Assembly: GCA_905479265.1 (NCBI GenBank)
Contig: CAJQLX010000013.1
Coordinates: forward strand, 1-64,000
Length of the DNA: 64,000 nucleotides
DNA from: an uncultured Alphaproteobacteria bacterium
GTDB taxonomy: Bacteria; Pseudomonadota; Alphaproteobacteria; UBA7985
Reading direction: 5' to 3'
The notes below the pieces were generated by a model. The model was given only the letters and a program-made list of their open reading frames with translations. It ran no database searches and was not told the origin of the DNA. The position numbers and the translations under genes were made by a program. Below are positions 1 through 64,000 of this stretch, one piece after another. Positions within the stretch are counted from its first letter, which is position 1; each line of letters begins with the position of its first letter.

Positions 1-839
1 CGGTGGGCTTTGCGGGCGATACGTACAACACAGCCGTCTATGCCAAGCGTGTGCTGGGCGCGGCGGGACAGGTTGGGTTTGCGACCCGTGTGGGGCATGA
101 TCCGCTATCCGCCGGATTTCTTGATGCGGCCCAGACCCACGGGATCGACACCGGCACCATTGATCGGGACCAAAGCCGCACCCTTGGCATCTATTCCGTC
201 ACCACCGACGCCGCCGGTGAGCGCAGTTTCCACTACTGGCGCGAGCAGTCCGCAGCACGTGTGCTGGATGCCGCCAAGCTGGTTCCGGCGCGGATCCTGT
301 ATGTCAGCGGGATCACCTTGGCGATTCTGTCACCCGCCCGCCGCCAAGCCCTGCTCGACCGATTGAGCGCGCTCAAAGGCAGCTGCACCATCGCCTTTGA
401 CAGCAATTATCGCCCCCGTTTGTGGGAAGATCGCCGCATCGCGCGAGAGGCTATCGCACATATGTGGGCCTTGGCAGATATCGCCCTGCCCGGGCTGGAT
501 GACGAACAAGCCTTGTTCGGCGATGCGTCCGAGCAGGCAGTGATCGCGCGGTTTGAGCGGGGGGATTTCGCTGCTTGCGTGATCAAACGAGGGGAGCGCG
601 GACCGCTGTCACTGGGGGATTTGGGCCCCCGAGCTGCTTTCCCCCCTGCCCCCAAAGTCGTGGATACAACAGCGGCCGGTGACAGTTTCAACGGCGGATA
701 TTTGGCGGCACGACTGGCTGGGAAATCCGAGCCCGAGTGCTTGCGGCTCGCGCACCGGCTGGCGAGCCAAGTGATCGGCGCACCCGGCGCGATCGTCCCA
801 ACCACGGCCATGAACGCAGAACAAGGAGAGGACGCATGA
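1..839 (+). CDS. kdgK: PfkB-family sugar-acid kinase (2-keto-3-deoxygluconate kinase-like), 5' end missing
   Basis: The reading frame is open from the first base, so the start codon lies outside the window. The visible part opens with the GFAGDTYNTAVYAKR segment, which is the substrate-binding region near the N-terminus of PfkB kinases, and ends with the signature DTTAAGDSFNGGY, whose Asp is the catalytic base. KDG kinases phosphorylate 2-keto-3-deoxy sugar acids in the cytoplasm, ahead of KDPG aldolase. The gene overlaps the next one by ATGA, so the two are probably translationally coupled. The two sugar-acid dehydratases at 25.8-29.2 kb would make the kind of substrate this enzyme uses. Other PfkB sugar kinases (fructokinase, for example) cannot be excluded. 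Confidence 0.82.
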   Translation, partial: VGFAGDTYNTAVYAKRVLGAAGQVGFATRVGHDPLSAGFLDAAQTHGIDTGTIDRDQSRTLGIYSVTTDAAGERSFHYWREQSAARVLDAAKLVPARILYVSGITLAILSPARRQALLDRLSALKGSCTIAFDSNYRPRLWEDRRIAREAIAHMWALADIALPGLDDEQALFGDASEQAVIARFERGDFAACVIKRGERGPLSLGDLGPRAAFPPAPKVVDTTAAGDSFNGGYLAARLAGKSEPECLRLAHRLASQVIGAPGAIVPTTAMNAEQGEDA

Positions 840-1990
840 AAGCCCCCCTTTCACCGACGGAACAGGCAAACGGAACATGGCTCGGACGGGTCTGGAACCC
901 CACGGTTCAAGGTCCGAGCGTCGTTACAATCCGCGACGGCGCGCTGCTGGATATCACCGCAAAAACGGCCCCAACGGTTGCCGCCATTCTCGACCAAGAC
1001 CACCCGGCGCGCTACGTCCAAGCGGCACCCGGACAGCCTCTGGGATCGCTGGACGCCATTGCCGCGAACCCGGTTGGCGATCTGCATAAGCTGCATTTGC
1101 TCGCACCCTGTGACCTGCACGTTATCAAAGCTGCCGGCGTGACTTTTGCCAAGTCGATGGTCGAGCGCGTGATCGAAGAGCGCGCGGCAGGGGATTTGAA
1201 GGCCGCCGACGCCATTCGCACCCGGATCGGTGACAGCATCGGGCACTCGCTGGCCAATATCGTCCCCGGCTCGGATCAGGCCGCAGCGCTCAAGCAAACG
1301 CTGATCGCCGAGGGGCTGTGGTCGCAATACCTCGAAGTCGGCATTGGCCCAGACGCGGAAGTCTTCACAAAAGCGCCCGTTCTTGCCGCCGTGGGCTATG
1401 GCGCCGACGTGGGCCTGCACCCCATGTCCACGTGGAACAATCCAGAGCCTGAGGTGGTTGTCGCGGTTAATGCACAGGGCAAGGTCCAAGGCGCTTGCTT
1501 GGGCAACGACGTGAATTTGCGGGATGTCGAGGGGCGCTCTGCCCTGTTGCTGTCCAAGGCGAAGGACAACAACGCTTCCGCGGCCATTGGGCCATTTATC
1601 CGGCTGTTCGACGCTGACTTTGGCTTACCAGATGTGGAGCGGATCGAAGTTTCCATGGCCGTGAGCGGTGAAGATGGGTTTACCCTGTCGGGCCGGTCGA
1701 ACATGTCTGAAATCAGCCGACCGGTGTTGGAAATTGTGCGCCAAACGATTGGACAGCATCACCAATACCCCGACGGTTTCATGCTCTATACCGGCACCAT
1801 GTTCGCCCCAACCAAGGACCGCGATACGCCGGGTGAAGGCTTTACGCACAAGCTGGGTGATATCGTCGAAATCTCCGCGCCGGGCCTTGGAACGCTCGCC
1901 AATCGCGTGCAAGACGCGACCGCGATTGCGCCGTGGCGCTTTGGCCTGCGGCAGTTCATGCAAAACCTCGCTCAGCGGGGTCTGATCTAA
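836..1990 (+). CDS. Fumarylacetoacetate hydrolase-family protein, sugar-acid type
   Basis: The 384-residue protein starts at the ATG that overlaps the kinase stop, preceded by AGGAGAGG. The C-terminal two thirds carry the FAH fold: the metal-binding stretch NPEPEVVVAV (about residue 200) followed by GNDVNLRDVEGRSALLLSKAKD. Relatives of this length in sugar-acid clusters act as 2-keto-3-deoxy-pentonate dehydratases or 2,4-diketo-3-deoxy acid hydrolases of non-phosphorylative aldose pathways. Coupling to a KDG-type kinase supports a sugar-acid role over tyrosine catabolism. The exact reaction (dehydration or C-C cleavage) cannot be read from sequence. Confidence 0.8.
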   Translation: MKAPLSPTEQANGTWLGRVWNPTVQGPSVVTIRDGALLDITAKTAPTVAAILDQDHPARYVQAAPGQPLGSLDAIAANPVGDLHKLHLLAPCDLHVIKAAGVTFAKSMVERVIEERAAGDLKAADAIRTRIGDSIGHSLANIVPGSDQAAALKQTLIAEGLWSQYLEVGIGPDAEVFTKAPVLAAVGYGADVGLHPMSTWNNPEPEVVVAVNAQGKVQGACLGNDVNLRDVEGRSALLLSKAKDNNASAAIGPFIRLFDADFGLPDVERIEVSMAVSGEDGFTLSGRSNMSEISRPVLEIVRQTIGQHHQYPDGFMLYTGTMFAPTKDRDTPGEGFTHKLGDIVEISAPGLGTLANRVQDATAIAPWRFGLRQFMQNLAQRGLI

Positions 1991-2061
1991 GCACCAAAGC
2001 GCCAATCTTTCCCAAAAGCCAAATCCGGATTAGGCTGAGACCAGCAAGCGAGGTCCAACCC

Positions 2062-2892
2062 ATGAATGAAGCCCTGAACGTCAAAGACATGAAGCTGTAC
2101 GCCGAAGCAGACAGCATCTTCGCCGATCTGGCAGCGCGGGGGTTTCCGGCGGGTTCGGCTTTAGACGTGAACGTGGTCAGCCAAATCGATCAACTGCACT
2201 ACCACGGTGCCGCCAGCGTGCACCAAGCCATCGACGCGCTTGCCATCACCGCACAGGCCAGCGTGCTGGAAGTGGGCGCGGGATGGGGTGGTCCTTCGCG
2301 CTATATTGCGGCGACCGCTGGCGCGCGAGTAACTGCGCTGGAGCTGCAGGAGGATTTTAGCACCGTGGGCGAAGAATTAACGCGCCGGTGCGGTCTTGCA
2401 GCGCTTGTTACGCACCGCCGGGATGACTTCCTCACCGTTGATTTCGGCGACGAGCGCTTTGACCACGTCGGCAGTTGGTTGGCGCTGTATCACATCCCCG
2501 ACCGCGCGCGCTATACGGCAAAAATCGCGGAATTGCTCAAGCCCGGGGGGACCGTATTCATCGAAGATCTGACCCAAGGCACCGACTTTGCCGACGCCGA
2601 TCAAGGCACGCTCGATCGGGAATTGTTCGCAAGCTCGATGGTCAGCTACGAGACGTACATCGACAGCCTCACCCGTGCTGGCTTCGACATCCTTTCTGCG
2701 CACGACATGACGGACGATTGGCGCGCTTTCACGGCTGCGCGCTTGGATGCTTTCATCGATAACCGCGAAGCCTTTGTCCGCATCCACAATGAAGCGCTGT
2801 TTGAAGACAAGAAGCACTTTTACAGCAAGATTGTGGAGTACTTCACCGCTGACGCCATTGGCGGTATCCGCATCGCCGCACAGAAACGCTAA
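2062..2892 (+). CDS. Class I SAM-dependent methyltransferase
   Basis: The 276-residue protein has SAM motif I, VLEVGAGWGGPSRYIA, at residues 68-83, an acidic motif II (ALELQEDF) and a following LxKPGG-type motif (LLKPGGTVFIED). It resembles small-molecule methyltransferases of the cyclopropane-synthase/phosphoethanolamine/sarcosine N-methyltransferase group. I chose ATG 2062 because the family begins just ahead of motif I and the region upstream of it reads as intergenic sequence after the FAH stop. It ends 4 bases into the convergent nicotinamidase gene. Substrate unknown; a methyl-accepting amine or phospholipid is plausible. Confidence 0.72.
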   Translation: MNEALNVKDMKLYAEADSIFADLAARGFPAGSALDVNVVSQIDQLHYHGAASVHQAIDALAITAQASVLEVGAGWGGPSRYIAATAGARVTALELQEDFSTVGEELTRRCGLAALVTHRRDDFLTVDFGDERFDHVGSWLALYHIPDRARYTAKIAELLKPGGTVFIEDLTQGTDFADADQGTLDRELFASSMVSYETYIDSLTRAGFDILSAHDMTDDWRAFTAARLDAFIDNREAFVRIHNEALFEDKKHFYSKIVEYFTADAIGGIRIAAQKR

Positions 2893-3518
2893 CCCGCCTC
2901 GTACCGCTCCATTCGAACACCGGCGGCGGACATCGCGTCCAGTTGCGCTTGCAGGGAGCCTTCTAGGTCAATCTCGACCGACAGGTTGCGCAACAGCACA
3001 GTCTCGAACCCATGATCGACGGCATCCACCGCCGACCAAGCCACGCAAAAATCCGTCGCGATCCCACACACGAACACGCGCCGCACACCCCGACTGCGCA
3101 AATAGCCGTCTAACCCCGTTTTGGTTTTCCGATCGTTTTCGACAAAGGCGGAATAGGAATCCAAATCCAGCTGGCACCCCTTTCGCAAAATAAGGTGCGC
3201 CGCCGTTGTCTCCAACGCTGGATGGAACGCGGCGCCCGGCGTGCCTTGGATGCAGTGATCCGGCCACAGCGTTTGGGGGCCGTAGGGCATGTCGATCTGG
3301 GTAAAGGCTTCAGCGCCCTCATGACTGGACGCGAACGATGAATGCCCGGCGGGGTGAAAGTCCTGTGTCATCACCACAGTCTGGAACTTTTGCGCCAAGG
3401 CATTGATGGGCGCGACGATCGCGCCGCCGCCGAGCAGGTCAAACGCACCCTCTTCGCAAAAGTCATTCTGTACATCGACCACGATCAAAGCGTCGTCCGA
3501 ACCAAATTCCCCAAGCAT
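2889..3518 (-). CDS. pncA: Nicotinamidase (PncA), isochorismatase-fold cysteine hydrolase
   Basis: The 209-residue protein carries the full catalytic triad of the family, D15 in VDVQNDF, K113 in LRKGC and C158 in ATDFCV. It also has the metal site D53/H55/H59 (QDFHPAGHSSF) and the typical WPDHCIQGT segment. It hydrolyses nicotinamide to nicotinate and ammonia for NAD salvage in the cytoplasm. ATG 3518 is preceded by AGGGGA seven bases away; a longer frame reaches 3560 without a better ribosome site. The maleamate amidohydrolase NicF is related by fold, but the WPDHC and DSYSAF motifs favour PncA. Confidence 0.88.
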   Translation of the reverse strand: MLGEFGSDDALIVVDVQNDFCEEGAFDLLGGGAIVAPINALAQKFQTVVMTQDFHPAGHSSFASSHEGAEAFTQIDMPYGPQTLWPDHCIQGTPGAAFHPALETTAAHLILRKGCQLDLDSYSAFVENDRKTKTGLDGYLRSRGVRRVFVCGIATDFCVAWSAVDAVDHGFETVLLRNLSVEIDLEGSLQAQLDAMSAAGVRMERYEAG

Positions 3519-3906
3519 ACGATTTCCCCTTCCGATCTGGCTCAGCCTCGATCCGCCCATGATAATACCACTGCGTATAATGCCATAGGGATTCGTTTTG
3601 GAGACTCTCAGGAATTTGCCGATACAAACTTCTCATTTGAAGCTGCCATAAACCTGCCGGAAATCCGCTCGTTCGATAGCGTCTTTCGAGCACAAATACG
3701 GCAAGATTTCGCCATAATAACAATTGAAAACAACTTAGTACAATCGTATGCGGTTTTTAGGACGATCTACATAATTAGGCTGAAGCTGCGCCGTTACCAC
3801 AGTCACGCAATCCTAATGATATCCGCATAATTATAATATTCGTAGCACCCTCGTTTGGGCTTGCTCATGAAAGACGGAACACGAGGCAACAAAAAGAACC
3901 TTGGGC
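3519..3906. other. AT-rich intergenic region, no gene seen
   Basis: About 390 bases between divergent pncA and the M23 lipoprotein gene are clearly richer in A+T than the surroundings, especially 3590-3840. A TATAAT hexamer at 3832-3837 could be a -10 element for the lipoprotein gene, but no convincing -35 lies 16-18 bases upstream. An open frame crossing the region has no ribosome site and runs into the pncA coding sequence antisense, so I do not call it. Confidence 0.4.
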
Positions 3907-4614
3907 ATGAGACACCTTTTGAATTTCATCGGACCGGCCTTGGCATTGACCGCCATGGTCCCGTTCCTCACCGCTTGCGACGTCATCGGTTCGCTTGATT
4001 TGGGGGCCGTTGGTGAAAGAAATGATAGAGCGGCAGAATACTCCCGCGAGGGCGACAGCGATGATGAAGGCTTCTTCTCTTCACTGCCCTTGCTGGAGCG
4101 TCAGTGGCTGATGCGCGCTGAGTCGATGGAGAAAAACCCGAGCTTCGATCCGAACAAACGGCCCGCCTTGGTCCCGCTTAATTTCCGGCAAGTGCCTTGG
4201 GACAATGAAATTGCGCTTCTGCCGGTTGGCATCGACACCAAACTGTCCAGCGACTTTGGCTGGCGCGGGCTGTTTGGGTCAAAGGACTTCCATTCGGGCA
4301 TCGACATTGTCGCTGATGCCGGAACAGAGGTTTACACACCCGTCTCCGGCGACGTGATCCACGTGGCCTTTGATGGCAAAGACAGTGGCGTGGTCCTATT
4401 CGACGGCGAGCGCCAACACACCTTCTGGCATGTCACACCGAGCACACGCGTCGCGATCGGTGACTACCTGACAGTCGGCACAACCGTGGGGACCCTTGTG
4501 CCACTGGGCAGATCGACGCATCTGCACTATTCGATCCATTTAACGGGCCCCACAACGGATCCCAATCAGCGTGACGATTCCAACGCTGTGGATCCACTTT
4601 CGCTTCTGGACTAA
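3907..4614 (+). CDS. M23-family peptidase-like lipoprotein
   Basis: A 235-residue protein with a lipoprotein signal peptide: a hydrophobic segment followed by lipobox FLTAC, putting the lipidated cysteine at residue 24. The C-terminal half is a LytM/M23 domain with H129-x3-D133 (HSGID), H171/H175 in QHTFWH and the H-x-H motif at 205-207 (HLHYS). All expected zinc ligands and catalytic histidines therefore appear present. M23 enzymes cut peptidoglycan cross-bridges, so it should act in the periplasm, anchored to a membrane. The start is uncertain: TTG 3901 is in frame six bases upstream and neither has a strong ribosome site. A clear terminator follows. Confidence 0.8.
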   Translation: MRHLLNFIGPALALTAMVPFLTACDVIGSLDLGAVGERNDRAAEYSREGDSDDEGFFSSLPLLERQWLMRAESMEKNPSFDPNKRPALVPLNFRQVPWDNEIALLPVGIDTKLSSDFGWRGLFGSKDFHSGIDIVADAGTEVYTPVSGDVIHVAFDGKDSGVVLFDGERQHTFWHVTPSTRVAIGDYLTVGTTVGTLVPLGRSTHLHYSIHLTGPTTDPNQRDDSNAVDPLSLLD

Positions 4615-4623
4615 GTAAGCGTC

Positions 4624-4655
4624 GCGGGCTTCGGACTGAAGCCCGCTTTTTTTTT
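4624..4655 (+). terminator. Rho-independent terminator after the M23 lipoprotein gene
   Basis: A perfect 9-bp stem, GCGGGCTTC pairing with GAAGCCCGC around a 5-base loop, is followed at once by nine T residues. It lies 10 bases past the stop codon. Confidence 0.93.
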
Positions 4656-4672
4656 GCCGTCAAAGCTTCGCC

Positions 4673-5827
4673 TTAGCGTCTTTCGCCAACCGCCAATGGG
4701 GTTTTTGGCGCTGCCGCTGGCACGCGGCCATATTCGTGCGGCAGTGAGCATGTTTTCAGCTGTGGCATGACGCGACGGCCAAAGTGGTCGGCCTCGTCCA
4801 AGTGCGGATAGCCTGACAGGATAAACGACCGGATTCCCATCTTGTGATAAGCTTCTAACTTGCTCAGCACCTGATCGGTCGAGCCCACGATGGCGGCACC
4901 GCAGCCCGAGCGCGCCCGCCCAACACCGGTCCACATATTCGGCTCGACATAGCCAAAATCATCCGCATTTTCGCGGTTCTTTGCCTGATGGCTCACACCC
5001 AACGATTTGGCGTCCAGCGCACGGCTGCGGATCGCTTCACCTTGGTCATCATCGAGCTTGGAGACGATATAGTCTGCATATTCCCGCGCTTCCGTTTCCG
5101 TATCCCGCACGATGACGTGGGTTCTGAGGCCATAGTCCAACGTCCGCTCATAGCGCTCAGCAACCGCGTTGACAGCCTTCATCCGCCCTTCAAGCTCTTC
5201 GATCTTTTCCGGCCACATCAGATAGACGTCACAATGCTGCCCACACAGCTCTAGCGCATCGGGCGAATAACCGCCGAAATACAGCAGCGGACCGCCCGTT
5301 TGATAGGGACGAACCGGGTCCGTGGTCAAACCGGCAAATTGATAGACATCGCCCTGATGATTGATCTCGTCTTGCGTCCAAGCCTGCTTGAGGATTTCCA
5401 CCACCTCGCGGGAACGCTGGTAGCGATAGGGGCTCGGCTCCTTCTGTCCCGGAAAATCGGAGGAGATGATATTAATGGTCAAGCGGCCTTCGAGCATGTG
5501 GTCCAGCGTTGCTATGGTCCGCGCAAGCATGATCGGTTGCATCTCACCGCACCGCACAGCGGCGAGCAGGTTGATCTTGTCCGTGATGGGCGCACAGCCA
5601 GCAACAAACGACAGCGTATCCTGCCCGACCTGATAGGAGGAGGGACACAGGATGTTTCGAAACCCTTGGGCTTCAGCCGTTTTGACAATCTCGGAACAAT
5701 GATCCCAACTCGACCGTAAACCGCCGTCAGGCACGCCGAGAAACTGGTAATCATCAGAGCACAGAGCGGCGAACCACGACACTTCACTCGACGCCAAATC
5801 TGGGGACGTTACAGGTACGATGGTCAT
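4673..5827 (-). CDS. LLM-class flavin-dependent monooxygenase (SsuD-like)
   Basis: The 384-residue protein belongs to the luciferase-like TIM-barrel family: an N-terminal WFAALCSDDYQ strand, AAVRCGEMQP and ARTIATLDHMLEGRLTINI (the flavin-binding part), and YFGGYSPDALEL. Its length matches alkanesulfonate monooxygenases (about 380). Such enzymes use FMNH2 and O2 to cleave C-S or C-N bonds or oxidise heterocycles, and need a separate flavin reductase; none is adjacent. ATG 5827 has AGAAGG nine bases upstream; the frame stays open for 153 more codons, but these cross the divergent promoter and regulator. It is divergent from a HutC-type regulator that may control it. Confidence 0.82.
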   Translation of the reverse strand: MTIVPVTSPDLASSEVSWFAALCSDDYQFLGVPDGGLRSSWDHCSEIVKTAEAQGFRNILCPSSYQVGQDTLSFVAGCAPITDKINLLAAVRCGEMQPIMLARTIATLDHMLEGRLTINIISSDFPGQKEPSPYRYQRSREVVEILKQAWTQDEINHQGDVYQFAGLTTDPVRPYQTGGPLLYFGGYSPDALELCGQHCDVYLMWPEKIEELEGRMKAVNAVAERYERTLDYGLRTHVIVRDTETEAREYADYIVSKLDDDQGEAIRSRALDAKSLGVSHQAKNRENADDFGYVEPNMWTGVGRARSGCGAAIVGSTDQVLSKLEAYHKMGIRSFILSGYPHLDEADHFGRRVMPQLKTCSLPHEYGRVPAAAPKTPLAVGERR

Positions 5828-5882
5828 GGTGCGGTGCCTTCTGTTATTGCGCATTCGTCCATCTTGCTTAGGTGAATAAAAT

Positions 5883-5912
5883 GTGCAAATCAATGGGGTA
5901 TCAATTCGTGCA
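5883..5912. promoter_or_regulatory. Nested direct repeats in the LLM / HutC-regulator divergent promoter
   Basis: Within the 177-base divergent spacer (5828-6004) the order GTGCA-aa-TCAAT-ggggta-TCAAT-tc-GTGCA places two direct repeats symmetrically around a centre. This is a candidate operator for the adjacent GntR/HutC regulator. It is not the palindrome usual for that family, so confidence is low. Confidence 0.3.
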
Positions 5913-6004
5913 TTAGCCGCCCAAAAAGCGGAGAAAAGGCCGTTAAAACAGAGCCGTGCGCCCACCGATGGGTGCATCAATCGCCAAGCCGGAAAGCCCG
6001 CAGC

Positions 6005-6715
6005 ATGATCGAACGCGATAATAGCCCCACGTCCCTGCCGCTTTATCAGCAAGTCAGCGAGTTTCTCATTCGGGAAATCGCGGCGGGTCGGCTGCTGAAT
6101 GGACAGCGGTTGCCGCCGGAAAGAACCCTTGCGGGCCATCACGGGATCACAGTTCGAACCCTGCGCAAGGCTTTGCTGGAACTGGAACAGCGCGGTTTGC
6201 TGGAGCGTGTGCAGGGGTCTGGGAATTACATCCGTACAACCTCCGATGTGCAGAGCATCTACTCGCTGTTTCGGCTGGAGCTGCACGAGGGCGGCGGCTT
6301 GCCGACAGCGAATATTCTCGACATCCGCCTATTGGCCAAGCCTGACGGTTTTCCGGCCTTTGGCCCCGCCCACGACGCCACCCGCATCCGCCGCTTGCGG
6401 TTCTTGAACCAGATTGCCGTTGCGATTGAGGAGATTTGGCTGGACCGCAGCAGCGGCGTGGTGACGGCGGAGGATGTGTCAGACTCTCTCTACCGCACCT
6501 ATCAAAACACGTTGGGTTTCTGGATCAGCCGGATCAGCGACAAAGTACGGGTTGCGCCCGTACCGGACTGGGGACCGCCTGCCTTTGCGATGCAGGCTGG
6601 AACCCCGTCTGGCTTCGTTGAGCGGCTGAGCTGGGCGCAGGCTGAGCACCCCGTGGAATATTCGCGCACTTGGTTTGACCCAAGCCGCGCGAATTATGTC
6701 CAGCGGATTTCCTAG
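6005..6715 (+). CDS. GntR-family regulator, HutC subfamily (UTRA domain)
   Basis: The 236-residue protein has an N-terminal winged helix typical of GntR (PLYQQVSEFLIREIAAGRLLNGQRLPPERTLA, then VRTLRKALLELEQRGLLERVQGSGNYI). A C-terminal UTRA ligand domain follows (about residues 85-235, ending PVEYSRTWFDPSRANYV). HutC-type proteins are usually repressors released by a catabolic intermediate. It is divergent from the flavin monooxygenase and convergent with the TRAP genes, so the monooxygenase is the likeliest target. Confidence 0.85.
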   Translation: MIERDNSPTSLPLYQQVSEFLIREIAAGRLLNGQRLPPERTLAGHHGITVRTLRKALLELEQRGLLERVQGSGNYIRTTSDVQSIYSLFRLELHEGGGLPTANILDIRLLAKPDGFPAFGPAHDATRIRRLRFLNQIAVAIEEIWLDRSSGVVTAEDVSDSLYRTYQNTLGFWISRISDKVRVAPVPDWGPPAFAMQAGTPSGFVERLSWAQAEHPVEYSRTWFDPSRANYVQRIS

Positions 6716-6720
6716 CCCGG

Positions 6721-8043
6721 CTAGTTCAACCAGTTCTGAATGGCGTTTGCCGTATCGGGGAGCCACAGCGCGATTTGCGGGAACAGGAAGACCAAAATAA
6801 CGAGCAGAATTTGCGCCAAGACAAAGGGTATCACGCCCCGATAAATCGTCTGTAACGGCACATGTTGGGCCATTCCTTTGATAACAAACACATTCATCCC
6901 AATGGGCGGCGTTATCAATCCCAGCTCCACCACCATCACCACGATGATGCCGAACCAAACTGGGTCGAAGCCCAAATTCACCACGATGGGGAAGAAGATT
7001 GGAACAGTCAGCAGAATCATGGCCAAAGCATCCATGAAACAGCCCAACACCAAATAGATCAGCAAGATGATAACCATAACCATCATCGGATGCATATCCA
7101 GCCCGGAAACGAAGCTCGAAAGCCCATAAGCCATGCCGGAAAAAACCATCAGGTTGTTCAGCGCAATGGCACCGATGAGGATGGTAAAAATCATGCCGGT
7201 GGTGCGAATGGTTTCCAGCAGTGAGCCTTTGATGGTCTCAAAGTTGAGCCGGCCACGCAGCGCCGCGATACCAAAGGCTCCCACCGCACCAATGCCGGCG
7301 GCTTCTGTCGGGGTGAAAAAGCCGAAATAGATGCCGCCAATCACCAGCGCGAAAAGCAGCAAGATTGCCCAAGTGCGGCCCAAGGCCCGTATCTTCTCGC
7401 CCAAAGTGGTCTTTTCGCCCTTTGGCCCTGCGGCCGGGTTGAAACGCGTGAAAATGGCGATGACGAGCATGAAGCCCAGCGTGGTCAAAATGCCCGGGAT
7501 GAAGCCGGCGATAAACAAATCACCAATCGACGTCTCAGTCAGGATGCCATAAAGGACCAGGACGACTGACGGCGGGATCAGAATGCCGATGATCCCCCCG
7601 GCGGCAACCGAGCCGGTTGCGAGGCTGTCCGCGTACTTGAAACGCTTCATTTCAGGCAGTGCGACCTGACTCATCGTCGCGGCGGTCGCGACGGATGATC
7701 CACAAATCGCAGCAAAGGCGCCACAGGCCCCAACTGTCGCCAGCGCAACACCGCCACGGAAAGCGCCAAGCCACGCGTTAAAGGCAGAATAGAGCTCTCG
7801 ACTCAGCCCCGATCGCGACGCGACCGATCCCATGAGCACGAACAGCGGAATGATGGAGAGGTCAAAATTGGCTGTGGTCTCGTAGACCGTATTCCCAAAC
7901 AGCGCGAGCGCGGGCTTGAGCCCGATGATGGCAGCAACGCCCAAAACGCCACAAGCTGCCATGGCCACGCCAATGGGAATGGAGAAAATCAGCAGAACAA
8001 AGAGTACGCCCAGTGCGACCAGGCCGATGGTTAACGGATCCAT
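6721..8043 (-). CDS. dctM: TRAP transporter large permease (DctM)
   Basis: A 440-residue, very hydrophobic protein with the DctM pattern: an N-terminal FSIPIGVAMAACG helix, GSSVATAATMSQVALPEMKR, GGIIGILIPPSVVLVLYG and PTEAAGIGAVGAFGIA. It ends in VVMVVELGLITPPIGMNVFVIKG. It is the sodium-coupled translocation subunit in the inner membrane. It is the last gene of dctP-dctQ-dctM, 12 bases after dctQ. The usual substrates of such systems are carboxylates and other organic anions; the particular one cannot be deduced. Confidence 0.92.
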   Translation of the reverse strand: MDPLTIGLVALGVLFVLLIFSIPIGVAMAACGVLGVAAIIGLKPALALFGNTVYETTANFDLSIIPLFVLMGSVASRSGLSRELYSAFNAWLGAFRGGVALATVGACGAFAAICGSSVATAATMSQVALPEMKRFKYADSLATGSVAAGGIIGILIPPSVVLVLYGILTETSIGDLFIAGFIPGILTTLGFMLVIAIFTRFNPAAGPKGEKTTLGEKIRALGRTWAILLLFALVIGGIYFGFFTPTEAAGIGAVGAFGIAALRGRLNFETIKGSLLETIRTTGMIFTILIGAIALNNLMVFSGMAYGLSSFVSGLDMHPMMVMVIILLIYLVLGCFMDALAMILLTVPIFFPIVVNLGFDPVWFGIIVVMVVELGLITPPIGMNVFVIKGMAQHVPLQTIYRGVIPFVLAQILLVILVFLFPQIALWLPDTANAIQNWLN

Positions 8044-8055
8044 GCTCGACCTCCC

Positions 8056-8595
8056 TTAAACTGAGTCATTGGTGTTTTGCGGGTCGATCGGGTCTTGCGC
8101 TTTTGCCTGTTGCAGATGCTCTTCCACCTCGCTTTGGGCGTTGGTGCCCGTGATAATCATCACCCCAGCGATGGTCGCGGCCCCCAAACACGCCACTGAC
8201 ATCACGTAAACCACCGGTGCAATCGGCAGGAACAACACTTGCGTCGCCAAGCCATCGCCCGCGAACTGCTGTGCCTTACCGAACAGGCCATAGGCCAAAA
8301 CACCAAAGAAGATCATGAGCAACAACGACGAAAGCCGAAGCAACCAGCCATAGACCGTCTTACCCACGAATGATTGGATCAAATCCACCGAAATGTGCCG
8401 AGCAGAAACCGTCGTGGTCCCAAAGGCCAAGCATACAATGAGTCCCATCGCCAATTTTGTCAGCTCGACGGAAAAGGTCAGCGGTTTATTGAAAAACTCG
8501 CGCCCGACGACGTCAGCAAACGTCAACGCCATCAATGCAAGCAGGCAGACAGCGGAAATTGTTGTGATGGCAGTGCTAATGACTCGCAGGATCAT
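8056..8595 (-). CDS. dctQ: TRAP transporter small permease (DctQ)
   Basis: A 179-residue protein with four predicted membrane segments and the DctQ core: an ADVVGREFFNKPLTFSVEL loop after helix 1 and TVSARHISVDLI after helix 2. It forms the membrane complex with DctM. It follows dctP after a 95-base gap holding a strong stem-loop. Confidence 0.9.
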   Translation of the reverse strand: MILRVISTAITTISAVCLLALMALTFADVVGREFFNKPLTFSVELTKLAMGLIVCLAFGTTTVSARHISVDLIQSFVGKTVYGWLLRLSSLLLMIFFGVLAYGLFGKAQQFAGDGLATQVLFLPIAPVVYVMSVACLGAATIAGVMIITGTNAQSEVEEHLQQAKAQDPIDPQNTNDSV

Positions 8596-8641
8596 TCATC
8601 AAAGCCCCAAAATGTCATGAATAAAAAATCAGTAATAGCAA

Positions 8642-8667
8642 CTGGAGCAGGGTTTCCCCTGCCCCAG
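8642..8667 (-). other. Intergenic RNA stem-loop between dctP and dctQ
   Basis: On the minus-strand transcript an 11-bp stem (ten Watson-Crick pairs and one G-U) is closed by a GAAA tetraloop, starting about 20 bases after the dctP stop. The nearest T-run (6 T) is some 15-20 bases further on, so it looks less like a terminator than a 3' stabiliser or partial attenuator that keeps binding-protein mRNA in excess over permease mRNA. Confidence 0.7.
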
Positions 8668-8690
8668 TCTGACGTCTGCAAGCACGCTTA

Positions 8691-9713
8691 CTAGTTGTAC
8701 TTGCTGAAGGTTGCCTTCAGGTCTTCGAGCAGCGCAGCGCCGTCCAGACCGCGTGCATCCGCACGGCTGATCCAGTCTGCTTCCATGAAGGAAATCTGCT
8801 CAGCCCAGCGCGCGATTTCCGCATCGGAAAGCGTGGTCACTGTACCGCCGCCGTCGATGGCCGCCTGCATGCCGACTTTGTCGGCTGCATCCCAACCAGC
8901 GCCAAGCAACTTAGCACCATTGATGCCGCCTGCTTCGTCGAGCGCAGCCTGCAGATCCGCTGGCATCGCGTCATACTTCGCCTGGTTCATCATGACGACG
9001 AACGGCGTGGTGTACAAACCGCCTGGAATAGACAGGTGGTAGTCAACCAGCTCGCTCAGGCGGAAACCAGCAACGGACTCATAGGGGAACATTGCCCCAT
9101 CAGCCACGCCTTTGGAAATCGCTTCATAGGCCTGAGACGCAGGCATTGCGACGGGAACAGCGCCAAGCGCTTCGGACATGCGGACACCGCCGCCGCCAAC
9201 ACGCAGCTTGACGTCAGCCAAGTCTTCGAGCGACTCAATCGGCTTTTTGGTGTGAATGGCACCCGGGCCGTGAACGAACAGGGTGATAACCTTGACGTCT
9301 TCGAGTTCTTCGCCGAAGCCAATGTTACGCGTGTACCAATCCCAAGCAGCCTGTGAACCGGCCTCAGCAGAGCCGGACAGGAACGGTAATTCAATCGCGC
9401 GCAAAACCTCAAACGGGCCCGGCGTGTAGGCTGCGACGTGGTAAACCAAGTCAGATGCACCCGCACGGACGAGGTCATACTGCGCTGGTGGGCCCCCAAT
9501 TGGTGCTGGATCGACATTGATCTTGATCCGGCCATCAGACGCTTCGTCAACCGAAGCAATCCAGTCCTTGAGCGTTGTTGCGATCATATGGTGCTGTGGC
9601 GGCAACCACGTGCCCATCCGCAGCGTCACGGTCTCTTGTGCCGACGCAACGCCAGCGGACAGTGCAACGGCGCTCGCCGCGATACCGGCAAGCATGTATT
9701 TCGTAAATTTCAT
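8691..9713 (-). CDS. dctP: TRAP transporter substrate-binding protein (DctP)
   Basis: The 340-residue periplasmic protein begins with a clear Sec signal (KFTKYMLAGIAASAVALSAG, cleavage near AQE). DctP hallmarks follow: LRMGTWLPPQHHM, the LEDLADVKLRV segment, and a central MSEALGAVPVAMPASQAYEAISKGVADGA region. It captures the substrate for DctQM. ATG 9713 has GGAGGA five bases upstream; the longer frame adds 16 residues ahead of the signal peptide and is not used. Together with DctQM it serves an oxidised organic compound, perhaps the substrate of the adjacent catabolic operon. Confidence 0.92.
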   Translation of the reverse strand: MKFTKYMLAGIAASAVALSAGVASAQETVTLRMGTWLPPQHHMIATTLKDWIASVDEASDGRIKINVDPAPIGGPPAQYDLVRAGASDLVYHVAAYTPGPFEVLRAIELPFLSGSAEAGSQAAWDWYTRNIGFGEELEDVKVITLFVHGPGAIHTKKPIESLEDLADVKLRVGGGGVRMSEALGAVPVAMPASQAYEAISKGVADGAMFPYESVAGFRLSELVDYHLSIPGGLYTTPFVVMMNQAKYDAMPADLQAALDEAGGINGAKLLGAGWDAADKVGMQAAIDGGGTVTTLSDAEIARWAEQISFMEADWISRADARGLDGAALLEDLKATFSKYN

Positions 9714-9866
9714 CTTTTCCTCCCGTAGATGAGATGATTGACGGGGCGTGTTTCCCCGCACTCAATCAGCCAAAGGGTCTCGAAATATTGGGCAGCCCTT
9801 TTGAAGAAGACGTCACCTACTCGTCTCCCGAACTCGCCCAACCTTCAGATTGCTGAGGCATATTTA

Positions 9867-9896
9867 ACCTAACAAGACCCAGAGCCTGCTTGTCAA
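9867..9896 (-). promoter_or_regulatory. dctPp: Possible sigma-70 promoter for dctPQM
   Basis: On the minus strand TTGACA (9891-9896) is followed after 18 bases by TTAGGT (9867-9872). The -35 is perfect and the -10 poor. It lies about 155 bases upstream of the dctP start, in the 225-base gap after the acyl-CoA synthetase gene, where I see no other gene. Confidence 0.35.
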
Positions 9897-9938
9897 ACGT
9901 ATCGTGTTAAGTTTGGGTCAATCTGACAGCAAAAACCG

Positions 9939-11414
9939 TCATTCGAGGACAAGCGCGCGAACATCGTCGCGGACGACCTTGCCCATCGCGTTGCGTGGCA
10001 GGGCATCGACGAAGATGATGCGCCTGGGGTGCTTGTAGCGCGCAAGCTCATCACTGAGCTGTTTCTGGATCGGCTCTAGGGGGCGCGCTTCACCCTCGAT
10101 CACGGCAACGGGCGTCTGCCCCCAACGCGCACTCGGCACCCCAACGACGCAGCAATCAGCAATGCCCGCTATGCCCCGCAGCACGCGTTCAATCTCGGCG
10201 GGATAGATGTTTTCGCCGCCAGAGATAACCACATTTTTCAACCGGTCACGGAACCAATAGACGCCCTGCGCATCCACGGAGGCAACGTCCCCCGACGCCC
10301 AAAATCCATCGTTGTCGATTAGGGGCTTATCAGGCCAATACCGGCTGGCCAGATTGGGTGCCTTGATCAGGATTTCACCCGGTTCGTTCAGGCCGGGCTG
10401 CGCCCCGCTCGCATTCCGTAGCTTGATCTCAACCCCGCGCGGCGCCGTCCCGATCGAGCCCGGTTGGGCCAAGGCCTGATCAACGGTTTGAAAGATTGAA
10501 ATCGGTCCTGATTCCGTCGCCCCGTAAACCTGCAACGCGGGAATTCCCCGGTCTTGCAAGGCCGAAATCAACCCAAGGGGAACGTCGGTCGAGCCAATGG
10601 CTACCGCCCGCAAATCGCTCAAATCCAAGCCTGACCAAGCCGGCAGAGCCAGCATCGCCTGCAGCGTCGCAGGAACGTGCAGCGTCAGGGTCGGTTTGAA
10701 GCTCTCGTGCAGTGCCGCCATTTGGTTCGGTTCAAAGGCCGTCATCACCCGCACTTGCGCGCCGGAAAGCAGGGCTGACAGCGTTTGGATCGCCAAACCG
10801 CCCACGTGGAACATGGGCAAGATGGTCAGCACCCGGTCCTGACGCCCACCAAGGTTATAATCGTGCATCGCCGCGGAAAACTGCGCGTTGGCCCAGACCG
10901 CATCTTGGCCGTGTACCGCGCCTTTTGGCCGACCGGTTGAGCCCGAGGTGTAGACCAGCAGCAGGTCATCCCCGCCCCGTCCTGTGTCCGGCACGCGATC
11001 ATCGGCTGAACCACGGGCGATCAGCGCGCCAAGATCATACGTCGGCACACCCAGCTCAGCGGCCTGTGTCTGGTATCCGTGCAAAGTCAGCAGCACGCGC
11101 GGCGCGGCATCGTCCAGCATCCACGCCCATTCCTTGCCGCTCAACCGCCAATTCAACGGCATCAGCACACAGCCCATCCGCGCGCAAGCGAACAGCAGGA
11201 TCAGCAAAGCCGCTGAATTCTTACCCAAGTGTGCAACGCGGTCACCGGGCTGCACACCCAGCGCAGAAAGGGTCGCGGCCAAGCGCTCGGACTGCGCCAC
11301 CACCTCAGCCAGCGTATAAGACCCATCGTCGCCAAGCAGCCTTGCTTGCTGTCCATCTTCGGTTGTCGCAGCGGCTTTCAGTGCCGCTAGGATCGGCCCG
11401 GCACTAGTCGTCAT
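9939..11414 (-). CDS. AMP-dependent acyl-CoA synthetase / ligase
   Basis: The 491-residue protein has the ANL-superfamily motifs in order: the P-loop YTSGSTGRPKGAVHG (about 170-185), YGATESGP (A5), the GEILIKAPN region, WFRDRLKNVVISGGENIYPAEIE (A8) and the A10 lysine in ALPRNAMGKVVRD. It activates a carboxylic acid to its CoA thioester through an acyl-adenylate. Its start overlaps the end of the acyl-CoA dehydrogenase gene by 11 bases, so they share an operon. Aliphatic or small aromatic acids are both possible. Confidence 0.88.
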   Translation of the reverse strand: MTTSAGPILAALKAAATTEDGQQARLLGDDGSYTLAEVVAQSERLAATLSALGVQPGDRVAHLGKNSAALLILLFACARMGCVLMPLNWRLSGKEWAWMLDDAAPRVLLTLHGYQTQAAELGVPTYDLGALIARGSADDRVPDTGRGGDDLLLVYTSGSTGRPKGAVHGQDAVWANAQFSAAMHDYNLGGRQDRVLTILPMFHVGGLAIQTLSALLSGAQVRVMTAFEPNQMAALHESFKPTLTLHVPATLQAMLALPAWSGLDLSDLRAVAIGSTDVPLGLISALQDRGIPALQVYGATESGPISIFQTVDQALAQPGSIGTAPRGVEIKLRNASGAQPGLNEPGEILIKAPNLASRYWPDKPLIDNDGFWASGDVASVDAQGVYWFRDRLKNVVISGGENIYPAEIERVLRGIAGIADCCVVGVPSARWGQTPVAVIEGEARPLEPIQKQLSDELARYKHPRRIIFVDALPRNAMGKVVRDDVRALVLE

Positions 11415-12660
11415 CGCTCTCGCCGGTTTCGTAGAGCGCCAACTTACCCAAGCGATCCAAGCAGATTTCCGCCGTCCACGGCAACATCAGCGACCCACAC
11501 CGACTGTCGCGATACAGCCGCTCAAGCGGCAAAGATTTCAGCATCGATTGACCGCCACAGGTTCGGATCGCCAGCGCGCACAGGCTCGCCGCCGTTTCCA
11601 TCACCACGTGCTGAGCGGTGTAGGCGCGCATCAGTTGCTCTTTGGTTGGGTCTGGGCAGGCTTCAGAAATGGCTTGGAACCATAGGGCTTTGGCGCTTTC
11701 CAGTTTGACGTTCATGTCGGCCACAGCGAGTTGCTTGGTTGGAAACTGGCGTCGTTTTACCGGTGGTAAGCCTTCGATTTCGCCGCGCAGATAAGCGATC
11801 GTGAAGTCATAGGCCGCCTGACAAATCCCCATGTACGTCGGTGAAAGCGTCATGAACATGTGTGGCCAGCGGGAGGCGGCTTGGAAATACAGTCCGTGCG
11901 GCATCAGCGCGGCGGAATCAGGCACGAAGACATCTTCAAAAATCAACGTCCGTGAAACCGTTCCGCGCATGCCCAAGGGATCCCATTCGCCCACGACCTT
12001 CACGCCCTCGGCTTTGGCCGGAACAGCGATATAGATGGTGTCGCGGCGGGAGTACTTTCCACTTTCTTGGATCTCGCCGCACAGGATGCCGTAATAGTCA
12101 GCAAAGCCAGAGAGGGATGCGAAAATTTTTTTTCCGTTGATGATCCAGCCGCCGTCGGTCGGCGTCGCCGTCGTGGACCATGGCGCAGCACCCGCTGCGG
12201 CGGCCCCGCCTTCGGAGAACGGCTGAGAATAGATCGCACCGTCCTCAACAATGCGCCGGAAATGCTCGCTGCGTCGGTTTTGATGGTCGGCCAGTGCGTC
12301 CGGCTCAAGGTCCAAATCATCCGACAGCGGCCCGGTCCAAAGCGTCGAGCAAACGTGCATGTTCCATGTTAGCGCCGTGGCACCACAAAACCGCCCCATC
12401 TCCGCTGCTGTCAGCATATACGCGCGGTAGTCTGCGCCTAAGCCCCCATGCTCCTTCGGCACGCCAATACCCAGCAAGCCATTGCCGTGCATGTCGTGAT
12501 AATTCTCCAGCGGAAAAGTCGCCTGCTGATCCCAACGGTGCGCACGGCTTGCCAGCGTGGTTTCGCCAAAGTCGCGAGCCAAGGTCGTCAGGTCGCGCTC
12601 TTGCTCCGTCAGCCGCCAGCCTTTGGCGTCAAACATCGGTTTTGGATTGATGGCACTCAT
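11404..12660 (-). CDS. Acyl-CoA dehydrogenase family protein
   Basis: A 418-residue flavoprotein with the three-domain ACAD layout: a helical N-terminal part ending GIGVPKEHGGLGADYRAYM, a beta-domain around GGWIINGKKIFASLSGFADYY, and a C-terminal helical bundle. It should oxidise an acyl-CoA at the alpha-beta bond with FAD. The family also includes flavin monooxygenases (DszC/HpaB-like), and a Gly/Ala-rich insert at SEGGAAAAGAAP where fatty-acyl ACADs have a tight TEP..GSD loop makes an atypical substrate likely. ATG 12660 is preferred over an in-frame TTG six bases earlier. Confidence 0.8.
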   Translation of the reverse strand: MSAINPKPMFDAKGWRLTEQERDLTTLARDFGETTLASRAHRWDQQATFPLENYHDMHGNGLLGIGVPKEHGGLGADYRAYMLTAAEMGRFCGATALTWNMHVCSTLWTGPLSDDLDLEPDALADHQNRRSEHFRRIVEDGAIYSQPFSEGGAAAAGAAPWSTTATPTDGGWIINGKKIFASLSGFADYYGILCGEIQESGKYSRRDTIYIAVPAKAEGVKVVGEWDPLGMRGTVSRTLIFEDVFVPDSAALMPHGLYFQAASRWPHMFMTLSPTYMGICQAAYDFTIAYLRGEIEGLPPVKRRQFPTKQLAVADMNVKLESAKALWFQAISEACPDPTKEQLMRAYTAQHVVMETAASLCALAIRTCGGQSMLKSLPLERLYRDSRCGSLMLPWTAEICLDRLGKLALYETGESDDD

Positions 12661-12672
12661 CAGCAAATCACT

Positions 12673-13398
12673 CTACAGGTTAAAATCGTGCAAAAAGGCG
12701 TTAACGGCTTCGGCCAAGGCATCGGGGCACTCCATCGGCAAGCCGTGTCCGGCGTCAAACTCGACGTAGCGCGACTGGGGCAACCGCTCGGCCATCTTAA
12801 CCATGGTTTTGCTCGGTGCATTCTGATCGTTCGACCCTGCGACAATCAGACAGGGACAGGCAACCTCGCCCAGTGCATCGCGGCGGTTGAATGTCACCAA
12901 CGTGTTCATCACGGTACGGAAGGTCGCTTCGGGAATGTCGGCGGACATCGCAGTGCCCAGCGCCAAGGCGGCATCACTGACACCATCACCGAGATAGCCC
13001 TTGGCCATTTCTGGTGCCAAGTCGGCCATTGTCTTTCCCGCGTCCAACCCGGCCATCCGCGCCTTGACGAAGGCTTCTTTGAAGCTGGGATCGGGGCCGC
13101 CAAAGGCTGGCGTGGTGCACACCAGCACCAAACCGGAAACACGGTCGGGATGATCCAAGGCGAAATCCAGCGCCAGCATGCCGCCGATCGAATGACCGAT
13201 CAGGACACTTGGGCTCTCCGGCAGCGCGCGTCCCAACCACTGCTTGAGTGTGTCAAAGCCATCGGGCAACCCCGGCTCACCCGCATATCCGGGCAGATTC
13301 ATAGCCCGCAGATCAGGACGCCCCATCGCCGACGCCAGCGCGTGAAACGTTCGCCCATCCGCCCCAATACCGTGCAAACCGGCAATCGTTCCCCTCAC
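12673..13398 (-). CDS. Alpha/beta hydrolase
   Basis: The 241-residue protein has the complete triad: nucleophile S70 in GHSIGG, D191 in AGSNDQNAPS and H218 in DAGHGLP. It starts with GTG that overlaps the upstream NicX-like gene's stop (GTGA), so the two are translationally coupled. In nicotinate catabolism an alpha/beta hydrolase (NicD) deformylates the product of NicX; the coupling makes an analogous deformylase role attractive here. Fold alone does not prove it: esterase, lactonase and C-C hydrolase roles are open. Confidence 0.8.
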   Translation of the reverse strand: MRGTIAGLHGIGADGRTFHALASAMGRPDLRAMNLPGYAGEPGLPDGFDTLKQWLGRALPESPSVLIGHSIGGMLALDFALDHPDRVSGLVLVCTTPAFGGPDPSFKEAFVKARMAGLDAGKTMADLAPEMAKGYLGDGVSDAALALGTAMSADIPEATFRTVMNTLVTFNRRDALGEVACPCLIVAGSNDQNAPSKTMVKMAERLPQSRYVEFDAGHGLPMECPDALAEAVNAFLHDFNL

Positions 13399-14429
13399 AA
13401 AACACGTCCTTCTGCTACGACCACGTCATCGTCCAATGCGATGGTGCAGTTCAGCATGGGCAGATCGAAATGTCCCTCCGTAAACCTTCCGGCAAACTCG
13501 TTTGCGCCGGTGGAAAAAAGGAAGTTTCCAGCAAAGCATCGCAGCTCAGTGCCGTTGGTCTCTGCCTTGTCGTACATACTCAACGCCTCATAGCGGGCTT
13601 TGGGGTTCAAGCCCCAGCCAACGTGGGAGACCGCGTAGGCGTTGCGATCGTCCCACGCTTCGAGATAGCGGGTAAGCTGCTCGAAATCCCGCCCTTCGCC
13701 GGTGATATCAGTGACAAAATCATCTTCAATCCTCAGGCGAATGGGTTTCTCCATATAGGTTTTGAACGTCAGGTTTACGTCCCCGGCGGCTAAGACCAGA
13801 ACACCATTGGTTGATTGCTCCGCAGGAAAGCTGACCACCACCCCACCGGGCCAGTGTGCCAAGGTGCCGGGGCGGTCCGTCCAGCCCCACACACCAGCGG
13901 TCACAGCACCCCCCATGGCGACGGTCAGGTCACTGCCCGCAGCCGAGGTCACGCGCATGGCTTTGGCCTCGCGACACCGCTTCACAGCGGCTTTGACCCG
14001 GTCTTTCATCGCCAGATCCGGCACGAGCCGTTCCAGACAATCAGGATGCTCGTTGGATACCACTTGCACCCGCGTCCCAGATTTGAGGATCTCCCCCAAT
14101 TCTCGGGCGTGCATCAAGCCTTCGAGCGTCAAATCAGCGACAAAGCTTGCGGACTTCAGCGCTTCAACCGCCACCGTTTGCCCATTGAGAACGGTTGCTG
14201 CACCCGTAGATCGCAGTGAAACAGGAGCCGTCTGTCGCGGTGTTGGCACCACCACGTGACAAATCTTTGCGCCCAGCATGTCCAAGGCGATTTCGCTCAA
14301 TTGAACGTTCAGCGGGCGTGACTGGCTTTCCGACAGGATCACCACGTCCTCGCCCGAGGCCACGCCGCAGCGCTCAAATACGGCTTTGAAAGCCTCAATC
14401 CATCGCGCCTCGATGCGGTCAAGCAGCAT
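13395..14429 (-). CDS. NicX-like (2,5-dihydroxypyridine 5,6-dioxygenase family) metal-dependent ring-cleavage enzyme
   Basis: The 344-residue protein resembles Pseudomonas NicX along its length, as far as I can recall that sequence: AGSDLTVAMGG, DRPGTLAHWPGG, then SHVGWGLNPKARY, GNFLFSTGAN and a C-terminal HFDLPMLNC segment. The residues H269, H320 and D322 fall where the iron ligands of NicX lie (H265, H318, D320). NicX opens the ring of 2,5-dihydroxypyridine to N-formylmaleamate. Here it sits between a P450 and an alpha/beta hydrolase, consistent with hydroxylation, ring opening and deformylation. The true substrate may be another N-heterocycle, or the protein may be one of the uncharacterised aminopeptidase-like relatives. 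Confidence 0.72.
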   Translation of the reverse strand: MLLDRIEARWIEAFKAVFERCGVASGEDVVILSESQSRPLNVQLSEIALDMLGAKICHVVVPTPRQTAPVSLRSTGAATVLNGQTVAVEALKSASFVADLTLEGLMHARELGEILKSGTRVQVVSNEHPDCLERLVPDLAMKDRVKAAVKRCREAKAMRVTSAAGSDLTVAMGGAVTAGVWGWTDRPGTLAHWPGGVVVSFPAEQSTNGVLVLAAGDVNLTFKTYMEKPIRLRIEDDFVTDITGEGRDFEQLTRYLEAWDDRNAYAVSHVGWGLNPKARYEALSMYDKAETNGTELRCFAGNFLFSTGANEFAGRFTEGHFDLPMLNCTIALDDDVVVAEGRVL

Positions 14430-14508
14430 ACTTATGGTTCCCTTCGGCCTCTAAGCCTCGTTTTTGCACTCAACCGATACCCTGCCCCAGCACGCTGCGG
14501 CGATCAAC

Positions 14509-15690
14509 TCACGGCGCAAGCAATACGCTCAGGCAAATCGGCCCTCGGAACCCAAACCCTCGCCATTCAACAGGCCGCGCAGGGTCGAGCTGTATCGACG
14601 GAAAGGTAGCGAACAAGCGTGGCAGCAACAGATCACCGATCAGCATCCGGGCAATGTGCGTCCCCATGCAGAAATGAGGACCATTGCCAAAGGCTTGGTG
14701 CGGCTTCTTTTCACGGAAAATGTTAAACCGTTCACCGTCTTCAAACACATCTTCGTCGCGATTGGCGGACGCCTTGGACACCAGCAGCACTCTGCCCGCT
14801 GGCACAAAGTAACCGTCAATGCTCGTATCCGCCTTGACCAGGCGCGATGTTGCCTGAATGGGCGCAACCCACCGGATGGCTTCCTCCATCGCGACATTCC
14901 AACTGACCTCTCCGGTCACCAGCGCACGGTGCTGGTCGGGATTGCTCAGAATGCCATAAACCGCCGTCAGCGCAGCGTCGCGCGGCTCATTAATGCCGCC
15001 GCCGATGGCGATTTTCAGGTTTGAGATCATATCCGCCCAGTCGATGGGGTCGTCGCTGTGCAGTTGTACCGACATCACCGACTCATCCGGCGTGCGCAGC
15101 TTTGCGTCTCTTGCCGTATCGAAGCAGGCCTGCATCTGATCGTTGGCGCGATCAGAGACCTCAAACGGCCCCGGCTGCCAGCCAAAGTTGCCGGCCCCAT
15201 CAATCAGCGCCTGTGACCAAAAGATCAGATCGTCATCGCTGGCGTTGGTCAGTCCGAGCAAATGCGCCAAGCACCGCGCCGCAACCGGCGCCGTAAGCTC
15301 GCCAAAGAGGTCAACCGGGCGATCCGTTGGCAAGCGATCCACGTACGCTGCCACCACTTCCGCGAACAAGGGCTTCCAAACCTCACGAATGTGACGCGCG
15401 GTGAAAGCCGGCTGCATCGCCCGGCGCAGGCGCATGTGGTCAGCCCCGTCTCGCCGCATCAAGGTCTTCGCCTGAAACGCCCGCTCCATCGGTGTGCTGG
15501 GGTCGTCCGAGCTAAACAGTTCCGGGTGCTCTTTGATGTGCTTGGTGTGCGCCGCTTTTGTGACCATGATCCGCCCGATGGCCGGAACATCCAGCAACGG
15601 GCATTCAGCCCGCAGACGGCGATAGGTGGGATAGGGATCCGCTGTCAGCTCTGCGATCGACAGGCTCTGATCGACTGGAATTTGTTTCAT
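14509..15690 (-). CDS. Cytochrome P450 monooxygenase
   Basis: The 393-residue soluble bacterial P450 has the haem-ligand loop FGNGPHFCMG (Cys341), the K-helix EEAIR (269-273) and the PERF-like GERFNIFR. In the I-helix the usual AGxxT is replaced by GGGINEPRDA (230-239), so the proton-relay threonine appears missing. Such variants can depend on substrate groups or glutamate for oxygen activation. ATG 15690 lies after GGGGGGAAG. It needs a ferredoxin and reductase, not encoded nearby. It likely hydroxylates or dealkylates the compound handled by the downstream genes; 79 bases separate it from the NicX-like gene. Confidence 0.9.
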   Translation of the reverse strand: MKQIPVDQSLSIAELTADPYPTYRRLRAECPLLDVPAIGRIMVTKAAHTKHIKEHPELFSSDDPSTPMERAFQAKTLMRRDGADHMRLRRAMQPAFTARHIREVWKPLFAEVVAAYVDRLPTDRPVDLFGELTAPVAARCLAHLLGLTNASDDDLIFWSQALIDGAGNFGWQPGPFEVSDRANDQMQACFDTARDAKLRTPDESVMSVQLHSDDPIDWADMISNLKIAIGGGINEPRDAALTAVYGILSNPDQHRALVTGEVSWNVAMEEAIRWVAPIQATSRLVKADTSIDGYFVPAGRVLLVSKASANRDEDVFEDGERFNIFREKKPHQAFGNGPHFCMGTHIARMLIGDLLLPRLFATFPSIQLDPARPVEWRGFGFRGPICLSVLLAP

Positions 15691-15730
15691 GCTTCCCCCC
15701 TTTGAAACCGACAGCATCGCCGCCTACCCC

Positions 15731-16189
15731 CTACCGTATCGCAAAAAGATCGATTTGTACGGCATGGGGCAAGCGCTGCCCTTTTCCCAAAAACAGTGTT
15801 CGATTAACCCAATCATAGCGCGGATCGCCCGTTTCCAGCCGCGCATGGGTGCGCATGTAGTATTGGTCTGGGGCGACGGTCTCACCTTGGGCCAGCGCCT
15901 GAATGACCTCGGGCGGACCGTGCCGATAGCCGAAGTTCACCACTTCAATCAGCGCGCCATCGTGGGTTTTGAACGCGTAGCGCGTATCGATCTCTGCGAC
16001 GTTATTGGCGAACACGGTTTGCCAGTCGGCACCAAGGTTCAAAATCTCTCCGCTGATCGCATCACCAATCACCTCTCCCCCCACAATAGGAATGATCCGG
16101 CGACGGCCCGCCAGCCCTGCGCCCATTTCCATCACGGGATCAAGCTGAACATGCAGCGTACAAACAAATTCGAGAACAGGCGCTTCCAT
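15731..16189 (-). CDS. DUF3237 family protein
   Basis: The 152-residue protein matches the DUF3237 (UPF0311) pattern: an N-terminal LEFVCTLHVQLDP strand, GRRRIIPIVGGEVIG, GADWQTV, and a C-terminal YYMRTHARLETGDPRYDWVNRTLFLG segment. The family is a small beta-barrel of unknown biochemical function often found beside aromatic and hydrocarbon degradation genes. ATG 16189 has GGAGGGG upstream. It is the first gene of the P450 to acyl-CoA synthetase series, 40 bases before the P450. Confidence 0.85.
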   Translation of the reverse strand: MEAPVLEFVCTLHVQLDPVMEMGAGLAGRRRIIPIVGGEVIGDAISGEILNLGADWQTVFANNVAEIDTRYAFKTHDGALIEVVNFGYRHGPPEVIQALAQGETVAPDQYYMRTHARLETGDPRYDWVNRTLFLGKGQRLPHAVQIDLFAIR

Positions 16190-16348
16190 GACCCCTCCAA
16201 CAACGTCCATGAACAAGACCATGCCGCGAATGTCGGGTCAAAGGGAGCCTTTTCTGAAGTCGCAGAACGATTACGTTTTGCGTTTTTCCTCGAATTTTTC
16301 GCAATTCTTATGTAAAATGCAAAGATTGTCTTAGTTTGGAATTTTACG

Positions 16349-17821
16349 ATGCGATCCATTTTCAAAATCAAGCCATTGATTCTGGCTTGTTTGCTGGGCG
16401 TTTTTGCCAGCGCGCCGGCCCGCGCCGACATTGCAACCCTTCTCTCCGCGCTTGTGCTCGGGTCTGCCGTTCTCAATGGCATAGACGATGGGCCATCCGA
16501 CCTGTCAAAAAGCCAACCTTCGAGCCAGATGGCACAGTCGTTCCGGGCATTGTCCAAGGCTGAGCGCCGGGCGATCCAGCGCCGCCTGAACGAGCTTGGT
16601 TTTTACAACCGGACCGTTGACGGCCTTTGGGGCACCGGAACGCTCAGCGCCCTTCGACGCTATGCCAAGAGCCGGGGACTGCGCCTGCAGGTTAATTCTT
16701 CGAGCGACGCGCGGCGTGTCTTGAACCAACTTCGCGGCAGATCAGCACCGGCGGTAAACCGCACGCAAAAAACAACCACCGGGGCCGACGCCGTTGCCAT
16801 CGATCCGGCGGGTTTGAGCCGATCGCGCATCAAGGATGTCCAACTTTGGCTCTCCGCCAATGGCTATGACGCTGGCCCCATCGATGGCGTCTTTGGCGGC
16901 CAGTCACAGGATGCCGCGCAACGCTACCTTGTCGGCAAAGGCCTCAGCGCGACGAACGTTAGCCTTGATGAGCTTTACGCCATGTTGGACGGCAGCTTGG
17001 ACACGCTGTTATCCGGACCGAAAATCTCGACTTCCGCATTCTCGGATTATCAAGACCTCGGGGAAAGAGAACTCGGCGTTGAATTGGCCCGGCGGGCCTA
17101 TTTTGCAGACGCAAGCCTGCTCGAAGACGAAGGTGCGCTCCGCCATTGGGTTGAGCAGGAATACCCCCGCGAGCGCTACGCCACCGGTCAGGCGCTTGCC
17201 AATAACCTAACCAGAGATTTCTACGACGGCACCCCAGATGAGCAGCAGTCAGCCGCTGGCATTCTCCAACGCTTGGTGTTGGCAAACCTGACCGACGAAC
17301 CCATCAAGTTTTCCATCCGGGATAAAGTCGTTCTGCAGCCGGTCAACTTTGTACCCAGCCGCGGCATTCCCATCCACGACCTGCGCTTGGGCAGAGAAAA
17401 CTTACTGCCCTACGACGTCGCTGTGCGCTTGGTCCCGATTGTTCCGGCCAAAGCATCCGCGCGGTTCTTCAATGACGCTGGTATCGACATTGGCCACTTA
17501 CCGGTTGATCAAGCCCGCGCCAACGCCATCCAGGCTCTCTTGCGCAGCAACACCGATCACGCGTTTGAGATGGTGTCCTTTGTCAGCCTGAACAGCCTCA
17601 GCAGCGCGCCCTTGAACGCCGACGGGAAACCAATGTTCGAAGCGGACGCGTCCTTTGACGGCTTTGCTTTGGTGCTCAAGCCGACATCGGCCAACGCCCA
17701 AACGTCTGAGACCATTCTCCATCAATGGGTCAGCCCAAACCAGCCGAAAACTTGGGGGCGAGGAACAGCAGCTTCGCCTTACAACGACCCAAGCATCTCA
17801 GCTGTTAGAGACACGTTCTAG
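16349..17821 (+). CDS. Secreted protein with two peptidoglycan-binding (PG_binding_1) domains
   Basis: A 490-residue protein with a Sec signal ending ASAPARA. Two PG_binding_1 repeats follow at about residues 70-125 (RAIQRRLNELGFYNRTVDGLWGTG) and 160-215 (IKDVQLWLSANGYDAGPIDGVFGG). The C-terminal 270 residues, beginning about FSDYQDLGERELG, have no domain I recognise. The first half should tether it to the cell wall in the periplasm. It is monocistronic, preceded by an AT-rich 160-base promoter region (16190-16348) and followed by a hairpin. Confidence 0.8.
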   Translation: MRSIFKIKPLILACLLGVFASAPARADIATLLSALVLGSAVLNGIDDGPSDLSKSQPSSQMAQSFRALSKAERRAIQRRLNELGFYNRTVDGLWGTGTLSALRRYAKSRGLRLQVNSSSDARRVLNQLRGRSAPAVNRTQKTTTGADAVAIDPAGLSRSRIKDVQLWLSANGYDAGPIDGVFGGQSQDAAQRYLVGKGLSATNVSLDELYAMLDGSLDTLLSGPKISTSAFSDYQDLGERELGVELARRAYFADASLLEDEGALRHWVEQEYPRERYATGQALANNLTRDFYDGTPDEQQSAAGILQRLVLANLTDEPIKFSIRDKVVLQPVNFVPSRGIPIHDLRLGRENLLPYDVAVRLVPIVPAKASARFFNDAGIDIGHLPVDQARANAIQALLRSNTDHAFEMVSFVSLNSLSSAPLNADGKPMFEADASFDGFALVLKPTSANAQTSETILHQWVSPNQPKTWGRGTAASPYNDPSISAVRDTF

Positions 17822-17830
17822 GGAACCAAA

Positions 17831-17855
17831 GCTGAGGCCAAGACGAGGCCTCAGC
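17831..17855. terminator. Hairpin between convergent genes, possible bidirectional terminator
   Basis: A perfect 9-bp stem GCTGAGGCC / GGCCTCAGC with a 7-base loop spans the 29-base gap between the peptidoglycan-binding gene and the aminotransferase stop. There is no T-run, so termination efficiency is doubtful. Confidence 0.5.
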
Positions 17856-19110
17856 CCGCCTCCCCCACAGACTTGAGTGCGCCTAACAGCGCGCTGACTT
17901 CCTGTTCGGTGTTGTAGTGACACATGGATATGCGGATACAGTCCGTCAGTCCCATGGGGTCCAGCACGTTTCCGCTGTAATGGTCCGCCTTGCGTGTGTG
18001 GGTCCGAATGCCCTGCTCGTTTAGCATTGTCACCACATCCGGCGAGGCCATGCCCTCGACAACAATCGACACCAGCCCTTCACGCGCGGGATTATCAGCG
18101 CCGCCCAAAATCTGCACGTGCGGCATATCCCGCAAACCCGGCAAATTGCCGGTTCCGTTGATCATGGTGTCGGTCAAGTGCGTTTCATAGGCGTGGATTG
18201 CCCGTCCTGCGGCTTCGATGCGTTGGCGCGGGTTTTCCGCGTCGGACACTTCACCGCCCAACCAGTCAAAGTAAGCCACCACGTCCGACATGGTCGCATA
18301 GGCGCCCGTATCACGGGTGCCAAATTCCCATCCCGTTGCCGGCGCATCAATCAACTGATCGTGCGGCTGCATGGTCAACCGATCCGAAATCCATGCGACG
18401 CCAAAGCCATGTCGGGAAAAGACCTTGTAGGGTGAAATCGCGTATCCATCGACATCGTAGGCGTCCAGGTCCAACTGTCCATGAGCCGCATGCTGGATTC
18501 CATCAACGATGATGAAGCAATCGGGCGCAACCGCTCGGATCGCCTTGGAAATGCCTGCAACATCCATCCCCATGCCTGTCACGGGCGAGGCATGGATGAT
18601 GGTCGCGACAGCCACATCTGGCGTCACACGTGCGGCATAGTCCTCGGGGCGCACCAAGCCGGTCTCATCTTGATGCTGCACGTTGACGTATTCGAGGCCC
18701 GCAATGTCTGCCCAGCGCCGAGCCGCGCTGCGGCTGGCCGGGTGTTCGATCGAAGAGCCGATGACCTTCCCGCCCTTTGGCGCATTCACGCACGCGGTTC
18801 GGATCATTCGAAACAGCAATTCCGTTCCACTTTCGCCCACGAAAAACTGACCCGATCCTGCATTCATAAAAACAGCGAGATCAGCCTTGGCCTTGTTGAT
18901 CGTCTTAACCAATGCGTGCGCAGCGACGTTGTCCCGACCCTGATTATCAGGAATTGCAGCATAGAAGCCCGAGGTCTCAACCACTGACTTCAAGGTCAAA
19001 GCTCCGCCCGCGTTTTCAAAGAAAATGCGCTCGCCCTGAAACGGGCACGCGTCCACGTGGGCAAAGCGGTTGCGGATGGCGGAAATCAGGTCGGGGGCAT
19101 TCTGGATCAT
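17851..19110 (-). CDS. Class V aminotransferase / cysteine desulfurase-like PLP enzyme
   Basis: A 419-residue fold-type I PLP enzyme: FFENAGGALTL near the N-terminus, the FVGESGTELLFRMI phosphate-binding part, the VDGIQHAAHGQLDLDAYDVDGY aspartate and the PLP lysine in SPYKVFSRHG. The C-terminus has GIRTHTRKADHYSGNVLDPMG. It groups with the SufS/CsdA and isopenicillin-epimerase-like proteins. I see no obvious active-site cysteine loop of SufS type, so desulfuration is uncertain. ATG 19110 follows AGGA. It stands alone and divergent from an aldo/keto reductase gene. Confidence 0.75.
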   Translation of the reverse strand: MIQNAPDLISAIRNRFAHVDACPFQGERIFFENAGGALTLKSVVETSGFYAAIPDNQGRDNVAAHALVKTINKAKADLAVFMNAGSGQFFVGESGTELLFRMIRTACVNAPKGGKVIGSSIEHPASRSAARRWADIAGLEYVNVQHQDETGLVRPEDYAARVTPDVAVATIIHASPVTGMGMDVAGISKAIRAVAPDCFIIVDGIQHAAHGQLDLDAYDVDGYAISPYKVFSRHGFGVAWISDRLTMQPHDQLIDAPATGWEFGTRDTGAYATMSDVVAYFDWLGGEVSDAENPRQRIEAAGRAIHAYETHLTDTMINGTGNLPGLRDMPHVQILGGADNPAREGLVSIVVEGMASPDVVTMLNEQGIRTHTRKADHYSGNVLDPMGLTDCIRISMCHYNTEQEVSALLGALKSVGEAG

Positions 19111-19274
19111 GGTGGAGTCCTGTAGGGAGCGACGCTTTCACCCTACTATGGCGCTGTGATCCGCCGAGGTCGAGCCATGCTTTCACCGGTTTGGCCTGAA
19201 CTTTTTGCCATGCTCTGGTTTATTCGCAGGACGATATGGGACATGCTGCGTGTTGAATATTTGAGGCTCCCGCT

Positions 19275-20306
19275 ATGACTGTGGCTTTCCCAACCCGCCG
19301 CGTTGGACAAACATCTCTGCGCCTGCCCGTTCTGGGCTTTGGGACGGCACCGCTTGGCGGCATGTTTCAGGCCGTTGACGGGACCGAAGGCGCCGCAACG
19401 CTCGCCCAAGCGCTCGATGCCGGCATGACCTATGTTGATACCGCACCGTTCTATGGTTTCGGCCTCTCTGAACGGCGCGTGGGCGATGGCCTGCGGGGGC
19501 AAAGCCACGTGCTGTCAACCAAGGTAGGCCGCTTGCTCGCGCCCGGCATGACCCCGGCAGCGGCGGCAATGGGCTGGCCCGAACCACTGCCGTTTCACCC
19601 GGTTTTTGACTACAGCTACGACGCCATCATGCGCTCGTTTGAAGCGTCCTTGCACAGACTGGGTTTGGAGAAAATCGACATTCTCTATGTCCACGACATC
19701 GGCGAGGTCACCCACGGCGAAAACGCGCAAAAGCACTTCCGTGAGATGGCCCAGGGCGGTTATCGGGCGCTGGATGAATTGCGGCGCGCCGGACACGTCA
19801 CAGCCATTGGCCTTGGCGTGAATGAAGCCCAAGTCTGCTTGGACGCCTTGAACGTGGGTGATTGGGACATCTTTTTGCTCGCCGGACGCTATACGCTGTT
19901 GGAACAAGACCCGCTGGACGACCTGCTCCCGCAATGCGTGGAACGCTCGATTTCGCTTGTCATCGGCGGTCCGTTCAATTCGGGCATTCTGGTAGGCGGC
20001 GACACGTGGAATTACGATGCCGCACCCGACACCGTGCGCGCCAAGGTTCGGCGGCTGGAAGCGGTCTGCGGCGAATACGGCGTTCCCCTACCCGCTGCGG
20101 CGCTGCAATTCCCACTGGCGCATGAGGCAGTGACCTCCGTCCTGCCGGGATTGCGCAACCGGCAGGAATTGGCCGATGCGCTGGCTTGGGCCAAGCATCC
20201 GATACCGCCGCAGCTTTGGCAAACGCTGAAGGACCAAGGCTTGCTGCATCCCAACGCGCCAACACCCCCTTCGTCGTCATCCCCTTACCTGAGCCCGGCC
20301 CCATGA
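19275..20306 (+). CDS. Aldo/keto reductase (L-fucose / D-threo-aldose 1-dehydrogenase-like)
   Basis: The 343-residue protein has the AKR tetrad: D55 and Y60 in DTAPFYGFG, K83 in STKVGR and H140 in YVHDIG. It resembles the bacterial L-fucose/galactose dehydrogenase and pyridoxal 4-dehydrogenase branch (GLSERRVGDGLR). These enzymes oxidise the anomeric carbon of an aldose to a lactone with NAD(P). The next gene, overlapping by ATGA, is a lactonase-type amidohydrolase, which fits such a lactone product. Confidence 0.85.
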   Translation: MTVAFPTRRVGQTSLRLPVLGFGTAPLGGMFQAVDGTEGAATLAQALDAGMTYVDTAPFYGFGLSERRVGDGLRGQSHVLSTKVGRLLAPGMTPAAAAMGWPEPLPFHPVFDYSYDAIMRSFEASLHRLGLEKIDILYVHDIGEVTHGENAQKHFREMAQGGYRALDELRRAGHVTAIGLGVNEAQVCLDALNVGDWDIFLLAGRYTLLEQDPLDDLLPQCVERSISLVIGGPFNSGILVGGDTWNYDAAPDTVRAKVRRLEAVCGEYGVPLPAAALQFPLAHEAVTSVLPGLRNRQELADALAWAKHPIPPQLWQTLKDQGLLHPNAPTPPSSSSPYLSPAP

Positions 20307-21178
20307 TTATCGACAGTCATCAGCACTTTTGGACATTGGCGCGGGGCGACTATGGCTGGATCACGGAAGACCTTGCGCCGATTTACCGTGATTTCTCCCC
20401 CCAAGACCTCCGGCCCCTCCTCGACGCTCACGGGGTCGATGCAACGATCGCCGTACAAGCCGCACCAACGTGGCCCGAAACAGAATTTTTGCTCGATATA
20501 GCCCAGCTGAATCCGTGGGTTTTGGGGGTCGTGGGATGGATGGATATCACAGCAGAAACCGCCGCTGACGCCATTCGCGGCGCAGCTGAAACCCACCCGC
20601 GCCTGCTGGGGCTTAGGCCGATGATCCAAGACATCAGCGATGATCGCTGGATGCTGCAAAACAGTCTTCGGCCCGCGATTGAAGCGATGGCGGCTTCGAA
20701 CCTGACATTTGATGCGCTGGTCCTGCCTCAGCACCTCGCACCGCTGGAAACCTTTGTGCGCGCTTACCCATCGCTGCGGGTGGTCATCGATCATGGGGCA
20801 AAGCCAGAAATTCGAAATCAGGGTTTTGAGCCTTGGGCGGGTGACATCGCTGCGGTGGCGAAGCACCCGAATGTTTGGTGCAAAATCTCCGGACTGCTCA
20901 CTGAAGCCAGCGCCGATCAAACCGCCGACGATCTCGCCCCCTACGTTCAGCACATCATCACCGTTTTTGGGCCTGAGCGCTGCCTGTGGGGCAGCGATTG
21001 GCCCGTGCTTACGCTGGCCGGCGAATACGGATCTTGGTTGCAAACCCTTCAAAGACGGACAGAGGGCTTGAGCGAGGATCAGCGTCACGGCGTGATGGGG
21101 AAGAATGCGTTAGCCGCCTATCCGCGTCTGGCCTACGGTTTAGACCAATTCACGGCACGCAAACCCGGCCCCGAATAG
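20303..21178 (+). CDS. Amidohydrolase-2 family sugar lactonase (L-fuconolactonase-like)
   Basis: The 291-residue TIM-barrel hydrolase opens with the metal motif IIDSHQHFW and contains VIDHGAKPEI, WCKISGLLTEA and the C-terminal GSDWPVL aspartate motif. This is the pattern of amidohydrolase-2 lactonases such as L-fucono- and L-rhamnono-lactonase. Translational coupling to the aldose dehydrogenase makes a two-step aldose to aldonate conversion likely. Aldonate dehydratases are encoded at 25.8-29.2 kb and a 2-keto-3-deoxy acid kinase at the window start, though not in the same operon. Confidence 0.85.
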   Translation: MIIDSHQHFWTLARGDYGWITEDLAPIYRDFSPQDLRPLLDAHGVDATIAVQAAPTWPETEFLLDIAQLNPWVLGVVGWMDITAETAADAIRGAAETHPRLLGLRPMIQDISDDRWMLQNSLRPAIEAMAASNLTFDALVLPQHLAPLETFVRAYPSLRVVIDHGAKPEIRNQGFEPWAGDIAAVAKHPNVWCKISGLLTEASADQTADDLAPYVQHIITVFGPERCLWGSDWPVLTLAGEYGSWLQTLQRRTEGLSEDQRHGVMGKNALAAYPRLAYGLDQFTARKPGPE

Positions 21179-21207
21179 GGCCGAAAGCGATGGCTGGTTA
21201 AGGCGCG

Positions 21208-22317
21208 CTAAGCCTTGGAAAACGGCAAATCACACAGCGTCGCGCCGACCGGAACCCCCTGCCGAACCACAGTAACACGGTCACCGGGCTGACAGTTGAC
21301 CGAGATCAGCGCAAACCCAATGACGCGCTCGAACTTGAACGACCAGCAGCCACAGGTCATATCCCCGACCTTTTGCCCCTCAACTTCAAGATCGTACCAC
21401 CGCACCGGACCGGGCTGGGGTTCTTCATCGTCGAGCAACAAGCCGAGTTGGTGGCGCGTTGGCCCTTCCGCCTTGATCCGGCGCAAGGCTTGAATCCCCA
21501 CCACGTCATCGGCGACGTCTAGATCCACGTAACGCTCCAACCGAACCTCAAAGGGGTTGGTGTGATCATCTGTATCACCGCCAAACGACAGCATGCCGCT
21601 TTCGATGCGCTCAACCGGGCTGGGATTGCCCGGGCCGATGCCCCAAGGCGCGCCAGCCTCGCGAAAGATGCTCCAAAGCTCATCGCCGCGTGTGCCGTCG
21701 GTCAAATAAATCTCAAACCCGCCTTGCCCCGAATAGCCTGAGCGCTGGATTTTCACCGGAATGCCGTTGATCTCCGCATCGGCAAACCAGAAAAACTTGA
21801 TGTCGCGGATCCAATCGCCAAAGACCGCTGCGACCACATCCTCTGCCATTGGCCCCTGCACCGCCAGCGGAGAGACGTCGGGTTCGTGCAGATCGACATT
21901 CATGCCCCGCTCGGCCGCAATCGCACGGCACCACATGAGCATGTCCTTGTCGGCAATCGACAGCCAGAATTTGTCCTCGGCCAGTTTCAGCACCACTGGG
22001 TCGTTAATAATCACCCCGCGATGGTCACAGCAGGCGACATACTTGCCTTGGCCAATCTTCTGGCGCGACAAATCTCGCGTACACAGCATTTGTGTAAACG
22101 CCGCCGCATCCGGCCCTTCGATGGCGACTTGGCGCTCCACCGCCACATCCCACAGGCTTACACCCTTGGTCAGGCGGTCATATTCCGCGCGGGGATGACC
22201 GTAGGAGGTTGGCATCAGCATTCGGTTGTATGGCGAAAAGGCAGCCACGCCTTCCTTTACGGTGGACTCGTAAAACGGCGAGACGCGCAGGCGGGTGTTT
22301 GGACCGATTTCAGCCAT
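21208..22317 (-). CDS. GcvT/DmdA-like tetrahydrofolate-dependent aminomethyltransferase family protein
   Basis: The 369-residue protein follows DMSP demethylase DmdA more closely than GcvT: YNRMLMPTSYGHPRAEYDRL, LWDVAVERQVAIEGPDA, DPVVLKLAEDKFWLSIADKD, EPDVSPLAVQGP, RSGYSGQGGFEIYL and ERIESGMLSFG. Family members move a one-carbon unit from an S-, N- or O-linked donor to THF. It is the last gene of the operon with a Rieske oxygenase, a CitE-like lyase and a PanB-like protein, so it may salvage a C1 unit. I do not name it dmdA: several DmdA-like paralogues lack DMSP activity. ATG 22317 has GAGGAT upstream. Confidence 0.8.
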   Translation of the reverse strand: MAEIGPNTRLRVSPFYESTVKEGVAAFSPYNRMLMPTSYGHPRAEYDRLTKGVSLWDVAVERQVAIEGPDAAAFTQMLCTRDLSRQKIGQGKYVACCDHRGVIINDPVVLKLAEDKFWLSIADKDMLMWCRAIAAERGMNVDLHEPDVSPLAVQGPMAEDVVAAVFGDWIRDIKFFWFADAEINGIPVKIQRSGYSGQGGFEIYLTDGTRGDELWSIFREAGAPWGIGPGNPSPVERIESGMLSFGGDTDDHTNPFEVRLERYVDLDVADDVVGIQALRRIKAEGPTRHQLGLLLDDEEPQPGPVRWYDLEVEGQKVGDMTCGCWSFKFERVIGFALISVNCQPGDRVTVVRQGVPVGATLCDLPFSKA

Positions 22318-22386
22318 GACTTTATCCTCAAAAGACGAATGCGAGACCAACCACCAGCTTTTTTGCTCCGGTGGCTTTGAGGGCAG

Positions 22387-23247
22387 TTAAACGGTTCTGA
22401 TACGATCCGCAATCGCAACAATGCGATACATATCGCGCAACACAGGCTTTTCGATCAGTTTTCCGTCGATCACCACCAAGCCCGTATCTGCCGCTTCGAA
22501 CTCAGCAATCACACGCCGCGCCCGCGCAATTTTCTCCTCCGACGGTGTGAAGACCTCGTTCAGCGCGGCGATCTGCTTGGGATGGACCGAGCCTTTGCCA
22601 GAGAACCCCAAATCACGCACTTTCTCAGCCTCGATCCGCATGCCCGCGGGGTCATCAAGGTCCAAGAACGGCACATCAACCGCGTCCAGCCCTGCGGCAG
22701 CAGCGGCATGCACCACCCGTGATCGGGCGTAGATCATGGTTTCAAAGGCGTTTACGCACCGCAACTCCGCCGCCATATCCACACCGCCAAAGAACAGCCC
22801 ATCGATCCGCGACGAGCACTTCGCAATGGCAAAAGCAGCCTCCAGCCCTTCGTTGGTTTCGATGATGACGTGCAGCCGCGTGGCGTGCCCGGCTTCGCTG
22901 AGCAGTTGATCCAGCATGACGACCTCATCCGGCGTACGCACTTTGGGCATCATGAGCGCCGGGGGCGGTGTCGCGCTGGCGAGGATGGCTTGCACGTCTT
23001 CGATACCAAAGCGCTCCCGCATGGAATTGATCCGCAAAATGCGCTCAACGCCATCGTCTGCTTGCGGCTGGGCAAACAGGGCCAGCGCCTTGGTGCGGGC
23101 CTGGGCTTTGTCTTTGGGCGCGATGCCGTCTTCGAGCTCCACACAGACCATATCCGCGCCGCTCTTCAGCGCCTTGGGGAACATGTCGGGGCGCAGTCCC
23201 GGCGTGAAGATAAAGCTGCGGCGAGAGCGTGGGTTGTTGGCAGACAT
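22387..23247 (-). CDS. HpcH/HpaI aldolase / citrate lyase beta-like (CitE) protein
   Basis: The 286-residue TIM-barrel protein shows the CitE pattern: SFIFTPGLRPDMFPKAL, VELEDGIAPKDK, metal ligands E in IIETNEGLEAA and D in FFGGVDMAAEL, and GKGSVHPKQI near the C-terminus. Family members cleave malyl-, citramalyl- or methylmalyl-CoA thioesters, or aldol-cleave free acids. In this operon it may split the carbon skeleton left after demethylation. It lies 36 bases after the Rieske gene. Confidence 0.85.
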   Translation of the reverse strand: MSANNPRSRRSFIFTPGLRPDMFPKALKSGADMVCVELEDGIAPKDKAQARTKALALFAQPQADDGVERILRINSMRERFGIEDVQAILASATPPPALMMPKVRTPDEVVMLDQLLSEAGHATRLHVIIETNEGLEAAFAIAKCSSRIDGLFFGGVDMAAELRCVNAFETMIYARSRVVHAAAAAGLDAVDVPFLDLDDPAGMRIEAEKVRDLGFSGKGSVHPKQIAALNEVFTPSEEKIARARRVIAEFEAADTGLVVIDGKLIEKPVLRDMYRIVAIADRIRTV

Positions 23248-23283
23248 GGGTTTTCTTCCTCTGCGTCTTCGTTCAGGAACGCT

Positions 23284-24414
23284 TTATTCCAAACCACCAC
23301 CGAGCGGTGGACGCCCTTCGGCGGCGAGTTTTTTGTTCAGGATTTGCCGCACACGGATGCCGCCCTTGTCAGGGCCAAGCGTGACTTCAAGATAGTTGGT
23401 GCCGCGTGGATCCTGAGAGATCTGACGCTGCATGATTTCCAGCAAATGCTTGTCCTCGTCAAAAGCCTCGGTCACGCTGGCTTTGGTCTTGGCAATGACG
23501 TCACCGGTCAGCGATGGAACGTCAAAAGCAGCACCCCAGAAATAGTGCGTCCGGCCCCGCTGCGCTGGCGTCACGATGTGACAGCCCCGCATGATGAAAT
23601 CCGAACGACGGCCCGCATCCGGTGCGGGGTCGTGAACGTTCCAATCGGAGAACGAGATGGCCAGCGAAGGCATGGTCCCCTTCTGCACGCGCTTAACCGG
23701 CTTATCCTCTGGCAACCCCATACCCGCACAAAACAGCGGCGAGAGCGGCGCAAGGTCGAATTCCTGTTGGTAACAAAGAACCTCACCTTCCATGAAGCTA
23801 TCAGGCGCGTTCACCCAGTCGTTCTGCTTGAAGGTGTTCTTGTGCAAAAACGCGATGTGCGTGAGGTCAAAGACGTTCTCGCGGATCATCACCCAGTTCG
23901 CCGCGACTTCGTAATAGCCGTGCAGAAAGCTCCAGTCTGGATCGACCTGATAGCCCACTTCTGGCGGGTCGCAATCAATCGCCGCTGGATCCCCCATCCA
24001 AATCCACAGAAACGCGCCGGACTCGCGCACCGGATAGGCCGGAATGCGGGCGATGTTCGGCTGCATTTTCTGGGTCGGCGCTTTGGTGCACAGGCCCGTG
24101 GTGTCGAATTCCATGCCGTGATAGGGGCACACGATCTTGTCTCCGCATACCGTGCCCTCAGACAAGGGCGCCCAGCGGTGTGGACACCGATCATAGAGCG
24201 CCGCTGGTGTCCCATCTTCGAGACGATAGAGCACCACCGGCGTCTCCAAAATCCAGCGCGCCAAAGGGCGATCCTGCACCTCATCAACATGCGCCGCCGC
24301 CCACCACATGTTGCGCGGATAGTTGTCTTCGAGCATGCCGTTGGGCACCAACTGCCCTAAGCGCCGTGCCGAGCGTTCGCGCAGCACGTCATCGGTCGAA
24401 ATTTCGGTTTTCAT
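23284..24414 (-). CDS. Rieske non-haem iron oxygenase, VanA (demethylase)-type
   Basis: The 376-residue protein has the Rieske cluster motif C77-x-H79...C96-x2-H99 (CPHR...CPYHG) and the mononuclear iron triad start D183-H186-H191 in ENVFDLTHIAFLH. That spacing is characteristic of the VanA/dicamba O-demethylase group. Such enzymes oxidatively remove methyl groups or hydroxylate the substrate, using a separate ferredoxin reductase that is not encoded nearby. Its ATG overlaps the PanB-like stop (ATGA), showing tight coupling. A demethylase role fits the C1-related partners. Confidence 0.9.
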   Translation of the reverse strand: MKTEISTDDVLRERSARRLGQLVPNGMLEDNYPRNMWWAAAHVDEVQDRPLARWILETPVVLYRLEDGTPAALYDRCPHRWAPLSEGTVCGDKIVCPYHGMEFDTTGLCTKAPTQKMQPNIARIPAYPVRESGAFLWIWMGDPAAIDCDPPEVGYQVDPDWSFLHGYYEVAANWVMIRENVFDLTHIAFLHKNTFKQNDWVNAPDSFMEGEVLCYQQEFDLAPLSPLFCAGMGLPEDKPVKRVQKGTMPSLAISFSDWNVHDPAPDAGRRSDFIMRGCHIVTPAQRGRTHYFWGAAFDVPSLTGDVIAKTKASVTEAFDEDKHLLEIMQRQISQDPRGTNYLEVTLGPDKGGIRVRQILNKKLAAEGRPPLGGGLE

Positions 24415-25274
24415 GCGGGTTCCTCCGTCTTGAGCGCAGCAGCCAGTTTTGCGGCTTCTTCGGGTTTCATGGTGTAGCTGTGGTCTGCGTCAGGGAAAGC
24501 GCCGCTGCGCACATCCTCAGCATAGTCAGCAAAGGCTTTGGTCGCGATTTCGGCCATGTTCGCATAGCGCTTGGCAAACTTCGGCTTGAAGCTGTCAAAC
24601 GCGCCAATCAGATCATAACCGTTGAGCAGCTGACACGTCCCCGCTGCGCCAGCACCAATGGAAAAGGTGAAGATATCCACCGCCTCGTCAACGGCTTTTC
24701 CCACCTCATAGGGCATGGCCTCGATCTCCAACCCGATCGCGCCAGCCTGTTCGATGCAGCGGGCGTTGTCGATGATCTGCAGCGCAGCTTCCGCCGTTCG
24801 CCCCTGCATTTTGAACCCACCCAGCATGTGTACGCGATGGGGCAGCAAACCCACGTGGCTCATCACCGGTACGCCGGCATCAGCGACGGCTTTGATGATG
24901 TCGAACATCTCCCTGCCGCCTTGCAGCTTAACCGCTTCGATGCCGCCTTCTTTGATCATCCGAACGGCGTTGGTGACGGCCAAATCCGGCGTGGCGTAGG
25001 AGCCATAGGGCATGGACGCCAGCGTGAATGTTTGGGGCGCGCCGCGCCGCACGGCGCGGCAATGGTCGATCATCTGATCCACCGTTATCGCCAGCGTATT
25101 TTCATGCCCGTGCAGGGTCATCCCAAGGCTGTCGCCAATGCCGATGATGTCAATGCCCGCGCGCTCTGCCCAAGCCGCGCTCATCGCTTCACCCACCGCG
25201 ACCATCACCAAGCGCTCGCCCGCCGCCTTTTTCGCCGCAAGATCGGGGATTGTGAGTTTTGACTGAGCTGACAT
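24411..25274 (-). CDS. Divergent PanB (ketopantoate hydroxymethyltransferase) paralogue with altered metal site
   Basis: The 287-residue protein clearly has the PanB fold: IGIGDSLGMTLHGHENTL, AVRRGAP, SHVGLLPHRVHMLGGFKMQGR and FAKRYA. Compared with E. coli PanB as I recall it, D45 (here D48) and the catalytic E181 (here E185) are kept. The other two metal ligands are changed: D84 is S87 (in ASMPYG) and E114 is Q118 (in KLQGG). True PanB enzymes transfer a hydroxymethyl from 5,10-methylene-THF to ketoisovalerate. This protein heads a catabolic operon without panC, so it probably catalyses a different aldol or retro-aldol reaction. ATG 25274 follows GGAGG. Confidence 0.82.
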   Translation of the reverse strand: MSAQSKLTIPDLAAKKAAGERLVMVAVGEAMSAAWAERAGIDIIGIGDSLGMTLHGHENTLAITVDQMIDHCRAVRRGAPQTFTLASMPYGSYATPDLAVTNAVRMIKEGGIEAVKLQGGREMFDIIKAVADAGVPVMSHVGLLPHRVHMLGGFKMQGRTAEAALQIIDNARCIEQAGAIGLEIEAMPYEVGKAVDEAVDIFTFSIGAGAAGTCQLLNGYDLIGAFDSFKPKFAKRYANMAEIATKAFADYAEDVRSGAFPDADHSYTMKPEEAAKLAAALKTEEPA

Positions 25275-25296
25275 ACGCGCCTCCACCGCCTTAGCA

Positions 25297-25320
25297 ATAT
25301 TGTTCCACTTGGAACGATAT
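25297..25320. promoter_or_regulatory. Palindromic operator for the MarR regulator
   Basis: ATAT-T-GTTCCA-CT-TGGAAC-G-ATAT is an almost perfect dyad in the 95-base spacer between the divergent PanB-like and MarR genes. It lies 23-46 bases upstream of the PanB-like start and about 50 upstream of marR, ideal for controlling both. MarR proteins bind dyads of this size. Confidence 0.75.
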
Positions 25321-25369
25321 ATGATACAAACAAGCAGGCCCGTCAAAGGGTCAGGAGAAAGAGGACGCC

Positions 25370-25837
25370 ATGATCAGCCCCAGCGATTTTTTGGAAAAGG
25401 TCGAGTTCCGCGATGCCGCGCTGCTTTCCTTTGTCACCAGCGCGATCATTGTTCCGGCTTATGACGCGGTGAAGCGTGACTTGGGCATCACGCGCTCAGA
25501 ATACCTCTTGCTCATGGCGCTTTCGCACTACCCCGTGCTAACGGCGCAGGATGTGTCCCGGCTTAGCGGTCGGCCCCGAAACTCGATCTCTCGCGCGGTC
25601 CATCGCATGCTGGCTGTCGGTCATTTAGCGCGAGATCCCGACCCCACCGACGCCCGCCAAGCGCGCCTTTCCATCACGGAAACAGGGCGCGCTCTGCACC
25701 GGCAAATCGCCGAACGGATCCGCGTGTATCAGGAAGAGGTGCTCTCGCCCCTGACAGAGCAGGAGCGGGAAACGGTCGTTAATCTGCTGACAAAAGTCGT
25801 GGCGCAGCGGCCTTCAGCGGGTGCAGCAGAGCTCTAA
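25370..25837 (+). CDS. MarR-family transcriptional regulator
   Basis: The 155-residue protein has the MarR winged helix: a LTAQDVSRLSGRPRNSISRAVHRML recognition region and the wing DPDPTDARQARLSITETGRAL. Helices at both ends allow dimerisation. It is divergent from the PanB-Rieske-CitE-DmdA-like operon with a clear dyad between them, so it very likely regulates that operon in response to its substrate. Confidence 0.9.
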   Translation: MISPSDFLEKVEFRDAALLSFVTSAIIVPAYDAVKRDLGITRSEYLLLMALSHYPVLTAQDVSRLSGRPRNSISRAVHRMLAVGHLARDPDPTDARQARLSITETGRALHRQIAERIRVYQEEVLSPLTEQERETVVNLLTKVVAQRPSAGAAEL

Positions 25838-25845
25838 CCCCAGCA

Positions 25846-27369
25846 TCACATCACCGCGCCAACCTGCCACGGTACAAATTCGCTGTCGCCCAAACCCAGC
25901 GCTTCACTGCGCGAGGGCTTGCCCGAGGCAACGGCGAGAATTTCGTCGAGGATCTCGTCACCCTTGACGTCCAAACTCACCCCCGCGCTGAGAACGTCCC
26001 CACAATTAAGGTCCATGTCGTCAGGCATAGCGTGGAACAGCATGTCGTTGGTCGCCAGCTTGATCGTGGGTGCGGGCTTGGAGCCAAAGGCCGAACCTCG
26101 ACCCGTTGTGAAGACCACAACTTGCGCGCCCGACGCGATCTGCCCGGTAACCGAAACCGGGTCGTAGCCGGGTGAGTCCATGAAGACAAAGCCCTTGGTT
26201 CCAACCGGTTCCGCATAGCCCAGCACATCGGCCAGCGGGGTCGATCCGCCCTTGGACGCTGCACCCAGCGACTTCTCCAAAATAGTGGTCAAGCCGCCAA
26301 CTTTGTTCCCCGGTGAGGGGTTGTTGTCCATCGATGCGCCGTGGAGCGCGGTGTAGTTTTCCCACCACTTGATGCGCGCGATCAGCTTGTTGGCGACCTC
26401 TGCACTCGCCGCTCGACGAAGCAACAGTTGCTCGGCCCCATAAATCTCCGGCGTTTCAGCCAAAATCGCGGTGCCGCCCAAGCCCACCAGCTTGTCCGCC
26501 GCAACACCCAAAGCCGGGTTCGCCGTAATGCCGGAATAGCCGTCCGAGCCACCACACTGCAACGCCACCGACAGCGCCGAAGCGGGGCAAGGGGTCCGAG
26601 ACACGGCGTTTACCTCGGGCAACAGCGCGGTAATCATGGCTTTGAGCCGGTCAATGGTCGCGCGGGTTCCGCCGGTTTCCTGAATGGTCAGCCCGTGGAA
26701 CCGGTCCGCCGTTTCTGCGCCGTATAGCGTTTTCATCACCTCGACCTGCATCACCTCACAGCCCAAACCGACAAAGATCGTTGCGCCCACGTTCGGGTGA
26801 GTCGCATGTCCCCACAGCACCCGTTCGAGGTTCGCGGCCCCCTCGCCTGACGACGCCATGCCACAGCCTGTCCCGTGCGCGAAAACACACACGCCATCGA
26901 CGTTGGGGAAAGCCTCCAAAACGCCGCTCATCGTCAATTCGTGCGCCGCCTGCCGCACCACCGTCGCGGAGCAGTTGACGGTTGAACACAGGGCGATGAA
27001 GTTGCGGGTTCCAATCTGGCCGTTGGCGCGACGATAGCCCTCGAACGTGCGTTCGCTGGGCGCGGGGATCGCCGCCTGCGCCGCTGCGAGATCGACGCCA
27101 ATCTGGTAATCCTGATCGTGCTCACCGACGGTGCAGTTGTGCACATGCACGTGCTCGCCGGGGGCAATGTCGGACACGGCGTAGCCGATGATCTGGCCGA
27201 ACTTACGAATGGGGTCCGCCGCAGCAATCGCCTTGGCCGCAATCTTGTGCCCCGGCGCAACGTCGGAGGCTAAAGCCGCTCCGCCGGCAACCAAGACATC
27301 TCCCGCCTTCGCCGCCCGCACCAAAGTCGCCACATCATCAGCAGGGTTTAACAGCACAAAGGCACTCAT
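25846..27369 (-). CDS. uxaA: UxaA-family sugar-acid dehydratase (altronate dehydratase-like)
   Basis: The 507-residue protein contains an N-terminal SAF domain (about 1-90, with VLVAGGAALASDVAPGHKI and SDIAPGEHVHVHNC) followed by the large UxaA/GarD domain (GYRRANGQIGTRNFIAL, CGGSDGYSGITANPALG, SPGYDPVSVTG, CGDVLSAG). Enzymes of this group dehydrate D-altronate or D-galactarate to 2-keto-3-deoxy acids using iron; some dehydrate 6-deoxy aldonates. ATG 27369 has AAGGGGGG upstream. It follows an IlvD/Edd dehydratase after 16 bases, so two unrelated dehydratases are co-transcribed. Confidence 0.85.
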   Translation of the reverse strand: MSAFVLLNPADDVATLVRAAKAGDVLVAGGAALASDVAPGHKIAAKAIAAADPIRKFGQIIGYAVSDIAPGEHVHVHNCTVGEHDQDYQIGVDLAAAQAAIPAPSERTFEGYRRANGQIGTRNFIALCSTVNCSATVVRQAAHELTMSGVLEAFPNVDGVCVFAHGTGCGMASSGEGAANLERVLWGHATHPNVGATIFVGLGCEVMQVEVMKTLYGAETADRFHGLTIQETGGTRATIDRLKAMITALLPEVNAVSRTPCPASALSVALQCGGSDGYSGITANPALGVAADKLVGLGGTAILAETPEIYGAEQLLLRRAASAEVANKLIARIKWWENYTALHGASMDNNPSPGNKVGGLTTILEKSLGAASKGGSTPLADVLGYAEPVGTKGFVFMDSPGYDPVSVTGQIASGAQVVVFTTGRGSAFGSKPAPTIKLATNDMLFHAMPDDMDLNCGDVLSAGVSLDVKGDEILDEILAVASGKPSRSEALGLGDSEFVPWQVGAVM

Positions 27370-27385
27370 GGTCTGCCCCCCCTTT

Positions 27386-29182
27386 CTAGTGATTGTTCCG
27401 CGGTAGCGACTTGCGCGCCACATCCTGAAACGTATCCGCATCGCGCAGAATCATACCCCGGTCGAGCGGCTCGATCTGATCGCGGAACAGGGCTTGCCAA
27501 GGCGTCTGGCTGTCTGGAACAGGATAGCCGCCAGCCTCGATCAACGCCTGTTGGCGCGCGCTGAATTCTTCGTCCGTGATAAGAATGTCTGCGCTGCCCT
27601 TGTTCAAGTCGATCCGGATCCGGTCGCCGGTCTTCAAGATCGCCAATCCAGCGTTTTCTGCCGCTTCAGGTGCCGCGTTCAAGATCGACGGCGAACCGCT
27701 GGTTCCCGATTGCCGTCCGTCGCCGATGCAGGGCAAGGCTTCAACCCCTTGCTTCATCAAATAGACCGGCGGTCGCATGTTCACGACTTCAGCCGCGCCG
27801 GGATAGCCCTTTGGCCCCGCCCCGCGCATCACCAAAATCGTATTGGCGTCCAGCCCCTCCCCCGGGTCATCAATCCGCCGAAGGTACGCCTCCGGACCAT
27901 CAAAGACGCAAGCGGTTCCCTCAAACGCATTGGGATCGTCGGGGTTGTTCAGATAGGCGGCTTGGAAAGCCGGTGAGATGACGCTGGTTTTGATAATCGC
28001 ACTCTCGAACAGATTGCCTTTGAGGTTGATAAAACCCGCTTCTGCCTTCAGCGCGCGGTCCAAGGGGCGGATGACGTCGTCGTTGGTTGCCGCCCGATCG
28101 TGACAGTTATCACCGATGGTTTGACCATTGACCGTCATGGCGTCGGGATGGGGCAGAATCCCCCCTTCCAACAATCGATGAACCACCGCTGGAACGCCGC
28201 CCGCCTGATGATAGTCTTCGCCCAAATACTCCCCCGCTGGCTGCATATTCGCCAGCAGCGGGATTTTATGCCCCAGTGCTTGCCAATCGTCATTATCCAG
28301 CGGCACACCCAAGTGCCGGGCTATGGCGTTTAGGTGGATGGGCGCGTTGGTCGAACCGCCCAGCGCTGAATTCACCACCACGGCGTTCTCAAACGCTTCG
28401 CGCGTCATGATGTCGGTGGGGCGGGTATCATTCCACACCATTTCCACCGCTTTCAAACCGGTCTCATAGGCAATCTGCCCGCGCTCTCGATAGGGCGCAG
28501 GGATCGCTGCGGCCCCCGGCAACTGCATGCCCAGTGCTTCGGCCAGCGAGTTCATGGTCGACGCTGTGCCCATGGTGTTGCAGTACCCCACCGACGGGGC
28601 CGACGCGGTCGCCATTGCCATGAATTCAGCATCATCGATCTCCCCCGACGCCAGCATCTCACGGGCTTTCCAGATCAGGGTTCCAGACCCAGCGCGCTTG
28701 CCGTCATGCCAGCCATTGAGCATCGGGCCAACCGACAGCGCTATCGCCGGGATGTTCACCGTCGCCGCCGCCATCAGGCACGCGGGCGTGGTCTTGTCAC
28801 AGCCAATCATCAGCACCACACCGTCGATGGGATAGCCGTAAAGCGACTCAACCAGACCCAGGTAGGCAAGGTTTCGATCAAGCAGCGCCGTGGGCCGTCG
28901 GCCTGTTTCCTGTATCGGATGGACCGGGACTTCCAACGCCGTTCCGCCCGCAGCGGTAATGCCATCTCGCACCCGCTTGGCCAGTTCCAGATGATGGCGG
29001 TTACAGGGGCTGAGGTCTGATCCGGTTTGCGCGATCGCAATGATCGGCTTGCCAGACTGCAACTCCTGTGGCGTCAATCCAAAATTCAGGTAGCGCTCGA
29101 TATAGATTGCGGAGTTTTCCGGGTCTTTGGGATTGTTGAACCACTCACGCGAACGCAGGTCTTCTGGCTTAATCTTCGGCAT
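27386..29182 (-). CDS. IlvD/Edd-family aldonate dehydratase
   Basis: The 598-residue protein shows the family signatures: [13 protein letters not shown], the cluster cysteine region [49 protein letters not shown], and [12 protein letters not shown] with [16 protein letters not shown]. Cysteines in all three expected positions would bind the Fe-S cluster. Length and the [17 protein letters not shown] segment fit pentonate/hexonate dehydratases (arabinonate, xylonate) rather than branched-chain IlvD. The product would be a 2-keto-3-deoxy acid. ATG 29182 matches the family N-terminus. Confidence 0.88.
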
Positions 29183-29293
29183 GGATACCAACTCCCCCTT
29201 CGGTAACGCACCACGCGCGGGCCGCAGTGTCCAACGACGGCGCGTGCAAGGCTTGGATGATCGGTCATAAATCCCGAACAAGGCAAGCAGGAA

Positions 29294-30427
29294 TCACCCC
29301 GCGTCGCTGAATTCCCGCGCAACAGCCTCTGTATGCTGCCCAAGCCCTGGCACGTCCGGCGGTGTCACCGGGGCCACCCGTCCGGGCTGCAAGGGCGCAC
29401 GCAGCACTTGCCCGTCCGCAAGCCGGATCTCTCGCCGCTTCAGTGCTGGATGGTCGGCGAGATCCGGCACATCCGACAGCCGCCCAAAGGCGATCCCCGC
29501 GCCCCGCATTCGCGCTTCACAGGCCTCAAAGCTCAAACCCGCAAAGATCGGACGCATGATGTCGTCCAGCCTCGCCCGATTGTCTGACCGCGCAGGATTA
29601 TCGTGAAACAAAGGATGATCGACCAGATCAGGGCGCTCCAGCACGTCATTACACAGCGAGACCCACTCCCGCGGATTTTGGATCGACAGCAAAAAAGCAC
29701 CATCGGCACAGGAAAACGCGCCGTAGGGGTAAATCGTGGCGTGCGCCAGACCTTCGCGCCGGGGGGCTGTTCCCGTGCCTTCGTATTGCAGCAGCGGCAC
29801 GGACATCCAATCGGCCATCGTGTCGAACATCGCAATTTCCAACGCCTTACCCTTGCCCGTGATGCCCCGTTCTATCAAAGCTTCCAACACCGCCGCGTGC
29901 GCGGTCATCCCGGTCCCAATATCAGCGATGGAAACCCCGACTTTGGCACGCTCCTCCCCCGTTCCCGTCACCGCGCAAATCCCGCTTTCCGCCTGCACCA
30001 ACGCATCATAGGCCCGCATATCCGCGAAACGGCTTTGCTGGTCATAGCCAACAATCGAAAGGCTGATCAGGCGCGGATTAAGAGCGTCCAGGGCCGCTTG
30101 ATCCAAGCCCATGCGCGCCATGGCGCCGGGCACGAGGTTTTGCACCAGCACATCGGCTTTGGCGATCATCCGGCGGAGCAGCGCAAGCCCTTCTGCGCTT
30201 TTCAGGTCCAAAACCGTGCTTTCCTTGCCTGCATTCAACCACGCGAAATAGGCCGAAGTGCCCCCAGCGGCGCGGTCATAGTGGCGCGCGGTTTCACCCC
30301 CGGCGCGCTCAACCTTGATCACCCGCGCCCCGCCTTGGACCAGCCGAAACGTACAAAGAGGCGCGGCAACCGCCTGTTCAATCGCAACGACGAGCAGACC
30401 GCTCAACGGACCTTTGGACTGTGACAT
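29294..30427 (-). CDS. CaiB/BaiF family (class III) CoA-transferase
   Basis: The 377-residue protein begins LSGLLVVAIEQAVAAPLCTFRLVQGGARVIKVER, the CaiB N-terminal pattern. It has LDLKSAEGLALLRRMIAKADVLVQN and the AYDALVQAESGICAVTGT region holding the catalytic aspartate. It moves CoA between carboxylic acids. It overlaps the acyl-CoA dehydrogenase gene by ATGA, so the two should work on the same acid: activation, then oxidation. Confidence 0.88.
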   Translation of the reverse strand: MSQSKGPLSGLLVVAIEQAVAAPLCTFRLVQGGARVIKVERAGGETARHYDRAAGGTSAYFAWLNAGKESTVLDLKSAEGLALLRRMIAKADVLVQNLVPGAMARMGLDQAALDALNPRLISLSIVGYDQQSRFADMRAYDALVQAESGICAVTGTGEERAKVGVSIADIGTGMTAHAAVLEALIERGITGKGKALEIAMFDTMADWMSVPLLQYEGTGTAPRREGLAHATIYPYGAFSCADGAFLLSIQNPREWVSLCNDVLERPDLVDHPLFHDNPARSDNRARLDDIMRPIFAGLSFEACEARMRGAGIAFGRLSDVPDLADHPALKRREIRLADGQVLRAPLQPGRVAPVTPPDVPGLGQHTEAVAREFSDAG

Positions 30428-31584
30428 CAGAACGACCTCGGCAAGCCAAGCACATGCTCGGACAAATAAGACAGGATCAGGTTGGTCGAGATCGGCGCGA
30501 CTTGGTACAGCCGCGTTTCACGGAATTTACGCTCAATGTCGTATTCTTCGGCAAAACCAAAACCGCCATGGGTTTGAATGGCGACGTTTGCCGCTTCAAA
30601 GGATGCATCGGCGGCGAGCATCTTGGCCATATTCGCCTCCGCACCCGGGTTCCCGCCGGCTTCATACAGGCGCACCGCTTCGGCGACCATCAGCTCCGCC
30701 GCGCGCATGTTGGCGTAGGCTTTGGCGATGGGAAACTGCACGCCCTGATTTTGACCAATGGCCCGTCCAAAGACATGGCGACCTTTGGCATAGTCAACCG
30801 AGCGCTCGATAAACCACTTCGCATCACCCACACATTCCGCCGCGATCAGGATCCGCTCCGCATTCATCCCGGTTAGGATATAGCGAAAGCCCTTCCCCTC
30901 CTCACCGATCAGGTTTTCCGCCGGAACCCGCAGATTGTCGAAAAACACTTCGGTGGTTGCGTGGTTCATCATGGTCTGGATCGGGCGAATGGTCATCGCG
31001 CCAGAGGCAAGGGCCGCTTTCATATCCAGCCAAATCACCGATAGCCCTTGGGTTTTCTTCATGCCGTCACCCAGCGGGCTGGTCCGCGCAAGCAGCAGCA
31101 TGAGGTCTGAATGCTCCGCTCGGCTGGTCCAGATCTTCTGCCCGTTGATGACGTATTCATCGCCCTCGCGCCGTGCTGTCGTCTTGAGCGCGCCCGTGTC
31201 CGTCCCCGATGTGGGTTCGGTCACGCCAAAAGCCTGCAACCGCAAGGCGCCAGAAGCAATTTTGGGCAGCAGGGTCCGTCGCTGCGCTTCGTTGCCGTGA
31301 CGGAGCAACGTACCCATGGTGTACATTTGGGCATGACACGCGCCGCCGTTGCAGCCTTGGCGCTGGATCTCCTCCAAAATCGCCGCAGCCGCCCCCAGCG
31401 GTAATCCCGCCCCGCCAAACTCTTCAGGGATCAACGCCGACAGCCAACCAGCATCCGTCAGCGCTTGCACAAAGTCGGTGGGATAGCCCCGCTCCCGGTC
31501 TAACGCGCGCCAGTAGGCACCGGGAAAGTCGGCGCAAAGCCGAGCCACGGCGTCGCGAATATCGTCGTAAGACGTTTGGGTCAC
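30427..31584 (-). CDS. Acyl-CoA dehydrogenase
   Basis: The 385-residue protein has canonical ACAD motifs: EEFGGAGLPLGAAAAILEEI, FGVTEPTSGTDTG (FAD site), VINGQKIWTSRAEHSDLMLLL, and the C-terminal QTHGGFGFAEEYDIERKFRETRLYQVAPISTNL. It introduces a double bond into an acyl-CoA with FAD and passes electrons to ETF. GTG 31584 has AGGAGG ten bases upstream. It is paired with a CoA-transferase and sits downstream of the GntR regulator on the same strand, after an 88-base gap. Confidence 0.9.
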   Translation of the reverse strand: MTQTSYDDIRDAVARLCADFPGAYWRALDRERGYPTDFVQALTDAGWLSALIPEEFGGAGLPLGAAAAILEEIQRQGCNGGACHAQMYTMGTLLRHGNEAQRRTLLPKIASGALRLQAFGVTEPTSGTDTGALKTTARREGDEYVINGQKIWTSRAEHSDLMLLLARTSPLGDGMKKTQGLSVIWLDMKAALASGAMTIRPIQTMMNHATTEVFFDNLRVPAENLIGEEGKGFRYILTGMNAERILIAAECVGDAKWFIERSVDYAKGRHVFGRAIGQNQGVQFPIAKAYANMRAAELMVAEAVRLYEAGGNPGAEANMAKMLAADASFEAANVAIQTHGGFGFAEEYDIERKFRETRLYQVAPISTNLILSYLSEHVLGLPRSF

Positions 31585-31672
31585 CGCAGTGAGCCTCCTG
31601 AACAGTCAGAACCAAGCGTTCACTGTTTCGCGGAACAGGTCGTTTAGCAAGCCGCTGAATGCGCTGGCCGGC

Positions 31673-32449
31673 TCAAATACTGCCGTTGTTCGTGCGGGTG
31701 GTGTTGTTCAGGTCATAGCCCGTGTAGCTGATCAGATCGGTAACCGTCAGATCCGCGCTGCGTCGCTCAAACACTTCAATGTACTCAACCATCGTGTTCG
31801 AGTGTTCCCGCATCACGCCTTCGGCCCGCACCGCATCCCCAGCCTGAATGGCCTCAAAGATGACTTTGTGCTGCGAATTGCCGAGCTTGAGCCGGAACAA
31901 GCCACGCTCTATGCCGTCGGGCTGTGACAGCACCTGACGGTCAAACACCATTGAACCAACCTCCAGCATCGGCAGATGGCTGATGCGGTTGCAGGTGAAG
32001 CTGACAAAATCATTGCCGCAACCATCCAGAATGGTTTTGTGGAACAGCGCGTTTTGCGCCTGCATATCCCGCAGGGTTTGGTCGTCCATTCGGCCTAAAC
32101 CGATCAGCCGGTCGAGCTCATCGACCGCTTGCTCCAGCCGGATCAGCACATTGTCCTTACTGTCCGACTGCGACATTAACCGCGCGGCCAGCGCTTCCAG
32201 ATGCCCGCGCACCTGAACGGCCTGCATGATATCGCCAACGGTGGGGCTGTTGACGAAATAGCCGCGCCCTTCGCTCCGCCGGATCAACCCTTCTCGTTCC
32301 AGCATACGCAGCGCGAGGCGGATCGGGGTGCGGGAAACGCTGTGTGTTTCGCACAGCTGCGCTTCCGACAGCCGCTCAGCTTCGCTGTAAACGCCAAGCA
32401 CGATGTCGTTACGGATGCGGGTCGCGAGTTCGGTATCAATTGAATCCAT
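31673..32449 (-). CDS. GntR-family regulator, FadR/FCD subfamily
   Basis: The 258-residue protein has an N-terminal winged helix (LSEAQLCETHSVSRTPIRLALRMLEREGLIRRSEGRGYFV). A C-terminal all-helical FCD ligand domain follows, with the metal-binding histidine segments NALFHKTIL and VMREHSNTM. It is divergent from the glutathione transferase gene. The spacer carries three copies of a GGGATCC palindrome that recur at the other two promoter regions of the sulfatase/TRAP cluster. It is therefore the probable regulator, most likely repressor, of that cluster. ATG 32449 lies 21 bases from the first palindrome, suggesting autoregulation. Confidence 0.88.
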   Translation of the reverse strand: MDSIDTELATRIRNDIVLGVYSEAERLSEAQLCETHSVSRTPIRLALRMLEREGLIRRSEGRGYFVNSPTVGDIMQAVQVRGHLEALAARLMSQSDSKDNVLIRLEQAVDELDRLIGLGRMDDQTLRDMQAQNALFHKTILDGCGNDFVSFTCNRISHLPMLEVGSMVFDRQVLSQPDGIERGLFRLKLGNSQHKVIFEAIQAGDAVRAEGVMREHSNTMVEYIEVFERRSADLTVTDLISYTGYDLNNTTRTNNGSI

Positions 32450-32468
32450 GTGGTCATTACCTACCCAA

Positions 32469-32616
32469 TGGGATCCCAAAGTCAAGAAACACCCAATTTT
32501 TGCTCAAGCCAAGGCCTGATCCGCTTGTCATGGGATCCTATTTATGGAATTAATGACATGTAGAGGTGCGTTTTCTCTGCGTTCAGGTCCGAGGCTTGAC
32601 CATTTGGGATCCAAAA
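32469..32616. promoter_or_regulatory. Three GGGATCC operators in the gntR / GST divergent promoter
   Basis: TGGGATCCCA (32469-32478, a perfect 10-base palindrome), TGGGATCCTA (32531-32540) and TTTGGGATCCAAAA (32603-32616). The last two lie about 114 and 40 bases upstream of the GST start codon; the first lies about 20 bases upstream of gntR. The same core recurs near 37.9 and 39.8 kb. Confidence 0.75.
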
Positions 32617-32645
32617 CGAGAAATCACAGGGGAGTTAGAGAGCGA

Positions 32646-33410
32646 ATGGCGATTATTGTTCCAACAAATAAATCAGTTGAAGCCTTTGAGGGGCTGCATC
32701 TGTACCACGGTGATATATCAAACTGCTCCATGCGCGTTCGAATGACGCTGGAGGAGAAAGGCCTAAGCTGGGAGAGCCACCATCTCGATCTGAAGAAGAA
32801 AGAGAACATCAACGACGACTACTTTGGCATCAACCCAAAGGGACTGGTTCCAACCCTCGTTGATCAGGGCGTGGTCCACGTTGAATCGAATGAGATCATC
32901 GATTATCTCGACGAAACATACCCCGAGCCGCCCTTGCGCTCGCCCGACACCGAAGCGGAAATGCTGGAATGGTTGGACTTGGCCGGATCGATCCACGTTC
33001 CCGCGGTAAAGCCTTACGTCTACTCGACCCGCATCGCGCCCAAGGTTGCGAAAACGGCGGAAGAAGAACGCAAGTACAACGAGCTCCAGAAGAACCAAGA
33101 GCTCAAGACCTTTCACCAGAAACACGCCGGCGGGGCCATGTTCAGCGATGAAGACATCGCCAAGTCCAAAGCCATCCTGCACGACTGCTTCACCAAGCTG
33201 GAGAATGCTTTGGCCGGCAACCGCTGGGTTTTAGGGGAGCAGTTCACGCTCGCCGACATCTCGTGGATCCCGCTGCATCATGTTTTGATTGGGTGCGGTT
33301 ACCCCTTCGAGAACTTCCCCAACATCCAACGCTGGGCCGCGTCGTTCCATGAACGTCAAAGCTTTCGCGAAGGCGTTCTGAAATGGTGCCCCGACTTCTC
33401 CAAAGTCTAG
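32646..33410 (+). CDS. Glutathione S-transferase family protein (GST 1)
   Basis: The 254-residue protein has a thioredoxin-like N-terminal domain (LYHGDISNCSMRVRMTLEEKGLSWESHHLDL, cis-proline in GLVPTLVDQG, glutathione-binding VESNEIIDYLDE) and an all-helical C-terminal domain with the N-capping LADISW motif. A Ser or Cys in the SNCS stretch is the likely catalytic residue. The cluster context (second GST, SDR, aldehyde dehydrogenase) suggests ether cleavage or glutathione removal as in bacterial beta-etherase pathways. That is an inference; a maleylpyruvate isomerase or dehalogenase role is possible. Confidence 0.85.
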   Translation: MAIIVPTNKSVEAFEGLHLYHGDISNCSMRVRMTLEEKGLSWESHHLDLKKKENINDDYFGINPKGLVPTLVDQGVVHVESNEIIDYLDETYPEPPLRSPDTEAEMLEWLDLAGSIHVPAVKPYVYSTRIAPKVAKTAEEERKYNELQKNQELKTFHQKHAGGAMFSDEDIAKSKAILHDCFTKLENALAGNRWVLGEQFTLADISWIPLHHVLIGCGYPFENFPNIQRWAASFHERQSFREGVLKWCPDFSKV

Positions 33411-33484
33411 CGCCACCCCCACATTTCTCATCCAATGCCCCCTAACATGGGGAACATTCGCATCGGTCCATCAGGAGCTTTTTC

Positions 33485-34924
33485 ATGGCCAAAACCTCAC
33501 ACCCGCAGCCCTTCCAGCACTTCATCGGAGGCGACTGGGTCGATTCAAAAGATGGCGCAGTGTTCGACATCTTTAATCCCTTGGATGACAGCGTCTATGG
33601 CCAAGCCGCCAAAGGCGCCGCTGCTGACATGCGCAGCGCTGTCAGCGCGGCAAAGGCGGCCTTCCCGGGTTACCGCGCGACCCTGCCGATGGAACGTGAA
33701 AGAATGCTGCTGCGTGTGGCGGAAATTATGGAGCGGCGGCAGGCGGATTTGATCAACTGCTTGGTTGACGAAATCGGCTCCCCCCTTGGCAAGGCCATGT
33801 TCGAGTTCAACAAAGGCCTGACGATGGTGCGGGCTGCGGCGGGTGTGTGCCGCTATGTGCGCGGTGAGACCATTCCCTCTGACGTGCCAAACAAGTTCTC
33901 AATGTCCATCCGCGAACCCCTTGGTGTGGTTGCAATCATCACGCCGTTCAACGTGCCGCTGATCAAGACGACACGCTTGGTTGCTAATGCTTTGGCTGTG
34001 GGCAACACGGTGGTTCACCTGCCCTCTGAGATGGCACCGCACTTGACCGTGCTGTTTGCTGAAATCATCGCTGAAGCCGGCTTTCCGCCCGGTTCCTACA
34101 ATGTGGTCACCGGCCCGGGCGCTGAAATTGGCGATAGCCTGACCGGTCACGAGGACGTCGATTTTGTCACGTTCACCGGCTCATCCGTCGTGGGGCAGCA
34201 CATCGCTGAAATCTGCGCCAAACGCCGGACGCCAAACACGCTGGAAATGGGCGGCAAGAGCCCGACGGTTATTCTCGCCGATGCTGATTTGGATCAGGTC
34301 GTGCCGATCGCCGCGCGGTCGATTTTCATGTTTGCGGGCCAGGCCTGTATCGGATCCAGCCGTTTTTACGTTGAACGTCCGATCTATGACGAGTTCGTCA
34401 AACGCTTCTCGTTCGTCGCGTCCAAGGTCGGGATGGGCGATTTGCGCGATCCAAACACCGTCATCGCGCCGATCATCTCAGACCGCCAGCGGCAACGCGT
34501 GAAGGATCACATCGCCGACGCCGTTGCCAAGGGCGCGACCGTTGCGGCGGGTGGTGAATGGGACGGCAACCGCTGCCAGCCCACGCTGCTCACTGGTGTG
34601 ACCGAAGAAATGACCGTCTGCAAAGCCGAAACCTTTGGCCCTGTGACCTCGATTTATCCGATCGACAGTTATGAGGAAGCCTTGGAAATGGCGAACGATA
34701 CTGCTTACGGCTTGGCGGCGGCGATCTTTACCAAAGACATCAACAAAGCCATGCACTTTGTCCAAAACTCCGGTGCCGGCATGTGCCATATCAACGGTCC
34801 AACCATCCACGACGAACCGCACATTCCCTTTGGCGGTAATGGCGAAAGCGGGTCTGGCCGCGAAGGAACCGACGCTGATATGTTGGCGATGACAGAACTC
34901 AAATGGGTGACAATACAGCTATGA
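33485..34924 (+). CDS. NAD(P)-dependent aldehyde dehydrogenase, aromatic-aldehyde (vanillin/benzaldehyde) type
   Basis: The 479-residue protein has catalytic C288 in FAGQACIGSS, E254 in LEMGGKSP and N156 in TPFN, so the active site is complete. The C-terminal stretch GMCHINGPTIHDEPHIPFGG resembles vanillin and benzaldehyde dehydrogenases. One oddity: the normally conserved cofactor lysine of the KPSE motif is replaced (HLPSEM, L179). It lies 74 bases after GST 1 and overlaps GST 2 by ATGA, so an aldehyde is probably made or consumed by the GST/SDR steps. Confidence 0.88.
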   Translation: MAKTSHPQPFQHFIGGDWVDSKDGAVFDIFNPLDDSVYGQAAKGAAADMRSAVSAAKAAFPGYRATLPMERERMLLRVAEIMERRQADLINCLVDEIGSPLGKAMFEFNKGLTMVRAAAGVCRYVRGETIPSDVPNKFSMSIREPLGVVAIITPFNVPLIKTTRLVANALAVGNTVVHLPSEMAPHLTVLFAEIIAEAGFPPGSYNVVTGPGAEIGDSLTGHEDVDFVTFTGSSVVGQHIAEICAKRRTPNTLEMGGKSPTVILADADLDQVVPIAARSIFMFAGQACIGSSRFYVERPIYDEFVKRFSFVASKVGMGDLRDPNTVIAPIISDRQRQRVKDHIADAVAKGATVAAGGEWDGNRCQPTLLTGVTEEMTVCKAETFGPVTSIYPIDSYEEALEMANDTAYGLAAAIFTKDINKAMHFVQNSGAGMCHINGPTIHDEPHIPFGGNGESGSGREGTDADMLAMTELKWVTIQL

Positions 34925-35742
34925 CATTCACGCTTTACCATCACGGCTCGTCCGTCTGCGCGGCGAAAGTTCGCTTCGCAATGGCGGAAAAAGAAATCCC
35001 GTGGGAAGGGGTCTATATCGACATTCTGGCGGGTGAGCAATTCAACCCCGAATACACAAAACTCAACCCCAAAGCCGTTGTTCCAACGCTGGTTCACGAC
35101 GACCGTGTCGTGTTGGATAGCACGGTGATCATCGAATACCTCGACCACCTGGATCCAGACAGCAGCCTGCACCCTACCGACCCGATGGATCGCGCCAACG
35201 CGCGGCTGTGGACCAAGGCGGTTGACGAAGACCTGCACCCAGCGTGCGGGGCCATGACCTTTGTTTGCTCGCACCGTCACACCGTTTTGCGGAATTTGGG
35301 CGAGGACGGCGTGAAAGAATTTTTGGCCTCAACACCAGAAATGTCCGTGACGTCCGACTGGAAATCGCAAAAAGACGCCTTTGTGCGCTACGGCTTTGAC
35401 GCCCCGGGCGCGTCGGAAAAAGTAAAGCTCTACGACAGCTATCTGCAGAAGATGGAAACCGCGCTGAGCAAGGGCGGCGATTGGCTGGTGGGCGATCAGT
35501 TCTCCATCGCTGACGTGTCGCTGACGCCTTATGTGAACCGCTTGGCCATGATGTCGATGACCGGCATGTGGGAAGGCGGACGCCTGCCCCACGTCGAAAA
35601 GTGGTTCAATCGGATCAAGGCGATGCCGAATTTCACCACCAGCTTCATCGATTGGGTGCCCGATCACCTGACCAACGACCTCCGGGAAAATGGCGCTAAA
35701 AGCTGGCCGGAAGTTGCCAAAATTCTCGACATCGCGATTTAA
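34921..35742 (+). CDS. Glutathione S-transferase family protein (GST 2), LigF-like
   Basis: The 273-residue protein has a GST N-terminal domain (LYHHGSSVCAAKVRFAMAEKEIPWEGVYID, NPKAVVPTLVHDD, LDSTVIIEYLD). The link DPMDRANARLWTKAVDEDLHPACG resembles the corresponding region of the LigF beta-etherase of sphingomonads, as far as memory allows. LigF-type enzymes open beta-aryl ether bonds using glutathione. Its start overlaps the aldehyde dehydrogenase stop, and an SDR follows after 18 bases. Confidence 0.82.
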   Translation: MTFTLYHHGSSVCAAKVRFAMAEKEIPWEGVYIDILAGEQFNPEYTKLNPKAVVPTLVHDDRVVLDSTVIIEYLDHLDPDSSLHPTDPMDRANARLWTKAVDEDLHPACGAMTFVCSHRHTVLRNLGEDGVKEFLASTPEMSVTSDWKSQKDAFVRYGFDAPGASEKVKLYDSYLQKMETALSKGGDWLVGDQFSIADVSLTPYVNRLAMMSMTGMWEGGRLPHVEKWFNRIKAMPNFTTSFIDWVPDHLTNDLRENGAKSWPEVAKILDIAI

Positions 35743-35760
35743 AGACCAGAAAGGAAAATC

Positions 35761-36513
35761 ATGGGACGTTTAGAAGGGAAAGTTGCCGCGATCAGCGGGG
35801 CTGCACAAGGCATTGGCGCCATCATGGCTCAACGGCTGGCACAAGAAGGCGCGAAAGTTCTCGTCACCGACGTGCAAGACACCAGCAACGCTGTCAAAAT
35901 GATCACAGACAGCGGCGGAACGGCCCAAGGCATGAAAGTGGACGTCACATCGAATGACGATCTCGCCGCGATGGTGGAGGCTGCGAAGTCGATGGGCGGT
36001 CTCGACATCATGGTGAACAACGCTTCGATCTTCGCCACGCTAAAACCAAAGCCGTTCTTTGAAATCAGCGATGAAGAGTTCGATCAGATCATGACCGTGA
36101 ACGCCCGCAGCGTGCACCAAGTCATGCGCGCAATCGTCCCAACCATGATTGGCGCGGGCGGCGGCAAAGTGATCAATATCGCGTCCGGCACGTTCTACTA
36201 TGGCCCGCCGGGGCTCTCGCACTACACCGCGTCAAAAGGCGCTGTTATTGCCCTGACCCGCTGTCATGGTCGCGAGCTGGGTGACAAGAACATTCAGGTG
36301 AACGCCATTGCGCCGGGATTGACGGAAAGCGAAGGCTTGCGCGGCAATGACGCCTTTGACATGGCGCGCGCACCCACGGTGGCTTCGCGCTCGATCAAGC
36401 GGGAAATGGTGCCCGAAGATTTGCTGGGCACCATGGTCTACTTGGCCTCTGGCGACAGTGATTTTGTCACGGGCCAAACGCTCAACGTGGACGGCGGTAA
36501 AATCAACGTTTAA
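35761..36513 (+). CDS. Short-chain dehydrogenase/reductase
   Basis: The 250-residue classical SDR has the cofactor motif SGAAQGIG, NNAS in the NNAG position, catalytic Ser in NIASGT and the YTASK active site, ending with the usual GQTLNVDGG. A well-placed GGAAA ribosome site precedes it. In beta-etherase pathways an SDR oxidises the alpha-hydroxyl before ether cleavage; this gene sits exactly where such an enzyme would be expected. The substrate remains unknown. Confidence 0.88.
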   Translation: MGRLEGKVAAISGAAQGIGAIMAQRLAQEGAKVLVTDVQDTSNAVKMITDSGGTAQGMKVDVTSNDDLAAMVEAAKSMGGLDIMVNNASIFATLKPKPFFEISDEEFDQIMTVNARSVHQVMRAIVPTMIGAGGGKVINIASGTFYYGPPGLSHYTASKGAVIALTRCHGRELGDKNIQVNAIAPGLTESEGLRGNDAFDMARAPTVASRSIKREMVPEDLLGTMVYLASGDSDFVTGQTLNVDGGKINV

Positions 36514-36539
36514 CGCCCGTCCACGGATGCCAGCGCCGC

Positions 36540-37829
36540 CTACTCCCCGGAAGAGTGCGCGGCGCTGATTTCTTTTGCGCTCATGATGTAATAGTGGCGG
36601 GTCGGACAGTTGATCTGATCCTCCGCATGGGCCAGCAATAATGCCGCCTTGAGCGCTTCGGCGCGCGTGCGCTGCTCATCGGCAAAAATCAGCCGATCCA
36701 CCAGCTGCAAACCCCACTGAAAATCGCCCTTGGCCCGCGCCTTTTCAACGGCAGCAAAAACAGCCTCTGCGCCGCCCGCAAGCTCGATCATCCGCGTGGC
36801 TTCGTCCTCCGGCGACAAGGTGCCCAAGGTTGTCGGATTGCCGTCAAACCACCCCAGCGTCCCAACGAAGTAGGCCCTGACGGCGAAATCAACACGGCCA
36901 TAGAACTCCCGCAAATGCGGCTTTTGCGCCAGCGTTTCAGGCAGGCGTACGCGGTGGGCGAGCTGGTCGATGGTCAAACCGGCATCAATGCCCTCGCGGG
37001 TTTCTGTGACCACGTGGTTGATCGCATCGCGGTAGTCGGTCAGGACATCACGAATAGCCTCAGCGCCGAACACCGCCTTGGTGTGGCCCGGTGCCAGGAC
37101 GTCGGGCTCAAACGACATGAGCGTATCCATGGTCTCGGCCCATTTATCGAATTCGCGATAGGTCGTACCGCGAATGGCGTAGAGGTTGGGGAAAGAGCGG
37201 TAGAAGTTGTCGCCGCTGAACAGCACTTTCTTCTCCGGATACCAAACCACCATATGATCGGGTGTTTCGCCGGGGGCCATCACCAGATCCAGCGTTACAC
37301 CGCAAATAGTCAGCGTTTCGCCTTCTTCACCAATTCGGCGGGTTGGTGGCAAAGACCCTGCGCCCATCCCTTTAAGCGGCCGATCGCCCGGCCCCACGCC
37401 GATACCGATGATTTCATCGGGATAGGACAGCGTGATCCCAAATTGCCGCTTGGTGCGCGCTTGCATGGCTTTGGTCGGTAAAGGGTAGTTGGTCGCAACA
37501 GCGAGGAAATCGTCTGAATACTTGGTGCTGGCCAGAATGTCCGGATTGTCGCCCGCGGCTGCAAACACGCTCGCGCCCGAAACGTGGTCGCGGTGGGAAT
37601 GGGTAAAGATGATGGTGTGAACCGGCAGGTCGCTGACCTGTCGAAACGCCGCGAGGATATTACCTGCCGCCGAGGTCGTCTCGGAGGTATCAATGATGAT
37701 GACCCCATCGTCGCCCACAATCATATATACGTTCGACGCGGCAAAACCGAAGGCCATGTAGACGTTGTCGGCCAACTGAACCACCTGCTTTTCAAAGTAA
37801 GCTGGATGGGCTTTGAGTTCCGGATGCAT
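36540..37829 (-). CDS. Metallo-beta-lactamase-fold hydrolase, alkylsulfatase (SdsA1/BDS1)-like
   Basis: The 429-residue protein has the binuclear zinc motif THSHRDH (H77, H79, D81, H82) and the alkylsulfatase-specific features NLYAIRGTTYREFDKWAETMDTL and GWFDGNPTTLG, which lead into the dimerisation domain. No signal peptide is visible in the 429-residue form. Such enzymes hydrolyse alkyl sulfate esters. ATG 37829 follows AGGGAAA; the longer frame crosses an operator and is rejected. It is convergent with the GST-SDR operon and divergent from a sulfatase, sharing operators with it. Confidence 0.85.
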   Translation of the reverse strand: MHPELKAHPAYFEKQVVQLADNVYMAFGFAASNVYMIVGDDGVIIIDTSETTSAAGNILAAFRQVSDLPVHTIIFTHSHRDHVSGASVFAAAGDNPDILASTKYSDDFLAVATNYPLPTKAMQARTKRQFGITLSYPDEIIGIGVGPGDRPLKGMGAGSLPPTRRIGEEGETLTICGVTLDLVMAPGETPDHMVVWYPEKKVLFSGDNFYRSFPNLYAIRGTTYREFDKWAETMDTLMSFEPDVLAPGHTKAVFGAEAIRDVLTDYRDAINHVVTETREGIDAGLTIDQLAHRVRLPETLAQKPHLREFYGRVDFAVRAYFVGTLGWFDGNPTTLGTLSPEDEATRMIELAGGAEAVFAAVEKARAKGDFQWGLQLVDRLIFADEQRTRAEALKAALLLAHAEDQINCPTRHYYIMSAKEISAAHSSGE

Positions 37830-37863
37830 GAAGACTTTCCCTGTGCCACCCCCAAAACCAAAT

Positions 37864-37947
37864 TTTTGGGATCCTGAAAAACAGAATGCATGAAAATATC
37901 CCGAAATCAACTTTGGTTATGTTGATTTGGGATCCCAATTATGGAAT
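37864..37947. promoter_or_regulatory. Two GGGATCC operators between the MBL hydrolase and sulfatase genes
   Basis: TTTTTGGGATCCTGAAAA (from 37864) and TTGGGATCCCAA (37927-37938, a perfect 12-base palindrome) lie about 40 and 100 bases upstream of the MBL start. The second is about 104 bases upstream of the sulfatase start. The segment 37929-37947 matches 32532-32550 at 17 of 19 bases (GGGATCCYAWTTATGGAAT), so promoter as well as operator sequence is shared. Confidence 0.78.
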
Positions 37948-38032
37948 ATCAGGAAAACCGACCTAAGCAGGGATTGTGTCGTTCTGATTTCTGCTCGACG
38001 ATAGCCTTAGGTCTTTAGCAATGGGGAAAACA

Positions 38033-39673
38033 ATGGCTCGAAAGAATATCCTGTACATCATGTGCGATCAGTTGCGGTTCGACTATTTGGGCTGTACGGG
38101 ACATCCGACCATCAAAACCCCAAACATCGATGCGCTGGCCAAACGCGGCGTTACGTTCGCAAACACCTATTGCCAATCCCCCATCTGTGGGCCTTCGCGG
38201 ATGAGCGCCTACACGGGACGCTATGTCTCCAGCCACGGTTCAGCCTCCAACTTCACCCCCTTGCGCATTGGGGAGAAGAACATGGGGCATCACCTCAACC
38301 CCTTGGGTGTGAAAACAGTGCTGGTGGGCAAAACGCATGTTGTGCCCGATCGCGAAGGGTTGGAACGGCTGGGCATTGATCCTGAAGGTGAGGTTGCGCT
38401 GCACCATGCTCAGGGCGGTTTCGAGGTTTATGAGCGTGATGATGGGATCCACCCTGACTCCATGGTTAAGCCCAATGTGGCCTATAACCAGTATCTCAAG
38501 TCGCAAGGATACACCGAAGACGCCAACCCCTGGCACTGGGCGGCGAACTCCGTTGAAACTGAGGATGGCGAGGTTCGTTCGGGCTTCTTCAACGATCGGG
38601 TGGACCTGCCAGCGCGGGTGACGGACGAGCAATCCGAGACGCCTTACATGACCCGCCGAGCGATGGAATTCCTCGACGAAGACGACGGGGAAACGCCGTG
38701 GTTGCTGCACTTGTCCTACATCAAACCACACTGGCCCTACGTTGCGCCGGCCCCCTATCACAACATGTACTCGGCCAAGGACGTGGTTCCAGCGGTTCGC
38801 GCGGACAGCGAATTTGACGATCCAAATCCACTGGCGAAACTGTTCATGGAACGCGTGGCCGGTGAAACCTTCAGCCGCGACGAAGCGCGCGAGACGGTCA
38901 TTCCGGTGTATATGGGCCTGATCACCCAGATCGACGATCAACTCGGCGTGCTGTTCGATTTCATGGAAAAGCGTGGATTGATGGAAGACACGATGATCGT
39001 GTTCACCTCAGACCATGGTGACTACTTGGGCGATCACTGGATGGGCGACAAAGACTACTTCCACGCCCCCGCCGTGCAAATCCCACTGATCATCGCCGAC
39101 CCAAGCGCCAGCGCGAACCCGACACGCGGGACGGTTGACGCGTCTTTGGTGGAGTTGATCGACCTGCTGCCAACGTTTATCGAATTCAATGGCGGGACGC
39201 CGCTTTACAACATTCTCGATGGCCGCTCGCTGATGCCCAAGCTGCGCGGGGAAAGCGTCGATTGGCGCGATGTGGCGGTGAGCGAGTACGACTATTCCTG
39301 CCAAGTGTTCCGGCCGGAAACAGGCAGGGTCGCACTGGATTGCCGAACCTATATGGTGGCTTCGACAGAGTGGAAATACATCTACGCGCCGGGCTACCCA
39401 CCCGTACTGTTCGACCTGAAGAACGACCCTGATGAGCTGATCGACCTTGGCCGCAGTGCAGCGCATGAAGGTGTGCGGCAAGAGATGTTTGATAAGCTGG
39501 CGCAGTGGTCCCTGCAGTACCGTCAGCGGGAAACGTGGAGCGAAGAACGCAACGACCAAATGACGGGGGTTGAGGAGCAGCTTGGGGTGTTGATTGGGTA
39601 TTGGGATGAAGCCAGCGCCGAAGGCAAAGATCCGAAAATCCTGCCCAAACGAGGCCCTGCGCCGTCCGAGTAG
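38033..39673 (+). CDS. Sulfatase-superfamily hydrolase, phosphonate monoester hydrolase (PMH)-like
   Basis: The 546-residue cytoplasmic protein (no signal peptide) opens NILYIMCDQLRFDYLG with a metal aspartate and carries the formylglycine motif C52-G-P-S-R (ICGPSRMSAYTGR). The SDHGDYLGDH metal motif and the C-terminal half (YIKPHWPYVAPAPYH, GLITQIDDQLG) follow Rhizobium/Burkholderia PMH closely as remembered. PMHs are promiscuous toward phosphonate and phosphate diesters and sulfate monoesters. ATG 38033 with GGGGA upstream is preferred over ATG 38021. It is divergent from the MBL hydrolase and 287 bases before the TAXI transporter. Confidence 0.87.
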   Translation: MARKNILYIMCDQLRFDYLGCTGHPTIKTPNIDALAKRGVTFANTYCQSPICGPSRMSAYTGRYVSSHGSASNFTPLRIGEKNMGHHLNPLGVKTVLVGKTHVVPDREGLERLGIDPEGEVALHHAQGGFEVYERDDGIHPDSMVKPNVAYNQYLKSQGYTEDANPWHWAANSVETEDGEVRSGFFNDRVDLPARVTDEQSETPYMTRRAMEFLDEDDGETPWLLHLSYIKPHWPYVAPAPYHNMYSAKDVVPAVRADSEFDDPNPLAKLFMERVAGETFSRDEARETVIPVYMGLITQIDDQLGVLFDFMEKRGLMEDTMIVFTSDHGDYLGDHWMGDKDYFHAPAVQIPLIIADPSASANPTRGTVDASLVELIDLLPTFIEFNGGTPLYNILDGRSLMPKLRGESVDWRDVAVSEYDYSCQVFRPETGRVALDCRTYMVASTEWKYIYAPGYPPVLFDLKNDPDELIDLGRSAAHEGVRQEMFDKLAQWSLQYRQRETWSEERNDQMTGVEEQLGVLIGYWDEASAEGKDPKILPKRGPAPSE

Positions 39674-39780
39674 AGCATCCCGCAACCCGCGCAGCACCGC
39701 CGTCGATAACGGCGAAAACCCATGCTGCGCGGCGGCAAGGTTGTTCTTGAAACGACGAGGTCTGCGGACAAACGCCAGAC

Positions 39781-39930
39781 TGGATCCCAATTCATTCAAA
39801 TCGTCCTTGAAATCGCGGGTTTCCCTTGGTTTTTACTTGACTTTGGGATCCTGAAATGTCCCCATCATGGTCTGTGAACGTCCTTTGCAAAGGGTTGAGA
39901 GGCTCTTGGATTTGCTAACTTTTGGGATTG
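39781..39930. promoter_or_regulatory. GGGATCC operators upstream of the TAXI-TRAP genes
   Basis: TGGATCCCAA (39781-39790), TTTGGGATCCTGAAA (39842-39856) and a degenerate half-site TTTTGGGATTG (39920-39930). The last two are about 116 and 37 bases upstream of the binding-protein start, almost the same placement as at the GST promoter. The rest of the 287-base gap (39674-39960) shows no gene. Confidence 0.7.
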
Positions 39931-39960
39931 TTCATTGTTGTAGAGCAAAGGGAGGAAAAG

Positions 39961-41016
39961 ATGCTCAGGACACTCCAGACGGCACTGGTTGCCGCCGCAG
40001 CGACGTTGATGGCCTCAACGGCGATTGCCCAAGTCAATTTGGTTTCTCATGCAGCAGGCGCAGGCACTGCTGGTGGCCTGGCCGCAACCGGGCTGGTTGA
40101 GTTCGCATCCGAAGCGGGTGTCGCGAACATTCAGCTCAAGGACGGCCAAACCGGTACAAAATTCATGCTCGCCTTGGCTGAAGGCAAAATCGACATTGCT
40201 GGTGCGCCGCACCACCTGCCGTTCTTGATGGGACGCGGCGCTGGTCCCTTCGGCAAACTGGGCAAAGAGCGCGGCGCTGAATTGGCACCGAACGTTCAGC
40301 TGCTTTACCCTTACACATTCAGTGTTTTCTACATGTACGGTTTCACCTCGAATGGAATCAACAGCTGGGACGACCTGAAGGGCAAGAAGGTTCTGCAGGG
40401 TCCGCCACAGGGCAGCATGCCACGTAACTCGCGCGCTTTGGTCCAACTGACGACAGGCCTCAAGGCCGGTGAAGACTATGAGTCTGTTACGGTCAGCATG
40501 AACCAGCTTGCAAACGCCCTGATTGACGGCACGGCAGATGTTGCTGTCATCCCCGGCACGTTCCCCGGCCCGCGCGAAAGCCAAGTTGGTGCTGCTGGTG
40601 CCGCGACCGCAATGTCCCTGCCAAAGTCGATGTTTGAAAGCGAAAGCGCGTCCAAGCTGCTGAACAACGTTGGCGCAGCGCCGTTTACCGCGCCTGTGGC
40701 TGAAATTCAGGCTGCATTGGGCGAAAACTGGACGGTTGTTTCTGAAGATGACACGTTCCGTGGCATGGCCATGGTCGGCGGTGACTACGTCAACGCCAGC
40801 ATGGATGAAGAAGTGGCTTACCAGTTGGCGAAGGCGCACATCGACAACATCGACAACCTGAAAGCCAAGGCGCCGTTTATGGCTGCGCTGAACTTTGGTA
40901 ACATCGATGCCAGTGTTGCTGGTCTGTGCGGCAAGAACCCAATGAAGTTCCACGCTGGCGCTGTTCGCGCGTGGGAAGAAGCGGGTCACGCTGTTCCTGA
41001 TTGCGCAAAGCCTTAA
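39961..41016 (+). CDS. TAXI-family TRAP solute-binding protein
   Basis: The 351-residue protein has a Sec signal (cleavage near AIAQ), the TAXI-type AAGAGTAGGLAATGLVEFA start and KFMLALAEGKIDIAGAPHH. The later regions INSWDDLKGKKVLQGPPQGS and NALIDGTADVAVIPGTFPG are also typical. TAXI receptors deliver ligands to a fused DctQM permease, here the next gene. The ribosome site GGGAGGAAAAG is excellent. It should bind the substrate of the flanking sulfatases and GSTs. Confidence 0.9.
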   Translation: MLRTLQTALVAAAATLMASTAIAQVNLVSHAAGAGTAGGLAATGLVEFASEAGVANIQLKDGQTGTKFMLALAEGKIDIAGAPHHLPFLMGRGAGPFGKLGKERGAELAPNVQLLYPYTFSVFYMYGFTSNGINSWDDLKGKKVLQGPPQGSMPRNSRALVQLTTGLKAGEDYESVTVSMNQLANALIDGTADVAVIPGTFPGPRESQVGAAGAATAMSLPKSMFESESASKLLNNVGAAPFTAPVAEIQAALGENWTVVSEDDTFRGMAMVGGDYVNASMDEEVAYQLAKAHIDNIDNLKAKAPFMAALNFGNIDASVAGLCGKNPMKFHAGAVRAWEEAGHAVPDCAKP

Positions 41017-41037
41017 TTGCCAATCAACCTTTCTCCG

Positions 41038-41061
41038 GGGCGGCGATCGTTTTCGCCGCCC
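41038..41061 (+). other. Stem-loop after the TAXI binding-protein gene
   Basis: An 8-9 bp GC stem (GGGCGGCG / CGCCGCCC) with a 6-8 base loop starts 21 bases after the stop. No T-run follows, so it probably stabilises the binding-protein mRNA or partly attenuates the permease gene. Confidence 0.65.
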
Positions 41062-41176
41062 TCTTCGATCTCTAACAAAAATACGAGTTTCGCCCCGATG
41101 CGCTGAGCCCATCTGAGGGCGGTGATTTGTATTTCGCCCGTCGCGACCACTGCGACCAAACCGAGTTATTCCCCTT

Positions 41177-43531
41177 ATGAACGACCAAGCGCAGGCAACC
41201 CCGTCCGAAGAAGCCCCAAAGAAAACATTTGTGACCCAGCTGGTCTTTTGGCTTGGGCTGGGATTGGTTTTTGTGGGCCTGTTGAACGTCACACCGGGTA
41301 TTCCGGGGTGGGATGCGCTTTGGAAAGGCATGACGGGTAACGAGTTCTTTCGGATCCGACGGTTTGAGACCGAGTGGCTCTACCCCCTTGTCTTCTTTCT
41401 GATGATGCTGATCGTGGCGCTCCAGCACTCGCTGTGGCGCAGCTGGGCGGACAAGTCGAGCCTGCGCCGTTACGCCGGGCTTGCGCTCGATATCGCGTTG
41501 GTGACGGCTGCTGCTGCCCTGTCGCTGACGTACATCATTGAAATCGAAGCCATTTGCCTGCTGGACGTTATCACCGGCGACCGCGCCCGCATGATGGCCG
41601 AGGCGCTGGCCGCCGAAATCGAATTTGCCGAGCTGGTTGGCTTGCCCGTTCCCGACACGACCGAAGACCCCTTCTGCCTTAACACTACAGCCGCATTCTT
41701 GCCGTTGGTGGTGTTCCTGTGTGTGGTCGTGTTCCTGCTGTACAACGTCAAAGTCTGGGGCCTGCCCTTGGTGATGATCTCCATCATCGTGGCCGCTTAC
41801 ACCCTGCTGACCGTGTTGAACTGGTACTTCTTTGGCGCCGATGGTCAGAACAAGTATCTCGTCACAATGCTCAGCAGCGAGTTTCCCCGCAACATCGCCT
41901 CGGGCCGCGAGGTGTTCCATGACTCTCTGGTCAACCATTCAGCAGGCTTCTTTGGCCGGTTCATGAATGTCCTGATGCTGATGGTCTTCCCCTACATCGT
42001 GCTCGGCGGTCTGTTTGGTCGCTGCGCAGGGGGACAGGCGTTGATCAAGCTGGCTTTTGTGATGACGCGCAACCTGCGCGGCGGACCGGCGCACGCGGCG
42101 GTCTTCTCCTCCGCCATGTTCGGCACCATCACCGGTGGCCCCGTGGTGAATGTCCTTTCAACCGGCGTTCTGACCATTCCGATGATGCTCAAGCGCGGCT
42201 TTTCTCGCGTGTTTGCCGGCGGGGTTGAGGCTGCGGCGTCGTCGGGCGGTTCGATCATGCCGCCCATTTTGGGCGTTGCCGCCTTTGTCATGGCGGCGCT
42301 GACCGGTGTGGCGTACCGCGAAATCGTCATCGCGGCGATCATTCCAGCGGTGCTGTACTTCTTTTGCCTGTTCCTGTCGGTGATTTTCCAATCCCGCAAA
42401 CAGAAGATCGAAGCGGTTGGCGAGATCACCGAGGACATGCGGCTCAAGCGCATGGACTGGCTGCACCTGACCCAAGTGCTGGGTCCGGTTTTGCTGATCC
42501 TGCTGCTGCTGCTGACGCCAAAAGACAGTGTGGGCTGCAGCTGGTACGCCATCCTGATGGGGGCGGAAGTCATCCGTGACGCGGGCAGCTGTCAGGTCGT
42601 CTCCCTGCCGTGGGTCGTTCAAGTCATCCAGAACGCCGCTGGTGATGCCGGTGCCGCAGGCTGGTGGGCTGTGATGCTGCTGATTGCGCTGATGTTCATC
42701 GACCGCAGCTTCCGCCAGAACCCCGGCCAGATCCTAGGCGCCCTGGCCCATTCCGGCGTCAGCATCGCGACGCTGTACCTGATGTTCCTCGCCGTTACGG
42801 TTATCGACGTAAGCCTCGCGCTGACGGCGTTCTCAAAGTTCCTGTCCGTGGATGTTCTGGGCTTCTTACGCAGCTTTGACGTAGCGGGCGGGTCTGTTTG
42901 GTTCCTGCTGCTCGCGCTGTCGCTGACCATGATCTTGGCCGTTCTGCTGGGCATGGGGATGCCAGCGGTTCCGGCGTATATCAACGTTGCCCTGCTGTTG
43001 GGGCCAATGCTGGTTGGCTTGGGGCTGTCAACGCTGACATCGCACATGTTCATCTTTTACTTCGCCGTTGCGTCTGCGATCACGCCGCCTGTCGCGCTGG
43101 CCGCCTTTGCAGCGTCAACGATCACCAAAGCTGACCCCATGCAAACCGGGCTGTCAGCGGTGCGGTCTGGCATTGTGATTTTCACCATCCCCTTTGTCTT
43201 TGCGATTTACCCTGAATTGCTGCTGATCGACAAAGCGGTCATGGACCCCAACATTCCGGGAACGTTCTTGCCGGGCTATGATGGCAACCTGCAGGTGATG
43301 CCGCTGGTGCTGCTGCTGGGTCGCGTGATCTTGGCGCTCTACTTCGTGTCCAGCTCGCTCGCGGCCTATGATTCCCGCGCGCTGAGCCGGGTCGAGATTG
43401 CGCTGCGGTTGGCTGTTGCCGTGCTGCTGCTGTTCCGGCCGATCGAAGTTTACGGCCCCGCCATTCTCGCCTGGGTCGGCATTATGGGGTTCCATCTGTA
43501 TCAAGCGCGGCGTGAAAACGCCCCCGCCTGA
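41177..43531 (+). CDS. TRAP transporter fused permease (DctQM-type, TAXI system)
   Basis: A 784-residue polytopic membrane protein. The N-terminal third contains membrane segments around residues 18-40, 65-85, 100-120 and 165-210 (DctQ-like). The remainder has the DctM-type motifs TGGPVVNVLSTGVLTIPMM, GSIMPPILGVAAFVMA, LGMGMPAVPAYINVA and ASAITPPVALAAFAAS. It translocates the TAXI-bound solute with a cation. The start has a weak ribosome site 160 bases after the binding protein gene, but the next in-frame Met would delete a membrane helix. Confidence 0.9.
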   Translation: MNDQAQATPSEEAPKKTFVTQLVFWLGLGLVFVGLLNVTPGIPGWDALWKGMTGNEFFRIRRFETEWLYPLVFFLMMLIVALQHSLWRSWADKSSLRRYAGLALDIALVTAAAALSLTYIIEIEAICLLDVITGDRARMMAEALAAEIEFAELVGLPVPDTTEDPFCLNTTAAFLPLVVFLCVVVFLLYNVKVWGLPLVMISIIVAAYTLLTVLNWYFFGADGQNKYLVTMLSSEFPRNIASGREVFHDSLVNHSAGFFGRFMNVLMLMVFPYIVLGGLFGRCAGGQALIKLAFVMTRNLRGGPAHAAVFSSAMFGTITGGPVVNVLSTGVLTIPMMLKRGFSRVFAGGVEAAASSGGSIMPPILGVAAFVMAALTGVAYREIVIAAIIPAVLYFFCLFLSVIFQSRKQKIEAVGEITEDMRLKRMDWLHLTQVLGPVLLILLLLLTPKDSVGCSWYAILMGAEVIRDAGSCQVVSLPWVVQVIQNAAGDAGAAGWWAVMLLIALMFIDRSFRQNPGQILGALAHSGVSIATLYLMFLAVTVIDVSLALTAFSKFLSVDVLGFLRSFDVAGGSVWFLLLALSLTMILAVLLGMGMPAVPAYINVALLLGPMLVGLGLSTLTSHMFIFYFAVASAITPPVALAAFAASTITKADPMQTGLSAVRSGIVIFTIPFVFAIYPELLLIDKAVMDPNIPGTFLPGYDGNLQVMPLVLLLGRVILALYFVSSSLAAYDSRALSRVEIALRLAVAVLLLFRPIEVYGPAILAWVGIMGFHLYQARRENAPA

Positions 43532-43563
43532 TCGATCATTCTAACGCGTAGGACGAAGCCACC

Positions 43564-45147
43564 ATGACAGAGCGCCCGAGCTATATTCTGTTCATCACGG
43601 ATCAGCAGAGGGCCGACTCCTTGGGCTGCACAGGTCATCCGACGGTGCGCACGCCCAACATCGATACCATCGCCCAACGCGGCGTGACGTTTGAGCGATT
43701 CTATGTCGCGTCACCGGTGTGCATGCCGAACCGAGCCAGTCTGATGACCTGTCGGATGCCAACCAGTCATGGAGTGCGCTCGTTGGGGATCCCGCTGGCC
43801 ACCGATCACGTCACGTTTGTCGAGGTGATGGCGGCGGCGGGGTATGACACCGCCTTGATCGGCAAGAGCCACCTGCAGAACGTCACACAGTTCCCAACAC
43901 AGTTTGAGCGCAAAACCCACCGCGAAGGCTTTGTCGCGCCACCGCCAGAGCTGGCCGACGCCATTCGTTCAGACCTCGACGCACCGCACTATCAGTACGA
44001 GCAGCGCCGATACTGGATGCAGGAAAACCCCAGCGTCCCCTCCCCGTTTTACGGTTTTGACCACTACGACAGCGTTCTGCGCCACGGCACGAATACGGGC
44101 GGGCACTATGAAGAATGGCTGAAGCAGGTTGCGCCAGAGGTTTTGGCCTTGCGCGGACGCGATACGCAGCTGGACCACGACTATATCGTCCCCCAAGCCG
44201 TTCGCACCCGCGTGCCAGAGGAATACTACTCCACCACCTACATCGCCAACCAAGCCTGCGCGTGGCTCGAAGAGCGCAAGGACAGCGACAAGCCGTTTTT
44301 CCTGATGGTCTCTTTCCCCGATCCGCATCACCCGTTTAATCCCCCGGGAAAGTACTGGGACATGTATCGGCCCGAGGACATGGAAATCCCGCGCGCCTAC
44401 ACCGACCCATCGTGGAACCCGCCAGACTATGTGTTGCAGGCCGAAAGCGAGCGTGCTGCTGATCCAACATTGGGGCAAATGGCGGGCTATTCCCTTGCCG
44501 TCACCGCCCGCGAAGCGCAGGAAGCGCGCGCCCTGACATGCGGGATGATTACCATGGTCGATGACGCCATTGGCCGGGTGCAACAGGCTGCGAACACGAC
44601 GGAAACCGGGGCCGAAGCGGTTCAGATTTTTACCTCCGATCACGGCGACCATCTGGGCGACCATCGCTTGCTGTTCAAAGGCACCGAGCAGTACGACACC
44701 ATCACGCGTGTCCCCTTCATCTGGGCCGATCCCAAGGGCGCACAGAACCAGCGCAGTGCAGAGCTCGCGCAAACGCTCGATATCGGCACCACGATCATGG
44801 AGCACGCCCGGCTCGAAGCGCCAGACGGCATGCAGGGCGAACGGCTGTCCGTTGCCGGTGGATCAGGGCGCGAGGCTGCGTTTATCCAATACGAAACCCA
44901 GCGCCCGCAGCATGCCTTTGGCAAGGATCCACGGGCGCACACCATCGTCCACGACCGCTGGCGGCTGACGCTCTACCGCGGCAAAGCGCAGAACGAGTTG
45001 TTCGATCTGCGGGATGATCCTGATGAGATGGTGAATTTGTGGGATGATGCGGGCCATCGGGACGTGCGTGCCGCACTGGTTGAGCGACTCGCCGAGCTGG
45101 AGATCGAGGTCATCGACAGCGTCCCGTTCCCCACCGCCGAAGCCTGA
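43564..45147 (+). CDS. Sulfatase family protein (formylglycine type)
   Basis: The 527-residue protein begins YILFITDQQRADSLGCTGHPT and has the formylglycine motif C53-M-P-N-R (VCMPNRASLMTCR). DPHHPFNPPGKYW and SDHGDHLGDHRLL metal motifs follow, with a C-terminal FDLRDDPDEMVNLWD. There is no signal peptide, so substrates must be imported, consistent with the TRAP permease ending 32 bases upstream. It differs enough from the PMH-like enzyme at 38 kb to suggest a second ester specificity. An anaerobic or aerobic sulfatase-maturase is needed in trans; none is in the window. Confidence 0.88.
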   Translation: MTERPSYILFITDQQRADSLGCTGHPTVRTPNIDTIAQRGVTFERFYVASPVCMPNRASLMTCRMPTSHGVRSLGIPLATDHVTFVEVMAAAGYDTALIGKSHLQNVTQFPTQFERKTHREGFVAPPPELADAIRSDLDAPHYQYEQRRYWMQENPSVPSPFYGFDHYDSVLRHGTNTGGHYEEWLKQVAPEVLALRGRDTQLDHDYIVPQAVRTRVPEEYYSTTYIANQACAWLEERKDSDKPFFLMVSFPDPHHPFNPPGKYWDMYRPEDMEIPRAYTDPSWNPPDYVLQAESERAADPTLGQMAGYSLAVTAREAQEARALTCGMITMVDDAIGRVQQAANTTETGAEAVQIFTSDHGDHLGDHRLLFKGTEQYDTITRVPFIWADPKGAQNQRSAELAQTLDIGTTIMEHARLEAPDGMQGERLSVAGGSGREAAFIQYETQRPQHAFGKDPRAHTIVHDRWRLTLYRGKAQNELFDLRDDPDEMVNLWDDAGHRDVRAALVERLAELEIEVIDSVPFPTAEA

Positions 45148-45154
45148 TATAAAC

Positions 45155-45187
45155 TCAAAAAACCCCGCAGCCGAGGGCAACAGGGTT
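45155..45187 (-). terminator. Likely terminator for the LysR gene, minus strand
   Basis: Read on the minus strand, AACCCTGTTGCC-CTC-GGCTGCGGGGTT forms a 12-bp stem with one mismatch and two G-U pairs, then a run of four more T. It lies 127 bases past the LysR stop and 8 bases past the convergent sulfatase stop. Confidence 0.5.
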
Positions 45188-45313
45188 AAAACCGGATCCG
45201 TGCCTGCAAGCAGACGATAAGCGCATTTCTCGGGTTGAGCCGAGATGATCAAAGCCTGAAAACTCTAAGCGGCAGGGCTGATCCGAACCATTAGGAAGGA
45301 TCAATGCTTGCAT

Positions 45314-46231
45314 CTATCCTGTCGATGCTTGCGCCAGCAGCTGCCATAGCGCCTGAGCGCTCGACGGGTGATTTCGGTCTCGCAAGCGAACCACATAGAA
45401 CCGCGACGAGATTTGAAACCGATCTGCGGCCAGCGGCACCAGCCGGCCCTGCGCTTCCCAAGGCGCTGCGACGTGCTTGGGCAACAGGCCCACGTGCGAC
45501 CCCGCCAAGGCGGAATAGGTCGTCGCTTCTAACGTGCCTTGGGAGAAAATGGTGTTGGACTGTGGCAGGTCGGGATTGTGGCGACCTTCCAACAGCTGTG
45601 GGGTGAAGCTGTGCGCTGAAATCTTGGCGGCACCAAGGGCCGTTTCAAAAGCCGCAGCCCCTTGGGCCAGCGCGCACGGATGGCGGGGGTTACAGTATAA
45701 GGTGCTGATTTCATTGAAAAGAAACACCGCCTCAACATCGTCGGGCAATTTCTCCTCGTCTGCGATACCGAACACGACCAGATCCATAACCTCAGACCGC
45801 AAATCGGCCAGACAGGCGAGAAAATCGGTGACTGTCACTTCGGGAAGCACACGCGGGTTTGCTTGGGTCAGTGTCTCAAGCGCCAAAGTCAGCGGGTTGT
45901 CAGGGTTGTTGACCGTCGCATCCAGAACCGCCAGCCGCAACCGTTCCAAACCACCCACGGCGATGTTTTTCAACCGGATGGTTGCATTGTCCAAATAGTC
46001 AAGTAAATCAACGGCTTCGCGCAGAACCTCTTGCCCTTCCTCCGTCAGCGAAAACCCTTGTGGCCCTCGCAGGCATAGCGTCAATTGCAAGCGTTGCTCT
46101 AGGTTTGCGATGTGAGAGCTGATTGTGGGCTGGCTGATGCCCAAAAGACCCTGCGCGCGCACAAAACCGCCGCTCTCGGCCACGGCACGAAAGACTTGAA
46201 GCAAGCGGAGGTCAATGTTGGAAAGTTTCAT
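45314..46231 (-). CDS. LysR-family transcriptional regulator
   Basis: The 305-residue protein has the LysR helix-turn-helix (LRLLQVFRAVAESGGFVRAQGLLGISQPTISSHIANLEQRL) and a periplasmic-binding-like effector domain. It is divergent from an ABC importer operon, across a 209-base spacer, and so very likely activates it when its ligand is present. Confidence 0.9.
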   Translation of the reverse strand: MKLSNIDLRLLQVFRAVAESGGFVRAQGLLGISQPTISSHIANLEQRLQLTLCLRGPQGFSLTEEGQEVLREAVDLLDYLDNATIRLKNIAVGGLERLRLAVLDATVNNPDNPLTLALETLTQANPRVLPEVTVTDFLACLADLRSEVMDLVVFGIADEEKLPDDVEAVFLFNEISTLYCNPRHPCALAQGAAAFETALGAAKISAHSFTPQLLEGRHNPDLPQSNTIFSQGTLEATTYSALAGSHVGLLPKHVAAPWEAQGRLVPLAADRFQISSRFYVVRLRDRNHPSSAQALWQLLAQASTG

Positions 46232-46320
46232 GCCCTCAATCTAGCACCCGCGCCGCCCGTTGGCGAAGCAAACTGTTGCCCCATGCGTCAAAACAAACAG
46301 CCTATCGCCCCGACGGTTTC

Positions 46321-46349
46321 TTGACAGCCCCCGCGGCTTAATCTAGCGT
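46321..46349 (+). promoter_or_regulatory. Candidate promoter of the PotABCD-like operon
   Basis: TTGACA (46321-46326) is separated by exactly 17 bases from TAGCGT (46344-46349). The strong -35 and weak -10 suit an activator-dependent promoter under the divergent LysR. The start codon is about 90 bases downstream. Confidence 0.45.
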
Positions 46350-46440
46350 CGGTGGCGATCAAAAGCGCATTTCTTACGTTGTTCAGGGAGAGGTCGGAGA
46401 CTGTTGCGTCTTTCGTCTAACTTTCCGTGGATCGTCCATC

Positions 46441-47487
46441 ATGAACACTAAATTTTTCGCCGCTGCTGCTGCTGCGCTTTCCTTCGCCGCTGCACCGATC
46501 GCTCACTCTGAAGAACTAACCATCAGCGCTTGGGGCGGTTTCTTCGAAGAAACCCTCGCCGAAGTCGTTTACCCCGGCTTCACCGAAGCAACGGGCATCA
46601 AGGTCAACTCCATCCCGCAACCCGCTGACCAAGCGTGGCTGACACAGATCGCCAACGCCGCCCGCGCCAAGCAAGCCCCCGCCGACCTGTCGCTCGTCAC
46701 CGAAACCGTCGTTCTGCGCGGTCAGAACGCGTCGCTGTGGGCTGAGCTGGACACCGCCGCAATGGCCAACACGGGCGCCCTGATCGACGGCGTCTACGCA
46801 GAGATGGACGGCAAGACCAACGCCGTTCCTGCGCTGGCATTCTTTGACACGTTTGTCACCAACACAGACTTCAGCGCCGATGCGCCCATGAGCTGGGCTG
46901 AGCTTTGGACCGGTGATTGGGACGGGAAGCTCGCTTTGCGCCCGAACTCAAACAGCGGCCTGCTCGAAATCACGGCTGTGACGTTCTTCGGCGGCTATGA
47001 GATCATGCAAACCCGCGACGGCCTGCAGCAGGTCATCGACAAGATCGCTGAGCTGAAGCCAAGCGTAAGCCTGTGGTACCGCGACGAAGGCCAGTTCCAA
47101 CAGGGCTTGGAAGCGGGCGAATACACCGCTGGTACGTACTACCACGACGTCGCCATGCTCTCGATCTGGGACGGTCTGCCGATTGCCTCGACCTTCCCCA
47201 AAGAAGGCGGCATCAAGAGCACGGCTTATTGGGTTGCACCTGCGGCTTCTAAGCACACCGAAGCGGCACAGAAGTTCATCGACTACATGAGCCAGCCTGA
47301 GGTTCAGGAAGCCATGGCGTTGAACCTTGGCATCTTCCCGGTTGTCCCGCGTGAAACCATGAACCTGTCCGACGATGATTTCGCAGCCGTGGGCAGCGAC
47401 ATTGCACCGATCAAGTTGCAGACGGAAATCCACCTCGAAGAGGGCGAGTGGCTCGAAGAACGCTTCCAGTCCATGCTTTCCAACTAA
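46441..47487 (+). CDS. ABC transporter substrate-binding protein, PotD-like (cluster D)
   Basis: The 348-residue periplasmic protein has a Sec signal ending PIAHSEE, then LTISAWGGFFEETLAEVVYPGFTEATGIKV, the usual start of polyamine/2-aminoethylphosphonate/iron binding proteins. KTNAVPALAFFDTFVTNT and STAYWVAPAASKHTEAAQKFIDYM follow. It feeds the ATPase and two permeases downstream. Neighbouring phosphonate-type genes make an aminophosphonate, polyamine or quaternary-amine ligand plausible. Confidence 0.87.
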   Translation: MNTKFFAAAAAALSFAAAPIAHSEELTISAWGGFFEETLAEVVYPGFTEATGIKVNSIPQPADQAWLTQIANAARAKQAPADLSLVTETVVLRGQNASLWAELDTAAMANTGALIDGVYAEMDGKTNAVPALAFFDTFVTNTDFSADAPMSWAELWTGDWDGKLALRPNSNSGLLEITAVTFFGGYEIMQTRDGLQQVIDKIAELKPSVSLWYRDEGQFQQGLEAGEYTAGTYYHDVAMLSIWDGLPIASTFPKEGGIKSTAYWVAPAASKHTEAAQKFIDYMSQPEVQEAMALNLGIFPVVPRETMNLSDDDFAAVGSDIAPIKLQTEIHLEEGEWLEERFQSMLSN

Positions 47488-47514
47488 GCCAAACCCGGGC
47501 TTAAAGTCGAAATA

Positions 47515-47556
47515 CCGCCGAAGCCGCGCTCCTTGCGTTGGCCTCGGCGGCGTTTT
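47515..47556 (+). other. Stem-loop with short T-run between binding-protein and ATPase genes
   Basis: CCGCCGAAGCC and GGCCTCGGCGG pair over 11 positions with one mismatch around a 14-base loop, then CGTTTT. It sits 28 bases after the binding-protein stop and 27 before the ATPase start, so it probably acts as a partial terminator that lowers expression of the membrane genes. Confidence 0.6.
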
Positions 47557-47582
47557 CGTCAACCATTGGATTTCTGGTCTTC

Positions 47583-48611
47583 ATGCGTGGTCTCATTCTC
47601 AAAGACGTTGCCAAAAGCTTTGGCACCGTTCCGGTCTTACAAAACATCAACTTGTCCATTCAGACAGGCGCTTTTGTCTGCCTGCTTGGTGCATCGGGCT
47701 GCGGCAAGACCACGCTTCTGCGGACCATTGCCGGCTTTGAAGATCTCGCCGCGGGAGACATCAGGCTGGACGGGCAAAGCCTCAACGGTGTCCCCCCCTA
47801 TCAGCGCAACATCGGCATGGTGTTCCAAAGCCTTGCGCTGTTTCCTCATTTGAACGTCATCGACAACATCGCCTATGGCCTGAGCATCCGTGGCATGGGC
47901 CGGGCGCAGCGTTCCGCACGGGCGCAGGAGCTTATCGCACTGGTGGATCTGACCGGGATGGAGCGCCGCCGCGTATCGGCGCTTTCCGGCGGTCAAAAAC
48001 AGCGCGTCGCCATCGCGCGCGCACTGGCCATCGAGCCGTCATTGTTCCTGATGGACGAACCCTTCAGCGCTTTGGACGCGGGCTTGCGGGAACGCTTGCA
48101 AAAGCAGATTAAGCAGCTGCAGCGTCGGTTGGGGGTTACCACGGTCTTTGTCACGCATGACCAGCAGGAAGCCATGACTCTGGCCGACCAAATCGTGGTG
48201 ATGCGCGGCGGAACCATCGAGCAAGTCGGCAGCCCCAGCGACATCTACCACCGCCCACAATCGCGCTACGTGGCCGAGTTTGTGGGGCAAAACAACATCC
48301 TCGATATCACCGTCAAAGACGGCACCGCGTACTGGCAGCAACAGCCCATTGGACCGGCCAAGGCTTGGCCCGCCCAAACCACACTCGCGCTGCGTCCCGA
48401 GCACCTGCGCCAAACCACAAACCCCAGTGATGGGGTCAGCGGGCGCGTGAGTTTCGTGCGGCAACTGGGTTCTGTCATCGAAACACAGGTCGAGGTCGGC
48501 GCCCTTACGCTGATCCAAACCCAATTGGCCAACACCGCCCCGCTGCCGGACGTGGGCGAGCCCGTCGGATTGGCCTTTGACCTAACCCACGCGTGGGAAC
48601 TGCCCGCATGA
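47583..48611 (+). CDS. ABC transporter ATP-binding protein, PotA/FbpC-like
   Basis: The 342-residue ATPase has Walker A GASGCGKTT, Q-loop MVFQSLALFPHLNV, signature LSGGQKQR, Walker B LFLMDEPFSALD and the H-loop THDQQEA. A C-terminal TOBE-like regulatory domain follows (LRPEHLRQTTNP). It energises the importer from the cytoplasmic face. ATG 47583 fits the family N-terminus although its ribosome site is weak. It overlaps the first permease by ATGA. Confidence 0.92.
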   Translation: MRGLILKDVAKSFGTVPVLQNINLSIQTGAFVCLLGASGCGKTTLLRTIAGFEDLAAGDIRLDGQSLNGVPPYQRNIGMVFQSLALFPHLNVIDNIAYGLSIRGMGRAQRSARAQELIALVDLTGMERRRVSALSGGQKQRVAIARALAIEPSLFLMDEPFSALDAGLRERLQKQIKQLQRRLGVTTVFVTHDQQEAMTLADQIVVMRGGTIEQVGSPSDIYHRPQSRYVAEFVGQNNILDITVKDGTAYWQQQPIGPAKAWPAQTTLALRPEHLRQTTNPSDGVSGRVSFVRQLGSVIETQVEVGALTLIQTQLANTAPLPDVGEPVGLAFDLTHAWELPA

Positions 48612-49468
48612 GCGCGGTAACCGCCACCAAGGATCGCGGCTGGATCATTGCCCTCATCCCGCTGGGTACGCTCGTGCTCTTCTTTGTCGCGCCCATGGCT
48701 TACATGGCGGCGGTCAGCGTCTTCAAGAACGATCCAGCAGCCTTCTTCAAGCCAGCCTTTGTGCTCGACAATTACGCAAAGTTCTTTGCTCCGTTCTACT
48801 ATTCAATCTCGCTGCGGTCCTTTGTGCAGGCTGGCTTGGGCGCAGGCATCGTGACGCTGCTTGGGTTCTTCACTGTTTTGTTTGTCTCCGATCAATCGCG
48901 GTGGCTGCAGCGCTTCTGGGTCATTTTGCTGCTGTCTTTGCTTTGTCTGAGCGAAGTCGTCATCGCCTTTGCGCTGCTTATCCTCTTTTCGCAAAGCTCC
49001 GGCATCCCCAAGCTGCTTGCGTGGTTGACCCTGTGGGACAATCCCCGGTCGCTCTACCCCAGCTTTGGGGCGATGATGGCAGGCTATGTCATGCTTGGTT
49101 TTTCCATCGCGACGTTGATGCTTTTCCCCCAAGTCAGCCGCCGCGACCGCGCCATCGAAGAAGCCGCACAAGGGCTTGGCACCGCGCCTGCGCTGCTGTT
49201 CCTTCGCGTCACGCTGCCCATGTTTCGCACCGCTTTACTCGCCGCGTTTATCACGCTGTTCGTCTATTTCCTCGGTGTGTTTGTGATGCCAACCATGCTG
49301 GGCGGTCCGCAGAACTGGAACATGACGGTGATCATCCAAGACCGCGCTGTGGAGCGGTTCAATATGCCGCTTGGGGCTGCGTTGGCGATGATTATGCTGG
49401 CGCTCACGGCCGTGCTTGCGGCCCTGCTGCTGTGGCTCAATCGGCAACAGCGGGCGGAGGACGCATGA
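48608..49468 (+). CDS. ABC transporter permease 1, PotB-like
   Basis: A 286-residue membrane protein with about six helices and the EAA loop RDRAIEEAAQGLGTAPALLFLRVTLPMF that docks on the ATPase. It starts within the ATPase stop and ends within the start of permease 2. Confidence 0.9.
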   Translation: MSAVTATKDRGWIIALIPLGTLVLFFVAPMAYMAAVSVFKNDPAAFFKPAFVLDNYAKFFAPFYYSISLRSFVQAGLGAGIVTLLGFFTVLFVSDQSRWLQRFWVILLLSLLCLSEVVIAFALLILFSQSSGIPKLLAWLTLWDNPRSLYPSFGAMMAGYVMLGFSIATLMLFPQVSRRDRAIEEAAQGLGTAPALLFLRVTLPMFRTALLAAFITLFVYFLGVFVMPTMLGGPQNWNMTVIIQDRAVERFNMPLGAALAMIMLALTAVLAALLLWLNRQQRAEDA

Positions 49469-50277
49469 TCATGATCCGCGCCCTGCTCCGCTCGATCTTC
49501 CTGTGGGCCATTGCGGCCTTTCTTCTCATCCCTTTCGCCATCGTGGCTGGTGTTTCCCTTAACCCGGCCCGACAAATCGCTTTTCCGCCAAAGTCTGTTT
49601 CGGGCGCGTGGTTTGTCGAGATGGTGACCGACCGCGGCTGGCAGGTGGCGATCTGGAACAGCTTCAGCATCGCGTTCATAGCCGCGATGTTGGCAACCTC
49701 AGTCGCTTTGCTCGCAGCCTACGCCCTGTGGCGGCGAGACACGTGGCTGTCGCGGTCGGTATTTGCATTGGGCCTCGCGCCTTACATGGTTCCACCGATC
49801 ATCTTGGCTTTAGGGGCGAGTGTTTTCTGGGCGGAAGTCGGTCTCTATGGATCGCGCTGGGCCACGACGATCTCCCACGGCGTGCTGTTTGTGACCCTGC
49901 CGTTGGTCATCATTTCACGCGGTTTTAGTGTCCTGAACCGCGAGATCGTGGACGCCAGCAACATCAGCGGTGCCTCACCGACACAGACATTCACCCGCGT
50001 GATCCTGCCGATCATTGCGCCCTACGTCGTCACCAGCTTCGCGATTGTCGCGATCATCAGTGTGAACGAATACCTCATCAGCAGCTTTATCTCCGGCTTC
50101 ACCGTCGAGACACTGCCCATCAAGATTTTCAATAACGTGCGCTACGGCTACACGCCCGTTCTCGCCGCCGCCGCCATTGGCTTTGCAGCCGTCACCGTGG
50201 GCGTGCTGGTGCTGGTTTCCTTCTTTACAGATTTGGTTGAGCTGTTCGGCGGCTCAGCCCCAGAGGATTTGCGATGA
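49465..50277 (+). CDS. ABC transporter permease 2, PotC-like
   Basis: A 270-residue membrane protein with the EAA loop NREIVDASNISGASPTQTFTRVILPII. The ATG overlaps the preceding stop (ATGA). A longer upstream frame exists only as a shadow inside permease 1. With permease 1 it forms the transmembrane channel. Confidence 0.9.
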   Translation: MIMIRALLRSIFLWAIAAFLLIPFAIVAGVSLNPARQIAFPPKSVSGAWFVEMVTDRGWQVAIWNSFSIAFIAAMLATSVALLAAYALWRRDTWLSRSVFALGLAPYMVPPIILALGASVFWAEVGLYGSRWATTISHGVLFVTLPLVIISRGFSVLNREIVDASNISGASPTQTFTRVILPIIAPYVVTSFAIVAIISVNEYLISSFISGFTVETLPIKIFNNVRYGYTPVLAAAAIGFAAVTVGVLVLVSFFTDLVELFGGSAPEDLR

Positions 50278-51377
50278 AAGTACTGACCCCGCAGGATCTC
50301 ACCGATTTACTCTACGGTGCCGCCATTCTCGGCACCGGCGGCGGGGGGGAGCTGGATGAAGGGTTGGCGTTGATCCATGAAGCGTTGGATCAGGGCAAAA
50401 CCTTCCGCTTGGTCAGCATCGACGATGTCCCCGACAGCGCGCTGCTGTGTACGCCCTATCTGCTGGGTGCCATATCCGAACCAACGCCCGAAGAGGCCGC
50501 ACAGTATAGCCGTCTGCCCCGCGCGGCCCGACCTGCGATCCTAAGTGCCTATGACCGGTTTCAGGCCTATTTGGGCGAAGAGTTCTACGGCACTTTGGCG
50601 TGCGAAATGGGGGGCACCAACACGGCGGTGGCGTTCTATGCAGCCGCCATGAATGATCACGTTATCATCGACGCCGACCCCGCCGGTCGCGCCGTACCGG
50701 AAATCACGCACTCCACGTACTTCCTCAACGATCTTCCCGCCGCGCCGATCGTCATGGCAAACAGTTTCGGCGAGTGCTTTATCGCGGAACAGGTCATCGA
50801 TGATCAGCGGGCCGAAGCGGTCGTGCGGGCGCTGGCCATTGTCAGCCGAAATGACATCGCCGCCATCGACCACGCCCTACCCGCGCACCAATTGCGCAAT
50901 GCGGTCATCAAGGGAACCATGAGCACCGCCCTTCGCCTCGGGCAGGCATGGCGCTCTGCGCTCGAAGCTGGCACATGCCCCGCCACCGCCGTTGCCAAGG
51001 CCCAAGGCGGACGCATCGTGTTCTCTGGCATCATTGGCGATAGCAGTTGGCAGACCACCGGCGGCTTTACTTTGGGTGAAATGCACATCGGTGGCCGCGA
51101 CGCCTATGCCAACCGCACCATGCGCATCCGGCTCAAGAACGAAAATATGGTCGCGTGGCTCGATGGCGATGTGCTGGCGACCATCCCCGAGCTGATTTGC
51201 CTGTTCGACCGCAGCACCGGAAAGCCCGTCACCAATCCCCATTATCACCGGGGGCAAGATGTGACGGTGGTTGTGCTACCCGCGCCAGAAGCCTTTACCA
51301 CCCCGCGCGGACTGGCAACATTTGGCCCCGCCTACGCTGGCATTGATGGCCCGTTTGTCCCCTATATCCGCGACTAG
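50274..51377 (+). CDS. DUF917 family protein
   Basis: The 367-residue protein begins LYGAAILGTGGGGELDEG, the glycine-rich hallmark of DUF917, and continues LACEMGGTNTAVAFYAA and GGFTLGEMHIGG in family fashion. Relatives are found beside hydantoinases, and one group is reported to desulfurate S-methyl-thiohydantoin. Its ATG overlaps permease 2, so it should act on the imported compound or a product of it. It ends in a CTAG shared with the convergent PhnM stop codon. Confidence 0.85.
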   Translation: MKVLTPQDLTDLLYGAAILGTGGGGELDEGLALIHEALDQGKTFRLVSIDDVPDSALLCTPYLLGAISEPTPEEAAQYSRLPRAARPAILSAYDRFQAYLGEEFYGTLACEMGGTNTAVAFYAAAMNDHVIIDADPAGRAVPEITHSTYFLNDLPAAPIVMANSFGECFIAEQVIDDQRAEAVVRALAIVSRNDIAAIDHALPAHQLRNAVIKGTMSTALRLGQAWRSALEAGTCPATAVAKAQGGRIVFSGIIGDSSWQTTGGFTLGEMHIGGRDAYANRTMRIRLKNENMVAWLDGDVLATIPELICLFDRSTGKPVTNPHYHRGQDVTVVVLPAPEAFTTPRGLATFGPAYAGIDGPFVPYIRD

Positions 51378-52555
51378 CGCACCCGGCGCCCCTGGGCGTA
51401 AACCGCTTGCACCGCCGGCGCAGCGCCACGGTGATGCAGCCGCACCAGATCGGACCGCTTCCCCGGCGCAATCACACCACGATCGTCCAAACCGACCATG
51501 CGTGCCGTGTTCGACGTGACCAGCCGCACCATTTCGTAAAGCGGTCGCTCCAGTTCCTGCGCCACGGTAAACACAGCCTGCAGCAGGCTGCTCGGCACAT
51601 AATCGCTCGACAGCGCGTCAAGGATGCCGGCTTTCGCCAAATCCATGATGCTCACATTCCCCGAATGACTGCCTCCGCGCACAATATTGGGCGCACCGCC
51701 GATGGTCCGCATCCCCTTGCGCCGAGCATGCTGAGCCGCTTCGAGGGAGCAGGGAAACTCGCTGATCCGAATACCTGCATCGGCTCCCTGATCAATATCA
51801 GCGATGGTCGTGTCATCATGGGTCGCAAGCACGACGTCTTTTCCGGCAAACAGCGCCAAGACTGCCGTCCAGTTTTGCGGGGCGTAGCGGGAGCCTCTGG
51901 CGATGCGTTTGGCGAGCGATTCCTCGATTTCCAAGTCCGTCATGCCATTGCGCGCCATGTACGATTTAAGCGTCGTTGTATCTCTCCACTGCCGCTGTCC
52001 CGGCGTGTGGTCCATCAAACTGGCCAGCGCGACGGGATGGCTCTGGGCCAGCGGTTCGAGTGTTTCCAACAAGCGCGGGTCCGACAGCTCGCAGCGGAAA
52101 TGCAAGTGGTGCTCAATCTTGCACGCCCCCTGCGCCATCGCCTCCGTAACACCCTGAACCATGCCTGCAAACAGCGCGCGCCGGGCGTGGTTGTTGCCGT
52201 CGTAATCGCCGATCGACAACGCATCAAAGACCGTCGTAACCCCAGCGCTCGCCATTTCTGCATCATGGGCCAAAACCGCCGCGTGATGGTTGGGCCAGAA
52301 CACGTTGGGACGTGGTTGAAAGTGCCGCTCGACGTTGTCCGTGTGCAACTCAACCAATCCCGGAATGACAAAATCACCATCACAGTCTTCGCCAGCGACC
52401 CCAGACGGTCCGCTGCTGATGTCGAGGATTCCCGACGCATCGAACCGGATCGAACCGAGCCGAATTTCATCGTGTAGGACGATTTGAGCGTTCTTGAGAA
52501 TGGTTTCAGTCGTCAACGGTCGAATAACCTTGTCGTGGCGCGGAGAGACAGTCAT
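51374..52555 (-). CDS. phnM: PhnM-type amidohydrolase (alkylphosphonate triphosphate diphosphatase family), orphan
   Basis: The 393-residue protein follows E. coli PhnM in every signature I can recall: PGLVELHTDNVERH, PNHHAAVLAHDAEMASAGVTT, HFRCEL, LMDHTPGQRQ, LATHDD, GAPNIVRGGSHSGNVS and DYVPSSLLQ. PhnM removes pyrophosphate from the ribose alkylphosphonate triphosphate in the C-P lyase pathway. Here no other C-P lyase gene (phnGHIJKL) is present, so either the rest is elsewhere or the enzyme has another task. ATG 52555 is chosen; an in-frame TTG lies ten codons earlier. The PhnY-like dioxygenase gene is 58 bases upstream. Confidence 0.88.
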   Translation of the reverse strand: MTVSPRHDKVIRPLTTETILKNAQIVLHDEIRLGSIRFDASGILDISSGPSGVAGEDCDGDFVIPGLVELHTDNVERHFQPRPNVFWPNHHAAVLAHDAEMASAGVTTVFDALSIGDYDGNNHARRALFAGMVQGVTEAMAQGACKIEHHLHFRCELSDPRLLETLEPLAQSHPVALASLMDHTPGQRQWRDTTTLKSYMARNGMTDLEIEESLAKRIARGSRYAPQNWTAVLALFAGKDVVLATHDDTTIADIDQGADAGIRISEFPCSLEAAQHARRKGMRTIGGAPNIVRGGSHSGNVSIMDLAKAGILDALSSDYVPSSLLQAVFTVAQELERPLYEMVRLVTSNTARMVGLDDRGVIAPGKRSDLVRLHHRGAAPAVQAVYAQGRRVR

Positions 52556-52613
52556 GCGGTCGGCCTGTGACCACAATGAGATCAAAGCATGCCGAAACCG
52601 TCAGCGAAAGGCC

Positions 52614-53444
52614 TCAGTACTTTCCCTTTTGCTCGGATCCGGCATAGAGAATATCGGCCAGTTTTTGATTGGCGTCGATCCGCAAAGCAACGGCAGCATC
52701 GGTCATCGCTTCTTGGACCCGAGGGGCTTCCAGATGATGCTTGGGTCCATCCGTGCCGCGCGCACGCTGGACGTACATTTCACCCAAAACCTGCTCAACC
52801 GACGGCGCGATATAGCTTTGCAGCGCAAAACCAATGCGGCGCTCGTTTGAGATATTCGGGCCGGACCCGTGAACGATGCGAGGGTGGTGAAGCGACAGCT
52901 GACCGGGCTTGAGCGGCAAAGATACCGCCTTGCTCTCGTCAATGCCCTGAACCTCCTGCCCTCGGGTGAGCAGGTTGTCTTCGCCGAACGTATCAACATG
53001 ATCGCGCAGCGGATCAATGTGGGAGCCGGGGATCATGCGCATGCACCCGTTTTCTTCGGTCACATTGCTCACCGCCAACCATCCAGTCACCCAATCGTGC
53101 GGCTCCATTCCGGCGTAGCGGGCGTCTTGGTGCCAGCTGATGAAACCACCGCTGTTCGGCTCTTTGATAAACAAGGTCGAACCCGCCGCCAAAATATGCG
53201 CGCCAATCACGTCTTCCACAGCATCGAGGATGCGGCTGTCGTGAACAATACGATCCAACACGGGCAAAGCAAGATGCCCGTTGTTCCGCCCTGCGCCATC
53301 CAGCGCATGGGGCCAGCGCGCCTCAGCGTCTTCAATCTCAGCCCGAATTTCCGCGATTTCGTCCGCAGAGAAGATATCGATCGGCGCAACATAGCCGTCG
53401 CGGGCGTAGGTTTCCTGCTGTGCAACAGTCAGACGTTTGGGCAT
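52614..53444 (-). CDS. PhyH-family Fe(II)/2-oxoglutarate dioxygenase, PhnY/TmpA-like
   Basis: The 276-residue protein has the iron facial triad H105-x-D107 (SWHQDARY) and H192 (RIVHGSGPN), with R203 in ERRIGFALQ for the 2-oxoglutarate carboxylate. This architecture matches phytanoyl-CoA-type dioxygenases, including PhnY, which hydroxylates 2-aminoethylphosphonate. The neighbouring phnM supports a phosphonate substrate. Ectoine or other small-molecule hydroxylases share the fold and remain possible. GAGGAG precedes the ATG. Confidence 0.82.
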   Translation of the reverse strand: MPKRLTVAQQETYARDGYVAPIDIFSADEIAEIRAEIEDAEARWPHALDGAGRNNGHLALPVLDRIVHDSRILDAVEDVIGAHILAAGSTLFIKEPNSGGFISWHQDARYAGMEPHDWVTGWLAVSNVTEENGCMRMIPGSHIDPLRDHVDTFGEDNLLTRGQEVQGIDESKAVSLPLKPGQLSLHHPRIVHGSGPNISNERRIGFALQSYIAPSVEQVLGEMYVQRARGTDGPKHHLEAPRVQEAMTDAAVALRIDANQKLADILYAGSEQKGKY

Positions 53445-53541
53445 GATCGGGACTCCTCATTCACACTGGTTCGTATTCCTGCGAAATCCCGGTTATTTAA
53501 GCTCTTCCAGAAACGACCAAAGAGGAAGAAAACGCCCCACT

Positions 53542-53946
53542 CTAATCCAAATATTCGGCGTAAACCCAACCGTGGTGGTGTCCGTGATAGGTTACGGCAC
53601 ACCAATTATGGCTGTTACAGCCATTGATGTGGACCGTCTGCCCCTTGAGCAACACGTGCGCGATGGGATGCTCCGTGGATGGTCCCGTGCGGACGTTTAA
53701 TGCCTGCGAAGAAACGTCATGGTGCGCACCCAGCGCGTGACCATGCTTATGGCTGTGGGGTTCCCCGCCGTTGTGTTGGTGGGTGTGCGTGTGTCCGATA
53801 CCGTGGCTGTGGTGGACGTGATAGGGCTGAAAACCCCAGCCCCAGCCATAGTTGAACCACGTATAAGCAATGGTGTGTGCCGACGCCAACGGCGCGAAGG
53901 ACAGAGTCAGTAGTGCAGCCATTCCGGCCAAGAGATGCTTAAACAT
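53542..53946 (-). CDS. Secreted His-rich protein with SH3-like (SH3b) domain
   Basis: The 134-residue protein has a Sec signal (cleavage near ASAH) and a Trp/Gly/Tyr-rich stretch (YTWFNYGWGWGFQPY). A histidine-rich segment follows, with 14 His between residues 43 and 76, then a bacterial SH3 domain (ALNVRTGPSTEHPIAHVLLKGQTV...GWVYAEYLD) with two cysteines (110, 116) that may form a disulfide. The His segment should bind Zn, Cu or Ni; SH3b domains often bind cell wall. I know no characterised family with this combination. ATG 53946 follows AGGGGC. Confidence 0.75.
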   Translation of the reverse strand: MFKHLLAGMAALLTLSFAPLASAHTIAYTWFNYGWGWGFQPYHVHHSHGIGHTHTHQHNGGEPHSHKHGHALGAHHDVSSQALNVRTGPSTEHPIAHVLLKGQTVHINGCNSHNWCAVTYHGHHHGWVYAEYLD

Positions 53947-54034
53947 CAGAAGCCCCTGTAAGGAAAAGGATAAACACGCAGTGTATTTCCCTCTTTCCAT
54001 TTGAGCAAATGTGTAAACAGCTCATTTTTCAGGG

Positions 54035-55033
54035 CTAAAGTGGAGAAATCGCCTTTTCATCCACCAAATGACAGGCAACACGGTGATTGGGAGCGATTTC
54101 CGTCAGCGGCGGTTCTGACAAGCGACACTGATCCTGCGCCACTGGACAGCGACTGGCGAAACGGCATCCAACCTGCTTTTGCGTCGGGTCTGGCGGGTCG
54201 CCGGGGATCAGGATGCGCTTGGATTTTTCACGCAGGGTCTTATCCACGCTCGGAACAGCCGACAGCAAGGCGGCGGTATAGGGATGCAGCGGGTTGTTGA
54301 ACAGGCTTTTGCGGTCCGCATGCTCAACGATCTTGCCCATGTACATCACCGCCACGGAATCACACATGTGCTGCACAACGCCGAGGTCGTGACTGATGAA
54401 CAAATACGTCAGCCCAAATTCTTCCTGCAGCGCCGACAGCAGATTCAGGATTTGCGCCTGAACCGCCACATCCAGCGCTGATACCGGCTCGTCACAAATC
54501 ACCAATTCGGGCTGTGTCGCCAAAGCCCGTGCGATGCCAATGCGCTGACGCTGGCCGCCAGAGAACTGATGCGGGAACAAGCGGCGTTGCTCCGGGCGCA
54601 GCCCCACTTGCGCGAACAGGCGTTCGGTAATCTCCTGCTGCTCGGCGGCTGGGGTATCGGTCAGGCTTTGCAGAGGGTCGCGGACAATTTCTTCAGCGCG
54701 CTGGCGGGGGTTGAGGCTGGAATAGGGATCCTGGAAGATAAACTGCACCTTCTGCCGCATCTGCCGAAGCTCTTCACCCTCCAGCGGCAGAACGTCTTCC
54801 CCATCGAGCACCACACGCCCTTCATAGGCTGTGACCAGCCGCGCCGCGGCCAATGCCGCCGTGGTCTTGCCGGAACCACTCTCCCCCACAATCGCGAGCG
54901 TTTCACCGCGATTGACGTGGAAGCTGACATCATCAACCGCGTAGAGATGTGTCGCAGGACTGAACAACCCGCGCCGATTCATGGCGAACCGGACGGTCAG
55001 ATTTTCAACACTTAAGAGAGGTTGTTCACTCAT
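54035..55033 (-). CDS. dppF: Dipeptide/oligopeptide-type ABC ATP-binding protein (DppF-like)
   Basis: The 332-residue ATPase has Walker A GESGSGKTT, signature FSGGQRQRIGIARAL, Walker B LVICDEPVSALDV and the C-terminal oligopeptide extension with CRFASRCPVAQDQC. Those spaced cysteines resemble the iron-sulfur site reported for this family. It pairs with DppD, with which it overlaps by ATGA. Confidence 0.92.
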   Translation of the reverse strand: MSEQPLLSVENLTVRFAMNRRGLFSPATHLYAVDDVSFHVNRGETLAIVGESGSGKTTAALAAARLVTAYEGRVVLDGEDVLPLEGEELRQMRQKVQFIFQDPYSSLNPRQRAEEIVRDPLQSLTDTPAAEQQEITERLFAQVGLRPEQRRLFPHQFSGGQRQRIGIARALATQPELVICDEPVSALDVAVQAQILNLLSALQEEFGLTYLFISHDLGVVQHMCDSVAVMYMGKIVEHADRKSLFNNPLHPYTAALLSAVPSVDKTLREKSKRILIPGDPPDPTQKQVGCRFASRCPVAQDQCRLSEPPLTEIAPNHRVACHLVDEKAISPL

Positions 55034-56022
55034 CACAGTGTCCCCGCGTGCCAGCAATCCGCCGATTGCGCACCATCAAAATTCACCGACTGCGGCCGGG
55101 CCGTTAAGCACTGCTGGGTTCGATGCTGACACCGCGAGGCAAACAAGCACTGATCCTTTCCGAATTCCCGCAACGAAGGCACGATCCCCGGCACTTCAGT
55201 CAGCGGTTGTTTCTCATCTGTGACATGCGCAAGAACGTGCGGCACACAGGAAATAAGCCCCTTGGTATAGGGATGCCGCGGTGTACCGATGATGTCGTCA
55301 ACCGCGCCAATTTCCGCAATGCGCCCGGCGTACATGACGATCATCCGCTCCGCCATTTCTGCGACCGCGCCCATGTCGTGCGTGATCAGGATGATCGAGG
55401 TTCCCGTCTCCTGCCGCAGATCGCGCAGCAGGTCGAAAATCTGTGCTTGAACCGTCACGTCGAGCGCGGTTGTTGGTTCATCGGCAATCAGCACCTTTGG
55501 CTTGCACGCCAAGGCAATGGCGATCATCACCCGCTGCCGCTGTCCGCCGGACAGCTGGAACGGATAATCCTTCAGCCGCTCCCGCGCTTTTGGAATCCGG
55601 ACCGCGTCGAGCAAGGTCGCCGCCTCTGCCCACGCGTCTGCGCGAGAGATGCTTTGGTGCGCGAGCAGGACTTCGACGATTTGCTCACCAATGGTGTAAA
55701 CCGGGTTGAGCGAGGTCATGGGCTCCTGAAAGATCATGGAAATGTCGTTGCCGCGAATGCGGCGCAGACGCTCTTGAGACAGCTCGGTCAGCTCTTGACC
55801 ATCAAACATGATCGAACCAGCCGTGATCCGGCCAATGCCCTCGGGCAGCAATCCCATGATGGCCAAAGCGGTCATCGACTTGCCACAGCCAGACTCACCC
55901 ACAAAACTCAGGTTCTCGCCTGCGTGGAGTTCAAACGATACGTCATCGATCACCGGCGCTGTGCCGTTGCGGGTGGTCAGCTCAACCCGCAGATTTTGGA
56001 CTTTCAGCAAAGGCTCGGTCAT
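55033..56022 (-). CDS. dppD: Dipeptide/oligopeptide-type ABC ATP-binding protein (DppD-like)
   Basis: The 329-residue ATPase has Walker [26 protein letters not shown], signature [15 protein letters not shown], Walker [13 protein letters not shown], and the C-terminal [14 protein letters not shown] motif. It overlaps both neighbours by one to four bases. Confidence 0.92.
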
Positions 56023-56939
56023 TAGCGCGACCTCAACTTGGGATTCAGTGCATCGTTCAGGCCGTCACCGACCAACGAAATGCAGAGAATGGTTACAAAA
56101 ATCGCCACACCGGGAAGCGTTACGGTGAAGCTGGCGTCGAGGAAGTACGTGCGGTTAGAGCCGATGATCTGACCCCAACTGACCACGTTCGGATCAGTCA
56201 GCCCCAGAAACGACAAACCCGCTTCGAACAGGATGGCTGAACCAACCATCAGCGCCGACTGCACGATAATCGGCGGCAGCGCGTTCGGGAGAATGACACC
56301 AAAAATCAGCTTGAAATCCCGCGCGCCGGAAGCGCGAGAGGCGGTGACGTATTCCAGCTCGCGGATGCGCAAGAACTCAGCGCGCGTGATCCTTGCAACG
56401 GCCGTCCAACTGACGATGCCAATGGCAAAGGTAATCATGGGCAGTGAGGCACCAAACAGGGCCACAATCACCATGGAGAACAGCAGCGTTGGCAACACCT
56501 GAAAAAACTCCGTGAAGCGCATCAGCGCTTCTTCGACCCAGCCGCGGTAGTACCCGGCCAGCGCACCGATGGTGACGCCGATGAAGACAGAGACAAAGGC
56601 CGCTGCCAGTCCAATGATGATCGACACCCGAGCGCCACTGATGATCATGGCCAACAGATCGCGGCCCAAATAGTCGGTTCCAAGGATGAAATCGGGGTTC
56701 TGCCCCGGCGGTGTAAACGGCGCCCAGACCATTTCGAACGGGTCTCGACCATAGAGGCTCGGACCGATGATTGCGGCAATGATGATGAGCACCAGAATGA
56801 TCAGCGCGACCAAGGCCGCCTGATTGCGTCGGAACATGTCCCACGCTTCCATAAATGGATGGCGGGCCTTTTCGATGGGCTCGTCCAGCAACTCGGTCAC
56901 TGGTGCGCTTTGGTCTGTGGTTGTTGGCTTATCGGTCAT
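56022..56939 (-). CDS. dppC: ABC permease, DppC-like
   Basis: The 305-residue membrane protein has the DppC start (HPFMEAWDMFRRNQAALVALIILVLI), the extracytoplasmic FILGTDYLGRDLLAMIISGARVS motif, and the EAA loop YVTASRASGARDFKLIFGVILPN. It forms the channel with DppB, whose stop abuts its start codon region. Confidence 0.92.
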   Translation of the reverse strand: MTDKPTTTDQSAPVTELLDEPIEKARHPFMEAWDMFRRNQAALVALIILVLIIIAAIIGPSLYGRDPFEMVWAPFTPPGQNPDFILGTDYLGRDLLAMIISGARVSIIIGLAAAFVSVFIGVTIGALAGYYRGWVEEALMRFTEFFQVLPTLLFSMVIVALFGASLPMITFAIGIVSWTAVARITRAEFLRIRELEYVTASRASGARDFKLIFGVILPNALPPIIVQSALMVGSAILFEAGLSFLGLTDPNVVSWGQIIGSNRTYFLDASFTVTLPGVAIFVTILCISLVGDGLNDALNPKLRSR

Positions 56940-57920
56940 TTACTTCTTACTCCCCACACGCGGATCGACAAGGCGCAGCACGAGGTCCGTCACCTGATTA
57001 CCCACGATCACAACCAGTGATGAGAAAAACAGAATGCCGAGAATGGTGGGTGTGTCTCGGGCGATGATGGATTGGAACGCCAGCGTGCCAAGGCCGGGCC
57101 AAGAGAACACCGTCTCGACCAGAACGGCCCCGGAAACGATGGCAGAAAGCTGCAAACCGGCCAGTGTGATTACGGGCGAAATCGCGTTCTTGAGCGCGTG
57201 CTTGTAAACCACCTGGTTGGACTTCAGCCCCTTGGCCTTGGCGGTCCGCACGTAGTCCGAGCCCAGAACTTCGATCATCGAAGCCCGCGACAAACGCGAG
57301 TAAAGCGCGACGAAAATCGAGGCCAACGTGACCATCGGCAAAACCAAGTGCCGGGCGACATCCACCGTGTGAATGAAGATATTCCCGTTCTCGATTGTCA
57401 CATCCCGCATCCCGGCAACCGGGAACCACGGCAGAATCAGCGAGAACATCACCAGCATCAGCAAACCGGTCCAGAACACAGGCGCGGAGTAGCCGACCAG
57501 TGACGCCAGCGTGACAAAGTGGCTGAAGATCCCGTTGGGCTTGCGTGCGGAAATAACGCCAAAGACGACACCAACGGTCAGCGCCAAAATCTGTGCGGCA
57601 ATCACCAGCAACAAAGTCGCCGGCAGCCGATCAAGGATCAGGTCTGTCACGGGGCGACTGTAGAAGAAAGAATAGCCCAGATCGAACTGGAGAACCCGGC
57701 CAATATAGCCGCCGAGCTGGACAATAAAGGGCTGGTCCAGCCCGTATTCTCGTCGAATCTGTTCGAGCGCTTCGGCGTCAATACCGCCTGCGGATTGCGC
57801 GATGGTATCGGCAACATCGCCCGGCGCGAGGTGCATCAGGGTAAAGTTCAGGATCAGCACAGCGACCAGCAGCAGCGCTGCGTAAGCCATTCGGGTGATC
57901 GTTACGCGGAGGAAATTCAC
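56940..57920 (-). CDS. dppB: ABC permease, DppB-like
   Basis: The 326-residue membrane protein shows the DppB pattern: an N-terminal helix, the LMHLAPGDVADTIA loop, LDQPFIVQLGGYIGRVLQFDLGYSF, and the EAA loop DYVRTAKAKGLKSNQVVYKHALKNAISPVI. It uses a GTG start preceded by GAGG. Confidence 0.92.
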   Translation of the reverse strand: MNFLRVTITRMAYAALLLVAVLILNFTLMHLAPGDVADTIAQSAGGIDAEALEQIRREYGLDQPFIVQLGGYIGRVLQFDLGYSFFYSRPVTDLILDRLPATLLLVIAAQILALTVGVVFGVISARKPNGIFSHFVTLASLVGYSAPVFWTGLLMLVMFSLILPWFPVAGMRDVTIENGNIFIHTVDVARHLVLPMVTLASIFVALYSRLSRASMIEVLGSDYVRTAKAKGLKSNQVVYKHALKNAISPVITLAGLQLSAIVSGAVLVETVFSWPGLGTLAFQSIIARDTPTILGILFFSSLVVIVGNQVTDLVLRLVDPRVGSKK

Positions 57921-58000
57921 GGTGAAAACCTCGGTTCAGTCGGAGGCGTTGAATGGGAACGAAAACAGCAAATTAACTAACGAATTAAGGCGTAGAAATC

Positions 58001-58030
58001 TTCGGCGAGCTGCCTGTGCAGCCCGCCGAA
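58001..58030 (-). other. Stem-loop between peptide-type binding-protein gene and dppB
   Basis: TTCGGCG-AG-CTGC-CTGT-GCAG-CC-CGCCGAA forms an 11-bp paired stem with a small internal bulge and a 4-base loop, 38 bases after the binding-protein stop. There is no immediate T-run. It is placed like the stem-loops after the other three binding-protein genes in the window. Confidence 0.7.
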
Positions 58031-58067
58031 AATCATAGAACATCAAAGCCTAAGCTTCGATTAACCC

Positions 58068-59645
58068 CTACTCGTCCAACCAAACCTGGTCGAGCGGTGA
58101 GGAGGTTGACCAGATGCCGTTCACTGGCGCGTTCTTCACTTTGTCGTTGTAGACGGTGTGATACGGCAGTGTGTGCATGTAGTAGATTGGCATTTCGTCG
58201 TTCACGATCGCCTGGAACTCAGCGTAGAGCGCTTTACGCTTGTCCATGTCGTTCTCGCGACCGGCCATGTCCAACAGCTCATCCACGCGTGCATTGGAGT
58301 AACCTTGCGTGTTCGACCAAACACCGCGCGCGATGTTTGAGGTCAAGTACGTCCGGTGCACACCAATAACCGGGTCACCCCAGTTAAACACGGCATCCCA
58401 GCTCAGGTCGAAGTCCATTTCGCCCATGCGACCCGCCCACGTTGGGAAGTCAGCACTTGCGCGAACAACCACGTCGATACCGGACTTTTTCAATGCCGCC
58501 TTCACGTACTCGACGTGCTGCTTACCAGCAGGCCAGCCGTAGTCGATGGTGACAGAGAAACGCATGCCGTCGTCACCCACGGGGAAGCCAGCTTCGTCCA
58601 GCAGCGATGCTGCTTTGTCCAAGTCCAGCGCGTAGGCATTAACATCAGCGTTGTAGAACGGGCTGTCCGGGTGAATACCGGTGTTTGCATCGTTCACAGT
58701 GCCCTGCATCAGAGCCTTCTGCACGAAGTTCTTGTCCAGAGAGTAAGCAATCGCCTGACGAACACGCTTGTCGGCCAGTGGGCCTTTGGTCGTGTTGATC
58801 GCCAGCCAGTCCAGCGCACCAATAGCACCGTAGCCATCAGAGGTAACGGTGAGGTTATCAACCTTCTTCAACCGGTTAATGATCAGAGGCTCACTTTCGA
58901 ATGCGCCCATGTCCAATTCCCCATTTTCGTACGCAATGGCACGAGCGGAGCTGTCGGTGATGATCCGCATGACGATGCGGTCAAGGTAAGGACGGCCTTC
59001 GATAAAGAAGTCGTCGAAGCGCTCAAGGATCAGGAACTCGCCGTTCTTGAATTCAGAGAGCTTGAACGGACCGGAACCAACAACATCTTCAATGTTGCGC
59101 GGGTGGGTCTTGTAGTCCTGACCATCGCCGTAGATGTGCTCAGGAATAATGGACATCAGCTGTCCAGACATCGCGAGCATGATACCCGGGTGCGGCTGGC
59201 TCAGGTTCAATACAGCGGTATGATCGTCGGGCGTATCGACGGACTCAACCGGTGCAAACATGGACTTAAACGGGTGCGCTTCCTTAATAACATCGACTGA
59301 GAATGCGACATCAGAGGATGTGATAGGCGTACCGTCGTGGAACACAGCATCGTCCACAAGATTGAGGGTCACTGTCAGACCGTCATCACTGATTTCCCAG
59401 CTTTTCGCCAGGTAAGGCTGCGGGGTCCAGTTTTCGTCGTACCGCAACGGTGAGGCAAACAACTGCGCCCCGGGGAAGCCGGTTACAATACCAGACTGAA
59501 CAGCCGTGTTGAGTGTTCTCAGGTTGTTACCCAAGACCGTTTTGAGCGTACCGCCCATTTTGACGTCTTCGGCGCTGGCCAAGGCTCCGGTCATTACCGT
59601 TGCGAAGGCAGAGGCAGTCAATAGCCCTTTGATAATATGCTTCAT
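58068..59645 (-). CDS. ABC substrate-binding protein, family 5 (peptide/opine/nickel type)
   Basis: The 525-residue periplasmic protein has a Sec signal (cleavage near ASAED), then the SBP_bac_5 features GGTLKTVLGNNLRTLNTAVQ, SPLRYDENWTPQPYLAKSWEISDDGLTVTLNLVDDAVFHDG and GPFKLSEFKNGEF. Its size matches DppA/OppA-like receptors. AGGAGA precedes the ATG. It is the first gene of the importer operon, 94 bases after a LysR gene. Confidence 0.92.
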   Translation of the reverse strand: MKHIIKGLLTASAFATVMTGALASAEDVKMGGTLKTVLGNNLRTLNTAVQSGIVTGFPGAQLFASPLRYDENWTPQPYLAKSWEISDDGLTVTLNLVDDAVFHDGTPITSSDVAFSVDVIKEAHPFKSMFAPVESVDTPDDHTAVLNLSQPHPGIMLAMSGQLMSIIPEHIYGDGQDYKTHPRNIEDVVGSGPFKLSEFKNGEFLILERFDDFFIEGRPYLDRIVMRIITDSSARAIAYENGELDMGAFESEPLIINRLKKVDNLTVTSDGYGAIGALDWLAINTTKGPLADKRVRQAIAYSLDKNFVQKALMQGTVNDANTGIHPDSPFYNADVNAYALDLDKAASLLDEAGFPVGDDGMRFSVTIDYGWPAGKQHVEYVKAALKKSGIDVVVRASADFPTWAGRMGEMDFDLSWDAVFNWGDPVIGVHRTYLTSNIARGVWSNTQGYSNARVDELLDMAGRENDMDKRKALYAEFQAIVNDEMPIYYMHTLPYHTVYNDKVKNAPVNGIWSTSSPLDQVWLDE

Positions 59646-59739
59646 GATACATTCTCCTCTAATTGACTCTTTACTCGCCACTAAAAACCGTAACTTAGGT
59701 TTGCAGAAGCAAAAAACGGATTAATTACTGGTCCTTCCA

Positions 59740-60690
59740 TCATTTTTTTGAGGATTGGGGTTCTTTGTGAAGTACAGTAAGTTCTTCAAGCTCGCCTTTA
59801 TCCTTCAGATTGATGCAGCTTGATATGAAACTCCTGACCATTCTCGATTGCGTTACTGACGCCACGGTCGCAATGCCAAAGACGGGAGACTCTGGCGCAT
59901 TTCGGATCGGCAGAACCCGATAGCGGGAATAGCCCTCTTGGTACTCGACCGGCTTGATGTTCAGAATCGAAAAACCGTAGCCCTGTGACACCAACGTCCT
60001 GATGATTTCCGATGATCGCGACGAATGAGCAATGGTTGGGATCAGGCCGCGGGCGGAGAAGAGGCGCAGGAAGTAGTCTTTGGTTTGCGGGAGATCCAGC
60101 ATCACCATGGGCCGATCAATCAGCTCTTCGAGGCTGGTGCTGTCTTGCTCGGCCAAGGGATCATTGATCGAGACGATGGCATAGGGTGGCGCAGAGAACA
60201 GCGGCTGAAACTCGCACTGTGGGCTTGTACCTTCTTGATAAGTAAAGGCAACATCGATGTCTCCATCCTGCAAGAACTCGGTCACCCGAGCCATGTTTCC
60301 TTCGAGCAATTGAATGGACGAGTCCGGGAACTGCGCGGAGATTGCTTGCAGCACAATCGGTAAGAACGACGGCGCAGCAGTGGCGTAACAGCCAATGCGC
60401 ACGGTCCCCTTCGCTTGCCCCCCTAGTGAGCTGAGCTCTTCCTCAAACTGCTGGGATTGATAGATGAAGCGTCGGATCAGTGCCAAGGCATCGCGCCCCG
60501 TGGCCGTGGAGTGAATGCCCTTCGCCGGGGTTCGAATGAACACATCATGGCCAAGGCTTTCTTCGAGCATGTTGATCGCAGCGGTGATGGAGCTTTGAGA
60601 AATGTTCATCGCCTCTGCCGCGTTGGTGATCGACCCAAAGCGATCTGCCGCCTCGACGTAGCGAAGCTGCTTAAGCGTAAGATTGCGCAT
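59740..60690 (-). CDS. LysR-family transcriptional regulator
   Basis: The 316-residue protein has the LysR helix-turn-helix (LKQLRYVEAADRFGSITNAAEAMNISQSSITAAINMLEESL) and an effector domain. ATG 60690 has GAGGG at good spacing; ATG 60696 immediately follows that box and is less likely. It lies upstream of the peptide-type importer on the same strand and is divergent from a YtcJ-type amidohydrolase, so both may belong to its regulon. Confidence 0.9.
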   Translation of the reverse strand: MRNLTLKQLRYVEAADRFGSITNAAEAMNISQSSITAAINMLEESLGHDVFIRTPAKGIHSTATGRDALALIRRFIYQSQQFEEELSSLGGQAKGTVRIGCYATAAPSFLPIVLQAISAQFPDSSIQLLEGNMARVTEFLQDGDIDVAFTYQEGTSPQCEFQPLFSAPPYAIVSINDPLAEQDSTSLEELIDRPMVMLDLPQTKDYFLRLFSARGLIPTIAHSSRSSEIIRTLVSQGYGFSILNIKPVEYQEGYSRYRVLPIRNAPESPVFGIATVASVTQSRMVRSFISSCINLKDKGELEELTVLHKEPQSSKK

Positions 60691-60706
60691 GGCCATACCC
60701 TCAAAA

Positions 60707-60734
60707 AACTATGGTTCACCCACAGTTAAAACTA
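60707..60734. promoter_or_regulatory. Candidate LysR box in the lysR / amidohydrolase divergent spacer
   Basis: AACTATGG-N5-CCACAGTT (60707-60727) is a near-perfect dyad with one mismatch, of the length expected for LysR sites. The AAAACTAT element is repeated 22 bases on (60705-60712, 60727-60734), two turns of the helix. Confidence 0.5.
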
Positions 60735-60785
60735 TTATTCCACTGAAATGAAGCGTTTTAAGTTTTGGCGAAGGAGGACTTTTCC

Positions 60786-62429
60786 ATGACAGGCACAACG
60801 ATTTACGCGGCACGCAAGATCATCACCATGAACCCGAACCAGCCCGAAGTCAGCCACGTCGCTGTGCGCGAAGGCCGTATTCTGGGTGCGGGTTCGTTGG
60901 CGGAGCTAGAGCCGTGGGGCGACTACGAGCTCGATACGCGCTTCGCTGATAAAGTCCTGATGCCCGGCATGATCGAAGGCCATGCCCACACCATGGAAGG
61001 CACGCTGTGGCGCAACGTGTACGTTGGCTGGTTCGACCGAATGGACCCCGACGGCAAGGTTTGGGACGGGGTGAAAAGCATCGAAGGCGTGCTGGACCGC
61101 CTGTCCGAAGCAGAAGCGCAGATGACGGACGCGGATACCCCTTTATCGGGCTGGTCACTTGACCCCATTTATATGGATAACCAACGCGTTTCCCGCCAAG
61201 ACCTCGACAAGGTCTCAACCACCCGGCCCATCGGCGTACTCCACGCTTCCGGCCATATCCTCAACGTCAATTCCAAAGCGCTGGAACAGGCCGGATTGCT
61301 TAAGCCGGGCGTGAATCACCCCGGAATCCCGCTGGGCGATGACGGCATGCCGACCGGGGAGCTTTACGGCCCCGACGCCATGACCCCGGTTGCTGGGTTC
61401 GTCGGCTATGACCGCGCCATGACGGACTGTGATGAGCGCGGTTTGCTCGATTACGCCAAGCTGTGCGTGCGCGCCGGCGTCACGACCTCCACCGACCTCG
61501 CCGCGCGCCTGACCGACGACAGCGTCTCGATGATGCTGGACGTGACGGCGCGCAACCGCTTTCCGCTGCGGGTGGTTCCGCTGCGCATTTTCTTTGGCAT
61601 GACGGCTGAGGAGTGCGTGGAATACACCAAGGCGCTCAAGGAGCAATCGACCGACCTGCTGCGGCTGGGGCGGATCAAAGCCGTCGCAGATGGCTCGATT
61701 CAGGGCTTTTCCGCCCGCATGCGCTGGCCCGGCTATCACAACGGTGCGCCAAACGGGCTGTGGTACACCGCGCCAGACCAGATGTCGGAGCTGTATAACC
61801 GGGCCTTAGCCGCAGGGATTCAGGTGCATACGCACACCAACGGCGACCAAGCGACACAAATGGCGCTCGACGTGTTCGAGCCCGCTTTGCGCGCCAACCC
61901 GAGCCCAGACCACCGCTTTACGATCCAGCACTGTCAGCTCGCTGACGCCGCGCAGTTTGCCAAGATGGGGAAACTGGGCATGTGCGTGAACCTGTTTGCC
62001 AACCACCACTTTTATTGGGGGGATGAGCATTACCGGCTGACCGTGGGGCCGGAACGTGCCATGCGGATGAACGCGACACGAACCGCGCTGGCCGCCAACG
62101 TGCCACTGGCGATTCACTCCGATGCCCCGGTCACCCCGCTCGGTCCCCTGTTCACCGCTTGGGCCGCCGTGAACCGGATCACGGCCTCCGGTCGGACACA
62201 GGGTGAAGGCGAGAAAATTGGCGTGGATCAAGCGCTTTACGCCATCACCATGGGCGCGGCTTACACGCTGCATCTCGACGCCGAATTGGGCTCCATCGAA
62301 ATCGGTAAACGGGCTGATTTTGCTGTGCTCGACGACGATCCAACCGCTGTTGACGCAATGGCGCTCAAGGATATTCCGGTGTGGGGCACTGTCCAAGGTG
62401 GTCGCATCTTCCCAGCCGCTGAGCTGTAG
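60786..62429 (+). CDS. YtcJ-type metal-dependent amidohydrolase
   Basis: The 547-residue protein has the amidohydrolase frame: VLMPGMIEGHAHTMEG (metal histidines), SLDPIYMDNQRVSRQDLDKVS, IKAVADGSIQGFSARM, VHTHTNGDQATQMALDVFE, FTIQHCQLAD and IHSDAPVTPLGP. YtcJ/AepA-like enzymes hydrolyse amides or cyclic amides of varied type. AAGGAGGA stands eight bases before ATG 60786. It is divergent from a LysR gene and a peptide-type importer, so it may act on the imported compound. Confidence 0.87.
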   Translation: MTGTTIYAARKIITMNPNQPEVSHVAVREGRILGAGSLAELEPWGDYELDTRFADKVLMPGMIEGHAHTMEGTLWRNVYVGWFDRMDPDGKVWDGVKSIEGVLDRLSEAEAQMTDADTPLSGWSLDPIYMDNQRVSRQDLDKVSTTRPIGVLHASGHILNVNSKALEQAGLLKPGVNHPGIPLGDDGMPTGELYGPDAMTPVAGFVGYDRAMTDCDERGLLDYAKLCVRAGVTTSTDLAARLTDDSVSMMLDVTARNRFPLRVVPLRIFFGMTAEECVEYTKALKEQSTDLLRLGRIKAVADGSIQGFSARMRWPGYHNGAPNGLWYTAPDQMSELYNRALAAGIQVHTHTNGDQATQMALDVFEPALRANPSPDHRFTIQHCQLADAAQFAKMGKLGMCVNLFANHHFYWGDEHYRLTVGPERAMRMNATRTALAANVPLAIHSDAPVTPLGPLFTAWAAVNRITASGRTQGEGEKIGVDQALYAITMGAAYTLHLDAELGSIEIGKRADFAVLDDDPTAVDAMALKDIPVWGTVQGGRIFPAAEL

Positions 62430-62441
62430 CAGGATCAGCCG

Positions 62442-63350
62442 ATGCGCGTGCCGAGCTACAGCATTCCGGTCACCGTCATTGGCGGCTATTTGGGGGCAGG
62501 CAAGACCACACTGGTCAACCACCTGCTCCGCAATGCGGACGGACGACGGCTGGCGGTATTGGTCAACGAGTTTGGCTCCATCGCCATCGACGAAGACCTG
62601 ATCGAGGCTGAGGAAGACGGCCTGATTTCGATTGCGGGGGGCTGCATCTGCTGCTCGTTTGGCAACGACTTAATCGGTGCCATCAATGATCTACGGACCT
62701 CCGACCCTGCGCCTGAGCATATCGTGGTGGAGACCTCCGGCGTTGCTTTACCCGGTGCTGTGGTGGCCAGCCTTGGGCTCATGGATGGCATTCGGCCCGA
62801 TGGGACGGTCGTTCTGGTTGACGCGGAAACCGTGCTGAAGCAGGTCGCAGACGACTACATCGGCGACACCATCACCCGACAACTCGCCGACGCAGAAATC
62901 GTGGTGATCAACAAGCGTGACCTCATCAGCGACAGCGCCGCGACCCGCTTGACTGATCGCCTCACCGCCCTCGCCCCACACGCGGTCCAGATCGAAACTG
63001 ACTTTGGCAAAGTCCCCTTGGACGCGGTTTTGGGGGCGGTTGAAACGCCGTCCTCCGGCACCCGGTCCGGCGGGCATTCCGATGCCCTGTTCGAAAGCAT
63101 CGCGCTGAACCCCACCGCCCGGTTTGACGTTGCTGCCATCGCTGAGCACCTCGCCACCGGGCCGTTGGGCGTGGTGCGGGCAAAGGGCTACCTCACAGGA
63201 TCAGACGGTCAGGTTTGGTTGGTGCAAACCGTGGGGAAGCGCTGGCAAGCAGAACCGCTCGACCACCAGCCCGACCCGCAATTGGTTTGTATCGGGGCAA
63301 AGGGGCAACTGGACAGCGGCGGTATCGCAGCACTGCTGCAGACGGCTTGA
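62442..63350 (+). CDS. CobW/COG0523-family G3E GTPase (metallochaperone-like)
   Basis: The 302-residue protein has Walker A GGYLGAGKTT (14-23), the CxCC zinc motif C68-I-C-C71 in GGCICCSFG, the VETSGVALPG Walker B region and the NKRD GTP-specificity motif. A C-terminal CobW_C domain follows. It starts 12 bases after the amidohydrolase stop. Members insert metal into client enzymes, so it may supply zinc or another metal to that amidohydrolase. Confidence 0.88.
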   Translation: MRVPSYSIPVTVIGGYLGAGKTTLVNHLLRNADGRRLAVLVNEFGSIAIDEDLIEAEEDGLISIAGGCICCSFGNDLIGAINDLRTSDPAPEHIVVETSGVALPGAVVASLGLMDGIRPDGTVVLVDAETVLKQVADDYIGDTITRQLADAEIVVINKRDLISDSAATRLTDRLTALAPHAVQIETDFGKVPLDAVLGAVETPSSGTRSGGHSDALFESIALNPTARFDVAAIAEHLATGPLGVVRAKGYLTGSDGQVWLVQTVGKRWQAEPLDHQPDPQLVCIGAKGQLDSGGIAALLQTA

Positions 63351-63360
63351 AACGGCCAAC

Positions 63361-63400
63361 ATGTTACTGCTTTGTGGATTTCTGGATTTTTCTGTAACAT
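63361..63400. promoter_or_regulatory. Widely spaced inverted repeat upstream of paaA
   Basis: ATGTTAC (63361-63367) and GTAACAT (63394-63400) are perfect 7-base inverted arms with a 26-base AT-rich spacer, in the 122-base gap between the CobW gene and paaA. The distance is about three helical turns between arm centres, suitable for a looping or tetrameric repressor of the phenylacetate genes. Confidence 0.45.
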
Positions 63401-63472
63401 TTAACTTGTCTCCCGTCCCGCTTCGACCCATAACAGGGTGGACACACCCGACGTTTTGGGAAGGGATGGGAC

Positions 63473-64000
63473 ATGTACGCGCAACTGATCAAAGCCGAGC
63501 ACGCCGGCGACGAAGACACCGCACGCGCTGAAGCCTTTCAGCAGCGGATTGATGCGGGGGAGAAGATCGAGCCGAAAGATTGGATGCCGGAAGGCTATCG
63601 CCGCACCCTGATCCGGCAGATTGGGCAGCACGCGCATTCGGAGATCGTGGGCCAACTGCCAGAAGGCAACTGGATCACCCGCGCCCCAACGCTGGAACGC
63701 AAAACCATTCTGTTGGCCAAAGTGCAGGACGAGGCGGGGCATGGTCTCTACCTCTATTGCGCGGCTGAGACCTTGGGCGTCTCCCGCGATGAAATGACAG
63801 AAATGCTGCTGGACGAGCGCATGAAGTACTCGTCAATCTTCAACTATCCGACGCTGACGTGGGCGGATATGGGGGCTGTGGGCTGGCTGGTGGACGGCGC
63901 AGCGATCATGAATCAGGTGCCGCTGCAGCGCACATCCTTTGGCCCCTACGCCCGCGCCATGATCCGCATCTGCAAAGAAGAGAGCTTTCACCAGCGGCAG
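63473..64000 (+). CDS. paaA: Phenylacetyl-CoA 1,2-epoxidase subunit PaaA, 3' end cut by window
   Basis: The 176 visible codons match E. coli PaaA almost residue for residue as remembered: [68 protein letters not shown], and KEESFHQRQ at the window edge. The EAGH and EESFH motifs supply di-iron ligands. It is the catalytic subunit of the enzyme that epoxidises phenylacetyl-CoA, and paaBCDE should follow outside the window. ATG 63473 is preceded by AAGGGATGGG. Confidence 0.95.

Follow-up and report, generated by a model that had tools for sequence, protein, structure and literature searches.

The window analysed here is a stretch of 64,000 nucleotides from the genome of an uncultured alphaproteobacterium (contig CAJQLX010000013.1), and its minus strand carries a four-gene operon in the order panB', Rieske oxygenase, CitE-like lyase and DmdA-like GcvT protein. 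The first gene, panB' (24411..25274), is an ORF of 287 aa for a paralogue with the fold of PanB, and belongs to the P1 clade described below. It overlaps by 4 bp with the gene for a Rieske non-haem iron oxygenase (23284..24414, minus strand; PF00355 and PF19112), which has both Rieske and VanA_C domains, as in the VanA/DMO type, and whose closest solved structure is dicamba O-demethylase (3gb4, match over residues 32-361). A CitE/HpcH-like C-C lyase resembling RipC follows (22387..23247, minus strand; PF03328; structure match 3qll), which scored 257 bits against NF038242, under the cut-off of 375. The last gene (21208..22317, minus strand; PF01571) encodes a DmdA-like GcvT-family protein of the THF methyl acceptor type, with DmdA (3tfh) as its closest solved structure and a score of 359.8 bits against the DMSP demethylase model NF009133, under the cut-off of 410. 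The original prediction described panB' as heading a catabolic operon that lacks panC and lying beside a DmdA-like THF enzyme. The catabolic operon and the absence of panC nearby were borne out, with panC located on another contig (C23), while the DmdA-like enzyme is indeed part of the operon but is the third gene downstream of panB' rather than its immediate neighbor. A sigma-70 promoter scan across the operon found no site.

Further catabolic genes on the minus strand encode UxaA-like (25846-27369) and IlvD-like (27386-29188) proteins, CaiB (29294-30427), and an acyl-CoA dehydrogenase (30427-31584). In a sister genome (L045/L036), their orthologues are contiguous with panB', Rieske, and gcvT, and in the window's genus these genes and panB' possibly belong to the same pathway. 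A PhyH-family dioxygenase gene of the window (52614..53444, minus strand) also has its orthologue inside the panB' cluster of that sister genome (tblastn, 88%). Genes for an AKR and a fuconolactonase-like amidohydrolase (19275-21178) are kept beside the panB' operon in L044/L045. Sulfatase-like genes (38036-39673 and 43564-45147) lie on either side of a TRAP-type transporter in the window, and this group had no consistent linkage to panB' in other genomes.

A MarR regulator gene (25370..25837, plus strand; PF12802) is divergent from panB', and the intergenic region between them holds a palindrome, the predicted MarR operator core GTTCCACTTGGAAC (25302..25315); the candidate MarR-binding sequence at panB' is TTGTTCCANNTGGAACAA. 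Divergent MarR genes occur at many P1 loci, and a palindrome close to TTGTTCCA-NN-TGGAACAA precedes panB' in all 15 MarR-linked intergenic regions (15/15). The core has a single exact copy in the window's own genome, and the palindrome was present in 13 of 18 other genomes, with one copy each except for one genome with two, whereas a reversed-pattern control gave 0 in most genomes. The palindromes with listed coordinates precede panB', or gcvT in loci that begin with gcvT. Given this position and a palindrome that is usually unique per genome, the regulator fits a dedicated local one that would control the panB' operon via the predicted operator. Control by MarR, anticipated from the window alone, is thus supported over many genomes by a conserved, though predicted, palindromic operator.

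In profile searches, PanB' matched PF02548 over the full length of the protein (294 bits) and was above the cut-off of both NCBIfam PanB models, NF001452 and TIGR00222 (251.7 bits, cut-off 207.55). Its AlphaFold2 model is a TIM barrel (pLDDT 91.4), for which the best fold matches were PanB structures (3vav, 1m3u, and 1oy0), followed by the ICL/PEP mutase superfamily. PanB' therefore shares the fold of PanB (EC 2.1.2.11), with about 36-40% identity over its length. The alignment to E. coli PanB (1m3u), used as the reference for residue numbering, placed D45, S46, K112, H136, and the catalytic E181, all common to both proteins, at D48, S49, K116, H140, and E185 of PanB'. Of the PanB Mg site, formed by D45 and D84 with E114, only D45 is kept, and the site is incomplete in PanB': D84 is replaced by S87 (codon 25014..25016, minus strand) and E114 by Q118 (24921..24923, minus strand), exactly as originally predicted along with the retention of D45 and E181. 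An alignment of 105 family members to 50 canonical PanBs additionally revealed a gained carboxylate, E183 (24726..24728, minus strand; V179 in E. coli), and a gained histidine, H146 (24837..24839, minus strand; Q142 in E. coli). In the model, E183 is located two residues before the catalytic E185, both on strand 181-185, so their side chains should face the same direction. With two acidic ligands lost and one acid and one histidine gained, the metal site is remodelled at the level of sequence, as had been proposed, and the new Glu183 and His146 are invariant.

These replacements are fixed across the family. Position 114 is Q in 105/105 PanB' members and E in 50/50 canonical PanBs; position 84 is S, A, or C in 105/105 and D in 50/50; position 179 is E in 105/105 and V or L in 50/50; and position 142 is H in 105/105 and Q in 50/50. 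The pocket position V214, which is V in 50/50 canonical PanBs, is N or L in PanB'. The 105-sequence set combines a homologue scan with one genome per species (80 loci) and other genomes, and some entries are the same gene fetched twice. Since position 114 is always Q and position 84 always S, A, or C in this set, against E and D in every canonical PanB, the swaps, as read from the alignment, are neither chance nor sequencing error. K116, E185, S49, and D48 were present in all aligned members, H140 was missing in one, and residue 29 was E or D throughout. All members tested were above the NCBIfam PanB cut-off.

The family is a widespread variant of a known fold family that extends beyond one genome, with hosts among alpha-, beta-, and gammaproteobacteria, Acidimicrobiia, and others. 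A quick tree, in which the root was not fixed, resolved two clades, P1 (including the window; aLRT 96) and P2 (aLRT 100; C at position 84), both separate from canonical PanB. Orthologues of the window's panB' had dN of 0.08 versus dS of 1.2-1.4, indicating purifying selection. The copy in Limibaculum sp. NKW23 (L054:10001-10834) has an in-frame TAA stop codon. One record titled Oceanobacillus sp. HTM 045 (L071) contains a P1 operon laid out like that of Pelagimonas, for which mislabelling or contamination is suspected. Three beta-proteobacterial loci (L090, L094, and L097) have P1b and P2 copies about 10 kb apart or less. A plasmid search added just one locus, in Methylobacterium nodulans, where a P2-like copy is accompanied by DUF6166 and a gene of the sterol desaturase family.

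The search for pantothenate genes elsewhere in the window's own genome recovered, besides panC, a second PanB with intact ligands (D, D, E, E; C47:6479-7240, locus L034), a short protein of 253 aa with four residues deleted and a long branch in the tree. Among 35 other PanB' genomes, 21 had a sequence-confirmed canonical panB, all 21 with panC and often with the two genes adjacent by coordinates, while both panC and canonical-clade panB were absent from 11, one of which (G062) has a divergent PanB relative with intact ligands. Many of the genomes that carry PanB' in a catabolic operon thus hold the canonical copy and panC elsewhere. Given the 21 genomes with separate canonical genes and the 11 with neither, a role of PanB' in pantothenate synthesis is unlikely, so the rejection of pantothenate synthesis in the original prediction is now supported over many genomes. 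The finding of no other panB in a prototroph, which would have argued the opposite, was not made in those 21 genomes. However, six MAGs (G001, G003, G008, and G081-G083) had panC and PanB' and no canonical panB was found in them; in these, PanB' could still serve as PanB. Two of these (G001 and G003) are from the window's own genus, and PF02548 gave a single match in each. The assemblies of G001, G003, and G008 are 72-84% complete, and it is possible but unproved that canonical panB is absent from the six owing to missing sequence. That PanB' is a ketopantoate hydroxymethyltransferase still making pantothenate would agree with these MAGs and with its scores above the TIGR00222 and NF001452 cut-offs; the lost metal ligands, the separate panB and panC in 21 genomes, the 11 genomes lacking panC, and a catabolic operon with its own predicted MarR operator make it extremely improbable.

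Neighborhoods in other genomes, where ORFs were called by a heuristic finder and counts are therefore approximate, supported the proposed C1 setting, with demethylation-type neighbors of panB' over many genomes. A Rieske gene directly follows panB' in 29 of 48 P1 loci, with the 4-bp overlap in 19, and GcvT/DmdA-like genes lie within 6 kb in 25/48, as do CitE in 10 and PhyH in 8 of the 48. Neighbors at other loci included PhyH, TauD, MTTB, CmuA-like/corrinoid proteins, and DmdA, and a relative's DmdA copy (L067) scored 466.8 bits, above the DMSP demethylase cut-off (410). The beta-proteobacterial subgroup has an adjoining PhyH gene and TRAP transporters. At P2 loci the neighbors are GntR, DUF6166, TRAP, and FA_hydroxylase-like, and some of these loci encode corrinoid/URO-D proteins or proteins that we take to be CmuA-like from their domain layout. 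The binding proteins of TRAP systems close to P1, P1b, and P2 copies were similar to lactate- and keto-acid-binding TRAP proteins, and a GlcD-like oxidase gene is close to panB' in three loci. The theme common to these loci is methyl-group removal.

Based on the rebuilt active site and the methyl-removing neighbors, PanB' probably aids methylated-compound breakdown. Our favored reading, to which we assign a probability of a little under one half (about 0.48), is that PanB' was neofunctionalised for aerobic catabolism of methylated compounds via C1/enolate chemistry, not pantothenate synthesis. An oxygenase or methyltransferase would strip the methyl group, as formaldehyde, a hydroxymethyl group, or methyl-THF; PanB' may then apply PanB-like enolate/C1 chemistry to a 2-oxo-acid-like intermediate and cleave or relay the one-carbon (hydroxymethyl) unit, in a C1 aldol/retro-aldol or hydroxymethyl transfer step, and the CitE-like lyase would then deal with the rest of the carbon skeleton. 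Acid-base catalysis could be provided by E183, E185, and H140, and metal binding would be weak, relocated, or absent. The retained D45, S46, and K112 and the type of TRAP transporter point to a 2-oxo or 2-hydroxy acid substrate, and the partner enzymes of PanB' point to a C1 unit; together, these arguments favor the C1 aldol/retro-aldol or hydroxymethyl-transfer step. As described, PanB belongs to the class II aldolases and requires a metal (PMC4814558). It accepts free formaldehyde (PMC7610986), and its reaction can also proceed in reverse, a retro-aldol activity that EDTA is used to halt (PMC10127515). Against the C1 reading, PanB' has lost two ligands of this required metal, and its partners differ among loci (Rieske, PhyH, or corrinoid), which would also fit an action on the carbon skeleton in place of C1. 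A quite unlikely variant is that PanB' is a metal-independent hydroxymethyl transferase, moving C1 from a demethylation intermediate or formaldehyde to THF or a 2-oxo acid, which would avoid free formaldehyde and serve at least three unrelated oxygenase types.

Two substrates were considered and dropped. A DMSP-type substrate (DMSHB or similar) was prompted by the DmdA-like protein and by SBP56/methanethiol-oxidase-like neighbors; SBP56 was near panB' in two loci only (L063 and L072), and the DmdA-like protein of the window scores under the model cut-off. A methylated sugar acid was prompted by the IlvD, UxaA, lactonase, and AKR genes, whose linkage is limited to the window's genus.

The next fold matches of PanB' suggest that it could instead be a lyase, isomerase, or hydrolase of the PEP mutase/isocitrate lyase type, acting without C1 chemistry on a demethylated 2-oxo or 2-hydroxy acid. 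The retention of D45, S46, and K112 along with a pocket changed from V214 to N or L, and the CitE-like lyase within the operon, are consistent with this possibility. However, the superfamily, which includes methylisocitrate lyase and 2,3-dimethylmalate lyase, shares the TIM barrel with PanB' at ~15% identity, its acidic metal site is largely lost in PanB', and the acidic metal/catalytic residues it uses are those missing here; moreover, C1-removing enzymes were linked to panB' more strongly than any one skeleton-degrading enzyme. We regard this alternative as rather unlikely. Similarly doubtful is a relocated metal site, composed of D48 and E183 and perhaps H146 or E/D29, that would leave PanB' a class II aldolase of new specificity. 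In its favor, two carboxylates were lost and one was gained, invariant and on the strand of the catalytic E185, and E or D occupies residue 29 in all aligned members. Yet a third PanB-like class (O3), which has lost K112, D84, E114, and mostly D45, retains E179 as well as E181 and H136; the presence of E179 therefore does not imply a metal-binding role. The relocated-metal proposal overlaps with the favored C1/enolate reading, from which it differs in the role of the metal. With panB' and the Rieske gene overlapping translationally in 19 loci, and with metal ligands lost, PanB' could also serve the oxygenase complex as an accessory or non-catalytic component, but this is very improbable given that all aligned members conserve K116, E185, S49, and D48 and all except one conserve H140, that new invariant polar residues arose in PanB', and that the partner oxygenase family differs between clades.

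The partner genes of PanB' resemble oxidative O-/N-demethylation modules, such as those of dicamba O-demethylase, VanA, NdmA, and rhizopine mocDEF, with a Rieske VanA_C protein in the window and MocD/MocE-like proteins at the O3 class; in the literature searched, no paper describing a PanB-like partner in such modules was found. The GcvT-fold gene is likewise similar to DmdA, with the below-cut-off score given above for the window copy. The PanB' family was not described in any paper that our searches returned on a PanB-Rieske-aminomethyltransferase operon, a PanB paralogue, or links to homarine or rhizopine. Annotation pipelines would label this family as a vitamin B5 (pantothenate) enzyme despite its active site and setting, and predictions of vitamin B5 prototrophy can be wrong as a result, especially for MAGs that carry PanB' without canonical panB or panC. 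PanB' further suggests that methylated-compound breakdown includes a step not yet described, and represents a natural test of class II aldolase function after metal-ligand loss.

The O3 class has surroundings of its own. At 7 of the 11 loci inspected, the O3 gene was adjacent to or near a MocD-like FA_desaturase gene, and Rieske ferredoxin genes were found at several; mocDEF have a part in rhizopine catabolism (PMC10107442). O3-type members (L042:9254-10042, L155-L157, and L162-L166) had MocD-like FA_desaturase, Rieske ferredoxin, or TauD neighbors, and IolB-like proteins were also encoded in two O3-type contexts (L173 and L176).
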